Of a stretch of 64,000 nt of DNA, positions 1 to 64,000 are shown in pieces. Origin of the DNA: Dactylellina haptotyla (taxonomy: Eukaryota; Ascomycota; Orbiliomycetes; Orbiliales; Orbiliaceae); assembly GCA_031310005.1 (NCBI GenBank), contig CM062380.1, positions 2,852,001 to 2,916,000 of the forward strand. Reading direction: 5' to 3'. The position numbers and the translations under genes are program-made. Below the pieces are notes generated by a model. That model saw only the letters and a program-made list of their open reading frames with translations. It was not told the DNA's origin and did not search any database. How positions within the stretch are numbered: position 1 is the first letter of the stretch; each line of letters begins with the position of its first letter.

Positions 1-182
1 TCGACGAGCTCTTTAACTTGCTCGCGGTTTTCGTAGACGGTGTAACCGGCGGCAATGAGGACGGCGCACATTATGATAACGCCTGATTTGGCGATGGTGG
101 TGTTAGTCTTATTGATGGGATGAATGGGTTGGTTATAGTAGTGAGGATGGTATGGACCTTTTGCGATAGGTGCAGCAGGCAT
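1..182 (-). CDS. Small single-pass membrane protein, N-terminal part only
   Basis: An ATG on the minus strand opens a frame that stays open to the window edge, giving the first 60 residues. The N-terminus (MPAAPIAKGPYHPHYYNQP) is rich in Pro, His and Tyr. A hydrophobic stretch at about residues 33-50 (AKSGVIIMCAVLIAAGYTVY) is a probable transmembrane helix, followed by a charged stretch (YENREQVKELV). I do not recognise a family. The rest of the gene lies outside the window, so length, introns and topology are unknown. Coding is supported by the well-formed membrane segment and the charged sequence after it. Confidence 0.5.
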   Translation of the reverse strand, partial: MPAAPIAKGPYHPHYYNQPIHPINKTNTTIAKSGVIIMCAVLIAAGYTVYENREQVKELV

Positions 183-1237
183 GATAGGCGATAGATAGAT
201 ATAATGATGCACGTATACTTAATAGTAGTAAATGATAACGATGATGTATCTTTTCGTGAAAAGATATAAAAAAAGGTGGAGACCCTCAACAAAATAAATC
301 TGCTAATGGAGGTAGTTCTATTTGAGAGATAAGACGATGTTAGAGAGAGAAACCTTGGTAGGCGGTTCAGGCAGTCGAGGGTTGAGCTGATAGACGTTGG
401 GGGGGGGTTTCGAGTGGGAGGGAGGGGCTCGTGGACAGGGAACTACTCGGGGTCTGTACGTACCTCGCAACCGCGCGAATTCCGATACGCCCTGAAATCA
501 AGTGGGAGGGCCGATGCGGGATTGGAAAGGAAAGGCGAGCGGTGTGAGGGAAAAGGCAAATGGATTAAAATGAACGGACTCCTTTGCTACCGCTGAATGG
601 CTGTCTGGCAAACAAGAGGGGAGAGAAAGAGTGAGATAGCCAACCGCGAATGATTTGATTTCGGTTTGATTGCGGTGTGGTGGAAGCCCCGCCGGTTGGA
701 ATTGGAGGTGGAGGAGGTGGTGGTGCGGGAGGGTGGAGGGTGTCCTGGTGGAGTGCAGCTGAGATGCGAACAAATGGGTGTGGGAACCTTATCGCCACCC
801 TCAACGTCAACAGCGGACGGCCTCGTCCAGCAGCTTCGCGTACCCGGTGACGAATGCAAATGGGAGTGGCGGGAAAGCCATAACGGTAGCTTCGTAACAA
901 AAGGGCTCCCTCTTGTTCGATCTTTCTCTTGTTTGTCACCTATGGCACAGCACAGGATATGCTAGCATTGATTAATTAGCACGCCGTGTCGAAAGAAATG
1001 AACGGAAAGGCAATGCCATGAGTCGGGCGGACTGCGTCGAAACAGTGGAGGGGCGGCAAATGTGGGGAACAAAGCAGGCTTCAAATTCGGGCTTACCAAT
1101 GCGAAGGAAATGGACCAAAATTGGGCCAGCTGGTGCCGGATGATCCTCGAGAGCTCCAGAAGAAGGGTGCCCGGCGTTTCGTGACCGTCGACCGCAGACA
1201 GAATACGGCGGATGGGCAAGACATATCAGCAATGTGC

Positions 1238-1369
1238 AACTGCCTAAATATCAGAATTCCATCATCTGATCTCTGCTAGTCTGGAAACCCTTCTTTCTTC
1301 TCCAACTGCCTAAATATCAGAATTCCATCATCTGATCTCTGCTAGTCTGGAAACCCTTCTTTCTTCTCC
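1238..1369. repeat. Perfect 66-bp tandem duplication (two copies)
   Basis: The unit beginning AACTGCCTAAATATCAGAAT and ending TTCTTTCTTCTCC occurs at 1238-1303 and again, base for base, at 1304-1369. The base before each copy is also the same, so the boundary can slide by one. The unit length is a multiple of three. Complete identity suggests a recent duplication, or possibly an assembly artefact. No gene is recognised across it. Confidence 0.97.
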
Positions 1370-2329
1370 GATCATGGAGGAGAAGGGACTCCTGTTTGAC
1401 TCTGAAGCCCCCCCGCCCACCTTTGCTGTGGCGGTAAACCGAATCCGATGGGGTCGGTGGCGCAACCGGGGCCGACCAGGCTCGAGAGTTTGCATGCGGC
1501 GTTCGCAAAGCTTATTGGCATCCAAGCCCAGAGCGCGAGACGAAAGATATCATACTTCAGGAGCGAATCATACGTTCTCTTCTTTGTTTCCTTCCTTCCT
1601 TCTTTTCCTATAGGATGATATCAGGGCATCGGGCGATACATCTGTATGCTTGCTGTGCGAGGATCCAGCGATATGTTGGCTGTCAGAGGACTGAAACATC
1701 CCCAAAGCTCCCCGGTGTTCTTCATGGAAGACGCCCGAAAGGCCAGCCAAACAAGCTCATCCCGACAGTTCCACGCCCGTGTTTGAAGACACATAGCATA
1801 TTCCAATGTTTCTCTTGCCTCATGGTTCGTCAAGGCAAGTTTGCATGCGAGATTTGCGACCTGGTTGGCAGCTTTCTGTTGGTTGGTTTCGGAGCGATGA
1901 GCTGCTCCAATGACGTTGCCGACGGTTCGAATTCGCCAACTAGGGCTTTAACTCGCATAAAACAACACACATCGCAGTGTTAACAGTTGTGACCCAAGGC
2001 GAAAAAAATATTTCGCAGAGAGAAGTGCTTTAGAAACCGAAGGGTAACGAGAGATGGGGGGACTTACGCTTCGAACCGCTTTGTATTATCCTAAACAAAA
2101 ATATACGAGTGGCATAGCTCTGATAGATAGGATAAAGGGGTTCCAATGGCGTTCCTAGGTTAGCTCCTGGTGGTAAAAAAGTAGAGATCTGAAATGCTCA
2201 AGTCCGGAGTCTAGGACAAAGGGAAACGAGCTCCTGATCACAGTTGGTTGAGTGAACCCTTGCATCTAGCTTATATAATCGCTTCAATTGATCCTCTGTA
2301 GATAATATTAACAGAGAGCGGGGAGAAGC

Positions 2330-2343
2330 AAAAAATTTAAAAA
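2330..2343 (-). terminator. Pol III terminator of tRNA-Phe
   Basis: Reading on the minus strand just past the tRNA 3' end, a run of five T (2343-2339) is followed by a run of six T (2335-2330). This is the usual Pol III termination signal, 6 nt after the discriminator base. Confidence 0.8.
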
Positions 2344-2384
2344 GATATTGCGGTTTGTGTGGATCGAACACACGACCTTCAGAT

Positions 2385-2401
2385 TTAATGATTGAAGTGG
2401 A
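2385..2401 (-). other. Canonical tRNA intron (17 nt)
   Basis: The segment TCCACTTCAATCATTAA sits immediately 3' of the base after the GAA anticodon. It contains TTCA, which can pair with the anticodon TGAA, as expected for a substrate of the tRNA splicing endonuclease. This is the standard position for eukaryotic nuclear tRNA introns. Confidence 0.9.
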
Positions 2402-2408
2402 CTTCAGT

Positions 2409-2468
2409 CTATTCGAGGGTTAGTACTATGAACTTGTGTGATAGTTAGGATGCGGTATCGCAACTGAC
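2409..2468 (-). other. Spliceosomal-type intron inside tRNA-Phe (60 nt)
   Basis: The insertion in the 5' strand of the anticodon stem reads GTCAGT at its start, AATAG at its end, and contains TACTAAC with the branch A 11 nt from the 3' end. Exon context is CAG before the donor. Its length equals the shortest introns of protein genes in this window (54-84 nt are common), and the donor hexamer is identical to that of eIF5B intron 1. It is not at the tRNA-endonuclease position. The insertion boundary could also be drawn one base to the left, but only this register gives GT..AG. That the spliceosome removes it is inference. Confidence 0.7.
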
Positions 2469-2498
2469 CTGACGCTCTCCCAACTGAGCTAAACCCGC

Positions 2499-3810
2499 TG
2501 AGTTATTCCGTCGATGGGACAAAATGCATTCATCAAACCTGCTTCACTCGCTGGGATCAAGCATCTCGAGAATATACCGACTGTACCACGCACTCGCAAC
2601 ACAAGTTGCATTGGTGAGGACGGTGGAATGAGTATCAGTTACGAGACTGTGAGTATCACTAATTGGGCTTCCACGTGCTAGTGGGAAGCAGTTCGAAGAT
2701 TCCTTATGATTTTGAACTGCCGGTAAATAGCTGCCTCGCACCAATGCGCCCTCTTTTCGTCATATATCTCTCCGTGATTCAAAGCTGGTGCAGAATGTCA
2801 TATATGCACGCACGGGAACCACCTAGATACGAGGATGTTATAAGCAGTAGGTTTCCTTCCCTACGAATATGAAATCGCTATTTCTGTTTCTAGAATACAT
2901 TGATGTATGCACACCAGAAAAAAAGAAAGCCAAGTTTATTCATTCCGTAGAACAAAAAGATTATTTTGACTTAAGCCTTTCGGACTATTTGAACGAATTT
3001 GCTCTCCACAATCGATCGTACCATATGCCTTATTGGTCCGGGTTACAATCCCACAATATATTATCGACCGAGGGAAGATGAGCTAGCGGCACGGACAAAA
3101 ATTGATAAGGTTGGCATCAGAGCGAGGTTGCGAGCCCACGAGGAGCCGTAAGACCGCCTTTTCACGGGTTATAGAGATCTCGCACTTTTCCGCATCCGAA
3201 GCGAGTTTACTATATCAGTTATTATAGGCGAGCGTACTAAGGCCTCCGCCAACACTTCAGCGCCACCCAAAATACCACTTTACAGGACTGGCCCTCAAAA
3301 AAAGGTTGATAATACAGCGAGAAGTTGTTGACCGTTGTTAAAGCATTTGTTAAACCTGGCTACCCCTAGCTTGTTAGCTCTGTAGATATGTTGATCTCAA
3401 AGGTACTGCTGGTATCCTGGAAGGTGCATATGATATCAAAACTGGTTTCCCTGCTCTTATATACGATCGCGATCTCTCAACACTATTCCCCACCTACAAA
3501 AATATGGATGCATGGCCTTATAGTATCTACGTTATTGTTGATTCACCGTCTTCGCGCCGCTGTTGTTCGGAATGACCATTCTATTCCGCCCGCTAGATCA
3601 AAGCTGGTTTAACTAAGTCTGCGGCGTTACACCAGCCCGAGAAATCGAGATAAAGTGCTTCAGCTCTGTACCTTGTACCTGGGACCAGCTGGATCCCGAG
3701 ACTACAAATATGGCCTCCTACCCAGGTATTAAGAGTGTTTTCGAAAATTCCAGGCCCTGCCGCATTCTGTCGGCGTCTTGCGAGTTCAATTTCCTGCCGT
3801 CCTATCCAAG
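2499..3810. other. Intergenic region between tRNA-Phe and the adhesin gene
   Basis: Frames of 60-75 codons are present (for example around 2663-2872, 2869-3081 and 3388-3612) but have no recognisable domains or neat splice links. I see no repeat or RNA gene. The last few hundred bases should hold the adhesin promoter. Confidence 0.5.
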
Positions 3811-6800
3811 ATGCATTTCTCTACAAGCATCGTATTGGCATTAGCCGCATGCCACGTTCTGGCGACTTCTCACGAAGGTCTGGAAATAGAGAAACGGGGT
3901 AATTATGGTCGTTGATCTAACTATTTAACTATAAGATGTCACTATCTAACACGAAATGTACGTCTACGTCGATCTTATATAGCTGATGGTGTATCAACGG
4001 TGACGAAATACATCACTCGAACAACTACCAGATACTCGAATACGTTGAGCAAGTGCACTCAAACAACCACTAGGTATTCTCAAACAAAGACGGTTACGGC
4101 ATCCGGGAAAACGGTGACAGGCTTGCCAATAAGTTTACCATGGATGACGATGACCCTTCCCAATAGGGTCATTACGATCAATGGGAAATTGTCTACTCTG
4201 CCGGCATCTATTCTCACAGCCGTGGGTCGTACCATTGTTGCCATTGGATCCAATCAAATAATGTTCCCGGGCTCTACTGTCCGTGCCGGAGGCTCAGAAA
4301 TAAGTTTGGGAGGCGGGGCTATAATCACATTAAGAGGTTCTATCATTGAGGATGGTGGCAAGAAATTCACACTACCTGGTGGAACTGTGGTGACAACTGT
4401 CACCAAGTCATGTTCGCCCGTGACGACAATAATCAAGAGTTCGACTACAATTGCAAAGACGACCACTTCAACTTTTACGCTTACGAAAACAACTACAGAA
4501 TTTGGTTATCCCATTACACTACCCAATTCAGTAATAACGCTTGGTGACAAAACTTTGACAAATGATGGTTCAATAATTGATCTACCTTCCTCGATAGTGA
4601 CTTTACTAGACACCCAAATCAGAGTATCTGGGAGTACAGTCTCACTCCCTCATGCCACTATCCTCGCCGCACAGTCCACGATATCATTGAAGGATCCAAA
4701 GATAACTTTGAAGGCAGGAGCCTCTTTGAAAGCGGGGGGGTCGGATATTATGTTACCTGGTGCACCATCAACCATCACGATCAGCGGGGCTGAAACGACT
4801 GTAACTTTACCTGGCGAAGTATCTACGAGAATTGTGACTACTGTCGAATCTGGTAGCATCGTTACAATTACTACAACCGCACCAGGTGGAACATCCACTA
4901 TCCTATCAACGATAACAGGGCCTACAATTACGATTACGAAAAGTGGACTACCAGGAACCAATACTACTATTGTCATCACAAGATACCGCACTGTTACTTC
5001 AGTACTTACGGCGGCGGGTACTGTTGTGCGGCTTACAATCACCCAATCCACTACCATAACACCATCGACTACTCTGACATTTGGTGCAAACGTATTGACA
5101 CTCGAGAGCGATGTCATTACAAATGCCGGCTCGACCATCACACTCCCAGATACAGTAGTTACGATGCCTACGTCTGTGGTCGGCGCCTCTGGAAATGTCA
5201 TAACACTACTCCAGTTACGATCATCACCAGTAATCTCAGCAGCAGGAATTCCGATACCCTTAGAGGACACTGAGATCACATTTCCTGGAAGCGCTCCACG
5301 GATAACAGGCAACGGTACTACCGTGGTGCTTCCCGGATTTACATCTATTATTCCGGGTCCACGAGCAATGACCACGATTGTTCTCACGCCATCAACCTCG
5401 ACTGTGATTCTCACTGAAACTTTGGCTACAACGGCCACTATGACTTCACTTGTAACAACTACTGTGATCTCTGTTACTACGACTCCTCTCACAGATTTCA
5501 TCACGTCCACGTCCACTATCACATCCGTAACTACTGTGATGGCTCTGGGCACAATTACACTTACAGACTCTACTACTATAATTTCGCCAACTACGGTAGT
5601 AGATTTGACTACGATCATAGAATCGACTACCGTCACTACTTCGGCTACCTTGACCGAGTCAACTACAGTAACCGAATCAACTACAGTGACCGAATCAGCT
5701 ACTGTAACGGAATCAACCACTCTGACAAAATCGACTACTTTAATAGAACCAACTACTCTGACACAATCGACTACCCTGACAGAATCGACTACCCTGACAG
5801 AATCGACTACTCTGACACAATCGACTACTCTGACACAATCGACTACTCTAATAGAATCAACTACAATAACGGATTCGACTACCATCACGGATTCGACTAC
5901 CATTACGGATTCAACTACCATTACGGATTCAACTACCATCACGGATTCAACTACAATAACAGACTCAACCACGATAACGGATTCAACAACTATTACAGCT
6001 TCAACCACAATAACGGACTCGACTACCCTCACAGAATCAACTACGATAACTGAGCCTACCACCATAACCGACCTAACTACTTTGACTGAATCAACGACGA
6101 TAACTCAGTCGACAACGCTCACTGACACAGCTTCAACATGCTCAGGGCCATGCACTACGTACACGCCCAGGTTCTTGGGTTGCTATTATCGGGGCACACA
6201 TACACCTTTCGCAGAAGACGGCATGACTAATGCTGCAATGACTAACACGATGTGTAAGGATTATTGTTTTGGCAAACATTGGACATTTGCTTCTGTCGAG
6301 TCCACGTAAGTCTTTCTATCACTATGACCACAGAATCAGTTAAATATCAGCTGTAGCTAACTAATTTGCCCGAAACAGTGTATGTTCTTGCGGAAATAGC
6401 TTCGCAGACCCTCCCCAAGCTGGGTCCAGTGGAGGCAACTGTAATAATCCATGTGCCGGAAATTCTGGGCAAATCTGTGGTGGAAATCTGTACATTCTTG
6501 TTTGGGGTTGGACTCCTGATGATTACCCGGCGAGTGGTGGATGCTGTAGCGCCACAGTAACTGTGACAGAAACGCCCTCTACTACTACGAGCGCGCCGCC
6601 AGAGACGTCGACGGCATGTGACAATACGGGACTCCAAGTTGCCATATATGATTCGCCGTTTCCTTTCGATAGCACCACAAATTCCTATCCTGCCTTCGAC
6701 TTTTCGTTCTATCAAACAGCTCCACCATGGAATACCTCGATTGCACACTATTTAGGGAGCACCCAAGCGCAGCAGCAAGCATCGAATTATACGAATTACG

Positions 6801-8296
6801 GAATGTCTTCTCAGAACGGTCTCGTTTTCGTTCTTAACTTTCGCGGTTTTTTCAATTGTCCCATTAGCGGATCATATAATATCCGGTTGAACAACTTCGA
6901 TGACGTTGGCGCCCTGTGGCTAGGCCAGAACGCATATTTAGGATACACTGAATCAAACGCTGCTCTTGTTAGTAGGTATTCCGGCGGCACCGGGTCTCAA
7001 AACGTTCAGACTACTTTTACCTGTGTCGCCGGCCAATACTACCCGATAAGATTAATTTGGGGTAACAAGAGCGGATCGCGGTCGTACGACGTTGATATTC
7101 AAGGTCCGGATGGAAATTTCTACGTTACGACGCAGACGGATTCGCAGTATTTTTTCCAATATCCAACTTGTGATTCTTCTCAAGCATTCCCTAGCACATT
7201 TGGCCAAGAAGCTAGCAATTCTACTTGTACGTCCGGATCCGTTACAACTACAGCGACGGTTAGCTTCACCACAACTGAGACAGCTACACCATCTGGGCTT
7301 GTTGCGTTTACGGAAATCGGCTGCATGACCGATGCTGCGTCACCAAGAAGACTTTCAGCATCCAGCAGAACAGACAACGTCCAAACGATTGGCAGGTGTC
7401 TCGACTTCTGCTTCTCACAGGGCTACGAGTACGCTGGAGTGGAGAACGGATCGTAAGTCAAAAACTACTAATATTCCAGAAAATGATTGTGACTGACTGG
7501 CTAACTCATCTTTAGGCAATGTTGGTGCGATAATGTCTTGACGCCAGCGTACCCCAACGGTCTGGCGGGGGCTGCAAACTGTAACATTGTCTGCTCGGGA
7601 AGTGGGTCGCAGTTCTGCGGAGGCTCTTTCTTTATAAATGTCTACCAACGGGCAATAGCACCGACAGTGACGACAACTGCAACAGCTACCGCCACCCCAA
7701 CGACTGCGGTATTCGACAAATCATGCTCTAATTCAGGCCTAGATGTTCATTTATATAACAACCCGTACGTTAACTCGGTTACCGGATACCAGAATTACAA
7801 CGTGGAGGCCTTTAAGACCATGCAATCGTACGCGAATGGTATCACTTCCAAGATAGGTTTCCAGAACACGACCACACCGAATCTGGGAGGCACCAACCCC
7901 ACGAATCCCAGCCAGTTCACGTTGGTTCTGAAAGGATATTTTACAGTTACAAAAACTAGCACGTACTCGTTCAACCTTACTAACACCGACGACGGTCTTT
8001 GGTTGTGGGTTGGTGCGAAGGTGTACGCTGGCTGGAAAGCCTCAAATGCGGATATTATATCTATTTACGGCGGGGCACTAGGATCGAAGAACTTTCATTT
8101 TACGGCGGGGAGCTTCATACCGATCAGGATAATGTATGCGAACGGAGGAGGCACAGCTGGTAACTTTAATTTGACGGTGACGGATGCAGACGGGGAGACG
8201 TATGTTCAGCAAGATGTTGATTGTGAGAATATCGTCAGGTTCGCTTGCGATGACTCTGCTACTGTTTATCCTCTCCCTCCTGGCAGTGAGGTATAA
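3811..8296 (+). CDS. Secreted cell-wall adhesin with two WSC-PA14/GLEYA modules
   Basis: Exons 3811-3898, 3983-6305, 6379-7452 and 7516-8296 join in frame to 1421 residues. The start has a signal peptide (MHFSTSIVLALAACHVLA) followed by a KR site suggesting Kex2-type processing. Residues about 30-550 hold repeated strand-turn motifs with TLPG/ITL patterns in Thr-rich sequence, then 27 six-residue STTxTx units. The remainder is WSC (starts RFLGCYYRG), PA14/GLEYA-like, WSC (starts TEIGCMTDA), PA14/GLEYA-like. The second PA14 has NTDDGLWLWVG, typical of the calcium-binding lectin loop. WSC domains are thought to bind wall glucans and GLEYA domains bind glycans, so surface adhesion is likely. No C-terminal GPI signal or membrane helix is visible; wall attachment may be through WSC or the O-glycosylated stalk. 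Introns 2 and 3 split the two WSC domains at the same place and phase. Confidence 0.92.
5641..6126 (+). repeat. Coding minisatellite, 27 units of 18 bp
   Basis: In frame within the adhesin, 27 consecutive hexapeptides of pattern STT(I/L/V)T(D/E/Q) are encoded. Seven adjacent units encode exactly STTITD but use different codons, so the array is protein-level conserved rather than freshly copied DNA. It should form an extended, heavily O-glycosylated stalk that lifts the WSC-PA14 half away from the N-terminal region. Such arrays commonly change length between strains. Confidence 0.95.
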
Positions 8297-8497
8297 TGTT
8301 GACCTTGGGAACTGTAAATGTCCTTAGTCATTCTTTTAAGCCTTTTCATTTATAATCCAGATAGAGTAAATATGTATGTATGCCGTTGAGTATGACTAAT
8401 TGCAAAATAATCAAATAAGTACCTTTCTATTTAAAACGATGAGTTAAGCATAAGTCAAGTTCGTCAGAGCTCAATCCTGGGCGACCAAAAATCAAAA

Positions 8498-8971
8498 CTA
8501 TGAAGCAATTGGGATTGGCCGTTCACGAGCAATATAAATATCAACCAGAGTCATAACCAGTAGGGCTGTAGACCTCTCAACACACAGGATGGCCTGCCTG
8601 GCTGCAGGATCCGAGTTTCTGAGTAATCCATCGACTTGCGCATATCTGCTTAGATCGTAAAGGAGAGCGTCCGCGGCACCTTTATCCATACATTTTGATA
8701 GCTTACCATTAGTCGTACACTTGAATATAAGTTGGCTTGCGGTATCGATTTTATACCTGCTAACCTCTTCTGCTACGCGCGCTGCAACGACATCCAACAC
8801 AAACGACAACGACCCGGCGAGTTGCCTCCCTGCAAGCTCCAAAACTCTCCGCAGGACATCGTCCCATCGAATCACAGTCGATTCCACGAACAACCACCCC
8901 CCAGAACACAGCGACCTTCCAGTCGGGTATATAGCCACCGGCCAGTCAACCGAGCTACAGGTTCCTTCCAT
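8498..8971 (-). CDS. Possible hypothetical protein, 157 aa
   Basis: An ATG-started frame of 157 residues lies convergent to the adhesin. The frame runs open a further 26 codons upstream without another ATG. Composition is protein-like, with amphipathic helical stretches (WDDVLRRVLELAGRQLAG, AADALLYDLSRYAQVDGLL) but no domain I recognise, no signal peptide and no clear membrane helix. The opposite strand also has an open frame of about 120 codons over part of it, with a signal-like start but only TTG as first codon. Either could be chance. Kept with low confidence. Confidence 0.3.
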   Translation of the reverse strand: MEGTCSSVDWPVAIYPTGRSLCSGGWLFVESTVIRWDDVLRRVLELAGRQLAGSLSFVLDVVAARVAEEVSRYKIDTASQLIFKCTTNGKLSKCMDKGAADALLYDLSRYAQVDGLLRNSDPAARQAILCVERSTALLVMTLVDIYIARERPIPIAS

Positions 8972-9695
8972 CGTAAAGCCTAAATCCGTGCCGGAGCCAG
9001 TTGACTTGCGGCTTGATTCTTTGGCCTGGCCGGGTCTCAGTTCACGCACACAGAACCGAATCCCCGTCTCTCTCCACTAAAAAAAAAACATTCAAGCCCC
9101 CACCACGTCATTTGCTCACCGCCTTTTCTCTCCCACTCTCATCTTCCTGCCTTTGTTCCTACCCTAGTAGACCGTATAGAGGCACTCCAAACAGGAACTA
9201 GCGAGAGAAGACTCTGATCAAAGACATCTCCCGAAGGCTCCAAAAAGAAAACGGGTTCGTTCTCCATTACCTTCAAGGTGGCAAGAACACGGTCCTCTTT
9301 TACACCTCTTCTCCCCGCTGTCCCTCGTCTTCGACACATGAGGCGTGAACAGCAGCCGCACAACCGTCTTCACCCTCCCCCTAACATTCCCTTTTCTTGA
9401 ATGGCCGAGTAGTCCCCTGGACCGGATTCGATTCCTCGTCCCTCTTTTTAAACCTTACTGGGATTTATTTTTGTATTTTTCTTTTCCTTGCAAGGAAGAA
9501 AAATCTTATCTCTTTATCCTAATATAAGCTAGGTCAGAGGCTGTCGCTGTCATAGACGTCAACCTACCCCTCGCTTCGAAGACTCTTTTGAGAATTGCAA
9601 CAACAAAAAAAAAAGTCTTCTGAAACCCTTTCCGATATATCTTCACTAAACCAACTCCCCGCCAGCAAAGCAACTTCGATAGAGAAAATCTCGAA
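8972..9695. promoter_or_regulatory. Upstream region and probable 5' UTR of eIF5B
   Basis: This 0.7-kb stretch contains long pyrimidine-rich tracts (for example 9120-9170 and 9365-9495) and ends in A-rich sequence just before the start codon. CT-rich upstream tracts are common in strongly expressed housekeeping genes of filamentous fungi. No gene is supported. Confidence 0.4.
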
Positions 9696-12600
9696 ATGGC
9701 GAAAGGAAAGAAAGGAAAGAAGGCTGCCGCCGCCGACGACGACTGGGAGAACGATGTCCCCACTACTGCTGAGGAACTCTTCCCTGTTGGCGAGCAGCTT
9801 CAAAATACCACCGGCTACAACAAGGAAGAAGGATCTCAAGATGCTGGACCTGCCGCTTCGACTGCTGATGATATCGCCGACGATATGGGCGGCGGCGGTG
9901 GCGGTCTTCTAGGCGCCATTCGGAAAAACAAGGCGAAGAAGGGTAAGGGCGGAAAGAAGAAGTTTGACGACGACGAAGACGTCGAGGCTGCTTTGGCCAA
10001 ATTGAACATGGAGGAGGAGCAGGAAGCTGCTGCTGGCTCCAAGGGCAAAGCGGCTGCTGAGAATGGAGATGCTGATGATGATGATGACGAAGATGGCGGT
10101 CGAGTCAAGTCAAAGAAAGAGAAGGAACGTGAGAAGAAGGAGAAGGAGAAACAAAGGAAGAAGGAACAGGTCAGTTATTCTCGACTTCTTATACCTTACT
10201 CTATCAGTTTACTGACATTTCATCTTTTCCCGTAGGCTGCTCGAAAGAAGGCTGGTGGAAGCGGTGGCGCTGCTGCCGCGGAACCTGCTAAGGCCGCTGC
10301 TCCTGTCGTGGAGAAAGTCGAGGATAAGCCCGCCCCTGCCGCCGCGGCGGAACCCGCCGGCAAGAAGAAGAAAGTCTCGGCTGCCGTCGCTGCTATCCAA
10401 CGCCAACAAGAGGCTCGAAGGAAGATCGAAGAAGAACAGCGTCGTGTTGAAGAGGACGCCCGCCGCGTCGCCGAAGAAGAAGAGGCAAAAATAGCAGAGG
10501 AAGAAAAGAAGAAGGATGAGGCTAAACTGCGAAAGAAGGAAAAGGAAAAGGAAAAGAGAGAGCAGCTCAAGAAGGAAGGAAAGTATATGACTCCTGCGCA
10601 GAAGGCCCAACAAAAGGCGAACCAGATGCGATTGCAGCAGATGGTTGATGCTGGCATGCAAATCGAAGGTCTTGCAGATTCCTCTGCTCCGGCGAAGAAG
10701 AAGCCAGTTTACGATAAGAAAAAGAAGAAGGGTGGCAAATCAGACAAAGATGCCGAGGGGGAACCAAATAATGCGGAAGAAATCGCAAAGCAGAAAGCGC
10801 TGGAGGAGAAACTCGCCGCTGAAAAAGCCGCCAAAGAAGAAGAAGAGCGTAAGGCTGCGGAAGCGGAAGCTGAGACTGAAGTTGATGGAGCGGGTCCGAA
10901 GGACGAGGAGGATGTTGCCGAGAGCTGGGAGGCCGCCGCCGTCGAATCGGATGATGATGTTAAGGAAGCTTGGGATATGGACACAGATGAGGACATGGAA
11001 ATCAAACAGGCGAAGAAGGAGGAGAAGGAAGAGAGAGAAAGGGAAGAAAAGATGCTCAAAGCGGCAGCGGAGAAAGCCGCTGCACAGAAAGCTGCTGCAG
11101 AGAAATCCAATGGTGTCAAAGGGGATGATGATGATTCTACGCCCGTCAAGAGGATATCTGCTGAGAGGAAGAAAGAGGCAGAGGAGCGACGGAAACGCCA
11201 GCACGAGGAAGCTTTGGCTGCCAGATCCAAAGACAACTTGCGTTCGCCGATTTGCTGTATTCTCGGTCACGTCGATACCGGTAAAACAAAGCTTCTCGAT
11301 AAAATTCGTCAAACGAACGTCCAAGAAGGTGAAGCAGGTGGTATCACTCAGCAGATCGGTGCAACGTACTTCCCTGTCGAAGCCATCAAGCAAAAGACTG
11401 AAGTTGTCAACCAAGATGGTTCTATCGAATTCAACATCCCCGGCTTGTTGGTCATTGACACACCTGGTCACGAGTCTTTCACCAATCTTCGAAGCAGAGG
11501 CAGCTCTCTCTGTAACATTGCTATTCTCGTCGTCGATATCATGCACGGCCTCGAACCGCAGACACTAGAATCCATCAGATTATTGCGTGACAGAAAGACC
11601 CCCTTCATCGTTGCCCTGAACAAAATCGATCGTTTGTACGGCTGGAAGGCAGTTCCCAATAACGGTTTCCAGGACTCTCTTTCCAAACAAACCAAGGCCG
11701 TTCAGAACGAATTCAAAGACAGACTGACGCAAACTAAGCTCGCCTTCGCCGAGCAAAGTCTCAATGCCGAGCTCTTCTGGGAGAACAAGAACATGGGTCG
11801 ATACGTCTCCTTAGTTCCGACATCTGCCCATACTGGTGAGGGTATTCCAGACATGTTGAAACTTTTAGTCACCTTAACCCAGCAGCGTATGGCGGAAAAG
11901 CTCATGTACCTCTCCGAACTCGAGTGTACTGTTCTTGAAGTCAAGGTTATCGAAGGTCTCGGAACAACTATTGATGTTGTTCTATCTAATGGTGTCCTTC
12001 GAGAGGGTGATAGGATTGTACTTTGTGGTCTTAACGGACCTATATCGACCAACGTTAGAGCGTTGCTCACACCCCAGCCGCTCAAGGAACTTCGTGTCAA
12101 GGGTCAATACGTCCACCACAAAGAAGTCAAGGCCGCTCTCGGTGTCAAGATTGCTGCTAACGATCTCGAAAACGCTATCGCTGGTTCCAGATTGTTAGTC
12201 GTTGGCCCTGATGACGATGAGGAAGACCTTGAGGATGAGGTCATGAGCGATTTGGAGGGTTTGTTGAACAAGGTCGAGAAGTCTGGAAAGGGTGTCTGCG
12301 TCCAGGCGTCGACGCTCGGTTCTCTTGAAGCCTTGTTGGATTTCTTGAATGTCAGCAAGATCCCCGTTATGTCTATCAGCATCGGTCCGGTGTACAAACG
12401 TGATGTCATGAGGGCCGGTACCATGTTGGAAAAGAACAAGGAGTTCGCAGTCATGCTGTGTTTCGATGTTAAAGTCGACAAGGAAGCGCAGGCTTACGCT
12501 GATGAAGTCGGTGTTAAACTGTTTACCGCCGACATTATCTACCACTTGTTCGACTCCTTCACCGCGTACCAGAAGGAACTCCTCGAGCAGAAGAGAAAGG

Positions 12601-13081
12601 AGACCGCCGACCATGCTGTTTACCCCTGCGTCCTCCGTATCGTCCAAGTCTTCCATCAACGTGATCCTATTGTGGTTGGTATCGATGTCATCGAAGGCAG
12701 CTTGCGTGTCGGCACTCCAATCGCCATTCCAAGACCAGGGGGAGATCCAGTAGTCCTCGGTAGATGGTGAGTTTTTCTTCTTCCTTTTATACGCTTCTAC
12801 ACATCGGAATATCACTAATATATATCTTTTCTTCTAGTACCTCGATCGAATTGAATCACAAAGCCGTTCCCGTCGCCAAGAAGTCCTCACCATCTGTTGC
12901 CGTCAAGATCGAATCTTCCAACCAACCCACCTTCGGTCGCCACTGGGAAGAAAAAGACACACTGTACTCGCACATCTCGAGACGGTCGATAGACACCCTT
13001 AAAGACCATTTCAGAGATGAGGTCGCCAAGGAGGACTGGGCTTTGATCGTGCAGTTGAAGAAAGTGTTTAAGGTCGACTAA
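9696..13081 (+). CDS. FUN12: Translation initiation factor eIF5B (ribosome-dependent GTPase)
   Basis: Exons 9696-10169, 10236-12766 and 12838-13081 join to 1082 residues. eIF5B promotes joining of the 40S and 60S subunits and hydrolyses GTP before elongation. Residues 1 to about 480 are the charged, low-complexity Lys/Glu/Ala region usual for eukaryotic eIF5B. The GTPase core follows: P-loop GHVDTGKT near residue 502, DTPGHE near 566 with its catalytic His, and NKID near 620. Domain II begins near [16 protein letters not shown]; domain III and the C-terminal domain IV ([20 protein letters not shown]), which contacts eIF1A, are present. Length matches fungal orthologues. Intron 1 has the donor GTCAGT, the same as the unusual tRNA insertion in this window. 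The gene looks intact. Confidence 0.97.
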
Positions 13082-13772
13082 ACAACGATTTTTATTTTAT
13101 TTTCTTTCTTTAAAAGCAACTTGCATGTTTCATTATCTTTTTTTGTTTTATATTATTATTCAGCTGGAAAAGTATTCAGCACCCTTTTGTAATACTCGGT
13201 GGCTAGGTTTGCATTGAATTGAAGTATTCCCTGTTTATTGAGAGGTCCAGTCATTTTTCTCCCTTTATTCAGAATATCTGGCCGGCTTCAACATGTGAAA
13301 TATCACCACTATAAATTAACTGCGGATAAGAAAAAAAGGAGATCGGCAGGCCTTAGTTTAATAATAAGAAAGCGGACCAGAGTCCTAGCTTGGACAAGGT
13401 CAATGCTTCAAACGCCAAGTTCCTTTTAAAAAAAGCCAGCGCTCTATACCTAGTATACATGCTGCAAACAGAATCCAATGCAGGGAGGACTTTTAATAGT
13501 ACCGCGTAAAAGCTAAACAAAAAAAAAAAAAAAGGAAAAGAGACGCAAAGGCTCAAGTTATATCACGAAGGTTGCTCATCCAAAACCAAGCAAGAGAGCC
13601 ATAAAGGTACAGATTCATGCAGTCAAAGAAGAAGAAAGAATCAAAGCCATCAACCGTCTATATTTCCCAAATGTCCGTTAAACGAAAAATGTAGTATAAG
13701 AGAGAAAGAGAAAGAACAAAAAAAACACAAAACACCAAAATAATAACAGGCTTCAAGAATCAAAAGGAACAT
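13082..13772. other. Convergent 3' region between eIF5B and the RBM26/27-like gene
   Basis: The 0.7-kb gap holds T-rich and A-rich runs, including an A15-type tract near 13518, consistent with 3' UTRs and polyadenylation regions of both flanking genes. No open frame of interest. Confidence 0.5.
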
Positions 13773-16478
13773 TCATGTCCACCGGGGATCATCCCCATCC
13801 GCCATATCGTACACATCGTACTGATCCAGTTGGGGCTCTGGATCCATCGGCGGGGCCCCAGAATCCGTAAAATCCAATTCTCCATCCTCGAGACCGTTCC
13901 CGTTTTCCAATACAGTGGCCATGGGCATCTTGTTCGTTTCCACCCAGGACACTTCCACCTTGCCGATTTGCGGAACGACGGGGCTGGCATGGTAAAACCT
14001 CGCGGCGTCACCCCGCGTGTTAAATGTGATGATGTGTGAGTCCTCGGTGTCGTAGTTCTTCTCCAGTTTAGAATATTGACTTCCACATGCCTAAAAGAAT
14101 TTTAGAGAGTTTTGTGAGCCGAAATTCTGGGAAGGGTTTAAAGCGTTTATACATACCAGCATGTATTGCTGCAATGCCTCCACGTCACTGTCAGAGACGC
14201 CGTTGACCATCACGGTTTTTGTTCGGTTATCCAAAGTTAACTTCTTGCTCATCGTGGCGCCTCGGCCTCTGAAGGTGGCTCCGCGATAGGCTCCAAATGC
14301 GCCTCTTCCTCTAGGAATGTAGGCTCCGCGGGCCGAGTAGCCTCCGAACCCACCCCGACCTCCGAAAGAACCACGGCCCCTGTATCCGGATGAAGGAACA
14401 AAGTCTGAGAGCGGTTCGTCGAGACTCGAGTGATCAATCCCCAAAGATGTAGCTTCGGCTTCCAAGGCTTCCAGTTGTGCTTTTAGCGCGGCGGTCTGTT
14501 GCGCTTCTTTAGAGCCCTTCTCGTTCTCTTCTGTTTTCTCCGCTCCGTCGCCGTTTATCACATCTTTCGAAGCATGCTTTTTCGCCAATTTTGCGAGTAG
14601 CTTCTTCTTTTCTTCCTCCTGTCTTCGGAGTAAATCCGCCTGGAGTTCTTCTAACCGCTTGGCCTGGTCATCGATCTCCTTCTTCTTTGCTTGCTTTTCC
14701 TCATACGCTTTCTGCGCCTCGTCTTGCTTCTTCTGGAAGTCCTCTATATCAATTTCCATTTCATCAGGATCGTTTTGTGGCTGCTGGTGATTCCCCTGCT
14801 GGTGGTGCTGGGATTGCACCTTTTGTCTTTCATTACCGCCTTCACCCTTCATCCAGTAGACCTTAACGAACCGGTTGTTGAAGATCGGTTCCGGAGAGCT
14901 ATGCGCCTTCTTGGCATCTTCAATGTTCTCGAATCTGACTATAGCCAGCTTCTTCTCAGGTTTTACTTCAATGGACTCTATGCTGCCAAACGCCAAGAAG
15001 TACCCACGGACAGACTCGTCGTCAAGTTTGTCTTCCGGTATCGATTCGATTACTAGCGCCTTGTTCGAAGATTCCCGAGTGGGACCGAAAGCTGCGAATT
15101 CAGACCGCCCACCACGTGCACCGCCTCTTCCGCCTCGTTGGTTTCCACCGCCTCTCGATGGCTGGGGCGGTTTTGTCGGAGGGAACGAACCGCTCGCTCG
15201 TCGTTCGAGTTCCTGCGGGGATAACATTGGCGTATGCGGGTCGTATTCTGCAGCGAGTTAGCCAAGTTCCCACACGGATGTGTAGAGAGGAAATAATATC
15301 GTTATATTACCATCTTCATCTTGCCCTTTCACGGGTGGAACCACCAACGGATTGGCATGTAAATACGGACATGAATCCCCTCTCCTGCAGAATCCTTTCT
15401 GTTCATAGCTATGACACACACCCCGCTTCTTCGGGGGACGATTTTCGGGACCAGGAATCATATGAGGCGGCGGGTGGAACATCGCAAGCGGGTTCCAAGC
15501 TCCCTGCATCGTAGCCACCGCTAACAGCTGGGTCATCGGGTCGGTACCGAAGGGCAGCGGTGGGGCACCAATCGGCAACCCACCCGTGCCGGGTAAGGGG
15601 TTCATCGGGAAAGGTTGTTGCTGGTGCATCTGTCCTCGGTGCTGCTGCCCCTGGTGCGGTCCCCCGGCGCCGTTTCTGCCAAAGTCCCCGCCACCTCGGG
15701 CCCATTTGTTGTGAGGATCGAAGGAGTTGTTATTGTCGCGCCCTGCACGATTTCCACCTCTTCCATGCGTCTTCGGGTTCTTATTCCGGGCGTTGGAGTA
15801 GTGGCCGCCATGGGTCTGAGCACCAGGAGCGTCTCTATCGTAGTAACCGCGTTTTTTGGAATTGTTGTTTGTCGGGAACGGATTCTGCTGCGGCTGCAAG
15901 ATCTCGGGGCTTTTAGGTGTATATTCGCCTTCGGACTCGGGTTCGTCGTGGACGGGCTGTACGGGGGGTGGCACAGCAGCAGGTGGGGTGGTGGTGGTGG
16001 CGGCGGTGATAGCAGTCGTAGTAGAAGTAAGGCCGGCGTGGAGGGTAGAGTTTACGGAGAGATAGGATTTGGAGCGTAGTGCCGCAAAGAGCTCGTTCAC
16101 GAAGATTGTAGTATCTAGCGAGGTTCAAGGCGACTCGTTAGCCAGAGAGTCTACAGCTATAGATAGCAGGAACTCTGAGGTTGAAATGGGCAGCGCTCAC
16201 GTTCGCGTAGGAAGTCATCGAGCTGGTCGATGCACATCTGCCGGACTTCAGCCTCGCTCTGCTCATGGCGGAGGAGCGCGAGGACATAGTCGGCGAGGAC
16301 ATCGGAGTCGGCATCCGAGCTGAGGGGGTGGTCAGTAACGGTGGTCCAAAGCGTCTGCGCATGCTAAAAGACGAGAATGGGGGGTTGCGATCAAGGCGAG
16401 TTTCTCTCACATGTTTTCTAATCGGTTGACGACCCACTTCTTCAGCAGAGCGGCATCGCCGTCGTCGAACAGGACCAT
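13773..16478 (-). CDS. PWI-CCCH-RRM RNA-binding protein, RBM26/27 (Rmn1-like) family
   Basis: Minus-strand exons 16478-16411, 16319-16201, 16114-15311, 15247-14157 and 14090-13773 give 799 residues. Residues 1-80 form a PWI-like fold (ALLKKWVVNRLEN, CIDQLDDFLRE, FVNELFAALRSKSYL) that closely follows the N-terminus of human RBM26/27. A CCCH finger lies near residue 310 (RGVCHSYEQKGFCRRGDSCP, then YLH), then an RGG-rich stretch, RRM1 near 390-465 (ALVIESIPEDKLDD), a long charged coiled region with YEEKQAKKKEIDDQAKRLEE, another Gly/Arg patch, and a second RRM near 665-760 (KTVMVNGVSDSD to KVEVSW). The family works in nuclear RNA surveillance: fission yeast Rmn1 is in the MTREC/Red1 complex and human RBM26/27 in the PAXT context. 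The exon 1 start is the first ATG after an in-frame stop; an extra upstream exon is possible. Confidence 0.88.
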
Positions 16479-18028
16479 GATCCGGCGTACGTTCCTTCGG
16501 GGAGAGTCTTCTTCGGTGGCGATGGTCTATTCGGACGGGCATTCGAGAGGGAGGGAGGGATGGAGGTTGATGTTGGGAGGGAGAGCGAGCTGGTGCTTGG
16601 CAGGGCGACTGAAAGCGTCTTTGAAATTTTTGGCGGCGCCCAAATCCGCGTTGTTGGGCGCGCCGTCTTCTGACAACGCAGCCCGAAAGACGAAAGACGA
16701 AAGACAAAATTATCGATCTATCTATTAAATTACAATAGTGATATTACATCGAGACGGTAGAGCTGCTGGCTGTTTGGCTGTGTATTGCGCTGTCCGGCTG
16801 ACGAGAATATATGTATGACGTTTTAGCGGTTGAGCTCTCAAAATCCTGTCTGTCGCTTCGGCACGGAAACCTATTTCGATTCTTGAGCTACGGGACGTCG
16901 CACAAAGAGAAGCCTCTAATATCAGTGTAACGCCGGTTCTCATGTCGGCTCCCGAGGGTGGTGGAACCTTGGCCAGTCTCCGGTGTCTGCTGGCATTGTT
17001 CGCGGCGTGCTTTCATACGATATATCATTATTGTATAGACGTACGATCTCGGTCTGCTCATACGCATATCTGCACCCGCGCATTTATTGATTTCCAATAT
17101 ATATATTGATCCATATGCCTGCCTATGGGGTACCGTACCTGGCAATGTTAATCGCGGCTTAAGAGTATATTTATCTTAAATATTGCATATAAGCACCCAA
17201 AATGTGGCATTCGATCTGATCTGACCTGATCTGCAGACCGAATGGTGTAAATTATCAGCTATTTGGGGGCTCTAAGCTATTATATTACGTATATACGTGT
17301 ATCGCTATCCATCAAGCATGTTACCATATCTTCGCCCGGCTATCTCCTTTACGTGGAGGATATCGGCGAGCATACTTGAAGGTGATGGCCCCCGTGCGTC
17401 AGTCCTGTCCCTACGGCCATCTCGTTCTGTACCCGAAATTTACCAGAAAGACCTCGTTTAGAATGTCAGGCATCGGGATTAGTGACCGCGCTGCACATGC
17501 ACAATGATGGAAACTGTGATTGGCTTTATCGGCAGCCAATCCGAGCTACGAGCCCTTGCAGCTGGGCGGGAGGAGCTAAGCTGAGCTGAGCCGGAGCATC
17601 CACTGCACCCTCTTGCACCCACCACGACCACTCCGATGCGGATGGGCCCATGAGCTATTATGACTGGAGATGACTCCCCGGACGACGATAATGTCGAATG
17701 GGGGGAGATGTGACCTTATCTCGGGAAGGGCGTCTTGAATCCAGAGTTTCAGACCGCTTACGAGTATTACATGACAGACCAACTTTCGCTGACCCTTTGC
17801 CGGACGGACCACCCGGACCTCTCCTATAATTCCAGCTCGCCAGCCAGCTTGTTAGCCAGCTTGTTCTGTCTTGTATCAAACATCGCCTTCCAGTTGCTCC
17901 GAATCCGAACCCTCGACCGTCGATAGTCTTATGATTAGCTGCCCAAAGTGACTCAACCTCCCAAAGCGTGCCCTCAACCTCATCTCCAACACACGCAACA
18001 CACTCCGCCGCACACCGCACCGCGAAAC
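16479..18028. promoter_or_regulatory. Divergent intergenic region, shared promoters
   Basis: About 1.5 kb separates the RBM26/27-like gene (leftward) from the R3H gene (rightward). The centre (about 17000-17350) is AT-rich with TATATA stretches, and 17216-17236 has repeated GATCTGA/ACCTGATCTG words. Short overlapping frames on both strands lack support. No RNA gene seen. Confidence 0.45.
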
Positions 18029-19304
18029 ATGGCCGTCTTCCCCACCGCCCCCGAACAGCAGCCCTCCTCCAGCCCAGCTGCACCCCAATTCCCCCCTCAG
18101 CAGCCCATCACCATCCCTCTCGACCAGCCCGAGCCCGTCATCAAGTCCGTGGCTATCGAGGATGGCGACCAAAATGCAGCGACGTCTCCCAAATCCCCCC
18201 CTCGCGCCCCTCTCCGTCGCGACAGCATGCGCCGACGGGAGGCGCTGCTCAAGGGCAAGGAAGGCAGCAGGCGTCGCCAGCGCTGGGAAAACGGTTAGCC
18301 CCCCTATAACCTGAAGCCGCACAATGTTGTCAAAAGAGAATGCTTTTCTTTGATATTCCCAATGACCGCTTGCTCAAACGGGGGTTGGTTGTGACTCCAT
18401 GCTGATACTTTCGGTCTTTTCAAAGACAATTTTCTGAACAATCCTTCCTATACCGCCCCGACTGCGGAGGACTTCACTCCTCACCCGCTCTACCCGACCC
18501 GTGTCGTCCGCTACGAATTTGCGACCCTCTGGGACCCTTCGAATCCTTCAAAGTACGGCTATGCAACAGCCCACCACATCCCCACCATCGGCGCGAATCC
18601 CACCAATGACGAGAAACGGGTACCAAAGAACCTAAAGGACAGGCTCAAGCGCTCCAAGGGTGCCATGGACCTCCTCAGATCTCTAGAGGAGGAGGTCAGG
18701 CGATATGCTGCCAGCCTCTGGGGCTGCGTTGACGAACACTCTCAGCCGCCAGCAGCTGAAAGTGATGCGATGGATACCAAAGATGATGCGGATAGCACCA
18801 TTCTCCAAAAGTCCGTAGTGGAAGAGGAACTGAAAGACTCCGAAGACGAAGAGATCGTGTTCATCCCGAGAATGAGGACTATCAAGCTGGATGAGCCGGC
18901 CGCGGGAGGCGTCAAACTCCCAAAGAAGGCAGGCAAGGGCCGGGAAGTATATATTCCCGTTCTCGGTCCACCGCTTGAGAAGTCGGTATTTGAAGCGCCT
19001 CAAGATGACCAAGGCGCTAGCTTTGGGTATGTTTTATTAAGCCCCCCCCCCTTTTTTTTAAAAAAAAAAAAAAAAAAAAACCTTAGATACCAATATGAGA
19101 AACTAACTGATGATTTATAGCCGCTGGCTTGTACATTCTATTGCTCTGTACTACGGCCTCAGGTCCTGGAGTGTAACCCAAGGCAATCCGGCAATGCGAA
19201 TCGCTTTCGTGGGCGCGCAGCCGAACGAAAGGAAGAAACTCAGGACCGGGGCGTTGATTAAGCGTCCGAAGACGCTGCCTCGGCCGTTGTGGATGATGTT
19301 GTAA
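18029..19304 (+). CDS. R3H-domain protein with R3H-associated N-terminal domain
   Basis: Exons 18029-18293, 18426-19026 and 19121-19304 give 349 residues. The R3H-associated region lies around residues 65-150 (RRREALLKGKEGSRRRQRWE through NNPSYTAP and LYPTRVVRYEFATLWDP). An acidic middle follows (KDSEDEEIVFIPRMR), and the C-terminus carries the R3H domain with its R-x3-H motif (RWLVHSIALYYGLRSWS), whose Arg is the first complete codon of exon 3. R3H domains bind single-stranded nucleic acid. The order resembles metazoan R3HDM4-type proteins; the cellular role is not established. An in-frame GTG lies upstream, but the ATG used here has a better context (aaacATGgcc). Intron 2 contains a remarkable C/T/A homopolymer block. 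Confidence 0.85.
19042..19080 (+). repeat. Consecutive homopolymers C10-T8-A21 in an intron
   Basis: Within intron 2 of the R3H gene, ten C are followed directly by eight T and twenty-one A. The block starts 15 bp after the donor and ends well before the branch site (ACTAACTGAT). Such runs are prone to slippage and to assembly error in length. Confidence 0.95.
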
Positions 19305-19540
19305 ACCCATCAACCGTAGAATTTATTCCTCCAACTTTTAACACTTTTTAATTCTCGTCCTTCGTTTCTACCTAACTATTTTATTATGAACAGATACAAG
19401 ATTTATATTTCTTAGATATATTAGATATATAACATGTATACCTTATTGCATCCTGGTCTATCTAACGGAGACCGAAGGATTTACTTCAATTCTATATATT
19501 GATCGAATAGCAACAACTGGGGTTCGGCTCCGGTCAATAT

Positions 19541-22500
19541 CTATTCACTATTATCACTGCTATCGCCTTCGTCATTTATCTTAGAAACTGCTCGTAGTAC
19601 CCGTCCTCTTGGGGATATTAGTGTATATTTTGGCTGCATCCGACTCGAAGAAGCGGTCTGTGATGTCATTCTTGTCGGTGGTAGCTTCTTACTTGGTGAT
19701 CTCGATTTTACAGGTGGCTCTACTACAGCCAACAGTTTACCCTGTCGTAAGCGGGTTGAAAGTTCCGAAATTTCGCTCTGTTTGGGGGAAGGCGTATTCG
19801 GAGCTCTTTCCGACGTCCCCCTTCGCGGCGTCCTCGCGGTCCTGGGGCCAACTGTAGCTTCCGCTAGTTCATCAACGTACGATAGAAACTCATCTGCGGG
19901 CTTCCTTGACGCCGACTTGCCCTTTCGCAATCTCTGAGAATCATTGGACCGTTTCTTATCGATAACAGGACTCGAGTCCGGCTTCTTCAGCGATTTGCTT
20001 TTCCTAGCCCTTAATGCCGCCTGTTGTCGTTGTTCAAACTGATGCAGGTAATCCTCATCCCTAAACATATACTGTTCACCGTACCGCTCCAGCTGATGGC
20101 CCCAATACTGATCTTCGACATAGTCCTCAAACCCAGCCATGGCCTTCTGATGCTGTCGACTCCACCGTTCCGCATTCTCCAACTCTGGACACAACTTATC
20201 CGGCTCACTCAGCTCCTTCCCGAACCCGGGTGTCAACTCCTCGCCGCCTTCGACGAACATTCCTAAATACTCCCTCACCAATACAGAGGGATTATAAAAC
20301 GCCAATGAAATACCGTCCACGCTATCCGCCCCGGCGAATAGCATCCCCCCTACAGGCGCAGCGATTGGATCATGAACTCGCAAACTCCCAGAGCGTCGTA
20401 GATCCCATTTCAGCATATCCTCAAACTTAGGAAACTTCAAAATCCAAGCACCAGAGTCCCCATTGTGCGAAAACCACGGGCCCGCACCGCTAGTAACCAC
20501 TGCTGGCTGAATATCCCAGTACCGGGATATCCCCATCCAGTCGTGGTCCGCGTCACCGCCTATATCGCCCATGCACAATCTGACATCCGCCTGCAACGAC
20601 ACGACGGTCCCCTTGGTCAACCCTGTCGTTCTTCCGATCTTGACCACCTCGTCACCAACTTGTAGATCCGTCCAGCCGCGTGCCTCGAGACGGTAGCGTT
20701 TGCCATTCCTGTTATCGGCTCCGGTGTAGGTAAACGTATTCGTACCGACTCGCTCCGGTTGTGGTTTTATGAGTACTTGGTCGACAAGGTGCGGGCCGCC
20801 GTGGGAATGTATGATCCGCCAGCCTGAGCCGATTACTTTTCCGAAATTTGCCCCGCCGCGATCGCACTGTGCGACCAAATGGTCGTGCCGTTCCAGTTTC
20901 TTGTTGCCTGCGGCCCAGAGTCTTTCTGCGAGGGCTCTGTGGCCTTGGTAGATTGCGCGCCCGGTTTCATGAAGGAGACCATCGATTTCGTGCGATTTGG
21001 CCATGGTTTCTAATCTGATGTCCGAACATGCTGGCGCGGCGACTTTGTGCCCTTTCAACTCATTCGTCTTGTAGGGGTACGAGCTGCGTTTGCTATCAAA
21101 GGCCATGACCTAATATAAAATCTATTAGCACTCCAAACTCCAGAAATATCAAAGAACAGACATTCGATGACAGAACCCACATGATGACAGGTCATGGCGT
21201 ATACCTCTCCTTTCGGATCGGTCAAATACCCGCTCAAGGTTCCCGAAGAATAACCTTTCTTCGACCCAATCGACCCCCCCAAATTCGGCCGCATCTGATA
21301 AGTCGAATTAAGCCCTTCTCCTGTTGAAGGAATATTTTTGGTTGTCACCCATCGTAGCCCGTAATTGAAATCATTCAGCTGTTTATACGGGATTCCCTTC
21401 ATATTGACCTCATGCCAACCCTCAAATAATTCTCCAGGATCCGGCGTCGGCGATGGACTCCATGATTTATTCCTCCTAACCCTCCCTCTTGACACCTCTT
21501 TGCTCGGCTTGCTCTGCACCTCTTCCTCTTTTTCTTCTATAGCCGGTGCGGCATTCGTACGGTTCCGCCGACTGAACGGATTCAACCACCCTCTAAGATT
21601 CGTTTTTTCGTTCCGCAGCTGTATCATCCGATCCGCATCTTCAAGCTCGTGCTCCCCCTCCTCGTCGGTATACGATTCATCTCGTGATAGCCCATAACTA
21701 CCGTGCAACCCTACCTTCCCCGCGCGCACTATCACAGCCAGATCCTTGCGGGACTTCATACAATCAACGATCCATTCTACTTTCTTCGTCAGCTCACCAA
21801 CATTGACGTTCGGCCCGTCGTCGATGAGGAGAAACAGACAACACCCCTGATTGTTCCCGTCGTACCGCTGGTCGAAAAAGACAAACTCGCTGAATAGCAT
21901 GCACCATTCCGCTGTCGGGTACTGGATCTTTAAATGTGCGAGGACGTGCTGGCGGGCTGGGAGGTATGCTTTGTTGTAGGCGTCCGATACGTGCGGGTAG
22001 TACATCCGCGGCGGGACGAGGGATACCCGGGACCGTAGGATTTCGTCCTCTCCGGTGAGCCAGCGATGTACTCGGGCTGCTGTGGAATTCGGGGCCGTCT
22101 GGGTGCTCTTGTTCAGTAGACCGAGGTGCTTGAAGAGCTGGATGGCGGGGTGTGCGAGGGTTTGGCGGCGAGCTCTGGGACGTTTGTAAGGCTGGGGTGG
22201 GTTGTAGCGGCGGTAGGAGATGGGGTCTAGGAAGATATCTTCGGGGTGGTTTTTGACCAGGCAGGCTTTTTTGGCTGACCATTCTTTTTGGCGGGAGATG
22301 TCCATCAAGTGGTGGCGCCGGAGGGTTGCAGTTTGTGGGGGGTGTAGTTTGGAGCGCAGGAGGACGTTGTCCGTCCGAAGGAAGGGGACGTCCGGGTCTG
22401 CATCAGAGTTTGAGGCTTCGTCTGAGGAGGATATTAGGTCTTCTTCCTGGATTGTAGTTTCATGACGCTCTGCATCTAGCAAAGATGCAATACTCTCTTC

Positions 22501-22977
22501 ATATTCTTCATCTTGTTCTGAATATTCCTGAAGGTCTTCAGAGTCAATATCTTGATCGGACTCAGAATCCTGATCTGCCGCCTGCTCTTCACGCTCCTTT
22601 TGTATATAACGATCACAGAAAGCCTGATTCCCACCACCAGAGCTCCTCTTCTCGGCGTTCTCAAACCTCGCTTTTGCAGGCATATTTTTAAACGCATCAT
22701 CAATCCACTCCTTCCCTCCCTTTCCGCTTGCCACATCGACATTGACATATTCTGCAGTCGCATCTCTCAGAATCTCGCGCTGGCGGCTTCTCCTGCGTTC
22801 ACCGCTCTGCTTCTGGTCAGCGCTGAGTCGTAAACTCGAAGATTCATGATATGGCAATCCGATGAACGGGAATTCGTCGTTGCTTTCTTCTAATTCTGAG
22901 TGTGACGCTACAGACCGCGGCGGAATATTCTCTTTATTCTCGCTCCTCAAGACTCTTCGTTCTTTGGGTTCACTCAT
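19541..22977 (-). CDS. Large trypsin-like (S1 fold) protein with disordered N-terminus
   Basis: Exons 22977-21181 and 21109-19541 give 1121 residues. The first 300 or so residues are acidic, Ser-rich and probably disordered. A folded part follows (residues 290-400, with HPAIQLFKHLGLLNKSTQ and AEWCMLFSEFVFFDQRYDG). From about 560 the sequence resembles a chymotrypsin-fold domain: YAMTCHHV would hold the catalytic His (residues 598-599), GDSGAWI near residue 805 the Ser, and VGDEVVKIGRTTGLTKGTV is like the barrel core of such proteins. A candidate Asp is not certain. The C-terminal 200 residues are basic and low in complexity. There is no signal peptide, so it is probably intracellular. The single 71-bp intron falls directly after the second His codon. 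Proteolytic activity is inferred from motifs only. Confidence 0.8.
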
Positions 22978-23459
22978 ATTTTGATACCGGGTTAGCTGTT
23001 TCGATTTTGGCTGGTTGGGTGTACCAAGTTACAGAATGGAGATGATCTCACCTGGTATTATACTACTGATGCAATAGCTGTCATTACCGGTTGTCGGGTT
23101 ATTTGTTTCTGGTCCTCTATCCTGTAGGTTGTAAGTGTAGTTAGAGAAAATGTCGTCCGAATGCCGCTGAAACAAGTAACAATGGATCTAAAGCATCAAA
23201 TCGCCTGAAACACCGTATGCATCATCTGATCAAAGGAATCGAGTTGTTTCGAAGTAAATATTCTGTCGGCAGATTAGCCATCGCCATTGTTCATTAAAAT
23301 TACCGTACAAAAAAGAGAAACATAAAGGTGTAAGCAATACTACATCGCTGGAAGACAAAGGGTTCTGCTGGGATTCTAAACCAATATATGTATAGATATA
23401 TATATGCAACCCCTGAGGCTGTTAGACGAAAGATACAAAAAAAAGAATACTTGACAATG
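22978..23459. other. Intergenic region between two co-directional genes
   Basis: The 482-bp gap should contain the promoter of the trypsin-like gene on the right-hand side of its start and the 3' end of spo7. It is AT-rich near 23380-23410 (TATATGTATAGATATATATATG). No gene seen. Confidence 0.45.
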
Positions 23460-24905
23460 CTACAGTCCGCTCCCCGCGCTTTCGTTACCGGGCAGGGTAC
23501 TGGTGCTGCTGTCTGTTCCCGGCGCTCTTGTTAATGACCGCCGTTTCAGCTTGACGTCCATCGACGCTTTCTCGCTGTCTAGATCCTCAATGCTCATGTG
23601 CTGCCGTAGACTGTTGCTGCTCCGTCTCCGGGCGATCCTTACCCGCGGCTTCGGCGGCTGTCCGGGTTCGGAACTCGTATTCGAAGCGTTGCTCCTCGCC
23701 CTCGCTCTTGTGGTGGTTGTAGAACCGGATGATATCGACGGTTTCCGCACAGGCCGGCCGCTGATTCCGGGGAACGCTGCTCCAGTGGGCGGGAGGTGGG
23801 ATACTCCCGCACCGATGACTACGCCGTGAATATTCATCGGCGGTAGCTCGCCTGTTTCGAGAATGCTCGTTTGAATCGCGGCGACTTCGACCGCGCGCCG
23901 CTCGTTTTCTTTCTCCCAGTATTCGGAGCGGTAAATTTCCCAGCCTTCGCGGAAGTCGGCGGAGAAGTGCTTGGCCAGGATGACGAGCTTGACGCTCTGG
24001 CCGGACTCGAGGTAGTCGTCTGGGTCGAAGGCGTCCGGAGTGGGAGGCGGTGGGCGGACGTTACCCAAGGCTCGCTGGGCGAGGGCGACATCTGCGGCGG
24101 AGCGAGGGGGTGGAGTGCCCGGGGTGGCCACGGGAGAGCTGCGCAGACCTGTAGATCCAGCTCGTAGGGAAGCGTTCGATTGGCCTCGGGGTCTGGTGGA
24201 GTGGATGATGTGTCTGACGGGGGGCACACGTTTGAGGCCGACGGAGTAGATCCAGCCGAGGGGGTGTCGTTTGGCCACGATTTCGACCCAGTCTCGCATG
24301 CGCTGGGAGAAGCTTCTGTTGACGACGACGAGCTTGACGTTGAACATGCGGAGGCCCTTGTTGACGTTTCCGACGAGACGGCGGGGCCAGATCATAGTTT
24401 TGGCGTAGAGGCCGCTCATCCAGAAGAGGAGGCCGGTGACGATGCCGCCGATGAGGCATAGCTTTTGGAAGGTGGAGATGATTGAGTAAGGGGAGGGGCC
24501 GACGATGTAGACGGCGTTGAAGAAGTAGCCGGTCCAGAGGCAGAGGAGGAGGAGGAAGACGGTGTACTTGCGGCGACGGAGGTGCAGGCGCTGGTACTGG
24601 GCGCGGAGGGAAGCTTCGAGGATGATGAGGTTGAGGTAGATTGTGGGAGGAGAGGTGGGATGGGTGTCGAGAGGGTTCTGGGGAACGGCGGGGACGTGTG
24701 ACTGGGAGGAGGAGGACGATGGCGGGAGATTGGCATCGTCGTGAGGGACGTGGATGGATGGGGTTTGGACGTAGGCGGTGGCGACCTGGGTGGCCTTGGA
24801 ATTCGCGGCCGGGGTGCCTTTGATGATCTGGTCGAGGCGAGATTCCTGGCCGGTGCCGACGTTGGAGGGAGGCAGCTCGGACGACTGCGTTTCGAACGAA
24901 GCCAT
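23460..24905 (-). CDS. spo7: Spo7-like regulatory subunit of the Nem1-Spo7 phosphatase
   Basis: A single exon encodes 481 residues. In yeast, Spo7 binds Nem1 in the nuclear/ER membrane; the complex dephosphorylates the lipin Pah1 and so controls phospholipid versus triacylglycerol synthesis and nuclear shape. The Spo7 signature is clear: IYLNLIILEASLRAQYQ at residues 89-105, first membrane helix about 114-134 (VFLLLLCLWTGYFFNAVYI), second about 146-167 (LCLIGGIVTGLLFWMSGLY), then the conserved soluble part with MRDWVEIVAKRHPLGWIYS and KHFSADFREGWEIYRSEYW. The N-terminal 85 residues and the C-terminal 120 are low-complexity extensions, as usual in filamentous fungi. The gene is divergent from the ABHD-type hydrolase, another lipid-related enzyme. 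Confidence 0.93.
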   Translation of the reverse strand: MASFETQSSELPPSNVGTGQESRLDQIIKGTPAANSKATQVATAYVQTPSIHVPHDDANLPPSSSSSQSHVPAVPQNPLDTHPTSPPTIYLNLIILEASLRAQYQRLHLRRRKYTVFLLLLCLWTGYFFNAVYIVGPSPYSIISTFQKLCLIGGIVTGLLFWMSGLYAKTMIWPRRLVGNVNKGLRMFNVKLVVVNRSFSQRMRDWVEIVAKRHPLGWIYSVGLKRVPPVRHIIHSTRPRGQSNASLRAGSTGLRSSPVATPGTPPPRSAADVALAQRALGNVRPPPPTPDAFDPDDYLESGQSVKLVILAKHFSADFREGWEIYRSEYWEKENERRAVEVAAIQTSILETGELPPMNIHGVVIGAGVSHLPPTGAAFPGISGRPVRKPSISSGSTTTTRARARSNASNTSSEPGQPPKPRVRIARRRSSNSLRQHMSIEDLDSEKASMDVKLKRRSLTRAPGTDSSTSTLPGNESAGSGL

Positions 24906-25972
24906 CTTGAGGTGATGATGGAATGTGTGTGTATTCAGAGTGAGGTTATCGTCGGATCATATGCGGATGCGTATAGCCATTGGGGTTTTGTGGGGTTTGA
25001 AGAAGGAGGAGGCGTGGGAAAGCAGCGACGGGAGGCGGACGAGTGGATGGCGAGGGCTTCAAGGGCGGTTCAACGGGGTCCTCATCGCGGGCAGGCTCGG
25101 TGCGTCGGCCATCGATTCAGAACATGTCTGACGATGAAGCTGGAGACGAGGTTGGCGATGGTGGTGAAGACGAGGTGAGGTTGGAAGCGTTGTGTGTTTC
25201 ACGATCGCCGGAGGAACTCTCAACAGAACAGCAGATCCCAACACAGGCACAACGCCGAACCCCGTGATGTAATTCTGCTATAAATTCCTGTGGTTTAGTG
25301 CTGTGTAGTGCTGTTTGGTATCCGGGGGCTCTACCGGGCGACGTGCCCCAGTCCAACCAAGGTACGCACTCGGACTTTCCCATCCCAGCAGACTTAGCAC
25401 AGAGCACCCCCAGTAATTAGTTGGATATTGTATTCCTGTTGCGGCTAGCGGCGATGCGGAGGTATAGCTCGCTAACTCCGCTGCAAATGCCCGCCGCCTT
25501 TGACCACGATCCTCTACGTAACCACCTGCGAGGCTCAGTTCTGTTAGTCAGCTCGGGCGAATTGTTCGAGCTGGCCTCCGAGTTCCATCCCTCGCACCCG
25601 GCCTCGGACTGCCCTGCTCCGACCTATTTTTATTTTTTACTCTCATCAGGATACATATATATATTCTCTCCTCGATTACCTGACTTCTGACAAAGACATA
25701 CTTCTCTACATCATTATCTTTCTGCAATTGCTACCGTCCGAGTTTCAGCTGCACCTCATCGCGGCACACGACTCGCACCACCGAAACACTCCTCCACGCT
25801 GTCGTCCCCTCGTCTCCTTTTCCGGCGACTCAACCTCCTCTCCCCCCTCGCCCGTCGCAGATACTCTTCTTCTTCTTCTTCTTCTTCCTTACATCCGCAC
25901 ATCGTCGTCTACCGCCCCGCCAGATTCGCCCGTCCCCAGTACTTCTACGTCGACCCCTCCCGCAACATCATC
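24906..25972. promoter_or_regulatory. Divergent promoter region of spo7 and the ABHD-type hydrolase
   Basis: About 1.07 kb between the two start codons. A pyrimidine-rich leader with (CTT)n near 25863-25886 precedes the hydrolase start. Frames around 25043-25407 are open on both strands without domain support. Two lipid-related genes share this region, so co-regulation is possible but not shown. Confidence 0.45.
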
Positions 25973-27445
25973 ATGACCGTCGATGCAGCCGAAGCAAACC
26001 TCAAGTCCCAGCAGGCGCCCCTCGCCAGCCAGCGAGCTGAGGACGAGAAGGTCAAGCTCCCCAACCGCCTCTTCCCCTTAGAGTACGGCAAGGCCTTTTC
26101 CCAATGGGTACGTTTTTTTCTCTCCCAAATTTCACTTTTGTCCTTTTTTTTTCATTTTTGGTCGTTTTCATGCATGCGTATACATGCATTGACTCGTAAT
26201 ATAACTCGCAATATCGTGAAATTACGAATGCATTGCTGATCGTCACAACAGTGGGCAGGTATCACCCCCGCGGCCGCCGAGGCCTCCGTTCTCTCCTTCC
26301 TCCCCTTCTACTCGGACTCCCTCAAGCCCGCCCTCGGCGCTGAGGCCGACAAGCCCGACCACACCTCCCCCCCTCTCGAGTCCTCCGACGACCGCGTCTG
26401 TGCCTCCACCGAGGTTCGCCTCTCCAACCCTAAGCACTACCTCAACGAGTTCTCCGTCACCCGCCCCGCCTCCGAGACCAAGAACAACCTCGTCATCCTC
26501 CACGGCTACGGAGCCGGTCTCGGCTTCTTCTACAAGAACTTTGACTCCCTATCGAAACGCCCGGGATGGTCCCTGTACGCCCTCGATCTCCTCGGCATGG
26601 GCCGTTCCGCCCGCCCCCACTTCAAGATCCACGCCCACGATCGCCTCGACAAGGTCCGCGAAGCTGAGTCCTTTTTCGTCGACTCCCTCGAAGACTGGCG
26701 CAAACAGCGCGGCCTCGAGAAATTCACCCTCATGGGCCACTCCCTCGGCGGATACCTCGCCACCTGCTACGCTCTCAAGTACCCCCAGCGTCTCGACAAG
26801 CTGATCCTCGTCTCCCCCGTCGGTATCCCGGAAGATCCCTGGGCGGTCCAAGCCCAGATGCCGGACCAGGAATCCGCCAACCAAGCTGCCACCCATCAGG
26901 CCGAGACCGCCGCCGCCGCCAATGTCGGTACCGGCGAGCACGCCCCTGCTCCCCCGCGGAGAAGGTACCCCGGCTGGTTCACCTACCTGTGGGACGCCAA
27001 CATCTCTCCCTTCTCCATCGTCAGATGGGGTGGTCCTCTCGGTCCTCGATTCGTTTCCGGCTGGACATCCCGCCGCTTCTCCTTCCTTCCGGAAGCCGAA
27101 GCCGAAGCCTTGCACATGTACTCCTACACCCTCTTCAAGCAGAAGGGGTCCGGTGAATACGCTCTCTCTTACCTCCTCGCCCCCGGCGCCTTCGCACGGG
27201 ATCCCCTGAAGAACAGATTTGCGCAGGTCGACAGGAACCTCGAGATCGTCTTCATGTACGGTGACAACGACTGGATGGATTCGAAAGCCGGCAAGGCGGC
27301 GTCTGAGGCGCTCAAGCAGGACGGACGCAAGAGCCGATTTAAGATCGTTTCCAGCGCGGGGCATCATTTGTATCTGGACAACTTCAACGAGTTTAACCAG
27401 TACATGGACGGCGTTCTGACGGAGACCGAGAGACAGAAGCAGTAA
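25973..27445 (+). CDS. Alpha/beta hydrolase, ABHD4/ABHD5/Cld1-type
   Basis: Exons 25973-26107 and 26252-27445 give 442 residues. The fold shows strand-turn HGYGAGLGFFYKN (oxyanion region), ALDLLGMGRSARP, the nucleophile elbow MGHSLGGYLA with Ser near residue 209, an acid in FMYGDNDWMD, and the His motif AGHHLYLD near 416-421. HHLYLD is the H-x4-D element of the ABHD4/5 group, linked with phospholipid acyl transfer or hydrolysis. Yeast relatives include Cld1, which deacylates mitochondrial cardiolipin, and Ict1. A signal peptide is absent. An insertion of about 60 residues with QAATHQAETAAAANVG sits in the cap region. Choice between cardiolipin lipase and other phospholipase roles cannot be made from sequence alone. 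Confidence 0.88.
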
Positions 27446-27932
27446 AATTGTTAATCGGGGTGTTCTTGTTTATGGAGGTGTTTGGTGGGAACATTTTTGA
27501 TTCTCTGTTCTTATATTTTGGGACCGTTTATTAGAGAAACATTAGATCTTTGTTATATTGGCGTACGAGCGTTTTAATCTGGTTTGGTTTGGGTTATGTA
27601 TGATTGTAGTTTAGCTTAATATATTCTCCTATCTTCACATAACATTGGCGGCTGCCGTAGATGTGTTTTAACACTTGCACGCTCGTGACGGTTGAAAGAT
27701 TCCCTCATTGTGCAACTTCTCTCAGCATAAAATGCCATCTGCTTCTGTACTTCCCTCATCCTTATCACCCTTCCCATCATTACTACCCTCCTCGGCTTCA
27801 AACCGTTCTATCAAGCTATTCCTGCATCACATATTCTCTCTATCTCTCAAACTAGCTTCGAAGATTCCCAATTCCAGGCTTCGTTCTGTCTCATCATCTT
27901 CTCCACTGCAACGTTGCAGAAGACAGGTCACC
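27446..27932. other. Intergenic region upstream of the MYND gene
   Basis: 487 bp holding the hydrolase 3' UTR and the MYND gene leader. The MYND frame stays open upstream to about 27708 and contains another ATG at 27732, so a longer N-terminus cannot be fully excluded. Confidence 0.45.
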
Positions 27933-29501
27933 ATGCCTGCCAGAAACCTCGTCACAGAAGCGGTCACCGCCCGCATGCTCCAACAGGGGGTAACAGCTCA
28001 ACAGGCCACCGTCCTTCTCCTCCTCGAGGAACACTCACCAACGACATCTGTCGACCCGCACAAGAAACCCTGCGCCGTCTGCCGCACACCCACCTCTTTC
28101 AGCTGCCCCATCTGTCACGGGATATACTACTGTTCTCCTTCCCACCAAACTCAAGATCTCTCCTCCCACTCTCTCATCTGCTCTCCCACAAAAAACATCC
28201 CACTGCAGCCGCCCTCCGTTTTGTCATCTTCAACATGGATCGCAGTCCTTGTCATGCCAGAGTACTCCGCCGTTCCATACTACCAGTGGGCAGAATGCAT
28301 TCTCAACCGGCACTCGAAGCCAGTATTCGATCAGACCCCATTTTTTGGGGGCAATAACCGCTCGAAACCTCTGTGGATCTTTAATCACCCCGTCACACGG
28401 CAGGAGTTGAAGTACCCCATCATGGGGTATAAAGCTCGCATTGCCGACACCGGCTCTCCGGGAGCTGCTACTCCTAGCGCTCCTACCGCAGATTTTACCG
28501 GCGAGAATACGATCAATTTGTGCATCTACAATGCAACAGACGGTAAACACAGAGTCTGCGGGAATATGATATTCTTCACCGCAGGAAGAGAATTGAACCC
28601 TCCTTCCCGTGGCGGTGGGATGCGCGAATGGTTGATGAGCTTTAAACCTGAGGATATCCAGATCATTGTTGAACAGCTAAAGCTCTCCGCGCGAGAGAAT
28701 CCTCCCCCATCTACCACTGCTGCTGCGGGACTGACCACATCAGATAACAAGAAACGAAAGGATAACGAAAAAATCAAAGCGGTGGTAGTTTACCCTATCG
28801 CCGTCGATGACGGCAAAAACACACCTGAAAGCGTCAAAGAAATTGTCTTTGAAGGGTTGGATATCCCTGCCAACCACCCAATCTTCAACGAAGAGAACGG
28901 GACTCATAATGAGAACCAGAGGCTCCACCAACCCACGTTCGCGGATACCTACGGCTTTCCGATCCGTACTTTTATGTTTTCGTCAAGTGCGTACCGTGGG
29001 GTCAAGGGGAACACGTTCATCAGAGATCTTTACCCAACCGTGGAGACTATCGGTCCAGCAGCAGATAAAGGAAAGGAAGGGCTGCTTGGCGGGTATCCTG
29101 TTGTGACGAAGTATGGCTGGAACGCAGAGGATATTGGCGCGGTATTAATTGCGAGAAAGGATCGGAGAGGAGTGGACGTTCAACACGTTCAGGCGTTCAG
29201 GGAGTTTTGCAAGTACTTGGAGAAGAAGTGGGCGCGGTATGCGGTGTTTCGAGAGAAGAAAGTCGAGAGGAAGGGGAAATATGGGTATCGGGAGTGGACG
29301 GTGGAGGATGAAGGGGAGATATTGATTATCGATCGAATGTATGGAAGCCTGGAGAAAAGTGCCTTCAGAGAGTTTTGGAAAGAGAGGTATGCTGGTAAGG
29401 ATATTTTCAAGCCCTTTGACGATACGGAGGAAACCAAAGAGGGTGAAGATCGTGATGAAGAAGGCGAAGGCGGAGACGGTACTGGGACGGTTGTTTGGTA
29501 A
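27933..29501 (+). CDS. MYND-type zinc finger protein
   Basis: A single exon gives 522 residues from the ATG in good context (gtcaccATGcc). The MYND finger occupies residues 47-83: C47, C50, C58, C61, C67, H71, H79 and C83 are spaced as eight zinc ligands, with His in place of one usual Cys. MYND fingers bind proline-rich peptides and are common in fungal regulatory proteins. The rest has no enzyme signature that I recognise; it contains blocks such as WIFNHPVTRQELKYPIMGYK and DTYGFPIRTFMFSSSAYRG, and an acidic tail rich in Glu, Gly and Asp. An upstream in-frame ATG at 27732 would add 67 residues of Ser/Leu-rich sequence, less likely to be coding. Confidence 0.85.
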   Translation: MPARNLVTEAVTARMLQQGVTAQQATVLLLLEEHSPTTSVDPHKKPCAVCRTPTSFSCPICHGIYYCSPSHQTQDLSSHSLICSPTKNIPLQPPSVLSSSTWIAVLVMPEYSAVPYYQWAECILNRHSKPVFDQTPFFGGNNRSKPLWIFNHPVTRQELKYPIMGYKARIADTGSPGAATPSAPTADFTGENTINLCIYNATDGKHRVCGNMIFFTAGRELNPPSRGGGMREWLMSFKPEDIQIIVEQLKLSARENPPPSTTAAAGLTTSDNKKRKDNEKIKAVVVYPIAVDDGKNTPESVKEIVFEGLDIPANHPIFNEENGTHNENQRLHQPTFADTYGFPIRTFMFSSSAYRGVKGNTFIRDLYPTVETIGPAADKGKEGLLGGYPVVTKYGWNAEDIGAVLIARKDRRGVDVQHVQAFREFCKYLEKKWARYAVFREKKVERKGKYGYREWTVEDEGEILIIDRMYGSLEKSAFREFWKERYAGKDIFKPFDDTEETKEGEDRDEEGEGGDGTGTVVW

Positions 29502-29966
29502 TATTGCTACTGCGGCAAGTTTTCTAACGAGAACTTGCAAATAGAGCGGTGGTTAAACTATGGAAATCTAAGCTATGCTGAAGCAGCTTGGCAGATTGGA
29601 AGATACGAATATGGCCTACCGACTTGAAAACACTAAATATCGACATTCGGTGTGTTGTTTGACGAAATCCAACATTCTATGTCTATTATTCCAGATCATG
29701 GCTAGAATAGATGGCCACTTTCTAATCATAAGAGTACTATAATATGGAATTAAACAACCATCAAATTCATGCTAATGGGAACCTAGCTAAGCTATCGCGA
29801 TATCAACCTAAATGAACCTGACCTGACACCATAGAACATCCAGAGATGCACCCGTACATGCTAATCGTTATTTCATTCATATTCATAACCTTACCTGTCC
29901 TTCGCCAATTTGATCCCTTTTATCGTAACCCAGACATCGATATATTGATATCTTTGTCATCATTAA
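29502..29966. other. Convergent 3' region
   Basis: 465 AT-rich bases between the stops of the MYND gene and the type II membrane protein gene. Nothing beyond 3' UTR-like sequence is seen. Confidence 0.5.
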
Positions 29967-31676
29967 TTATGCGTATGTAACCCCGTCACTCGGGTCATCG
30001 GGCTTCCAAAGCTCGAAGGTAGCACCCCCAGCGGCCTTGACCTCTACCGTGCTCTTCCCCACCTCCCCTCTCCACTCTACCACCTTCTCCCCGTCCCTCA
30101 CGATCCTATCTTCCCAACCAGCTGGCGCTATAACCTCAGCCGTCCCCTCCCCACTCTCAACCCTCGCCATTCCTTTCCACGAACCAAACGGATATCGCAC
30201 AACCACATCCCCACCATCACTGTAATGCCTCCCGGTCATCATCTCCAATGGGTTAAGGTCCCCAGGCAACTGTAAATGCGGGACGTCAACATTCACTTCC
30301 GTCTCTTTCTTCGACCTTGTCTCAAACACAGGCGGGTAAACCTGCGGCTGCCAACTCGAATGACTCCAAAACGGCAGCACGCGGGCGCGGATCCCCCCTT
30401 CCACCGCTGTAAGATTCGTAAGCGCCCCGTGGACCAGGTTCGTGTCTATATCCCCCCGGAGCGAGGTAATTACCACCGTCCCATTCCTCAGCGACAGCGT
30501 ACCCTTCGCGAACGGCATCCACATCTTCACATCGCGCTGGGCGGTGATCGAGATGTCACCGCGGGTCCAGGGGCCCGCCGACCACGTTTTCGGATAGACG
30601 TCTATATCCACCACCCCTCCTGTCCCTCCTCGGTTATCCGCCGCCGCACCGGAAGCGTTGAAGGCGATGGAAGACCCGAGACTCCAGATCCCCGAGATGT
30701 TGCCGAAAAGGGTGCTAACGGACATCACGTGCGCGGTGAAATACTGCAGGAATTCCGGGCGTATCGCGCTGTGGATGTTCCCGGCCACGGAGGACAGGTA
30801 CATGTTGTAGGTCTCGAAGAAGGCCCAGGCGCCAAAGGTCATGTTGAACGTGGACGAGGATAGGTGGAACCCGCGGCCGAACTGTAGCGTGTGCGGACGG
30901 GTGTAGATGTACACGTCCACGTTGGTGGGGTGTTCGTACTCCGGGGCGGAGGAGTCGCCCGTCGGACGTGAGGACGAGGAAAGGTGCAGGTGTTCGGGGC
31001 CGAGGTCTACTTGGGTGTGCGTGGGGTGGATGCGGGAGAACGGCGAGGGGGTCAGGGAGGAGAGTTGGATGTAGATGTTGAGCGGGTGGGATTGGAATTC
31101 CTCGCCCGTGAGGAAGTGGATGTTGCCGGTGAGGCCGGCGGGGAAGTGGGCTGGGTTGAGGGATTCCGTGATGTTGAGGTAGTAGACGTAGTAGTTCGCT
31201 GCTCCCGGGTTCAGGCCGTAGAAGAGCGTTTCGGAACTGAGGTTTGGGTCTATGGGGGGCGGGGTGGGATTATGGGGTGGGTGGAGAGGGTTGGGGCGAG
31301 GGAGGGGGATGGGAATTATGCCGCCGTACCAGAGGGTGTTAAAGATCGGGGCAATTATGGAGAGAATCAGAAGGGCCAGGAGGGTCTGGCGGAGGCGCTG
31401 GCGCCAGGGGATGGTATTGTTTGAGGCCTGAATGTCTACATTTTGGTCCGGTGGAAGGGGAGGAGAAGAAGGTGAGGAGGAGGATGAAGATGAAGAAGAA
31501 GAAGATGGGAATCCAGTGTATTCGGGAGATCGGCTGGCGGGGAGAAGAGGCGTCTTCTCGTCTACATATAAGCGGTCATTGTTAGCAACTACGCTTTCCT
31601 CGTCTCGACGGAGCGGACGGGAATGGCGACGGGGTCTTGTGGATGCGGTTTGACGGAGCCAGAAGGCGGGCGCCAT
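29967..31676 (-). CDS. Type II single-pass membrane protein, fungal hypothetical
   Basis: A single exon encodes 569 residues starting MAPAFWLRQ. A basic, then Ser-rich cytoplasmic N-terminus of about 95 residues (with a run of eleven Ser) is followed by one membrane helix at about residues 100-118 (LLALLILSIIAPIFNTLWYG) and a proline-rich neck. The remaining 430 residues have many Asn-x-Ser/Thr sites (NITES, NMTFG, NISG, NGTVVIT, NLTAV) and repeated beta-like strands with NIHFL, GNIHS and GDISITAQ, as in adhesin-like or lamin-tail-like luminal domains of fungal membrane proteins. It probably lies in the secretory pathway or plasma membrane. No catalytic motif is visible and the function is unknown. 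Confidence 0.85.
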   Translation of the reverse strand: MAPAFWLRQTASTRPRRHSRPLRRDEESVVANNDRLYVDEKTPLLPASRSPEYTGFPSSSSSSSSSSSPSSPPLPPDQNVDIQASNNTIPWRQRLRQTLLALLILSIIAPIFNTLWYGGIIPIPLPRPNPLHPPHNPTPPPIDPNLSSETLFYGLNPGAANYYVYYLNITESLNPAHFPAGLTGNIHFLTGEEFQSHPLNIYIQLSSLTPSPFSRIHPTHTQVDLGPEHLHLSSSSRPTGDSSAPEYEHPTNVDVYIYTRPHTLQFGRGFHLSSSTFNMTFGAWAFFETYNMYLSSVAGNIHSAIRPEFLQYFTAHVMSVSTLFGNISGIWSLGSSIAFNASGAAADNRGGTGGVVDIDVYPKTWSAGPWTRGDISITAQRDVKMWMPFAKGTLSLRNGTVVITSLRGDIDTNLVHGALTNLTAVEGGIRARVLPFWSHSSWQPQVYPPVFETRSKKETEVNVDVPHLQLPGDLNPLEMMTGRHYSDGGDVVVRYPFGSWKGMARVESGEGTAEVIAPAGWEDRIVRDGEKVVEWRGEVGKSTVEVKAAGGATFELWKPDDPSDGVTYA

Positions 31677-32952
31677 AAGTTATGCGTTGACCTTGTTGTA
31701 TTTTTATATTCGGACGGTTTTCTGGGCGACAAATGGACGGGCGAGCCAGCGAGCGTTGGGTTCCCGGCGACTGAATCGGATGCTCCGGTCGCAATGGGAC
31801 GCTGCCTTTTGTAGATGCTACAGCTCACAGGAGAGGGCGAGAGCCGTCACTGGAAACCCGAAAAGGTCACTCGAGTAGAAGTCGGTGCAGTATTATGAGG
31901 GAAGAGTGAAGATGGTTCTGCCAAAGGAGAACAGATTACGAATGGACTGTGGGCAGGCCCTCCTATTTTACGTGGCCCGACCCCAGCCTGGATCTACTCC
32001 CATTCCCTCGATAGCCACCATAACGATGGGCCAAGTCGCAGGTGGGTGTCCCCAGATATAACACAGTAGTATTTAATCGTCCTTTTCTCACGTGCGCCGT
32101 AGCGTCTCGAAACACGTCTGCGGACCAAGCCCACCGTCAAAAGTGTTTAGCCTTACTAAAAGCAACTGAGATAGATTGTGCCAAAATGCTTCCAAGGGAT
32201 ATCGTGGTTGTGGTCGTCTTTTGGAGTAGGCCTCCTGATCACTTCATGCAGCGCAGACGTTTTTTGTCACACCCTGAAGCGGAAGTCTTGCTACATGGAA
32301 TGGGGAAAGTAATATACGATGAGGGACAGCCCGCCGTTATCCATTTTGCCGGAACCTTTCCTGTCCCTTCGATCGCAGCAATTGCAAAAGAGGCACACGA
32401 CAGGTCCGATTGATTGGTGGGTGGTGTGAAGGGTCAGCATGTTATCAGTCCCTTTCATGTGGGCTCCCAGAAAACTTTAGCCAATTCCGCTTATCGATAG
32501 CACCTCGCCTCTGGTTCGCTGTAAAGTACCTCAGGGCGACGGATTAATTCGCTTTTTTTTTTCGCTTCCCTGATCTATTCGAAACTCAAGGCCAATGCAT
32601 TAACGGTAATGCCGTAGTCGGCGGGCCCTTCTTATTTTATATCTTAGTTTTATAAATGTCATATCCAGCCTCCGATTATTTTTATTTCACGTCAGCTATT
32701 TAAGCGGCGAAGCTCCGAATCCTGTGAATATTTTCTTTCCAACGCCAATGGAGTTCGTTCCTGTCCTTCCTCGACGAGTTCACATCCTTGCGTTATCGCC
32801 TCGTTAAACGCACTGACATCCCGAGGTTTCGGGTACTTGCCTCTTTCTCTTCGCCTCCCCCCTTCGCTCGCTTTTCCCTTAGCTTCTGATCCCGAGCTTG
32901 CCCCTCCTCCTTACGAGTATTCCCGACACCCAGGGAGCCACCACCACCAACT
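31677..32952. promoter_or_regulatory. Divergent intergenic region
   Basis: 1.28 kb between the type II membrane protein gene and the 48-residue membrane peptide. A frame of about 120 codons at 32042-32413 begins with GTG and has no domain. The last 250 bp before the peptide gene are pyrimidine-rich, as in a 5' UTR. Confidence 0.45.
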
Positions 32953-33099
32953 ATGCTTGGACGTAACGACACAGTTGTCCTTCTAGTCATCCTGCTCCTC
33001 TTCTTCTTCGCACTCTTCACCTGGTTTGCATTCTGGCTTCGAGGACGGGGAACTCTCTTCACAGTGAAGCAGGAGGTTGTGGTTGAGGAAAGCGTCTGA
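32953..33099 (+). CDS. 48-residue single-pass membrane peptide
   Basis: The frame starts MLGRNDTVVLLVILLLFFFA and ends EVVVEESV. Residues about 7-29 form one very hydrophobic helix (VVLLVILLLFFFALFTWFAF), followed by a basic loop (WLRGRGTLFTVK) and an acidic end, which places the C-terminus on the cytoplasmic side by the positive-inside rule. The ATG follows a long CT-rich leader with CACCACCAACTATG. The compact, well-ordered pattern suggests a real micro-protein of the ER or another organelle membrane, comparable to small subunits of membrane complexes. I do not recognise the family. Confidence 0.62.
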   Translation: MLGRNDTVVLLVILLLFFFALFTWFAFWLRGRGTLFTVKQEVVVEESV

Positions 33100-33723
33100 T
33101 CCTTTTTTAAATTTTTTGTTCGTTTTCCCTTTTTGTCGCACCAAAAGGTAGGTACCGATAGAAATGGAGCTCAGTTCCGAGTATCGTGATTAGCAGCTGA
33201 CAGGAAAGGCGTAGTTCCAGTAGTACAAGAGAGAAAAAATATACCCACCTTGTGACGACCGATACAAACCGAGTGATCGGTTCTTTAACGACTCCACGTT
33301 TTCATCACGTTTCGATTCTCCCCGGAACTCGACTTTTTTTTAATAATTCAATACGCTAAAAGAATTAAAAGTACAAAAGCGGTTTTCTCTTAGCCCGTTG
33401 CTGTGGTCCAGTTGCATTTCCTACGACAATTCCGGAATGCCATCGCCATAGTCAGAAAAGATTTTTGTTTTAGAAAAAAAAAATAGTAGTCTCTCCACGT
33501 TGAGGCTGATACCAGCAATAATAATACCCATCTTCGCCTTCTCGAGCATCTCTCTCCGACTTTTCAGGCTTCTGGTCCTCCCTGAATAACAGAGTTAGAG
33601 TTCTGGTTCCGACCCGCGACAAGAATCCTACAATCACAAGCCATTCCTCCATCTCCCCGCGAAACAACCTCAGAAACCACATTGCCGCAACACATCCGAT
33701 CCTCGCCCGCCGCTGCAATTGCA
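33100..33723. other. Intergenic region
   Basis: 624 bp, AT-rich in the middle (33330-33390) and pyrimidine-rich towards the next start codon. It should hold the peptide gene's 3' UTR and the next promoter. No gene seen. Confidence 0.45.
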
Positions 33724-34386
33724 ATGGCCTTCCGCACCTTTATCCGCTTTATCCTCCTTACTCCCGTACAGATCTCCCTCTTTCTACTGATATCCCTCCC
33801 TCTCGCTCTATTCGCCGGCATCACTACCTTCTTCAGCGTCATTTTCCTCTCCTCCCGCCTCTTCTTCGTATACGTTGACCTATTGTTCAGCGTACTCTTC
33901 GCATCTTCGTCCAATGGCGGCGCGAATACCGCTGCTTCTGCAGACGCGATCAAACTACGTTCGCAGAATGCGCTCCACCCGCTGAGCATCCCGCGAAGTC
34001 CACCGCGGAGTCCGCCGAGAAGTGGAGGGGCGTACCGAGCGCGGCAGCAGTCGTTCACTGCGCCTTCCTCACCAAATATCAGTAGGAAGCGGTTATCCGC
34101 TGGTGCTTACGGTGCGCAGCAGCAGCAGCAAAGCCAACAGACCCAACAAGGAGGTGGGAACAATAGCAGCAGTAGTAGCAGTCGACAGGCAAGTTTGAGC
34201 CCACCGTTGACAATGAAGAGTTTATCGGGCAAAGCGCCGAAGAGCACGCCCAGCACGCCGTTTGGAAACCCACCGCCGTATTCGACGCACGAGAATGCCG
34301 GGCGGCCTAAGAATGGGAAGAAAGGTCCTGTGAAGATCGCAGAGCCAGGGGATGATTATTTCTCCGGCGTGGGGAGTCGGAGTTGA
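33724..34386 (+). CDS. Two-helix membrane protein with disordered Ser/Gln-rich tail
   Basis: A single exon encodes 220 residues starting MAFRTFIRFILL. Two adjacent hydrophobic segments at about residues 12-35 (VQISLFLLISLPLALFAGI) and 37-60 (FFSVIFLSSRLFFVYVDLLF) look like a helical hairpin. The tail of 160 residues is basic and low in complexity with PRSPPRSPPRSG, QQQQQSQQTQQ and seven consecutive Ser, and contains several SP/TP sites likely to be phosphorylated. A hairpin plus cytosolic tail suggests ER or lipid droplet localisation (inference). The upstream extension of the frame only reaches a TTG, so the ATG is preferred. Family not recognised. Confidence 0.75.
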   Translation: MAFRTFIRFILLTPVQISLFLLISLPLALFAGITTFFSVIFLSSRLFFVYVDLLFSVLFASSSNGGANTAASADAIKLRSQNALHPLSIPRSPPRSPPRSGGAYRARQQSFTAPSSPNISRKRLSAGAYGAQQQQQSQQTQQGGGNNSSSSSSRQASLSPPLTMKSLSGKAPKSTPSTPFGNPPPYSTHENAGRPKNGKKGPVKIAEPGDDYFSGVGSRS

Positions 34387-35097
34387 AAAACGGGTGGGGG
34401 GAGTTTATACATTTTTGGAACCCGGAAACTGGGAAACAAATTTAACGAATATCACTACTTATATTTATATATTTCCTTTCTTCCTTCTCCTTGCTTCTTT
34501 TCGGTTTAGCGATGCATTCGGAGGAATTTTCCAATCTGTACTCTTACGTGTACACTACCAGCATGAGTTTCATTGACTTATCTACCCGTGATATCCTAGC
34601 TTATTTACGACTTGTACTTCTTTTATGCAGAAAAACTCGCAGCTCAAGAAACCAACCACGCTTTTTCTTCATTGATCATCAATTATAGAAGGATGGTTTG
34701 GAATAATAAAGGTCTAAACTAGTACTCTGATGAAATGTAAAAACATGTGCACAGATACATGTACATATAATCTCGTATAAGGTTACCCACCAGGCCTTTC
34801 ATCAGAAGGGCAAAACAAGATTGTTCAAAAAGTTCGAAATATAGAAAGGTGAAATATGAACAGAAGAATATGTATCCAACTTGACCTTAGCGCCGGTATA
34901 TAAATGATAAGAAAAAGGTGCATCGGCTCCCGGCCTCCTCTCCTATCGTACCATAAACCCTTAGAATAAAATATCAAATATCAAACAAATATCACCTATT
35001 ATCTGGAATGCCTAGTATCTCCTTCGGTGACTGCTAGGTACTTTTCAAATTATGTCTCGTAAACCAGGCAACCTGCTTAACTTCTGCATGTGTTGGT
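34387..35097. other. Convergent 3' region
   Basis: 711 AT-rich bases between two stop codons. No gene, RNA or repeat recognised. Confidence 0.5.
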
Positions 35098-36361
35098 TTA
35101 CAATGTAATCTGTTGCCCAGCAGTAGGCTTATCATTGTTCTCGCTGAACCAAGTTGGAGGTGTGACCTCCGCTGGGGAGTTTGCCGGCACTCTGGCTGGT
35201 TTTGACATGCGGAAAGTTGGTTCTGGGAGTCCTGGGAAGCCTCTGATCATCTTTTGCCCAGCGCAAGTTGGAGCACCATAGCCGGTCCAAGTGTATGGAA
35301 TGGGATAGCAGAGCTTCTTAGCATTCGGCTCATATGATTTATTTTGTGGACCGGCAGGTGGGGACGAAGAAGCGCAGATGGCGGCGAAACCGGGGCTTGG
35401 TCCGGTCTCAGTGTAGCATTTCATGTTTCCGGGGCACTGGCTTGGAACACCGCTAACCGTAAAGCAGTGGCCACCACAATAGTCACTTAAAATTCGATGA
35501 AAATGTTAGTAAATGTGCATTAAAACCTTAAGATCATGAAGTTCTTACCCAGATGCAGTCGGAGAGCTGTAGGCTTGACCGCCACAGCCCCAGTAGGTGC
35601 TCGCTCCGGGGCAGGTAGTTGGAAGATTGGATGGCGTGCACTGTTGGTACCAGAAATTGGAGCAGGCGCATCTGTAGGTCCAGTTTAGCATTGTTCCACA
35701 GTGGGTTCATCTTTCTCTAACTTACCGCTGGCCATCTGGGCAGACTGTTCTCGTATCCCAGGCTTGGTTGATATTTGCACCAGTGTATCCTCCACATTGA
35801 CCCCATGCGGTAGCGTGAACAGTATCAGTCTATGCGCATTTTGTAAGCTGGTATTCCTAAAATCTGCTCTTTCCTCTCCATGTAGGCTTTTTGGTAACTT
35901 ACGGTAGGCCAGTAGAATTCGCACTGAGTATAGCTCGTGGCTCCAGCGTAGACGGAACAAGCACCGGCTGCGGGCATGCATCTGGAAGAGCCTGGTGCTT
36001 GACACTATCACGTTTAAACCTTATTAGCGTCCTTTCAGCAAATTTTTTAGATAGTCCGCTCTGCCAAAGTTACACATACCCTGCAGTACCATGAGTTGGG
36101 GCATATTGTGGTACCACCGCAAGCCGAATAAGGCAAGGCAGCCCAATTTGGTAATGTAGTCAAGGAATAGGTGTAACCACCGCCTTGTCTCTTCTCAACG
36201 TCAGCAGCAGGCGCAGGCTCTCTCTTGACGACATCCAACTCTGGATCGCCAAAAGGAACCGCTCTCTTATGAAAGCATTGGTTGTAAATACACCAATCTG
36301 CCTGCGCGACAAAGGCAAAGTAAAGGACAGTGGCTACAGCGATTTTTCTGAATGAGCCCAT
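35098..36361 (-). CDS. Secreted cysteine-rich protein with a CBM1-like module
   Basis: Five exons (36361-36080, 36004-35903, 35829-35726, 35671-35549, 35485-35098) join to 332 residues. A signal peptide (VATVLYFAFVAQA) is followed by a short pro-like region with KR sites (CFHKRAVPFG, DVEKRQGGG). The middle has WGQCGGYTG, CPDGQRCACSNFWYQQC: the WGQCGG start and N-x2-Y-x-QC end are hallmarks of family 1 carbohydrate-binding modules, which bind cellulose or chitin. Flanking stretches (SACGGTTICPNSWYCRC and YWGCGGQAYSSP) look like diverged relatives of the same unit. No catalytic domain is attached; the C-terminal 110 residues are Pro-rich. It may be a wall protein or a secreted binding protein acting on plant or fungal polysaccharide. 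All introns are short (54-75 bp) with good ends. Confidence 0.85.
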
Positions 36362-39300
36362 TTTACTACAGTTTCTTAACTTGCAACTTGTATGGAGAGT
36401 GAAGATGAAAAGAATTGACACAAGAGATGGTAGCAAAGCTATAGAACAGAAAGCTCAATGAGACGCCAGAAGACGTTTCGTAGACTAAAAGTATATTCGA
36501 GGACTGAGGAAGGCGCGTGCTTGATCGGCAGAAATGAAAACCGCGTTCTGCGGGGTGATTGACTCGAGACGACTTATATAGACCGACGATGAGCACCTGT
36601 CATCCCCCCCGCCATCCTGCACAGCGAAAATCTTATAGACGCAAAAACCTGACGATCTTGACAAAATGGGCTGAAACTTCGGCCAGCCGCTGCAGACCGC
36701 GAGACTCGAGGTACAAACCCACCCAACCATTCCAGTTTCGCTGTATATTTGCTCGCGCATGCATAGGCGGCCAGCCACAGGGGTCGAAAAAGGCAGGCAA
36801 GAGAAACTTTCACGATGACGATGGGATGTCGGATACGTGGGTGCGTGCGTATCGCAAAATGTTGCATTTTACTTCCGCAGGTGCGACCTCGCACATCACC
36901 GCAACGCCAGCCGAAAAAACCTGGAATTACCCAAGTCCAACCTTCGCGAGGCACACGTTCGTATAGGCGGTGAAATTTGAAAAATTAAAATTAAACGAAA
37001 ATGACAGCTTTAGATGCATATGTATCGCCGGATTAGGATAAAACTTTGTAATTCATCCCTTTTGACGACCCTAGGATATGTTTTTCTAGGGTCCACTTTT
37101 GTTTAAAACCGATACGACTATCAACTATAGCTGTCGAAACACACAAAACCCAGGTAAAATGTCACCCTGAAGTCGGACTTCCCGCTGAGAGGGCCCCCCA
37201 AATCCGGTTTTAAACAAAATCATATATAGCCACCCGTATCTAAACGAGAGAGAAAAATTCAAATACTTGTAGATCAGTTAGTAGTCAATTGATGGCCCCA
37301 CGTGAGGCAGACTAGCGCTGATAGATTGCAAGTTTTTCTTTCTTGTGATACGGCACCACGTCGATAGTCACCCAAATGCCGCTGTATGTTCGCGAAAATA
37401 AGCGGCCCCTGCAAACGACCCACTACGAGAGACGAGAATGATAAAGGCTTTTTAGAATCTAAGACCATGATAACATGGAACGGGAATAGTTCATTCCGGT
37501 ATCTATCTTAGGACAACGCTTGGACAGCTTGGTCTCTTACATCTTGGAAGCTTAATTGCATTCTGGCCAGTTATCGTCATTCCCACAGGCATGGCTTCGA
37601 TAAAAGACGGGCTAATGGATGGCAGAAACTGTGAAACGTTCCTGGCATTTACCAGCTTGGGAGAGATCCAGCGAAGTGGGACATGACGACGTGCAGCACA
37701 TATTAATGAATGGTGGGATAATAACTTCTGGCTCCATATCCGACGTCTAAATGCGTCGCTAGAATTAAATGTTCCCGCGCAAGATATATAGAAATGTCCC
37801 CTCAGGCAGGGTCCAGGGGCTTCAGCCGGTCGACAGGAGTCATGTCTTACTACATGTACCAAGGGAATTGTGGTCATGAGCTTATGAGAATGGCAGATCT
37901 ACGAGCGGAGTAAGTCGGGTTGTGTTGCGGTGTCGTTGTCAAAGTTGGCCGTTCAGAATCTCAACTTGCCTGCCAGGTTGGGCCAAGATCTACGTCATAA
38001 GCGATATAATCGGCTTGTAGTGCTTCTCAGGTGGGTGCAATTGAGGCAAAGGCGGGCCAACTTTTTATGAAGAGGAGAAACAAAGGAGGCTCGCAAGATG
38101 AGACTTGATTTAGCATCACAAGATTCACTACGTGCAGTCGGAATATCTGCATGTCAAAAGGAAGTATTCTGCAAGTCAACGATATAGTTGGGCTCAGAGA
38201 TGTCGGATCTCGGTGCGACCTGAAGGGACATCTAGACACTCCAAAGGATCCACTTAAGGTTGTATCCTGCGACCATGGATTCAAGAACCGAACAGAATTC
38301 CACTACAGGCGCTAGGCCGCACTGAATATGTTTCTGCTTCTATTAGGGTTATGCAAAATTGAAGAATTTTCTACCGCAAAATACTATAAAGAGATACAAC
38401 CCCCCGCCAGCTCACAGGTGGGTGAGGGGTTCGTTTATCGATACAATCGGTCCTGAGACCTGTCAATCGAACGCCCTCGATCGACCCCTTGACCCACCCA
38501 CCTATTGCATATATTGTCGACATTGTCAATCCGGCCGGCCTGGTATATTGCCTAAAGCAGAGATTTACGGTACAAGATTATGTATTATCGCTAAATCATC
38601 GCTTAAGGTTAATGCGACTCGGCGTAGCCGTCGTACTTACGGTAGAGGGCAATATTCCAAACATGAAAAAAAAGTGGGCCTTGTCGGGTGAAGAATTAAT
38701 CAGGAATAGCCCTGTCATATTTCGGACTGGTCGATCAATATTCTAAGCCCATACGGCAATACTCGCATTTGACCGACCTAGCCTCGTCTGGTGAATCTAA
38801 AGTCTCGAACACCAGCCGTCTTGCTATCTACCATCTCCATTGAAACATTAAACGAACACGGGATAACTTTCGCTTGCTAGTATATTTCATTGGAGAATTA
38901 CTCGCTTCCCTTCTCTTTTACTGCACTCTGTATTCAATTACCCTGAATGATTTATCTATACGTCGCGAAAGGAGGCGATGCGAAAATAACCCGCTTTCTT
39001 ATGCTGCTGTGAGGTTTTTCAATCACGACGAGGGATCCTTGAGTTCATGAAGCGCTTCTTTCATGGAGTAATTAGTCAATAGTTGCGTGATATTGCAGTT
39101 ATAGGGGAGAGGCACAACATGCAGGTTGATATTGATGTTTGGGAGTGGTAAAATCGCAAACATGCGATTCAATGAGCACTCAAGTTTATATTGAAGCTGA
39201 ATATTGCAACCAAAATAAGGGTACAGCCGATATTGGCAATAAAATAAAGGTGTCTCTAATTTAACCAGCGTTCTTGTTTCCCATTTGAGACATCATATGC

Positions 39301-41257
39301 AATGAGTGCCTGAGAGGGGGGAACAAATAAAAAAATGAAAAGAAAAAAAAGAGAAAAAAGAGGGGGAAGGGAGGAAATTGTTTAATATGTCTACTATGCA
39401 TACCGTCATCCTTGTGCCATCTTTGACACTTCATTGTGGCGGCCACGTTCTGAATATGGGGGAATGGCTGCTTTCAAATTATGCAGGCGGGGGTCCACAT
39501 ATATTGCAAAGTCGTTACAAACTTCTAACTGTAGGCAAGAGATATCGGCAAGCAAATTAACCAGGCTAGAGCTCCGTCACGATATCGTTATGAAGTTTGC
39601 AAGATGCAACATGTCTGCGCCAGTATCAATATTTCCCCGTTATTATACCCCCTCCCTCTCGACCGTGTTTCTATCCAAGAACCTGCAGACATATGCCTCA
39701 CCTTAAATATATGAAGAAACAAAAAAGTGCCCTGAAATTCGGTGTGTGCCGGCTCCAATGTGGATTCCTTCCACGCCTTGTTTCTTTTTCGCCGCGTGGT
39801 CACAAGCATGCACTGCAGTGCAGTAGTGTCGGTGTGTTGCGGAGAGACTCGTGGGATCGTCATGGTACTGGGAAGCTATTCCCGTTCGGACGACATGACA
39901 TTTTACCTAATGGAGCCATAGTTGAGAGAAAGCAGGCGAATGTATTATCTAGCCGCATTTGCAATTCGTAATTCGTGACTTGTCGTCGCTTACACTCGAC
40001 ACTAGTGTTCTACCGACATCTCGAAAAAACAAACCACTCTCTCACGATCCGCCTTATCTAACGAAACTCTTCTGGTCTTAGGCGCAAGTTCGGACTCCAA
40101 ATGTTTGTTCGAAAAGTCAAACCTCTCAAGCCACTCTCGCAGACCGAATCACAGTCATTCTTCTGGCAAAACTAGCAAACAAAATCTCTGCACCGTGAAA
40201 TTGTCAAGTCTGTGCAGAGAGGGCACAGAGAGCACCCAAGTTACCATGCAGGTGTCATGCATTCGCGAAAAAAGCGTGGCAATTGCAGACCACCACCCAC
40301 CTCGAGACGAAAAGTAACTTATCATATGCACGAATATCAATCTAGCCGCACCAAAACCCGAGAGCAAACACAGGAAAAGTAGGTGATTAGCATGGGCCAA
40401 TATGGTTGGCTAACAGTGCCGGTCGAGGTGGTGTCGGTGGGCCCAGCTCCGTGGAGGGCAAGCAGCCATGCCACCCGAAATATTATCTCCTCCCACTTCT
40501 CAGCCATGTGCGCATGGGAACGAGAACTGGAAAAGCCGAAAAGTCCACAGTCCAGACACGGCATGAATTCAAGTTCGCTTACCACACGAAAAGCCAAGGC
40601 CCTGCCCACCCACACACCACCAGCGCCGGCTAAGAGCCACGAGGTTGTCAAACTTACTTGGATCCTGTGTTTGCGCAAATGCTTGGCTAAATAGTGGGCA
40701 TCCTGACCAGCGCTAGTTACTTCAATATCATGGGCTGTTGCGAATATCAGATAAATGATGTCAGCCTTAGTATAGGGACCCCCATGCAAGCCCCATCACG
40801 CCGATGGATTCGAGCTGATGGGCTTCGGTTTCAAAAAATAGAAAGACGAAAGAACGTTTTCGAAACCTTGAGAGTGCCCCCTGCAGACAATCAAGCTGCA
40901 ACTTATCGATACTTCTGTGAAGTCCTATCAACGGTTAGTGGCTTATCGGATTTTGCGTCCGCGTGTAGTCAGGTCCCAGCCTGCAACTTCCGCTTCCTGC
41001 ATCAAGTCCACACTAGGTACACCAGGCCATCATGACCAAGGGTCTGGTCCGACTAGACTATATTTATATCGCCATCCCTCCTCCAAAGTTCCTGATCTTT
41101 CTTGAAATCCGAAGATCGCAAGAACATCAACAGTCACCTTGACCTTCCGGGCATCCTTCATTACCACTGTTCTCTGTCTATATTATTCCCAACAAGGACT
41201 TGTCTATAATACTCTTTATTCGATACTTTAGTCTATTTCCAAACTTAATCCGCCAAA
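36362..41257. other. Gene-poor intergenic region, 4.9 kb
   Basis: No open frame above about 150 codons has an ATG start plus recognisable protein character, and I see no reverse transcriptase, transposase or RNA gene. A 15-bp inverted repeat lies at 37097-37219 (listed separately). The right end contains the promoter of the rhodopsin-domain gene. Base composition is AT-rich to even and not extreme. Confidence 0.45.
37097..37219. repeat. 15-bp inverted repeat around a 93-bp centre
   Basis: TTTTGTTTAAAACCG at 37097-37111 is matched exactly by its reverse complement at 37205-37219. The 93-bp centre has no open frame. It could be a small non-autonomous DNA element or a hairpin, but there is no clear target-site duplication. 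Confidence 0.6.
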
Positions 41258-42693
41258 ATGTCGGGCATGAGCACAGATGAGATTGCTATGCTTAACACCA
41301 TCTGCTTCTACCTTTCAGGTACAGCACCTTCAAGATGGTGGAACGAGCCAAACAAAAACATCGTGTTCGCACTTGGTGATCTCTTTTCACAGAATCCCCT
41401 TGCATCTGCTCAGGACGTCATGACCCTCACAGGATGGAATCAGGACAACCTCGACTTCGTCAATGCTCAACTGGCCCCGCTCAACGAGACTATCCCAACC
41501 TTCGTGAGTGGTATTCAAGCCCTTGATCATCCAAGGTCGACCAATTCGATTCTCCCAATCTTCGTCGTCTTCACTGTCCTGTCCACCTTTGTTATGGGTC
41601 TCCGTCTTTGGTCCAGAATCTCCATCCTCGGCCGCATCCAGTCTTTTGACTGGGTCGCGATAGTCTCCTACGTTCTTATTGTCGCATGGTGTGCGCTCGC
41701 TGTTTACGAGAAGGAAGCATCCGGACACTGGGCATCATACTGCGACAAGTCATACAACCAATCGAGATACGCTCAGGCTGTAAGTACTTTTATGTGCAAC
41801 CAAAAAAATACAACGCTTCGCAGTATACTAATTAAAACTATTAGGCCTACTTCATGGGAATGGCTCTCTACCCTATCGCCGTCCTTTCCGTTAAATTCGC
41901 CCTCCTCACATTCTACCACAGCCTTTCCACCTGGAGACCATTGAGAATTGCCGTTTACATTACCGCCGTAGCCAGTTTTGCCAACGCAATGGTTGCTTTG
42001 TTCATGTGGCTCTTCCAATGCAACTACCCCGACATCTGGAACCACGGTGTGGACCCAACTTTGACTTGCGCCGGTTTCGATCCTCTTGACATGGTTTTGG
42101 CAACTGGTACTGTCAATATTCTCACTGATGTTATGATCTGGTACGGCGCTCCGAGATTTTTTTTGCTACCTATTCTTAGCTAGCCGCTTGGAAAAAATGC
42201 TAACCCCGCTCGCCTGCAGGCTTATCCCGCTCCCACTCGTTTGGAGACTCCAACTCTACCCACGAGAACGCAACCTCGCCATCATCACCTTCGGTCTTGG
42301 TGCTATTGCTTGGATTGCCAGCATTGTCCGCCTGATTATGGTTAAGGCACACCTTCAATACACCAACGGTTCTACCACTCCAATCAACGCATGGGCCATG
42401 TGAGCATTTTTCCCACTTCCCACATGAGATTTTCTCGGAAAGCAAACATACTAATAATCACATCTCAATTTAGGGTTGAATTGAACTTGGCTTTGATCTG
42501 TTCCTCAGCTCCAGCCCTCCGCGCATTGCTCATCAAGCACGCACCAAAGGTCCTTTCCTACGCTTACGCCAGCGGACCGGGAAGCTCTGGCTCCGATATC
42601 GCCTCCAAGGCAAGCAGAGCCGAGAAGACCTTTGTCATTTCTCAAACCGAAGAGCGCTCTCCATCGCCAGAAGACGATGTCGAGAAGGCTTAA
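41258..42693 (+). CDS. Rhodopsin-domain (Pth11-like) seven-helix membrane protein
   Basis: Exons 41258-41779, 41845-42140, 42220-42399 and 42474-42693 give 405 residues. After an extracellular N-terminus of about 95 residues with NETIP, helices follow at SILPIFVVFTVLSTFVMG, FDWVAIVSYVLIVAWCALA, MALYPIAVLSVKFALLTFY, IAVYITAVASFANAMVALFM, DMVLATGTVNILTDVMIW, and LAIITFGLGAIAWIASIVR. LRLWSRISILGRIQSFDWVA after helix 1, FALLTFY and the WNHGVDPTLTC loop fit the large fungal rhodopsin-domain family (SAT4/Pth11 type). Pth11 of rice blast senses surface cues, but most members have no known ligand. A CFEM domain is not present. The C-terminal tail is Ser/Glu-rich. The gene stands alone between two gene-poor stretches. 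Confidence 0.88.
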
Positions 42694-45600
42694 ACATTCT
42701 GCACTTAGACCTTGGGGTACCCAAGTCTGGTTTACGAGACAAATTATTATATTTTCCTTTTTCTACTACTTTTCTTTTGTTACGAGTCGATTACTATTTA
42801 CACTAAGACCACATGCGTGGAAAGCGGCTGCTCGAGCCAGGTATTTGGGAAGCGGACCGTATTATTGGCTGATTTTTGTCTGGGAAGGCGCTCGTGGGGG
42901 AGGGGTTCGGGTATTCTACTTTCGAATTTGTAATGATGTACGATGTACTCTACTACCACTACTTTCTTCTAGTTCATCCGATACGAAGTTGATCTTCGCA
43001 GCTGGATGAACCACTTTTTTACATATGTATAAAAACCAATTTATTTCACTTCTTGATGTGCATAGAAAAATCACACTTCCCGTGTCTTTCTCTTCTAAAG
43101 GTGATTCGAACTTGGAAAAATACACAGTCTAGACACTAAAATATGACAGACAAAATGGAGTTTAGATATTTCTCATTGGCGGGGTCGACTGCGGAACAGC
43201 ACCTTGCATCCGTTGGCCAACAGCCATGTCCACCTAATCCTAGAATTCAGCGAATCGCAGACGGCGACAGAGCAAACACTTTTTATACCAGCATCCTTGG
43301 TTCATGTGACCTATCAGATCAACGCATTCACCCCAGAGCCTTAAAACGCAACCTTTATGACTTCGCAACCCAGATTTTCCCTATTGTCTGTATCCTGCGG
43401 ATCGATAAATTGGGTATCGTCCGTGATCCACCTGCAGTTACGGCATAAATTCGCAACGAAAATGAAGAAGGTGTGGAAAAAGCCGACTACACCATCAACA
43501 ACATGTTTTTTTTCCGGTTCGGCTCTTTTCCCCTGCTGACAGACCGGACAACTTATCAGACGAAGCTATTACCTTGGAAGCCTGGAAACAAAAAAGTACG
43601 TGATCAAGACAAAATAGCGTGGGCGGGGTGTGGATCCGGCGGCCACCAAAAGAAGCATCTTCGCTTGACCCACCTCAACCACCAGTTGTGAAAAAACGTG
43701 AGCATGCCGGGTCCTTAAGTGGCGTTAGTTAAAGCTTCTGAAACGCCCTAAGAGCGCCTCGAGGTGTGTCTTCTGTTTCTTCATGATGGCGATCACTCTG
43801 GTATTGCACCATCTTTTCGAAATCTTCCCGCAGGATACTTATTCCAGGGAGTGGGGTTTAACGACGTCCACACTTTTCTGCACCGCACTGACACTGGCAC
43901 CCAGACCACATCTTTTTCGCACCCTTTTCCCTCACGAGATTAAGTTTGCCTAACCAGCATTCCTGGTCCTTCTTGAAGTTGCTTTTGATGTTGTCAAAAA
44001 TAAACCACTTCCAGTCTATCCAATATTTTCCAACACCAGCATTCCGGAACGTGACGTCCCGATCGATCGCAGCAACAACCAAAATGCAAGGTTGTTGGGG
44101 GACCTTTGTACCTCTTTTCCCCCTCTCGAAAACTCAATGGAGGGTGGTCTGCATTCCTTACTGGCGAGGACGGCCGTAGACATCCCGCTTCTTTCGTATT
44201 CATGACTTTCAAACGGTACGTGATGGATTCTTGGTTCGCCCCATGAGTAGTTTTGTGATTCGACTCGCATGATAAACTCGCATCGATCGCATGAACTGGG
44301 CAGCAACGTGGTTTTTTGCCGAGTCCTGCGCAGTCGATCGGGTGGAGCGGGGAAGGCTTCTGAAGATTGCTACTTTCTTTTCAGCGAGTAGACGAGTGCG
44401 TTTGAAAAGAGCCACATATTCTAGACGCATCAGAAGAAGTTCCAAAATTGTCTTGGCTTTTCGTTTGAAGAAACTTAGTAGAAAAGATCTATAGTCCACC
44501 CTGCGTGAGAGGTGCAGGCAGCCGACGGGACTCTGATGAATCGACAGGAACAGGTTTTTGATAACTTCCATTTCGAGCCGTCAAAAGGCTCGGTTCGACA
44601 GGTACGGACCTTTGGAAGCAGTCTTAGTGTGTTAGATGCCTTCCCGGTCTTGGCCACGCTATTCGCTTACTGGCTGAACGGGAAACAGCTGAACCATAGC
44701 TTCTTGGTGAGGCGTTGGGGCGAAATGCTGATCTCCAAGAGGGTATGATTCCGCGACCGCCTTTGAGGCCTCTCGTTGGAAGGACCAAAACGGCACTAGT
44801 CGTATCATCTCATCGCATCCTATAATCCTTTCACATTTCGGTTTGAAGCTGAAAAGGCCCCCTGTTCGCGATAATTTGCGATATCAATTTGTAAAGTCCA
44901 CCAGAGGTGGCTGAGGATACGCTAAGTCAGGAGGAATTCTGCAAAGAAATTCTGCAGAATCATCGCATCGAGCATACAGATTAGCGTACTACACCTCTGC
45001 GTTGCGTCAAAGGACAATAGAAGGAGTGTCTCACCAACAAGATACGGCGTTCAACATAGCTTATACTAACCAGCCTTGGCCAAAGTTCTCGGCTCCCTAA
45101 ATTAGCTCCCGTTGGTTTGTCTCTAGGCAAAAGATTCAGGGTCTGACCTTGTTGGAACACTCTGGGGGTACAATTAACCTGGCCCTAGTAGTGCTGCTAG
45201 CTCGCATCGCCATCAGGAATAATTATGATAAGGCGGTGGTGGATACTTTTAACACGCTATTTGCCGTTGATTGTTCTATCGGTATCTTCGAGACAGGTGG
45301 TGGGTACCACGGATACTTTGTAGCCAATATATTTGGGCTAAAGACGCCCATAGCGTCCCGTAATTACTAGTTCGTTTTGAGTACACCCTTGTATTCCAAC
45401 ACTTATTGGTGGTTAACGAAAGTGGATTTTCGCGAGGCATATGCGCTGCCTCAAAGGCTTCAAGAAAAATAAAATCCCGAGATTTCGATGACTATATTCT
45501 AGATTTCCCCCTTAGCCCCCACTGCAAGATATGAAATACTTTGAGGCAAATTATGTTAATGATTGTGATATGATAGTATAATTTCTGGTAAAAGCTTTAG

Positions 45601-48600
45601 GAAAATAATCTTCGTGGTGCATGTTTGAAACAACACATGGGTTGTAGTTGGTTCGTGAGAGTTGCTCTTCTTCGCCATCCGACATTCCGCTCCTTCAGCT
45701 GGAAACCTTAGGCATCTCGGGATTTCCATCCAGAAACTGAAAAGGGTTCAAGATAATTTGATGATTATAGCACGCTTAGGCATACTTTCCTTGTCCCTAG
45801 CGTTCTTTAGCACCGGCGATTACGGCAAAACAGAAGAGCATATCCGGGGGACAAAGCCAAAGGGGTAGGATGATATCTTCACCTAACAGCTTGTGTTCGA
45901 GTAGGCGCAGCGTCGAGGATCGGATCTCTTGGTATTATTGCCCACTTCGAGGGAATCCATTCCGTCTTGAATTCTCTATGTCCACAATCATGGCATCGTT
46001 TCATGAAGAAAGGGGTGGCTGGTTTGTGAACTACTCAACAATCTCATCGGATCCGAGGAGTTTTGCGCCCTGAGACTCGGTCTGGCCTATTATCGTTTCT
46101 CAAGCTACCTGTCGTGGTACATTCGTCGCGATGGTTCCTTAGACCTCGCAGTTTCAACAAGTATCATTATCACGATCGAGTTCAATTCGGTGTGGTGATA
46201 CCGAGTCCCTTGCCTGCACTTATTGGAGGTATTTGATTTTGGGTAAGACTTCGGTACCAGCGCTTGGAACTCTAAAGGCTCTATGGGAAAGGTATCCGGT
46301 TTAAATCCCATCCTATGAGTAGCAAGTCCCTTGCGTATATGCTGTGTAACTAACAGTCGCTAAGACAGGAGTTCAGCGGTAGACACTGGGTCTTACCAGA
46401 TTACCGACCGGGTCGCTTCGATCAGTTACACCGACTAAGACGCAAGATCGGACGATTGCATATCATCGTTTATCCAGGAGGCCGTTATTCGGCTGATACT
46501 AGCTGCAGGATAGGGATCTCGCCATTTATCGTTCTCAAATTCATTCATCCCAGCTCCTAAGTTCTGAAACTGGAATCCCCTTGCTGGATATGGGGCGAGA
46601 GTAGGAGTCTAGGTTTTGCTATCAAGATCACGAGGTAATCTGATCGTTCGATTAGATCCCATGCCTCAGTAGACGGCACAGGCATTTCGCGTGAGCATCT
46701 GGGTGTGGGAATGACTCCAGGCGATTCAGATACAAACCTTTTGGGCTACGTGGTGACCCCAAAATAATGCTATGCAAGGGCTGCATCGCGGTGAGGGGAC
46801 GCCGGACAAGATTTGGGACGAAAGTGAGAGCTCACAGCTGATACAAGGTCTCTCGAACCTAAAACGAAATAGCATCGCAAACGGAATTCCGCCATTAGGC
46901 TCGGGACTTCGAGACATCGACGATTCAACCGAATGTTTTCGGAAATGCTCGCAGATTGGCGTGTGTTGTCTGCTGTTGCACGATCCAAACGGCCTTGGCA
47001 CCCGGACCCCAGAATCAAATCGGCACCCGAAATAAAAGCCCGAGATTTGGCCCTCAGATCGCATTTCGCGGAACTAGCTTGGCGGACCCGCCCGGGGTCT
47101 CGACTATGTTGCTCGATGCTGGGGTCGAAAAGAGAGAGCATCTTATAGTCGTACGAATTTCAGTAGCGTCTATAGTGCAAGGCTGCCGGTCGGCGAGGTG
47201 CATTCATGAATAGCATCAAGAGCATCTTAATTGTCTGGAATCCTCGCAACTGGGCAGGACATGAGCTATGCTGGTGTGTAACTAGCTTTCCACTTCGGAT
47301 CGCTGGCTGCCTGCGTTTTGCTCACACTTTCTGGGCTCGTTCGCGTCGGTGGGCGCGGCGGGCGGCCCTCGAGCTTTTGGGCACGAAGCATTCAACGTGT
47401 TTCGCTGTTCGCGGCAACTCGAGCATCCGCACAAGTGTCCGCGGAACTGAGGATCTACGGGAAAGCCCTACTTTCGGGCTGTATCCTGCAGGCACTGCTT
47501 GAGTCAACAGGCTTGGAGCGTCGACGAGTGCCCGATCGATGCATGCACATATGTGTATATCTCCGCCCCGATTTTTGATTGCAGCACACGAAAGAGGCTT
47601 ACGAATACTAACACTACCGACAGGGACCCTCGCGGAGAGTCTCAAAAGGGACGGAGTGAAATAGATAAAACATTTTCGAGTGAGGGAACTCCGGCAAGGG
47701 TTGCAGTGCTGCAGCAGCAGTGATCGATCCTTGTCGATGGAGCTATCGTTGTTCCGTCCGCAAGGCGCTCGTCGAAATGAAGAGCACGACCTTGCTGAGC
47801 TTGCCGCTAAATGCCGTGGGCCAGACCGAAGTCCGGGTGTAGGCTGCCATTCTAATCTCCTAGCACCGTGCCAACCCAACACACACGCTCGCCAGGCCAG
47901 GACCGACTCGCGTCCGAGGTGTAGTAAGCTGGAGAGCTTGCAAGGAGTCACAGCGTACGAGTTGGGGCTTTTTCGGACCGTAGCTTACCAAATCGTAGGA
48001 ACGGCTCGGACAAGGAGCTGGAGGATTGCGAAGATTGGGCCCATGGGTATGAGCGCCTTACGTCCGAATTCGAGGCTTGAGGGTCATCCGTGCAGAACAT
48101 CTCACATCTGCACATGTGTATTTTTACAATGAATAATAATATATATATCACGGCCGGGAATCCCAAGTTCCCGGTTCATGACAAAATATATAAAATAACT
48201 ACGCTTCTTTCTTCGGATCTTAAGTTTATACCTATATCACACAATACATCCCTTTTTAATTCTTCAGATTAATAAATATTCTGCTGCATATCCGACCCCG
48301 TCAACCACTTTAATCGTGCTTACCTGTTTCAGACCGATATATACATTAGAATTCGATCAATACCGTTTCCTACCACTCTACGGCAACCAGCCCTAATATA
48401 AAACTCTATCAGACTAGCTCCGGTGGTTCCCTCGCAATCGAAGGTTTTGCGCCGCAATCTCTGAAACCCGGTAGAAAGCGTGTCCCTGTGGCCGTTGATC
48501 GTTCAATCTAAAAAGCCACACCCTGACCACCTTGCGTGCGCACGACGAGCACTTGCCCCTTCCTCCCCATCGTCCCCATCGTCCCATCGACATTCCTCCC

Positions 48601-49309
48601 GCCGCCGTCGCTTTTCGGCCATTTTGCCTCTCGCTGGGTGCCGTGGGATCGAGCTCGGCTACCGTCAATCGGAGTTCCAACGTCGTCCGCAACACATTAC
48701 GCTCAACCCTGCACGATTGCATAATTCCCGATCAAACAGCTATTTCCACGATTCCCAGGTGCTTCACCCTCGAAGCGACTTCCCCAGAACAGCAAAACAC
48801 CACTTCGGCATTACACCAAGCCAAGCAAAACGAGGAGGTAAGCTCATCGAATGGCGTCCCAGGGGATTACCCGCCAGAATTCCCATGTTGGAGGCACTGG
48901 ATTGTTGACATCCCTTATAGCAATTTATCCCTCACCCTCCGCCAAAACTCTGACGTCGGCCACATATTTCCGGCCAACCAAACCAAGTTTTTTATACCCG
49001 CTGTCTTCCCAAGTTAAATTTTCTCTCTGCCCTGCACGTTCGTCCGGAGCACTTTTCCAGAAGACCCCATTTAACTGTCGTGGCATCATTCCTTCCTGGC
49101 TTTAAAACCTATTCTATAACCAAGGTTCCGGAAGTGAATAGAATCTTTCTCTTTTAATCAACAAGACCGAAAAGAACCAAGAACGAAAAAAAAAAAAAGT
49201 TATTGCAGACGTTTCACAGACCTACCTGTACCCGTCGAGCGAGGATTCGCCGACCACCTAACTACCCCCCAAAACAACACCTGCCCCCACCATAGCCAAC
49301 TCAGCCAAT
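42694..49309. other. Gene-poor intergenic region, 6.6 kb
   Basis: The largest gap in the window. An ATG-started frame of 101 codons at 43143-43448 and fragments near 43858-44082 (minus), 44209-44571 (minus) and 45149-45370 have protein-like pieces but no domain and no splice partners that I could join. The part from about 46.5 to 48.1 kb has several longer frames on both strands at moderate GC, with no transposase, reverse transcriptase or rRNA sequence. The final kilobase is pyrimidine-rich and probably holds the leader of the next gene. Confidence 0.4.
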
Positions 49310-49705
49310 ATGCTTCAGACAACACACGAGCCTCCAAGGTACGAGCGAGACGCTCGGGTGGTTCAAACCATGCAGAGGGCTCTGGAAGGTAATGAAGCTC
49401 TCACCATACACAACCGTGGTAGCGAAAGAAGCTAACAAACATTTTATTATTCTATAGACCTTTGTTTGGAATGGAGTATTCCACGGCCCAAGTACAAATA
49501 CACTAGAAGGGCAAGCGTTGGCTATGGATACATATCCGGCCTGCACGCAACAGTTACCGTCAACGAGATTGAATACTCGTCGCCGCTAGCTACCACAGAC
49601 TGGCATCCCGGATGGGGATCCTACAACGACGCGAGAGAAGCCGTTGCTGGTGAAGTCCTCCGAGCACTTGGTGTTATACCGGATGATTCCGAGTATGATG
49701 AGTAA
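49310..49705 (+). CDS. Small protein with a dsRNA-binding-domain-like fold, 108 aa
   Basis: Exons 49310-49388 and 49458-49705 give 108 residues. The order is helix (ARVVQTMQRALEDLCLEW), strands (KYKYTRRA, GLHATVTVNEIEYSS), then a helix (NDAREAVAGEVLRALGV) and an acidic tail. This alpha-beta-beta-beta-alpha order and the final AREAVAxEVLRALG resemble a double-stranded RNA-binding domain, although the usual basic KKxAK cluster before the last helix is weak or missing. It could thus be a dsRBD that lost RNA binding and acts in protein contact. The 69-bp intron has a GCTAAC branch site. Confidence 0.72.
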
Positions 49706-50540
49706 ACCAAAAGGCTATCTTCCTAGCGAGCTCTTGAAATCTCTTTCATCTTAGACGATAACTTCTTTTCTATTCGTACGAGATATACGGATTGTTTGCC
49801 CGGTCGCAATATCAACCACCAGCTTTTTCTTTTCTTCACTCAGGAGCTCTTTTTCTTTCTACGGCTATCTGGCCCCGAGCCATCCAAAATTTTCTGTATG
49901 ATATAATAAGCATTGTTTTCTATCTACATGTACAACAGCGGCAGACCAGCGGGAGTTTTTCTTTTGTTATTAGCATTGGGGGTTCAAGTGTGTTCTGTTT
50001 TCCTTTTCTCGTTTCTCGTCCCTTACATTTTCATTCCCTTTCCCTTTTACACCACGGAGTAATGAATTGGCGTTCCCTGAAGACGAGCTGCATGATGATA
50101 TATCCATATATATCACAACTTACCATTCTATTTATAAAACCCTATTATTTCCTGTATATTATTACTCTAATCGGATTTCACATCTGCAAAACACATATCG
50201 ATGCCCATCACCGTAAGAACGTCCAGCTCTACGATAGGCTACGGCTAGCCCATGGACCCTTAATGTAACCGTCCGCAGTCTCTGCCTTGTAAATTGAACC
50301 CTTCGATCCAAGGCCACTTGCATGTTTCCTCGTTATGACAACACACCCGTCACGAAACCCTGGCCATCAATTTCTCGGACTACGATCATTTCGTCTGTTT
50401 GACGTCATGCCAAAAACCACAGCGCATTTCGTTGCTCCACGTGCGCTTTCAGCCAATTTCAGACCAATTTCCCTACCCCACCAAAGGAGAACACCAGCGC
50501 CGCCCCACGTCGACTCATCTCACCCACTTTCCTTCCAAGT
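49706..50540. other. Intergenic region
   Basis: 835 bp, T-rich in the first 450 bp (3' UTR-like) and with pyrimidine-rich leader sequence before the TatD-family gene. A frame of 158 codons at 49792-50268 is very rich in Phe, Tyr, Ile and Ser from T-rich DNA and is probably chance. Confidence 0.45.
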
Positions 50541-51686
50541 ATGTCCAACCCCGCGGTCGGAACTCACGCGATGGCCGCGTCCGAAAACCCAACCGACACG
50601 CTCGACGATGCCATCTGGAGCCTGGGGATCCACGACGCCCACTGTCACCCTACAGACACCATGGACGTCGTCCCGGAGATCCCCCAGCGCAGGATGCGGA
50701 CGTTGACCATCATGTCGACGAAAGAGCACGACCAGGAGCTCGTCGCGCAGGTTGCACGCGAGTACGGCGTCGATAAGAGCTCGGTCAGCGATCTAACGGC
50801 GTGTCGGGTCGTCCCGTCGTTCGGGTGGCATCCGTGGTTCAGCCATCTGTTACTGGACGATATGAAGGACGGAGGCGATGGTGTCAAGATATCGAAAAGC
50901 GAGCACTATTCGTCCGCGCTGACGAACGAACCGACGGAGGAGTTCATCGCTACGCTGCCAGATCCGAAGCCCTTATCGCAGTTCATCGCGGAGACCAGAA
51001 AGTACCTGGAAGAGTTCCCCTCGGCGCTAGTAGGCGAGGTTGGAATTGATCGCCAGTTCCGCCTTCCCAATGTTTCTGCGGGGCCGGATGAGAAACATCT
51101 GAGTCCGCATAGGGTCAATCTCGACCATCAGAAACGCGTGCTGGAGGAACAGCTACGGCTTGCAGGGGAGATGGACCGGGCTGTCAGTGTTCACGGTGTG
51201 GCCGCTCACGGTGTTCTCTACGATAGTTTTGCGTATCTGTTCAAGGGCCACGAGAAAATCGTTAGGTCGAAACGAACGCAGAAGAGAGGCCCCTATGACT
51301 TTGAAGGCGATGATTCGGACGCTGAAGATGCTGGCCCGAAACCCTTCCCTCCGAGGATATGTCTTCATTCGTTCTCCGCCCCTCCAGATTTCATCAAGAC
51401 GTGGCTAAATCCCAAGATCCCGGCAGAGATATACTTTAGCTTCTCACACGCCATCAATGTGGGTTATGGGTACGAAAAGTTCCCAGATATGCTGAAGCTA
51501 GTGCCCGAGGACAAGCTGCTCGTTGAAAGCGACCTGCATATTGCATCGATTGATATGGAACATCACATCGCCGCTATTGTGACGCGGGTTGCCCACGATC
51601 GAGGATGGAAGCTTGATGAAACTGTCAAGCAGCTGGGCAAGAATTGGAACAAGTTTGTTTACGGCAGCAATGCTACATCGGTCTAA
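50541..51686 (+). CDS. scn1: TatD-family metal-dependent hydrolase, Scn1/Cut9-interacting type
   Basis: A single exon gives 381 residues. The amidohydrolase barrel starts with the HxH metal site (GIHDAHCHPTD, residues 29-39), followed by VVPSFGWHPWFSHL, the glutamate motif ALVGEVGIDRQFR, a His in AVSVHGVAAHGVLY, ICLHSFSAPP, and the late Asp in LLVESDLH. These match TatD-type deoxyribonuclease relatives. The insert GDDSDAEDAGPKPFPPRICL and overall length match fungal Cut9-interacting protein Scn1, named from fission yeast where it was found with the APC/C subunit Cut9. The catalytic activity of this subgroup is not well known. All expected metal ligands appear present. The first of two close ATGs is used. 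Confidence 0.9.
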   Translation: MSNPAVGTHAMAASENPTDTLDDAIWSLGIHDAHCHPTDTMDVVPEIPQRRMRTLTIMSTKEHDQELVAQVAREYGVDKSSVSDLTACRVVPSFGWHPWFSHLLLDDMKDGGDGVKISKSEHYSSALTNEPTEEFIATLPDPKPLSQFIAETRKYLEEFPSALVGEVGIDRQFRLPNVSAGPDEKHLSPHRVNLDHQKRVLEEQLRLAGEMDRAVSVHGVAAHGVLYDSFAYLFKGHEKIVRSKRTQKRGPYDFEGDDSDAEDAGPKPFPPRICLHSFSAPPDFIKTWLNPKIPAEIYFSFSHAINVGYGYEKFPDMLKLVPEDKLLVESDLHIASIDMEHHIAAIVTRVAHDRGWKLDETVKQLGKNWNKFVYGSNATSV

Positions 51687-52050
51687 AAGTGTTTTTGGCT
51701 ATGAGGAGCATTTTCCATAAATATTCATTACGACGTCATGATTCATGAGTTTCGTTTCTTCATATGCAGCGTTAAAAAAAAAAAGTCATACAGGACCATC
51801 CCAAAGACTCCATGATACCCATATATACTTGTCCATAAAACAACCATTGATTTCCAAAAGAATATACCTATCCCCCATCTTACATGGATTCAAAAACGAT
51901 TCACCTTGAAAACTCCTGCAAATGCTTGGTCGCTAAAAGAATACACCAAAGAGACCCAAATGAACAACCCGATATCCCCAAAGACAAAAGAGAAAAAGGA
52001 TTCACGCGTAGTGGATTGGAATAATACGATAAAGAGGGTAGTTGGGATGT
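51687..52050. other. Convergent 3' region
   Basis: 364 AT-rich bases between two stop codons, with an A11 run near 51774. Nothing else seen. Confidence 0.5.
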
Positions 52051-52383
52051 CTATTCATCAGCAGGAGGAGACTCCTCGGCTGGTGGATCTCCTTCCTCTG
52101 CGGCCTTCTCAGCTTCTGCAGCCTTGGCCCTCTCGGCTCCACGCTGGTGCTCCCGTGCCGCGATATAGCGCACCCAGCCGAAGACAAAGATCGCGACGAC
52201 GATCCCGGCGATGGAAAGCCCAACGGCCATCCCGACGGATTGGCTCTGCGTGGGACCTAGGTCTCGCTTGAATACTCGGCCGGCTACCTGCAGAAGTTTG
52301 CGGATCGCAGCAGGGTCGGTTACGGAGCTCGGACCTCGTCGCTCATCAGAGCTATAGGCAGTTGACGGTGGTACAGGAGCCAT
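52051..52383 (-). CDS. Small single-pass membrane protein, 110 aa
   Basis: A single exon starts MAPVPPSTAYSSDERRGPSS. One membrane helix lies at about residues 50-70 (GMAVGLSIAGIVVAIFVFGW), followed by a basic RYIAAREHQRG stretch and an Ala/Glu-rich charged tail (AERAKAAEAEKAAEEG) likely to be helical. The arrangement suggests an N-out, C-in protein of an internal membrane or the plasma membrane. No family is recognised, but composition and start context support a true gene. Confidence 0.72.
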   Translation of the reverse strand: MAPVPPSTAYSSDERRGPSSVTDPAAIRKLLQVAGRVFKRDLGPTQSQSVGMAVGLSIAGIVVAIFVFGWVRYIAAREHQRGAERAKAAEAEKAAEEGDPPAEESPPADE

Positions 52384-54216
52384 TGTGTATATACAACTCG
52401 AATATGGTGGACGCTGGTAGACGGTGTGGTAACGGAGAGGTAGAGGATTGATGAGCGTTGTGCAGGAACTGGGTTTTTTCTAAACGCTGATCGTTGTGCG
52501 AGAACTCGTCGAGTATCACCGTCGATAACCTAGCGAGCCAATGCGATGTTAGTTCGTCAAATCCAGCCAACAAAATTTCAGATACAGAGAGCCCACTCAC
52601 TCTGGCCAATTGGCTACCTGTGGCAACTTGTCCGTCCTGTAAATTGATCAATTGTGTCTATGGAGCAACTGAGCTCGTAGGAGTGAGGGAAAATCTGGAG
52701 TTCCGTCGGCGGTCCTTTTAAACCTTTTCACCTCATCACGCCATGGAGTTCCTAATCCACCTCAATTGTGATTCGGGCACCGCAGCAGCTCAGCTCTCTT
52801 TTCCCGCAAAAGTGAGCCGCTGTGGGCATCATCATGCATAGAGTCCATGCATGCTTAAGCCTTTGATAACGTGCCATTTGTACCGACAGGGCCACTCTCA
52901 CGGATTTATACGGTGGCAGCTGGGTTTACCCGTGAAAACACCACCAATTGGTATGCTCTCCGCATACAATATGCCCGCAAATCGAGGTGAAAACTCATCG
53001 GCACGTGCGGTAATTATCATCACATCGACCTATTGCTCATAATCGGTGGTTTTTCTTTCCTGAATGGAAGACGCGGGATGGATGGAAGAGAAGCAGTTCG
53101 AAGAAAAAATTGGCTCCTTGCATATAGTGAGTGAACGAGTGAGTGGTGGTGAACTGGCACTCAAACCCATGGCCATTGGCAGGTGGTCTGGACCCGAGCA
53201 TCCCCCATCAATTTGATTCTAACGCCCCAACATTAGCTAGCCTATCCGTGTGAGGACCTTCCTATCTTGTTCCCTTTATCTTAGTTAAAACGCAATTATA
53301 ATGCAATTGACAGAGATAAATCCATGGACCCGTTTCCCTCCTACTGCGTTTTCTCTCTAGCTCCAGGAGGCCGCTGGGTAGCTCCTGTTCTGGCGTTATT
53401 CGAGTTTGCCGGGATACCAGCTTTTCGAGCTGAGGAGTACCTACATCTACCCGCATTCTGAGGATCTCCCAAAAGGTTCTGGGGTATCAATTAAGGTTAG
53501 AGGAAAACCGGACCATGCATGCGATGGCGGGTTGGTCCTGAACCGGGATTGGTCCACGTCGGCTAACAGGCACCTCCACTCAACATATCTCGTGAGATGG
53601 TTTTGTTCCGCCAATATTGCCGCTGGGAAGAAAAGTTTTTTCTTCTTGAGAGAATAAAGAACGTGGGGTTGGTGGGTGGAGGACATCGATGGGTGTTTTC
53701 GGAGCGAGAGGGCCTCTGTGAAATGTGCATGTATCAATGGAATTTTCTGCCTTGCAGCATCATTCATGTTGGTTTGGCTGGTGGTTGGGATGCAAGCAAC
53801 GCAATTTGGGACATAAGATCATGAAACTGGATCATGAATCATGGCTGGTAACACAAGCTTTACTGCCCTCGGGTGCCAAGTCATCTCATGAGCCATTAGA
53901 TTGGCATAAACGAGGCTACGAGGCGTCGTCAGCTTTGAATTGTGGCATATACTAGTAGCCTTGATAATAAATCCAGTTCGCATAGGGTTGGTTATATGCT
54001 CCTTTTCATTGGACTTGGGATTGACTTGTATCACAAGCCAGATGCCGTCCTGGTACTCCCGCAAAAAGGGACTGACTAACAATGTGAATCAAAGGACACT
54101 ATGTTTTGCTATTACTATTATCATTAACTACTAAGAATTCTGCTAGCTAGCTCTGATTGAATTACACATTAATCGTACTAAACATCTCAAACACTCATTC
54201 GATCTCGATATCAATC
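52384..54216. other. Intergenic region, 1.8 kb
   Basis: Several frames of 60-105 codons on both strands, none convincing. The left 400 bp should be the promoter of the small membrane protein. No repeat or RNA gene recognised. Confidence 0.45.
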
Positions 54217-56213
54217 TTAACCTGATGTGGAATCGTTGTAAATTCTCTCCAACATCCTCCCGAGATATCCAGCAAGATAGACTTTTCCCACTCCCAAAAC
54301 AGAATACAGCGCCGCAAGAAGTAAACCGATAAGAGTGAACAAGATCCAAGAAGAGTTATTATGCACCGCCCTTCTTAGATTATTCACCCATCTGGGCAGT
54401 CGCTTGGGAACTGTTAGCGCACGCAAGGGATTGTCGTATGAGAACTCGATCCCAGCCTCCGATAGATACACCACCCCTTCGCCAATCCGTTTCCAGTACT
54501 TGCCATGTTCATTTACAGCTGCGAATGTCGGCAGCGGTTGCGTGTCGTCTGCGCTCACCATCGTCCAGTCTGTCCACCTCACCCAAACGCCAGAGGGAAA
54601 GTCATCGAGCGGGTTACTCGAGTATCTATTGGCATCGCTCACCGTTCTACCGTTATCGTACACTTCGATAGGCTTCTTGGCGATCATGTCGTAAATGTAC
54701 ATTTGCTTGCTAGAGGTGAGAGCAAGATATGTGCCGCAAGTCGAAAGCTGAAGGTCGGTGAAGCGAAGTTGGTGGCCATTGTACCTGTCAGTTGGGATAA
54801 CTGCTATTGGCGTATCGGAGGCATTTTCGCCGAAGAAGCACCAGACGAGGATTTCACCAGCTAGGTATCGATTACGAATGTTAGAATTTTGTTAAGATAT
54901 AGAAGACTAGCTCGGGATCTGCTGTACCTGGACCACCTGATACGATTACGCTATCCGTTAGAATGAAATCATGGCTGAAAGCTGTGGTATCTGTATATGT
55001 ATAATAGTCATTAGCCAATGATATTTTATAATGTTGAATGTCTTTGACGTCAGGACTTACAGGAAGCTCGAGCGTTATACTGAAGTGGACCATTGGCGCC
55101 CATTAGTGCCGGATCGGGAAGCGCTGGCGGGGCGGGTTCCCCTGGAGAGACTGCCTTTTTGTGGATCTTGAGCTCTTTCACTATTTCACCCGTGAGCAAG
55201 TTCACGACGACAAAATACGTTCCTGTCATTTTTCTCATATAGGCATTCGGATGGCGGGTGATCAGCGCTACTAGATAGGTAGACGTGACGTGGAAATTCT
55301 TGACATGGGCGAATCCCCTATAGTCGTCGTCTGCGTGATACCAATCAACGGAGACATCCAACTGCCATACTGGCTTTGGATCCCCCGCCTTTAGACACAC
55401 GAGTATAGAGCGACAGTTCTGAGCATTTGGCAGTTCAGACAATTCGTCGTCCGGTCCATGATGTGTAATTGCCACCATGATATTCTTGAAAGAGGTAAAC
55501 CGGTCTGGTCGTCGTTCCCCAAACAGCCACGACATAGATGCGCTAGCCGTGGTGGGATCAAGCTTGGATACGACGAAGCCGCTCTTTTCTTCCGTAACCA
55601 TATAACCGGCTGAGAGTGGGAATGGAAACAAGATGTGCTTCTCGACTCTTCTCGATCGGCCGCTAGCTTGTCTGGCCCGTTCCTCCCCGGCTTCTAGAAG
55701 TCCGGCGGCGACGGCAGTTTTATCGTTATCAATATTGCGGGCCTCGAAGATAACATTTCCCTTATCCGCCGCAACGGGCTGTTTGACCTGATATGATAAC
55801 CCTCTGCCGGTGCCGCAGCAAGCCATTTCAAACGTCCGCCTGACAAAGCCGTCGCCCGCGCCCTTGAGGGAGGGTAGATTCCACGCGACACGTTTCGCTT
55901 TAGGAATCGTCGCATCCTGCGGGAATGGCTTTTGCCATTCCTTCATGAACTTGTAGATTTTGCGCCACGAACGGTTTTCGAGCGAGCTAGCCCCCGCGAA
56001 GAGGACATCGTCAATGTGAATGCCCGGGTGGATCCCCAGGCTGACCGCGGCGGGTTTCCACACCGCGCTGTCGTTTTCGCTGCAAAAGACAACGTGGTGG
56101 AACTGCTTGGATATTAATGCAATGTTGATAAATGCATGCAGGTGGCCGTCCGGGTCGCTGGCGCCGGCGAATTGGATGATGGAGAGCCAAATCTCGGGTG
56201 GAAGAATATCCAT
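54217..56213 (-). CDS. F-box-like protein with a C-terminal membrane helix
   Basis: Exons 56213-55061, 54990-54928 and 54860-54217 give 619 residues. The N-terminus MDILPPEIWLSIIQFA followed by ALISKQFHHVVF fits an F-box, the Skp1-binding motif of SCF ubiquitin ligases. The middle 480 residues alternate strands in a pattern like a degenerate beta-propeller (KNIMVAITHHG, CRSILVCLKAG, TYFVVVNLLTGEIVKELK, MYIYDMIAKKPIEVYDNG), which might be the substrate-recognition part. Near the end a strongly hydrophobic segment (WILFTLIGLLLAALYSVLG) suggests a tail anchor facing the cytosol. The frame opens upstream with TTG only; the ATG chosen starts right at the F-box. Introns are 70 and 67 bp. Confidence 0.83.
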
Positions 56214-57974
56214 GGTGTCTCGGAATCGCAATGCGGGTCAGGCTCCGTCCGCCGGTTAACTGGACGTTGGGAATTCGAATATTCGGGGACGGGGAGACAA
56301 GTACTGAGTATTACTCTGAACTTGACCGCCTCCTGAAGCCGCGGTGGATCGCGAACTATATACCGTCCGTCAGGAACGCCCCTCAATTTGGTTTATTGGC
56401 CCAGTGGTGACGAAGGTTGGTCGGATCCCAAATCAGGGACAAGTGCGGCCAATGTAGCAGTCACCGCGTACTATTCTGGTATCATGTTCCTTGCAGCGCA
56501 GCGCAAGGACTCGCTCGCTAGTGTTATTATTAGCCCGCCGCTAGGCGACTTCAGCCTCATGGTTCGCCTTTTGTGTTGAAGACAGAGTTTCCTCAACGCG
56601 GAGGGCGAGAAGAGTGGTACGGGATTGCGGTTTCCTGGTTTAGATCCCGAAGATGACTCGAATGTTTTATTATTGACGAGTGGGATTACGTATTTGAGCC
56701 CGTCACTCGTCGTTACTAATTTTGCCATCTTCAAAGTCTGCAAGTATTCACTGTTCGATCCTGGCCGACGTCGACGGATCATTTCCTCTTTCGTGACACA
56801 GTTGCACGCAAAGGTGCCAGCGGAGTAGTTATTCTGGTTATATACAAGGCAGGTGACTGGTTTTCAAATATATATAGATTTATATATCTCTTTATCTTAT
56901 AGCGTTTGATTTAGGTATCTTCCAATCCTCCGCGCCGTACCATTAAGCAATTTGTAAGACCAATCCCTTCAACAAACGCCATCTTTCAAATGATAGGGGC
57001 AGTGATGGACGGTCAACCAAAAAACTCACCTTGTGCGCCGCACAGGACTCCGAGGTAAAAATATGCGGCAGATGGTAAATTTATCTATTAGAAGATCCTT
57101 AGATAACCAATTGAGAAAGGCCGTGATCTACATGAGGGTACATGTGTAGTTCTGTATTTGATTCACAACTCAGATTTATATATATCCATATAATCTTGGT
57201 ACACACTAAGTCAACAGATGCATTCCTTTTCTAGAGTTGAATAGTGCTAGAATATAAGTGGAAATGGAATACTGACTAGCGCGCGAAGTGAATGCGCCGA
57301 ACCGTTATTCAAGCATTGCGATATAAGAACGCTGCTGAGTGGGTATAATACCTCGGACTGGTTGCCCTTGCACCAACCACTGGTCAGATATAATCTCAAT
57401 AGTGGAATTTGCGGGGGCGGCTATTAGCAAAAGAAAAATACCTACATGCCAATCGTTAACCGCGATGACGGCTTGGGCGCGCCGGGTTATGGATATTTTG
57501 AGAACGTCCGTAAACTCAATACTCATGCATGGTTATGCATAATACCAGGCACGTAATGCCATCATTGTCAATGTATTTTGTAAAAACAAAGTATTGTGGT
57601 ATTGATAATATTATGATGTAATATTCGAGTGACAGAGCGTCAAATCTGGCATTTTACGATGGGCTACTTCCGTGATCCGTGGATTACTCGTTTTATATTG
57701 TTAGGTTTATCGGCGGCTGCAGATTTGATCAAATATTCTTTCACTTGAATAATATATATCGTTTATAGTGGTAGATTTTCGAATTGATACCAATAGCACG
57801 ACTACTGAATAAGATATGTAGGGAAGATTACTTGATATTTGAGTTTCTTTCTTTTAAATTTCAACATTTCAGTATATCAACAACAGTAGCTCGCGACTAG
57901 ATAGAGAAATGCGGTGTTCTTGAAGTTTATAAGATCTTGAAAACATTGCATGTGTGCCATTAAAAGAAATTTGC
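56214..57974. other. Intergenic region, 1.8 kb
   Basis: Holds the F-box-like gene's promoter at its left and the 3' flank of the allergen-family gene at its right. An ATG frame of 103 codons on the minus strand (56471-56782) has no recognised domain. From about 56850 the DNA is AT-rich, with runs such as ATATATATAGATTTATATAT near 56868. Confidence 0.45.
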
Positions 57975-59264
57975 CTATACACTTTGAGTCGAAGTATCAA
58001 CCCGAGGATTCAGCTTATCCAACCAGCTGTGCTTACGCCCACGGCGTGGGCTCGAGCCTTTTGTATCCTTACTCTTCGCCGACATGGACCTGGGAATCCT
58101 CCTCTCTTTCTCCTCCTCATCAGAAGAGGAAGTGACGCTGCCACGCCGGTTATCATTGGTTTTGGTTGCATGAGTGTACGCTTTCGCCGCAGCCGTAGTA
58201 GCGGCAGCCGTACCAGCAGCACCGACGAGACCAGCCCCGGTGTGTTTCTCACGCTCAAGGCCGGATTTAGGATCTCGCATACCCGCCGTAGCTCCAGTAG
58301 TAGATACAGCAGCAGGCCCGTTGGCGTCTCGAGCGGTAGACTTGTTGACATATCGAGTGTCATTGGTGGTATTTGGGACGTTGACATGAGCGTCACCAGG
58401 AGCACTGGTTCCACTAGTCCCGAAGCCAACATGGGACTGCCCATCGATGTCTAGAGGGTTTCCTTCATAATCAATATGTTCGCTGGGTTTCTTTGATCCC
58501 TTGAGTGAGAAGCCCTTCTTCATGAACTCTTCCATGGATAAAACGGGGAGGACATTTCCTTTATGGATATAGGGTTCGTGCTCTACATGCTCGTGGATAG
58601 GGATAGTGGTGTGCACTACATGAGGGACAATTCTCTCACGTTCAATAACGGGCTGGATGTAGTCGTGAACATGGTGGTGGACATGTTCGCCGACCACGAC
58701 ATTGCGTTGATTGGTTGTTTCGACGGGCAGAATTTGCTGCTCGTCTTTGAATTTTCCGTGCTGGAGAGCAGAGAAAACATGTCAATATTTTCTGACGGCG
58801 AGAACAAATGAAGCGCACTTGGAAGGGATAGATGTTTGCTAACCTCGGCGGCAAGGGCTTTTTTTACTTGCTGATCTTTACCATAATGGTGAGATCGCTG
58901 GTTTGTTCGTTAGCTTGAAGATCGGCTTTGGACGAAACTTTGGAGCAATCGAGCTTACATGTTCAACAGGGATAATGTTGTGATGGTGTTTCTCTTCTTC
59001 TATGACTTGATGCTGGATTGGCTGGACGTGGATTTGATGATGGTGCTGGTGGACTTCCCTGTCGATGGCCTATAATATCCCATTAGCGTTCAGGTAAATT
59101 TGCATTCATCAGACTTATCGTTTACTAACATGGATAACATTCTCGTGCTGTTTCTCTGCCACAGTCTCATGCAGGATCGCTGGTTTTGTCTCCTGTTCAA
59201 TGTCCACGGAGTGTTTATTTGCATGGTGGAGAAACTCCGAGACGGCTTGCTTTGCGGCTTGCAT
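57975..59264 (-). CDS. Fungal 'allergen'-family histidine-rich protein
   Basis: Exons 59264-59130, 59069-58959, 58897-58844 and 58760-57975 give 361 residues. The first 190 residues carry the His-rich strings typical of a fungal family often annotated as allergen: HETVAEKQHENVIHAIDREV, HQHHHQIHVQPIQ, EEEKHHHNIIPVEH, VGEHVHHHVHDYIQPVIERE, VVHTTIPIHEHVEHEP and VLPVLSMEEFMKKG. The histidines occur in repeated pairs that could bind metal, and stress or sporulation roles have been proposed for relatives; biochemistry is not established. The C-terminal 170 residues are Ala/Thr/Ser-rich with a basic end. There is no signal peptide. Three introns (60, 61 and 83 bp) are in phase 0. Confidence 0.85.
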
Positions 59265-61958
59265 GTTGACGCTGACTTAAAAACGAATTTATAATATCCA
59301 ATGAAGCTTAAGCTAAAGGCTCACGATCTTGTATAGGGGTAAATATCGCATGGAATCTTGGTAGTAATTTTATTATTGAACTTTCGGTCGAATATATAAC
59401 TTTCTCATAGTTACCGATACCTTCGTGCTCGAAAGTTCAAATGCTTTCATGTCTGTCGCAAAACACCCGAATCCGGACAAAGAGTTTAAGGGTTTAAGAT
59501 GATGCAATCTACCGTCATATACATAGAACGCAGCGAAGATTTCTAGATCCTGAGTTTATGCTAACTAAGTCCGAGGATCGGGAGGAAACTTCAAGTTTTG
59601 TAGAAGATGGCTCTTTGCTTTGAAAATCCAAGCTTAATGCGAGTTGGATTTTGGACAAGCGATTCACGCGTTGGGTGGGATGAGCGCAAATCGTGTCGAA
59701 TGCGTGAAATGTGCCCAAGCACTTGAGCGAGTGATAAAGAAGGAAGAACAAGCTAATTCGGGTTATTATTCTTGTGCGGCAGTGGAAAAGTAGCGGCCAC
59801 GCGGGTTTGCCACATTCTATCCACGATCCAGCGAGATCGAGGGAAAATCAGTAATATGAGCGGCATTGCGTTTAATGAGCACGCCCTGCGCATGCGGGAG
59901 CGAACGATGCAGCTTGACATGGCATTCTGGAATTAGGGGCGAAGTCTAGCCGTCGAGATGGTCCGCGAAGGCTAGGTTAGTTGGTCCAGGCATAAATGTT
60001 TTGATAGGGCGCCTAGCTGCAGCAGCATGGGCATTTCCGTGGGGATGGGAGCGATCATCATTTCGTGCATTGCATCATGGGTTTTCCCCGAGTGGTCCAA
60101 GATGCCATGTAATCTGTAGTCGCAAACGACAAGTCTAGCTCAAAAGGTGTTGGTTGGGCTTCGAGTTAGAACAATGACGATATCGAAGGTCTACATCGAT
60201 CGATACTTGTCTACACATCACGGCGTACGATCTTGTGAGCGAATGATACCATCGCCTTTGCTTATCATAGGCGAGGGTCAAATTTCCAGATCGTTGCGGT
60301 GGCCTCGCCTATCGATCCGGACGAACAAGGATCGAGGTGGACTGGATAATGCAGTGGGTGTCTCTGGCGTCCCGAATAAGATGAATTGTGGCGGGCCTGC
60401 CGCACAAAGCGGATTTTTGGAGTAGCCACAGTAATTTCCGGAATCCGCTGCCTTTTTCGACGTAATAATTAAGTAACAAGTTTTTTGGAATTTGATACAG
60501 TTTATTCTTGAACACGACATCAAAAAGAAGAAAAAGACAACGGAGGAGATTGCACCCTGCATGCAGGCTCTCATGTGAGCACCCCAAAAGCACCGTGAAG
60601 CTGGCTGGGTTTGCTGTTCTTTTTGCGAATGATGCCGATGAGACGGATCTGATCTAGGCCGAACGGTCACGTCCGACAGCAGCAGCACTTTGCGTCGTCG
60701 TCAAGGGTTCCGTCTCCCTTGCGCGGATTGAAGCTGGTCGGCTGTGGGGCTGGGAAGGGTGAAGATCGAAAGCCCTCCGGCATCGAAGCTCGCCGACGTG
60801 TCAGGAGACCGTTCCGGAGCTGACGGACTTTTCAGACAGAACATCGATAACTCCTCTTTCCCCTCCACAGGGGCGAGAGAGATATCACATCTGAGAGCTG
60901 TGCTCCGTCCAGCGTGCACGAATGTGGCAGCTAACGTGCATGCGTATCCTCAGCGGGCGTGCTTGCAGCGTTGGACAGGGTAGTCCTAAGCTCTCCTGGC
61001 TTGGCGGGCGCCCGACTGGGACGGGTATGTGCCACAGAACAAAACATGAAAACATTTCTCAACACGCGAGAGACTCCTATAAACGAGCTCGCCAAAGTCC
61101 GATGGAATCGAGACACCGAATCCAGCTGCGTGTCTCTCCCTCTCTCACAGCATGGCAGGCCCGCTAAGCCGATAGCATCGCCAGCCCGAATTCCACAATT
61201 GGGTCCTGCACATGTGCCCTCCTCCAGATACAGCAGCTTCTGCACACGCAGCCAGCAATTTGGCAAGTTGCGGCGTCCGGCCGTGGTTGCTTGTGGCGTG
61301 TCCTCTCCGCTTAGGCTGTTATTGCTGAAGGGGGCAGCCTATAATACCATTGCAATTATTACTATCGTCTGTGCTAATCTTACTTGGTACGGCCATAAAT
61401 TAATTCGATTACTGCTTTTATATCTTAGCATCCCCAAAATAGGGTGTTTCTCACAACCTCCGTCATCGCCTGACCTTCTTCACGTAACCGCTGCCTCTGG
61501 CCACCGCGAATGATCTCGGAGGTATTTGCTTCCAGGGTGCCACATTCGATTGCTCACAGGTTCCTCCAGCAGCCGGCGCACCTCGGTGACTAAACCCGTT
61601 CAGTCAGGGCGAGCCTGGCCTCCTGCGCCTTCTTTGGGCCCTTTCGTACCTGAGCTGGCAGTGGGAGCAGCCCCCATCTGGAACGACCTGAAACCGCGTC
61701 CGTATACCGGACTCGACCTCTGCCTAGTTTCTCTGTTTCTCGCGATTGCTTCCCGCCTTAATTAACGCCTACCGACCCCGGCATCTGTACATCACTCCCA
61801 AATTATCTTCATTTCCTGACTTTCACGGGCTTGCAAAGTCAAAAAGCAATCTTCCTCAACTTCTCCGATTGGATCTTCAGGGGACCGCTGCCAGGGTCCG
61901 ACCTCAACCGCCTTTTAGAGTTCGGCCTCAACCTCTAATTTTATACTCTCTCAAAACA
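59265..61958. promoter_or_regulatory. Divergent region between two related genes, 2.7 kb
   Basis: Contains the promoters of both histidine-motif genes. Frames of 70-185 codons exist, notably 60959-61513 on the plus strand, but they lack domains. An upstream in-frame extension of the right gene (from 61746, TTG) contains a direct repeat encoding VRPQP twice. No RNA gene or transposon seen. Confidence 0.45.
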
Positions 61959-63420
61959 ATGCGAAATATACTTAAAGAACGCCTCGAGGACGTCAGCGGG
62001 ATAGGGAAGCTGCGTAGCTCAGTTAGGCAAGATCTTTTCGACCCAGATATCTTCATCAAAGCCTATCCCGTTGCTCGTAGACCTCCAATAAAAATCTCGG
62101 ACTTCAGAAAGATAGACATGGCAGTAGCTCCACCACAAACCCTCAGGCACCGACCTTCTGTCGACCTCGTCCAGGCTGCCAAGACAGCTCGGAAGGACAT
62201 CTGGAGAGCTCACACCGGCCCGAGTCTCAACAAAATGCGTTCGATCGACAGTTTGAAGTCGAAGCCTGCCGTCGACCTTATGGAAGCTGCCAACTTTGTG
62301 AGAATCTCGAGGGGGGAACAACCACTGCAACAACCACTGCCATCACCTGGTCTCACCCCCGGGTCCATCGAGCGGCCGGCGTCGGTTGAGAGGGATAGCT
62401 CGGAGACACCTCGATACACGAACTTCAGCACACCGTATACATACAGTCAAGGAACACCACGCACGACTACGCCTCCGACCACGCCGCCTCCTGGAACCAT
62501 ACTCAACTTCTCCCGACCATCGTCACGAAGAGGGGATATCAAGACGATCAGACGGCGTTCGCAATCTTTTGAGCACCAGAAACCGCTTTCCCAGTTCGAA
62601 AACCCTCGACCATCAACATCTAGCTCAACAGCATCCTTCTTATACCCACCAAGTGCTTTCAGGAGAGCTTCTCCGCCTCCGGTTCCACCAAAAAATGGCG
62701 AAGATGATGACTCGGAATCAATTGCCGAGTTGGCTTCTAAATTCCCCTTGCCAGCAAAAACCCCCCCAGGTTCAATAAGGTCGCCCTCAATAAGGTCGCC
62801 CTCGGGTTCAATCAGATCCGCTTCCATTCGATCACCACCAGCTTCTATTAAAGGCCATAGTCGGAAGAGCACCCGAACCAGCATAAATAGCTTGACTTTC
62901 CACGCCACCAGCACACCTAGTACTCCAGGAAACGACATTCAAGTACTCGAAGTTCTGAAGTCCAACGGAGACCTTCATGAGCGCTACAGCACCCAATCCG
63001 AAGATGTGGACTACATCACAACCATCTCCAATCGTAAGTATCTTTTTGAGCATGAAAAAGTTGAGCATCTTTGCTAACGAGTTATTTACCCGATCAGCTG
63101 TCGTCCATGAGACAATTATTCCAAAGGTTCAGAACATAACAACAACCGAAATCACCCGCCACCACCACACCCATGAAGTCCGGACGCACATTCAGCCGGT
63201 TGTCGACAAACAATTCGAACCTGAGAAACACTACGTACAAACTTTGGATGGAGGTTTCGTCGAAGTCACCGCCGAAGCAGCGGAAAGACTCAAGGCGAGA
63301 TACAAGTACGTGACTCGGGTCGAAGAAACTGTCTCATCCGTAAAAGTGCCAGCTGCTCCTAGTTACACCTGGAAGCCGCCAAGAGATACCCAAAGCAGAT
63401 CCCGCGGGCACACAGCGTGA
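61959..63420 (+). CDS. Ser/Pro-rich protein with a C-terminal allergen-like His motif
   Basis: Exons 61959-63033 and 63098-63420 give 465 residues. N-terminal residues 1-120 include two related segments, PSVDLVQAAKTARKDIW and PAVDLMEAANFVRISRG. The middle (about 120-320) is disordered, with a small SIRSPS/SIRSAS repeat and PPPVPPKNG, which could bind SH3 domains. The C-terminal exon carries PVVHETIIPKVQN, ITRHHHTHEVRTHIQPVVDK and GGFVEVTAEAAERLKARYKY. The HHHxHEV..HIQPV string matches the core of the neighbouring allergen-family protein. The ATG was chosen because the frame upstream only reaches TTG. No signal peptide. Function unknown. Confidence 0.8.
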
Positions 63421-64000
63421 ATCTGAAACGTCCGAATTTGCGAAGCAAACAAAAGTACACGATCCTATGATATATTTGCCTTTCCCCCATTTTATGTTTT
63501 TTGTGCGATACCCCCCTATATCCGCCTGTTACGCTGTCTTTTTAATGGTAATGATGGATGAAGTATTTGTATAATAGTGCGAATGGGGCCATATGTTGGA
63601 GTTTAGGATATTGGCTTCAAGAAGATGCTGCTGTTGTTCCTTTCCTTCTTTTTGCTTTTCTTTAGGAGTTTTCATTCTCTCTCATTCCATTCTATTTTGG
63701 CTATATTATGTAGATAAGGCAGTTGTGTTTCAAATGCAAATAGACACTCTTTTTACTGACTGGAAAAGTGCGTGGTTTCTCCGTCTTCATGCAGTGGTCA
63801 GATCCTATCCCTAAACGTCTTTCCGTTCCCTTGTTATGCTGTGTTTAGCGAACACTCGAAAAAAAATGTGTGTGTGTGTAACGTGAGAAACCGCGGGAGC
63901 GCACACGGTACATTTTAGTCTAACGGCGGCATCGTTTCTCATTTCCATCAATCACCATCCATCATCGAGAATTTGCAGGAATTTCTGCAAGGAAATTATT
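63421..64000. other. 3' flank to window end
   Basis: 580 bp of T-rich sequence with a short (TG)n run near 63869-63881. A 73-codon frame at 63593-63814 starts with TTG and looks like chance. No gene seen. Confidence 0.45.

What the first reader, a model, noticed from the sequence alone, without database searches (positions are those of the whole stretch)
2409..2468. A spliceosomal-type intron inside a tRNA-Phe gene
Seen directly: tRNA-Phe(GAA) is complete apart from two insertions. One is the normal 17-nt tRNA intron after position 37. The other is 60 nt between positions 30 and 31 in the anticodon stem. It has donor GTCAGT after CAG, a perfect TACTAAC with the branch A 11 nt from the end, and acceptor ATAG. 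Length, donor and branch spacing match mRNA introns in the same window; eIF5B intron 1 has the identical donor hexamer. Known precedent: the U6 snRNA of fission yeast, also a Pol III product, contains an mRNA-type intron, and spliceosomal introns occur in rRNA of some ascomycetes. I know of no accepted spliceosomal intron in a nuclear tRNA. If real, a Pol III pre-tRNA must meet both the spliceosome and the tRNA endonuclease, and the anticodon stem cannot form correctly before the first is gone. Origin by reverse splicing into a tRNA is a plausible inference.
Basis: partly seen in the sequence, partly recalled or inferred. Interest (0 to 1): 0.93.

Follow-up and report, generated by a model that had tools for sequence, protein, structure and literature searches.

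The report
mRNA-type introns inside fungal tRNA genes
In a fungus related to Orbilia and Dactylella, several transfer-RNA genes are interrupted by introns of the kind normally found in messenger RNA, so making some tRNAs probably needs the spliceosome as well as the usual tRNA-cutting enzyme.

Summary
On the minus strand, tRNA-Phe(GAA) carries a 60-nt insert between positions 30 and 31 (2409-2468) with GTCAGT, TACTAAC and AG, beside a normal 17-nt tRNA intron. Pattern searches give four tRNA-Phe genes: two lack the insert; one on another contig has a diverged 56-nt insert at the same site with the same donor, branch motif and spacing. Scans for CTAAC before a B box then found two tRNA-Gly(UCC) genes (33/34) and two tRNA-Leu(CAA) genes (30/31) with GT-AG inserts; no insert-free nuclear Gly(UCC) gene was found. 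A U6 gene here also has a GT-AG intron. In three paralog pairs the mature tRNA is identical while inserts differ (60-77% alike), so the tRNAs look selected and the inserts must be removed. Removing exactly GT...AG yields Phe, Phe, Gly, Gly, Leu, Leu. Best explanation: U2-type spliceosomal introns in Pol III pre-tRNAs. Excision by the tRNA endonuclease is a weaker rival, with some structural support in Phe only. RNA evidence and related fungi could not be tested, the tRNA census is incomplete, and I saw no published precedent in the open-access library searched.

The parts
2350..2498 (-). tRNA-Phe(GAA) gene (PheD) with two insertions
   Evidence: exon positions; with the GT-AG insert removed ARAGORN (intron fixed near 37/38) calls Phe(GAA) with a 17-nt intron, score 108.6, against Asn 102.0 with the insert
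2469..2498 (-). 5' exon, tRNA positions 1-30
   Evidence: identical (30/30) to PheC; its 21-nt core matches exactly at four Phe genes
2480..2491 (-). A box (Pol III internal promoter), intact
   Evidence: position; box consensus recalled
2409..2468 (-). 60-nt mRNA-type (GT-AG) intron between tRNA positions 30 and 31
   Evidence: GTCAGT, TACTAAC, ATAG; different insert at the same site in PheC
2463..2468 (-). 5' splice site GTCAGT (preceded by exon CAG)
   Evidence: sequence; same hexamer in the eIF5B intron candidate 10170-10235
2419..2425 (-). branch-site motif TACTAAC
   Evidence: inside 2417-2427; same motif and spacing in PheC
2409..2412 (-). 3' splice site ATAG
   Evidence: sequence
2402..2408 (-). 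exon, tRNA positions 31-37 with anticodon GAA
2385..2401 (-). canonical 17-nt tRNA intron at 37/38
   Evidence: ARAGORN after removal of the 60 nt; 16 of 17 identical to PheC by eye
2350..2384 (-). 3' exon, tRNA positions 38-72
2361..2371 (-). B box (Pol III internal promoter), intact
   Evidence: position; box consensus recalled
2329..2348 (-). T-runs that could serve as Pol III terminator
   Evidence: TTTTT within 60 nt of the gene end
10170..10235 (+). comparison: eIF5B mRNA intron candidate with the same GTCAGT donor
   Evidence: ORF-joining candidate, sequence

Best explanation
The 60-nt insert is a U2-type spliceosomal intron inside a nuclear Pol III tRNA gene. The pre-tRNA meets the spliceosome in the nucleus, which removes 60 nt by lariat splicing and restores the anticodon stem. 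The tRNA endonuclease and ligase then remove the 17-nt intron at 37/38. The same arrangement occurs in a second Phe gene and in two Leu(CAA) genes (two introns each), and in two Gly(UCC) genes (spliceosomal intron only). Shown: the sequences, positions, paralog conservation, and that exact removal gives normal tRNAs. Inferred: transcription by Pol III, removal by the spliceosome, and the order of the steps (spliceosome first, because the endonuclease is thought to measure from the folded tRNA body; PMC4090602 section 5).
For: (1) PheC, PheD, Gly1, Gly2, Leu1, Leu2 and U6 all have GTNNGT donors, CTAAC 11-18 nt before the end (branch A to end) and AG, at 56-78 nt. ORF-joined mRNA-intron candidates (GTNNG plus CTAAC) in 251.9 kb of held DNA number 32 against 3 in the reversed control, 50-102 nt. 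(2) PheC was found by exon, not by intron motifs, and still fits. (3) Paralogs: Phe exons 30/30 and, with the 17-nt intron, 59/60, insert 38/62; Gly 33/33 and 39/39, insert 49/64; Leu 30/30 and, with the canonical intron, 76/81, insert 49/81. (4) Removing exactly the GT-AG stretch changes fixed-intron ARAGORN calls from Asn, Asn, Tyr, Tyr, His, His (100.5-106.1) to Phe, Phe, Gly, Gly, Leu, Leu (108.6-113.6). (5) The only two Gly(UCC) 3' exons within 3 mismatches in the assembly both follow the insert. (6) U6 (L085) has a 67-nt GTAAGT...GCTAAC...ACAG intron joining its 5' stem-loop to CGATACAGAG. (7) The Gly insert allows only one register, and it is GT...AG (read).
Against: No RNA data. GTCAGT is a rare donor (1 of 169 candidates, 1 of 59 in control). 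PheC has an earlier AG 4 nt before the AG that fits the tRNA. In Phe the insert's TCAG can pair with exon CTGA as a 4-bp bulge-helix-bulge core. Two insert-free Phe genes exist. Gly and Leu genes were found by scanning for CTAAC, so that motif is not independent there, and the scans as a whole are not enriched over the backward-pattern control: 15 v 19, 12 v 33, 33 v 40, 22 v 41, 53 v 82; TACTAAC...AG itself gives 198 v 403. The case rests on individual genes. Absence of TTTT in all 7 inserts is weak: 17 of 25 mRNA candidates of 85 nt or less lack it too. The Gly inserts are still 77% alike, so less diverged than the others.
Confidence: 0.91

Rival explanations
1. The inserts are non-canonical tRNA introns cut by the tRNA endonuclease at a bulge-helix-bulge, as in archaea and red algae.
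For: Eukaryotic endonuclease can cut BHB substrates and 30/31 is a known archaeal intron site (PMC4090602; passages, section 5). In PheC and PheD the 4-bp core TCAG/CTGA is complete; only 30 and 98 of 2000 shuffled inserts reach their total pairing. In Gly and Leu the outer helix is complete (4 of 4).
Against: In Phe the outer and inner helices are incomplete (2 and 3 of 4 in PheC, 2 and 2 in PheD). In Gly and Leu the core has 2 of 4 pairs and totals are ordinary among shuffles (553, 1416, 873 and 440 of 2000) (G-U counted as a pair). The model does not predict GT, AG, TACTAAC or fixed branch spacing. The Phe core arises because the donor repeats the preceding exon GTCAG.
Confidence: 0.05
2. 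The insert-bearing genes are dead copies or the inserts are assembly errors.
For: Two insert-free Phe genes exist. The 2014 review takes short D- or T-arm insertions in single gene copies as marks of pseudogenes (PMC4090602 section 5). Rfam's tRNA model does not reach its cut-off for PheD or E 0.01 for its locus L057, nor E 0.1 for L107.
Against: Six tRNA genes on four contigs (C1, C2, C6, C7), mature sequence identical within each pair while inserts differ, T-runs of 4 or more after all six; both Gly(UCC) genes found carry the insert.
Confidence: 0.03
3. The long stretch is one extended canonical intron at 37/38 and the anticodons are different (for example Tyr(GUA) on the Gly body).
For: ARAGORN with a fixed intron does propose Asn(GTT), Tyr(GTA) and His(ATG) with 60-109 nt introns. 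No nuclear Tyr gene turned up among the loci examined, though that census is incomplete.
Against: Scores are lower in six of six than after GT-AG removal. The Gly body's acceptor stem nearly matches this genome's Gly(GCC) by eye, and no other nuclear Gly(UCC) gene was found. The Asn parse would need a loop without U33 (recalled rule).
Confidence: 0.01

Closest known systems
Spliceosomal intron in U6 snRNA (fission yeast and other fungi)
   Same: mRNA-type intron in a Pol III RNA; this genome's own U6 has one, with a B-box-like GTTCGAATCC inside. Tani and Ohshima 1989 and Canzler et al. 2016 were seen only as reference-list entries; the B box in the S. pombe intron is recalled.
   Different: Here the hosts are tRNAs, and the Phe and Leu genes also carry an endonuclease-type intron.
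Introns in fungal U3 snoRNA genes; spliceosomal introns in lichen rRNA
   Same: Introns in structural RNAs (U3: PMC5832005, abstract and passages; that they are mRNA-type, and the rRNA case, are recalled).
   Different: Not tRNAs.
Canonical nuclear tRNA introns removed by the Sen endonuclease
   Same: Present near 37/38 in the same Phe and Leu genes and in many other tRNAs of this genome.
   Different: The new inserts lie at 30/31 and 33/34, are 56-78 nt and have GT-AG and branch motifs.
Non-canonical introns of archaeal, Cyanidioschyzon and nucleomorph tRNAs
   Same: Introns away from 37/38 (archaeal 30/31 among them) and several per gene, including nucleomorph tRNA-Phe with two (PMC4090602).
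   Different: The archaeal and red-algal ones are tied to a BHB, and how nucleomorph ones are spliced is stated as unknown; here the BHB is incomplete and splice-site motifs are present.

Membership tests
U2-type spliceosomal intron | GT donor extending to GTNNGT | tested here: met
   GTCAGT (Phe), GTAAGT (Gly), GTATGT (Leu): 6 of 6
U2-type spliceosomal intron | branch motif near CTAAC at a normal distance from AG | tested here: met
For Gly and Leu the motif was the search key, so only Phe is an independent test
U2-type spliceosomal intron | AG acceptor and precise exon joining | tested here: met
   AG in 6 of 6; removal gives the expected tRNA in 6 of 6
U2-type spliceosomal intron | signals kept while the rest changes | tested here: met
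   three paralog pairs: inserts 38/62, 49/64, 49/81; shuffled means 0.48-0.50
U2-type spliceosomal intron | excision through a lariat by the spliceosome | not testable with these tools
   needs RNA
tRNA endonuclease (Sen/BHB) intron | canonical 37/38 position | tested here: not met
   30/31 (Phe, Leu) and 33/34 (Gly); Phe and Leu have separate canonical introns
tRNA endonuclease (Sen/BHB) intron | bulge-helix-bulge at the borders | tested here: inconclusive
   Phe: core 4 of 4, flanking helices incomplete; Gly and Leu: core 2 of 4, outer helix 4 of 4
group I / group II self-splicing intron | catalytic RNA core of hundreds of nt (recalled) | tested here: not met
   inserts are 56-78 nt; no Rfam match in the window at gathering scores
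functional nuclear tRNA gene | tRNA fold after intron removal, A and B boxes, T-run terminator | tested here: met
   ARAGORN after removal, 6 of 6; T-runs after 6 of 6; boxes located for PheD only
functional nuclear tRNA gene | mature tRNA present in cells | not testable with these tools
   needs RNA

The most novel reading that the evidence does not exclude
In this fungus an entire essential isoacceptor, tRNA-Gly(UCC), and probably Leu(CAA), can be made only through the spliceosome, so decoding of GGA codons depends on pre-mRNA splicing, and several pre-tRNAs must pass through both the spliceosome and the tRNA endonuclease. That would couple the splicing and translation machineries directly.
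Probability: 0.75. Interest if true: 0.97.

Novelty: new variant of a known kind. Interest (0 to 1): 0.94.

Why it matters
tRNA introns are taught as the property of one dedicated protein pathway. If some nuclear tRNAs carry spliceosomal introns, then the spliceosome works on short, uncapped, strongly folding Pol III transcripts, tRNA supply can be limited by splicing, and spliceosomal introns can settle in genes that have no reading frame. The genome offers internal controls (insert-free Phe genes, pairs of differing inserts) and makes intron gain, splice-site choice without an mRNA context, and the order of two splicing machines directly testable. A standard tRNA finder (ARAGORN) misnames most of these genes: Asn, Ile and His with a free intron position, Asn, Tyr and His with a fixed one, which may explain why such genes go unseen.

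Tried and rejected
Canonical single-intron reading: lower ARAGORN scores in six of six. BHB excision: see rivals. Group I/II: inserts too short. Plain ARAGORN found no tRNA in the window, presumably because of the two insertions. TTTT absence as a Pol III mark: not significant (17 of 25 mRNA candidates of 85 nt or less lack TTTT too, 18 of all 32). The simple GT...CTAAC count over held DNA was too noisy (571 v 703 in the control; with TACTAAC 105 v 28, but some loci were chosen for TACTAAC), so I used ORF-joined candidates. Search elsewhere: 0 hits for the Phe form in viral contigs and 0 for the Gly form in prokaryote contigs, as expected; no fungal collection is on hand.

Scan coverage; 15 and 12 places, all 27 put through ARAGORN; only PheC and PheD have a tRNA at the match; 33 places, 22 examined (21 in regions fetched, one already held), giving Gly1, Gly2 and one Lys-like gene; 11 not examined; 22 places, all examined (20 fetched, 2 already held), giving Leu1, Leu2 and three Glu genes whose CTAAC lies in the D loop; 53 places, 5 examined (three fetched, two already held), giving one Lys gene with a canonical intron; 48 not examined; 16 Leu/Ser-type places, 13 examined. 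The tRNA family search scored 63 of 1538 candidates. The six genes are therefore a lower bound.

Full report
What is there. The window lies on contig C2 of a 39.8-Mb, 11-contig genome. The protein at 26597-27442 has its closest named relatives in Dactylella cylindrospora (86%), Dactylellina cionopaga (87%) and Orbilia ellipsospora (85%), with one unnamed protein at 88%; that these belong to the Orbiliomycetes is recalled. On the minus strand at 2350-2498 is a tRNA-Phe(GAA) gene with a 60-nt insert between tRNA positions 30 and 31 (2409-2468) and a 17-nt canonical intron at 37/38 (2385-2401). The insert reads GTCAGT ... TACTAAC ... ATAG with the branch A 11 nt from its end.

Independent copies. 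Two pattern searches of the genome agree on four nuclear tRNA-Phe genes. The 5'-half search lists 15 places within 3 mismatches, of which the 4 exact ones are Phe; the 3'-half search lists exactly 4. PheA and PheB (C2:1275203 and C2:1276326) have only a canonical 18-nt intron. PheC (C6:817055) carries a 56-nt insert at exactly the same site: GTCAGTT ... TACTAAC ... ACAG. PheC was found by its exon, so its splice motifs are a genuine test, and it passes.

More tRNA families. Scanning for CTAAC followed at tRNA-like distance by a B box turned up two tandem tRNA-Gly(UCC) genes at C2:406084-406218 and C2:406424-406555, with 63- and 60-nt GTAAGT...TTCTAAC...AG inserts between positions 33 and 34. 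It also found two tRNA-Leu(CAA) genes on C1 and C7 with 78- and 64-nt GTATGT...CTAAC...AG inserts at 30/31 plus a canonical intron of 30-31 nt. These scans are not enriched over their backward-pattern controls (15 v 19, 12 v 33, 33 v 40, 22 v 41, 53 v 82), so the finds stand on the individual genes. A 3'-exon search with up to 3 mismatches finds only those two Gly(UCC) genes; among the loci run through ARAGORN the only insert-free Gly(TCC) calls are on C11, probably the mitochondrial genome. A 5'-half search gives 16 Leu/Ser-type places within 2 mismatches; of the 13 examined only these two are Leu(CAA). A more diverged gene could have escaped.

U6. One U6 snRNA gene (C3:3497926, L085) shows its 5' stem-loop and ...TTTGAAA, then a 67-nt GTAAGT...GCTAAC...ACAG intron containing GTTCGAATCC (a B-box match), then CGATACAGAG.... 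This is the arrangement recalled from fission yeast. In this genome another RNA normally made by Pol III thus appears to be spliced by the spliceosome.

Are the genes alive? In each paralog pair the mature tRNA sequence is the same. Phe: 5' exon 30/30 and the 3' part with the 17-nt intron 59/60, the one difference lying in that intron by eye. Gly: 33/33 and 39/39. Leu: 30/30, and 76/81 for the part that includes the canonical intron, where the differences lie in that intron by eye. The GT-AG inserts align at 38/62, 49/64 and 49/81 (shuffled inserts average 0.48-0.50), so they are related but changed, Gly the least. Flanks align at 19/42 to 25/44 (5') and 29/62 to 34/66 (3'), without a shuffle control. 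Exons that stay identical while neighbours change are under selection, or under gene conversion limited to exons; either way the tRNA is in use and the insert has to go. What the inserts keep is the donor, the branch motif and AG.

Does removal make sense? With the intron fixed near 37/38, ARAGORN reads the six genes as Asn, Asn, Tyr, Tyr, His and His (100.5-106.1); after removal of exactly the GT-AG insert it reads Phe, Phe, Gly, Gly, Leu and Leu (108.6-113.6). With a free intron position it already reads Gly(TCC) correctly but PheD as Asn, PheC as Ile and Leu as His. Rfam's tRNA model finds PheC (42.7 bits), both Gly genes (48.8 and 49.1) and Leu2 (34.1), but not PheD or Leu1. In predicted folds the anticodon stem of Gly goes from mean pairing probability 0.00-0.01 with the insert to 0.86 without; for Phe from 0.01-0.02 to 0.24-0.25, a modest rise.

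Chance and background. Of 200,000 mononucleotide shuffles per insert, 0 to 4 show GTNNG, a CTAAC in the right place and AG. GTCAGT is a rare donor: 1 of all 169 candidates, in the eIF5B-like gene, against 1 of 59 in the control.

The main rival. A eukaryotic tRNA endonuclease can act on bulge-helix-bulge substrates, and non-canonical introns exist in red algae and nucleomorphs (PMC4090602; passages, section 5). In both Phe genes the insert's TCAG can pair with exon CTGA as a 4-bp core, and the total pairing is reached by only 30 and 98 of 2000 shuffled inserts. I take this seriously. But in Phe the flanking helices are incomplete, in Gly and Leu the core has 2 of 4 pairs (their outer helix is complete) with totals common among shuffles (440-1416 of 2000), and nothing in that model calls for GT, AG or TACTAAC. 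The Phe core arises because the donor GTCAG repeats the preceding exon GTCAG.

Literature. Nine searches of the held open-access library ran. Several were capped: 30 of 249, 20 of 64, 25 of 53, 15 of 173 and 12 of 593 papers listed. From these listings and abstract starts I recognised no report of a spliceosomal intron in a nuclear tRNA, for explicit phrases, returned zero papers. Two reviews were checked by word search only: one has no 'spliceosom' (plus its section 5 read), the other an unrelated mention. Subscription papers and preprints are not covered, and Canzler et al. 2016 is not held.

Limits. No RNA evidence, no related fungal genomes, and an incomplete tRNA census. Pol III transcription, the order of the two splicing steps and the origin of the introns are inference.

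Noticed in passing
L085 1440-1600 (G000:C3 around 3497926): U6 snRNA gene with a 67-nt GT-AG intron that contains a tRNA-type B box (GTTCGAATCC) and has branch GCTAAC.
   Followed up: partly
L086 (G000:C1:6867785-6867885, minus): Second U6-like gene without that intron, with a different 5' region but an ACAGAG box and a T-run; function unknown.
   Followed up: no
G000:C11 (249,811 bases): Small tRNA-rich contig, probably a very large mitochondrial genome.
   Followed up: no
L109, L110, L111 and other tRNA loci: Many nuclear tRNAs in this genome have introns near 37/38, including isotypes such as Ala, Asn, Asp, Gly(GCC), Glu, Lys and Thr.
   Followed up: partly
L107, L108: Insert position 30/31 is shared by tRNA-Phe and tRNA-Leu(CAA), although the inserts show no obvious similarity; a preferred insertion site is possible.
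   Followed up: no
L012 (PheC insert): An earlier AG lies 4 nt before the AG that fits the tRNA, so 3' splice-site choice must skip it.
   Followed up: no
window 4000-6309 and 6563-8296, plus strand: Repeat-rich open frames that look like secreted surface proteins; not examined.
   Followed up: no
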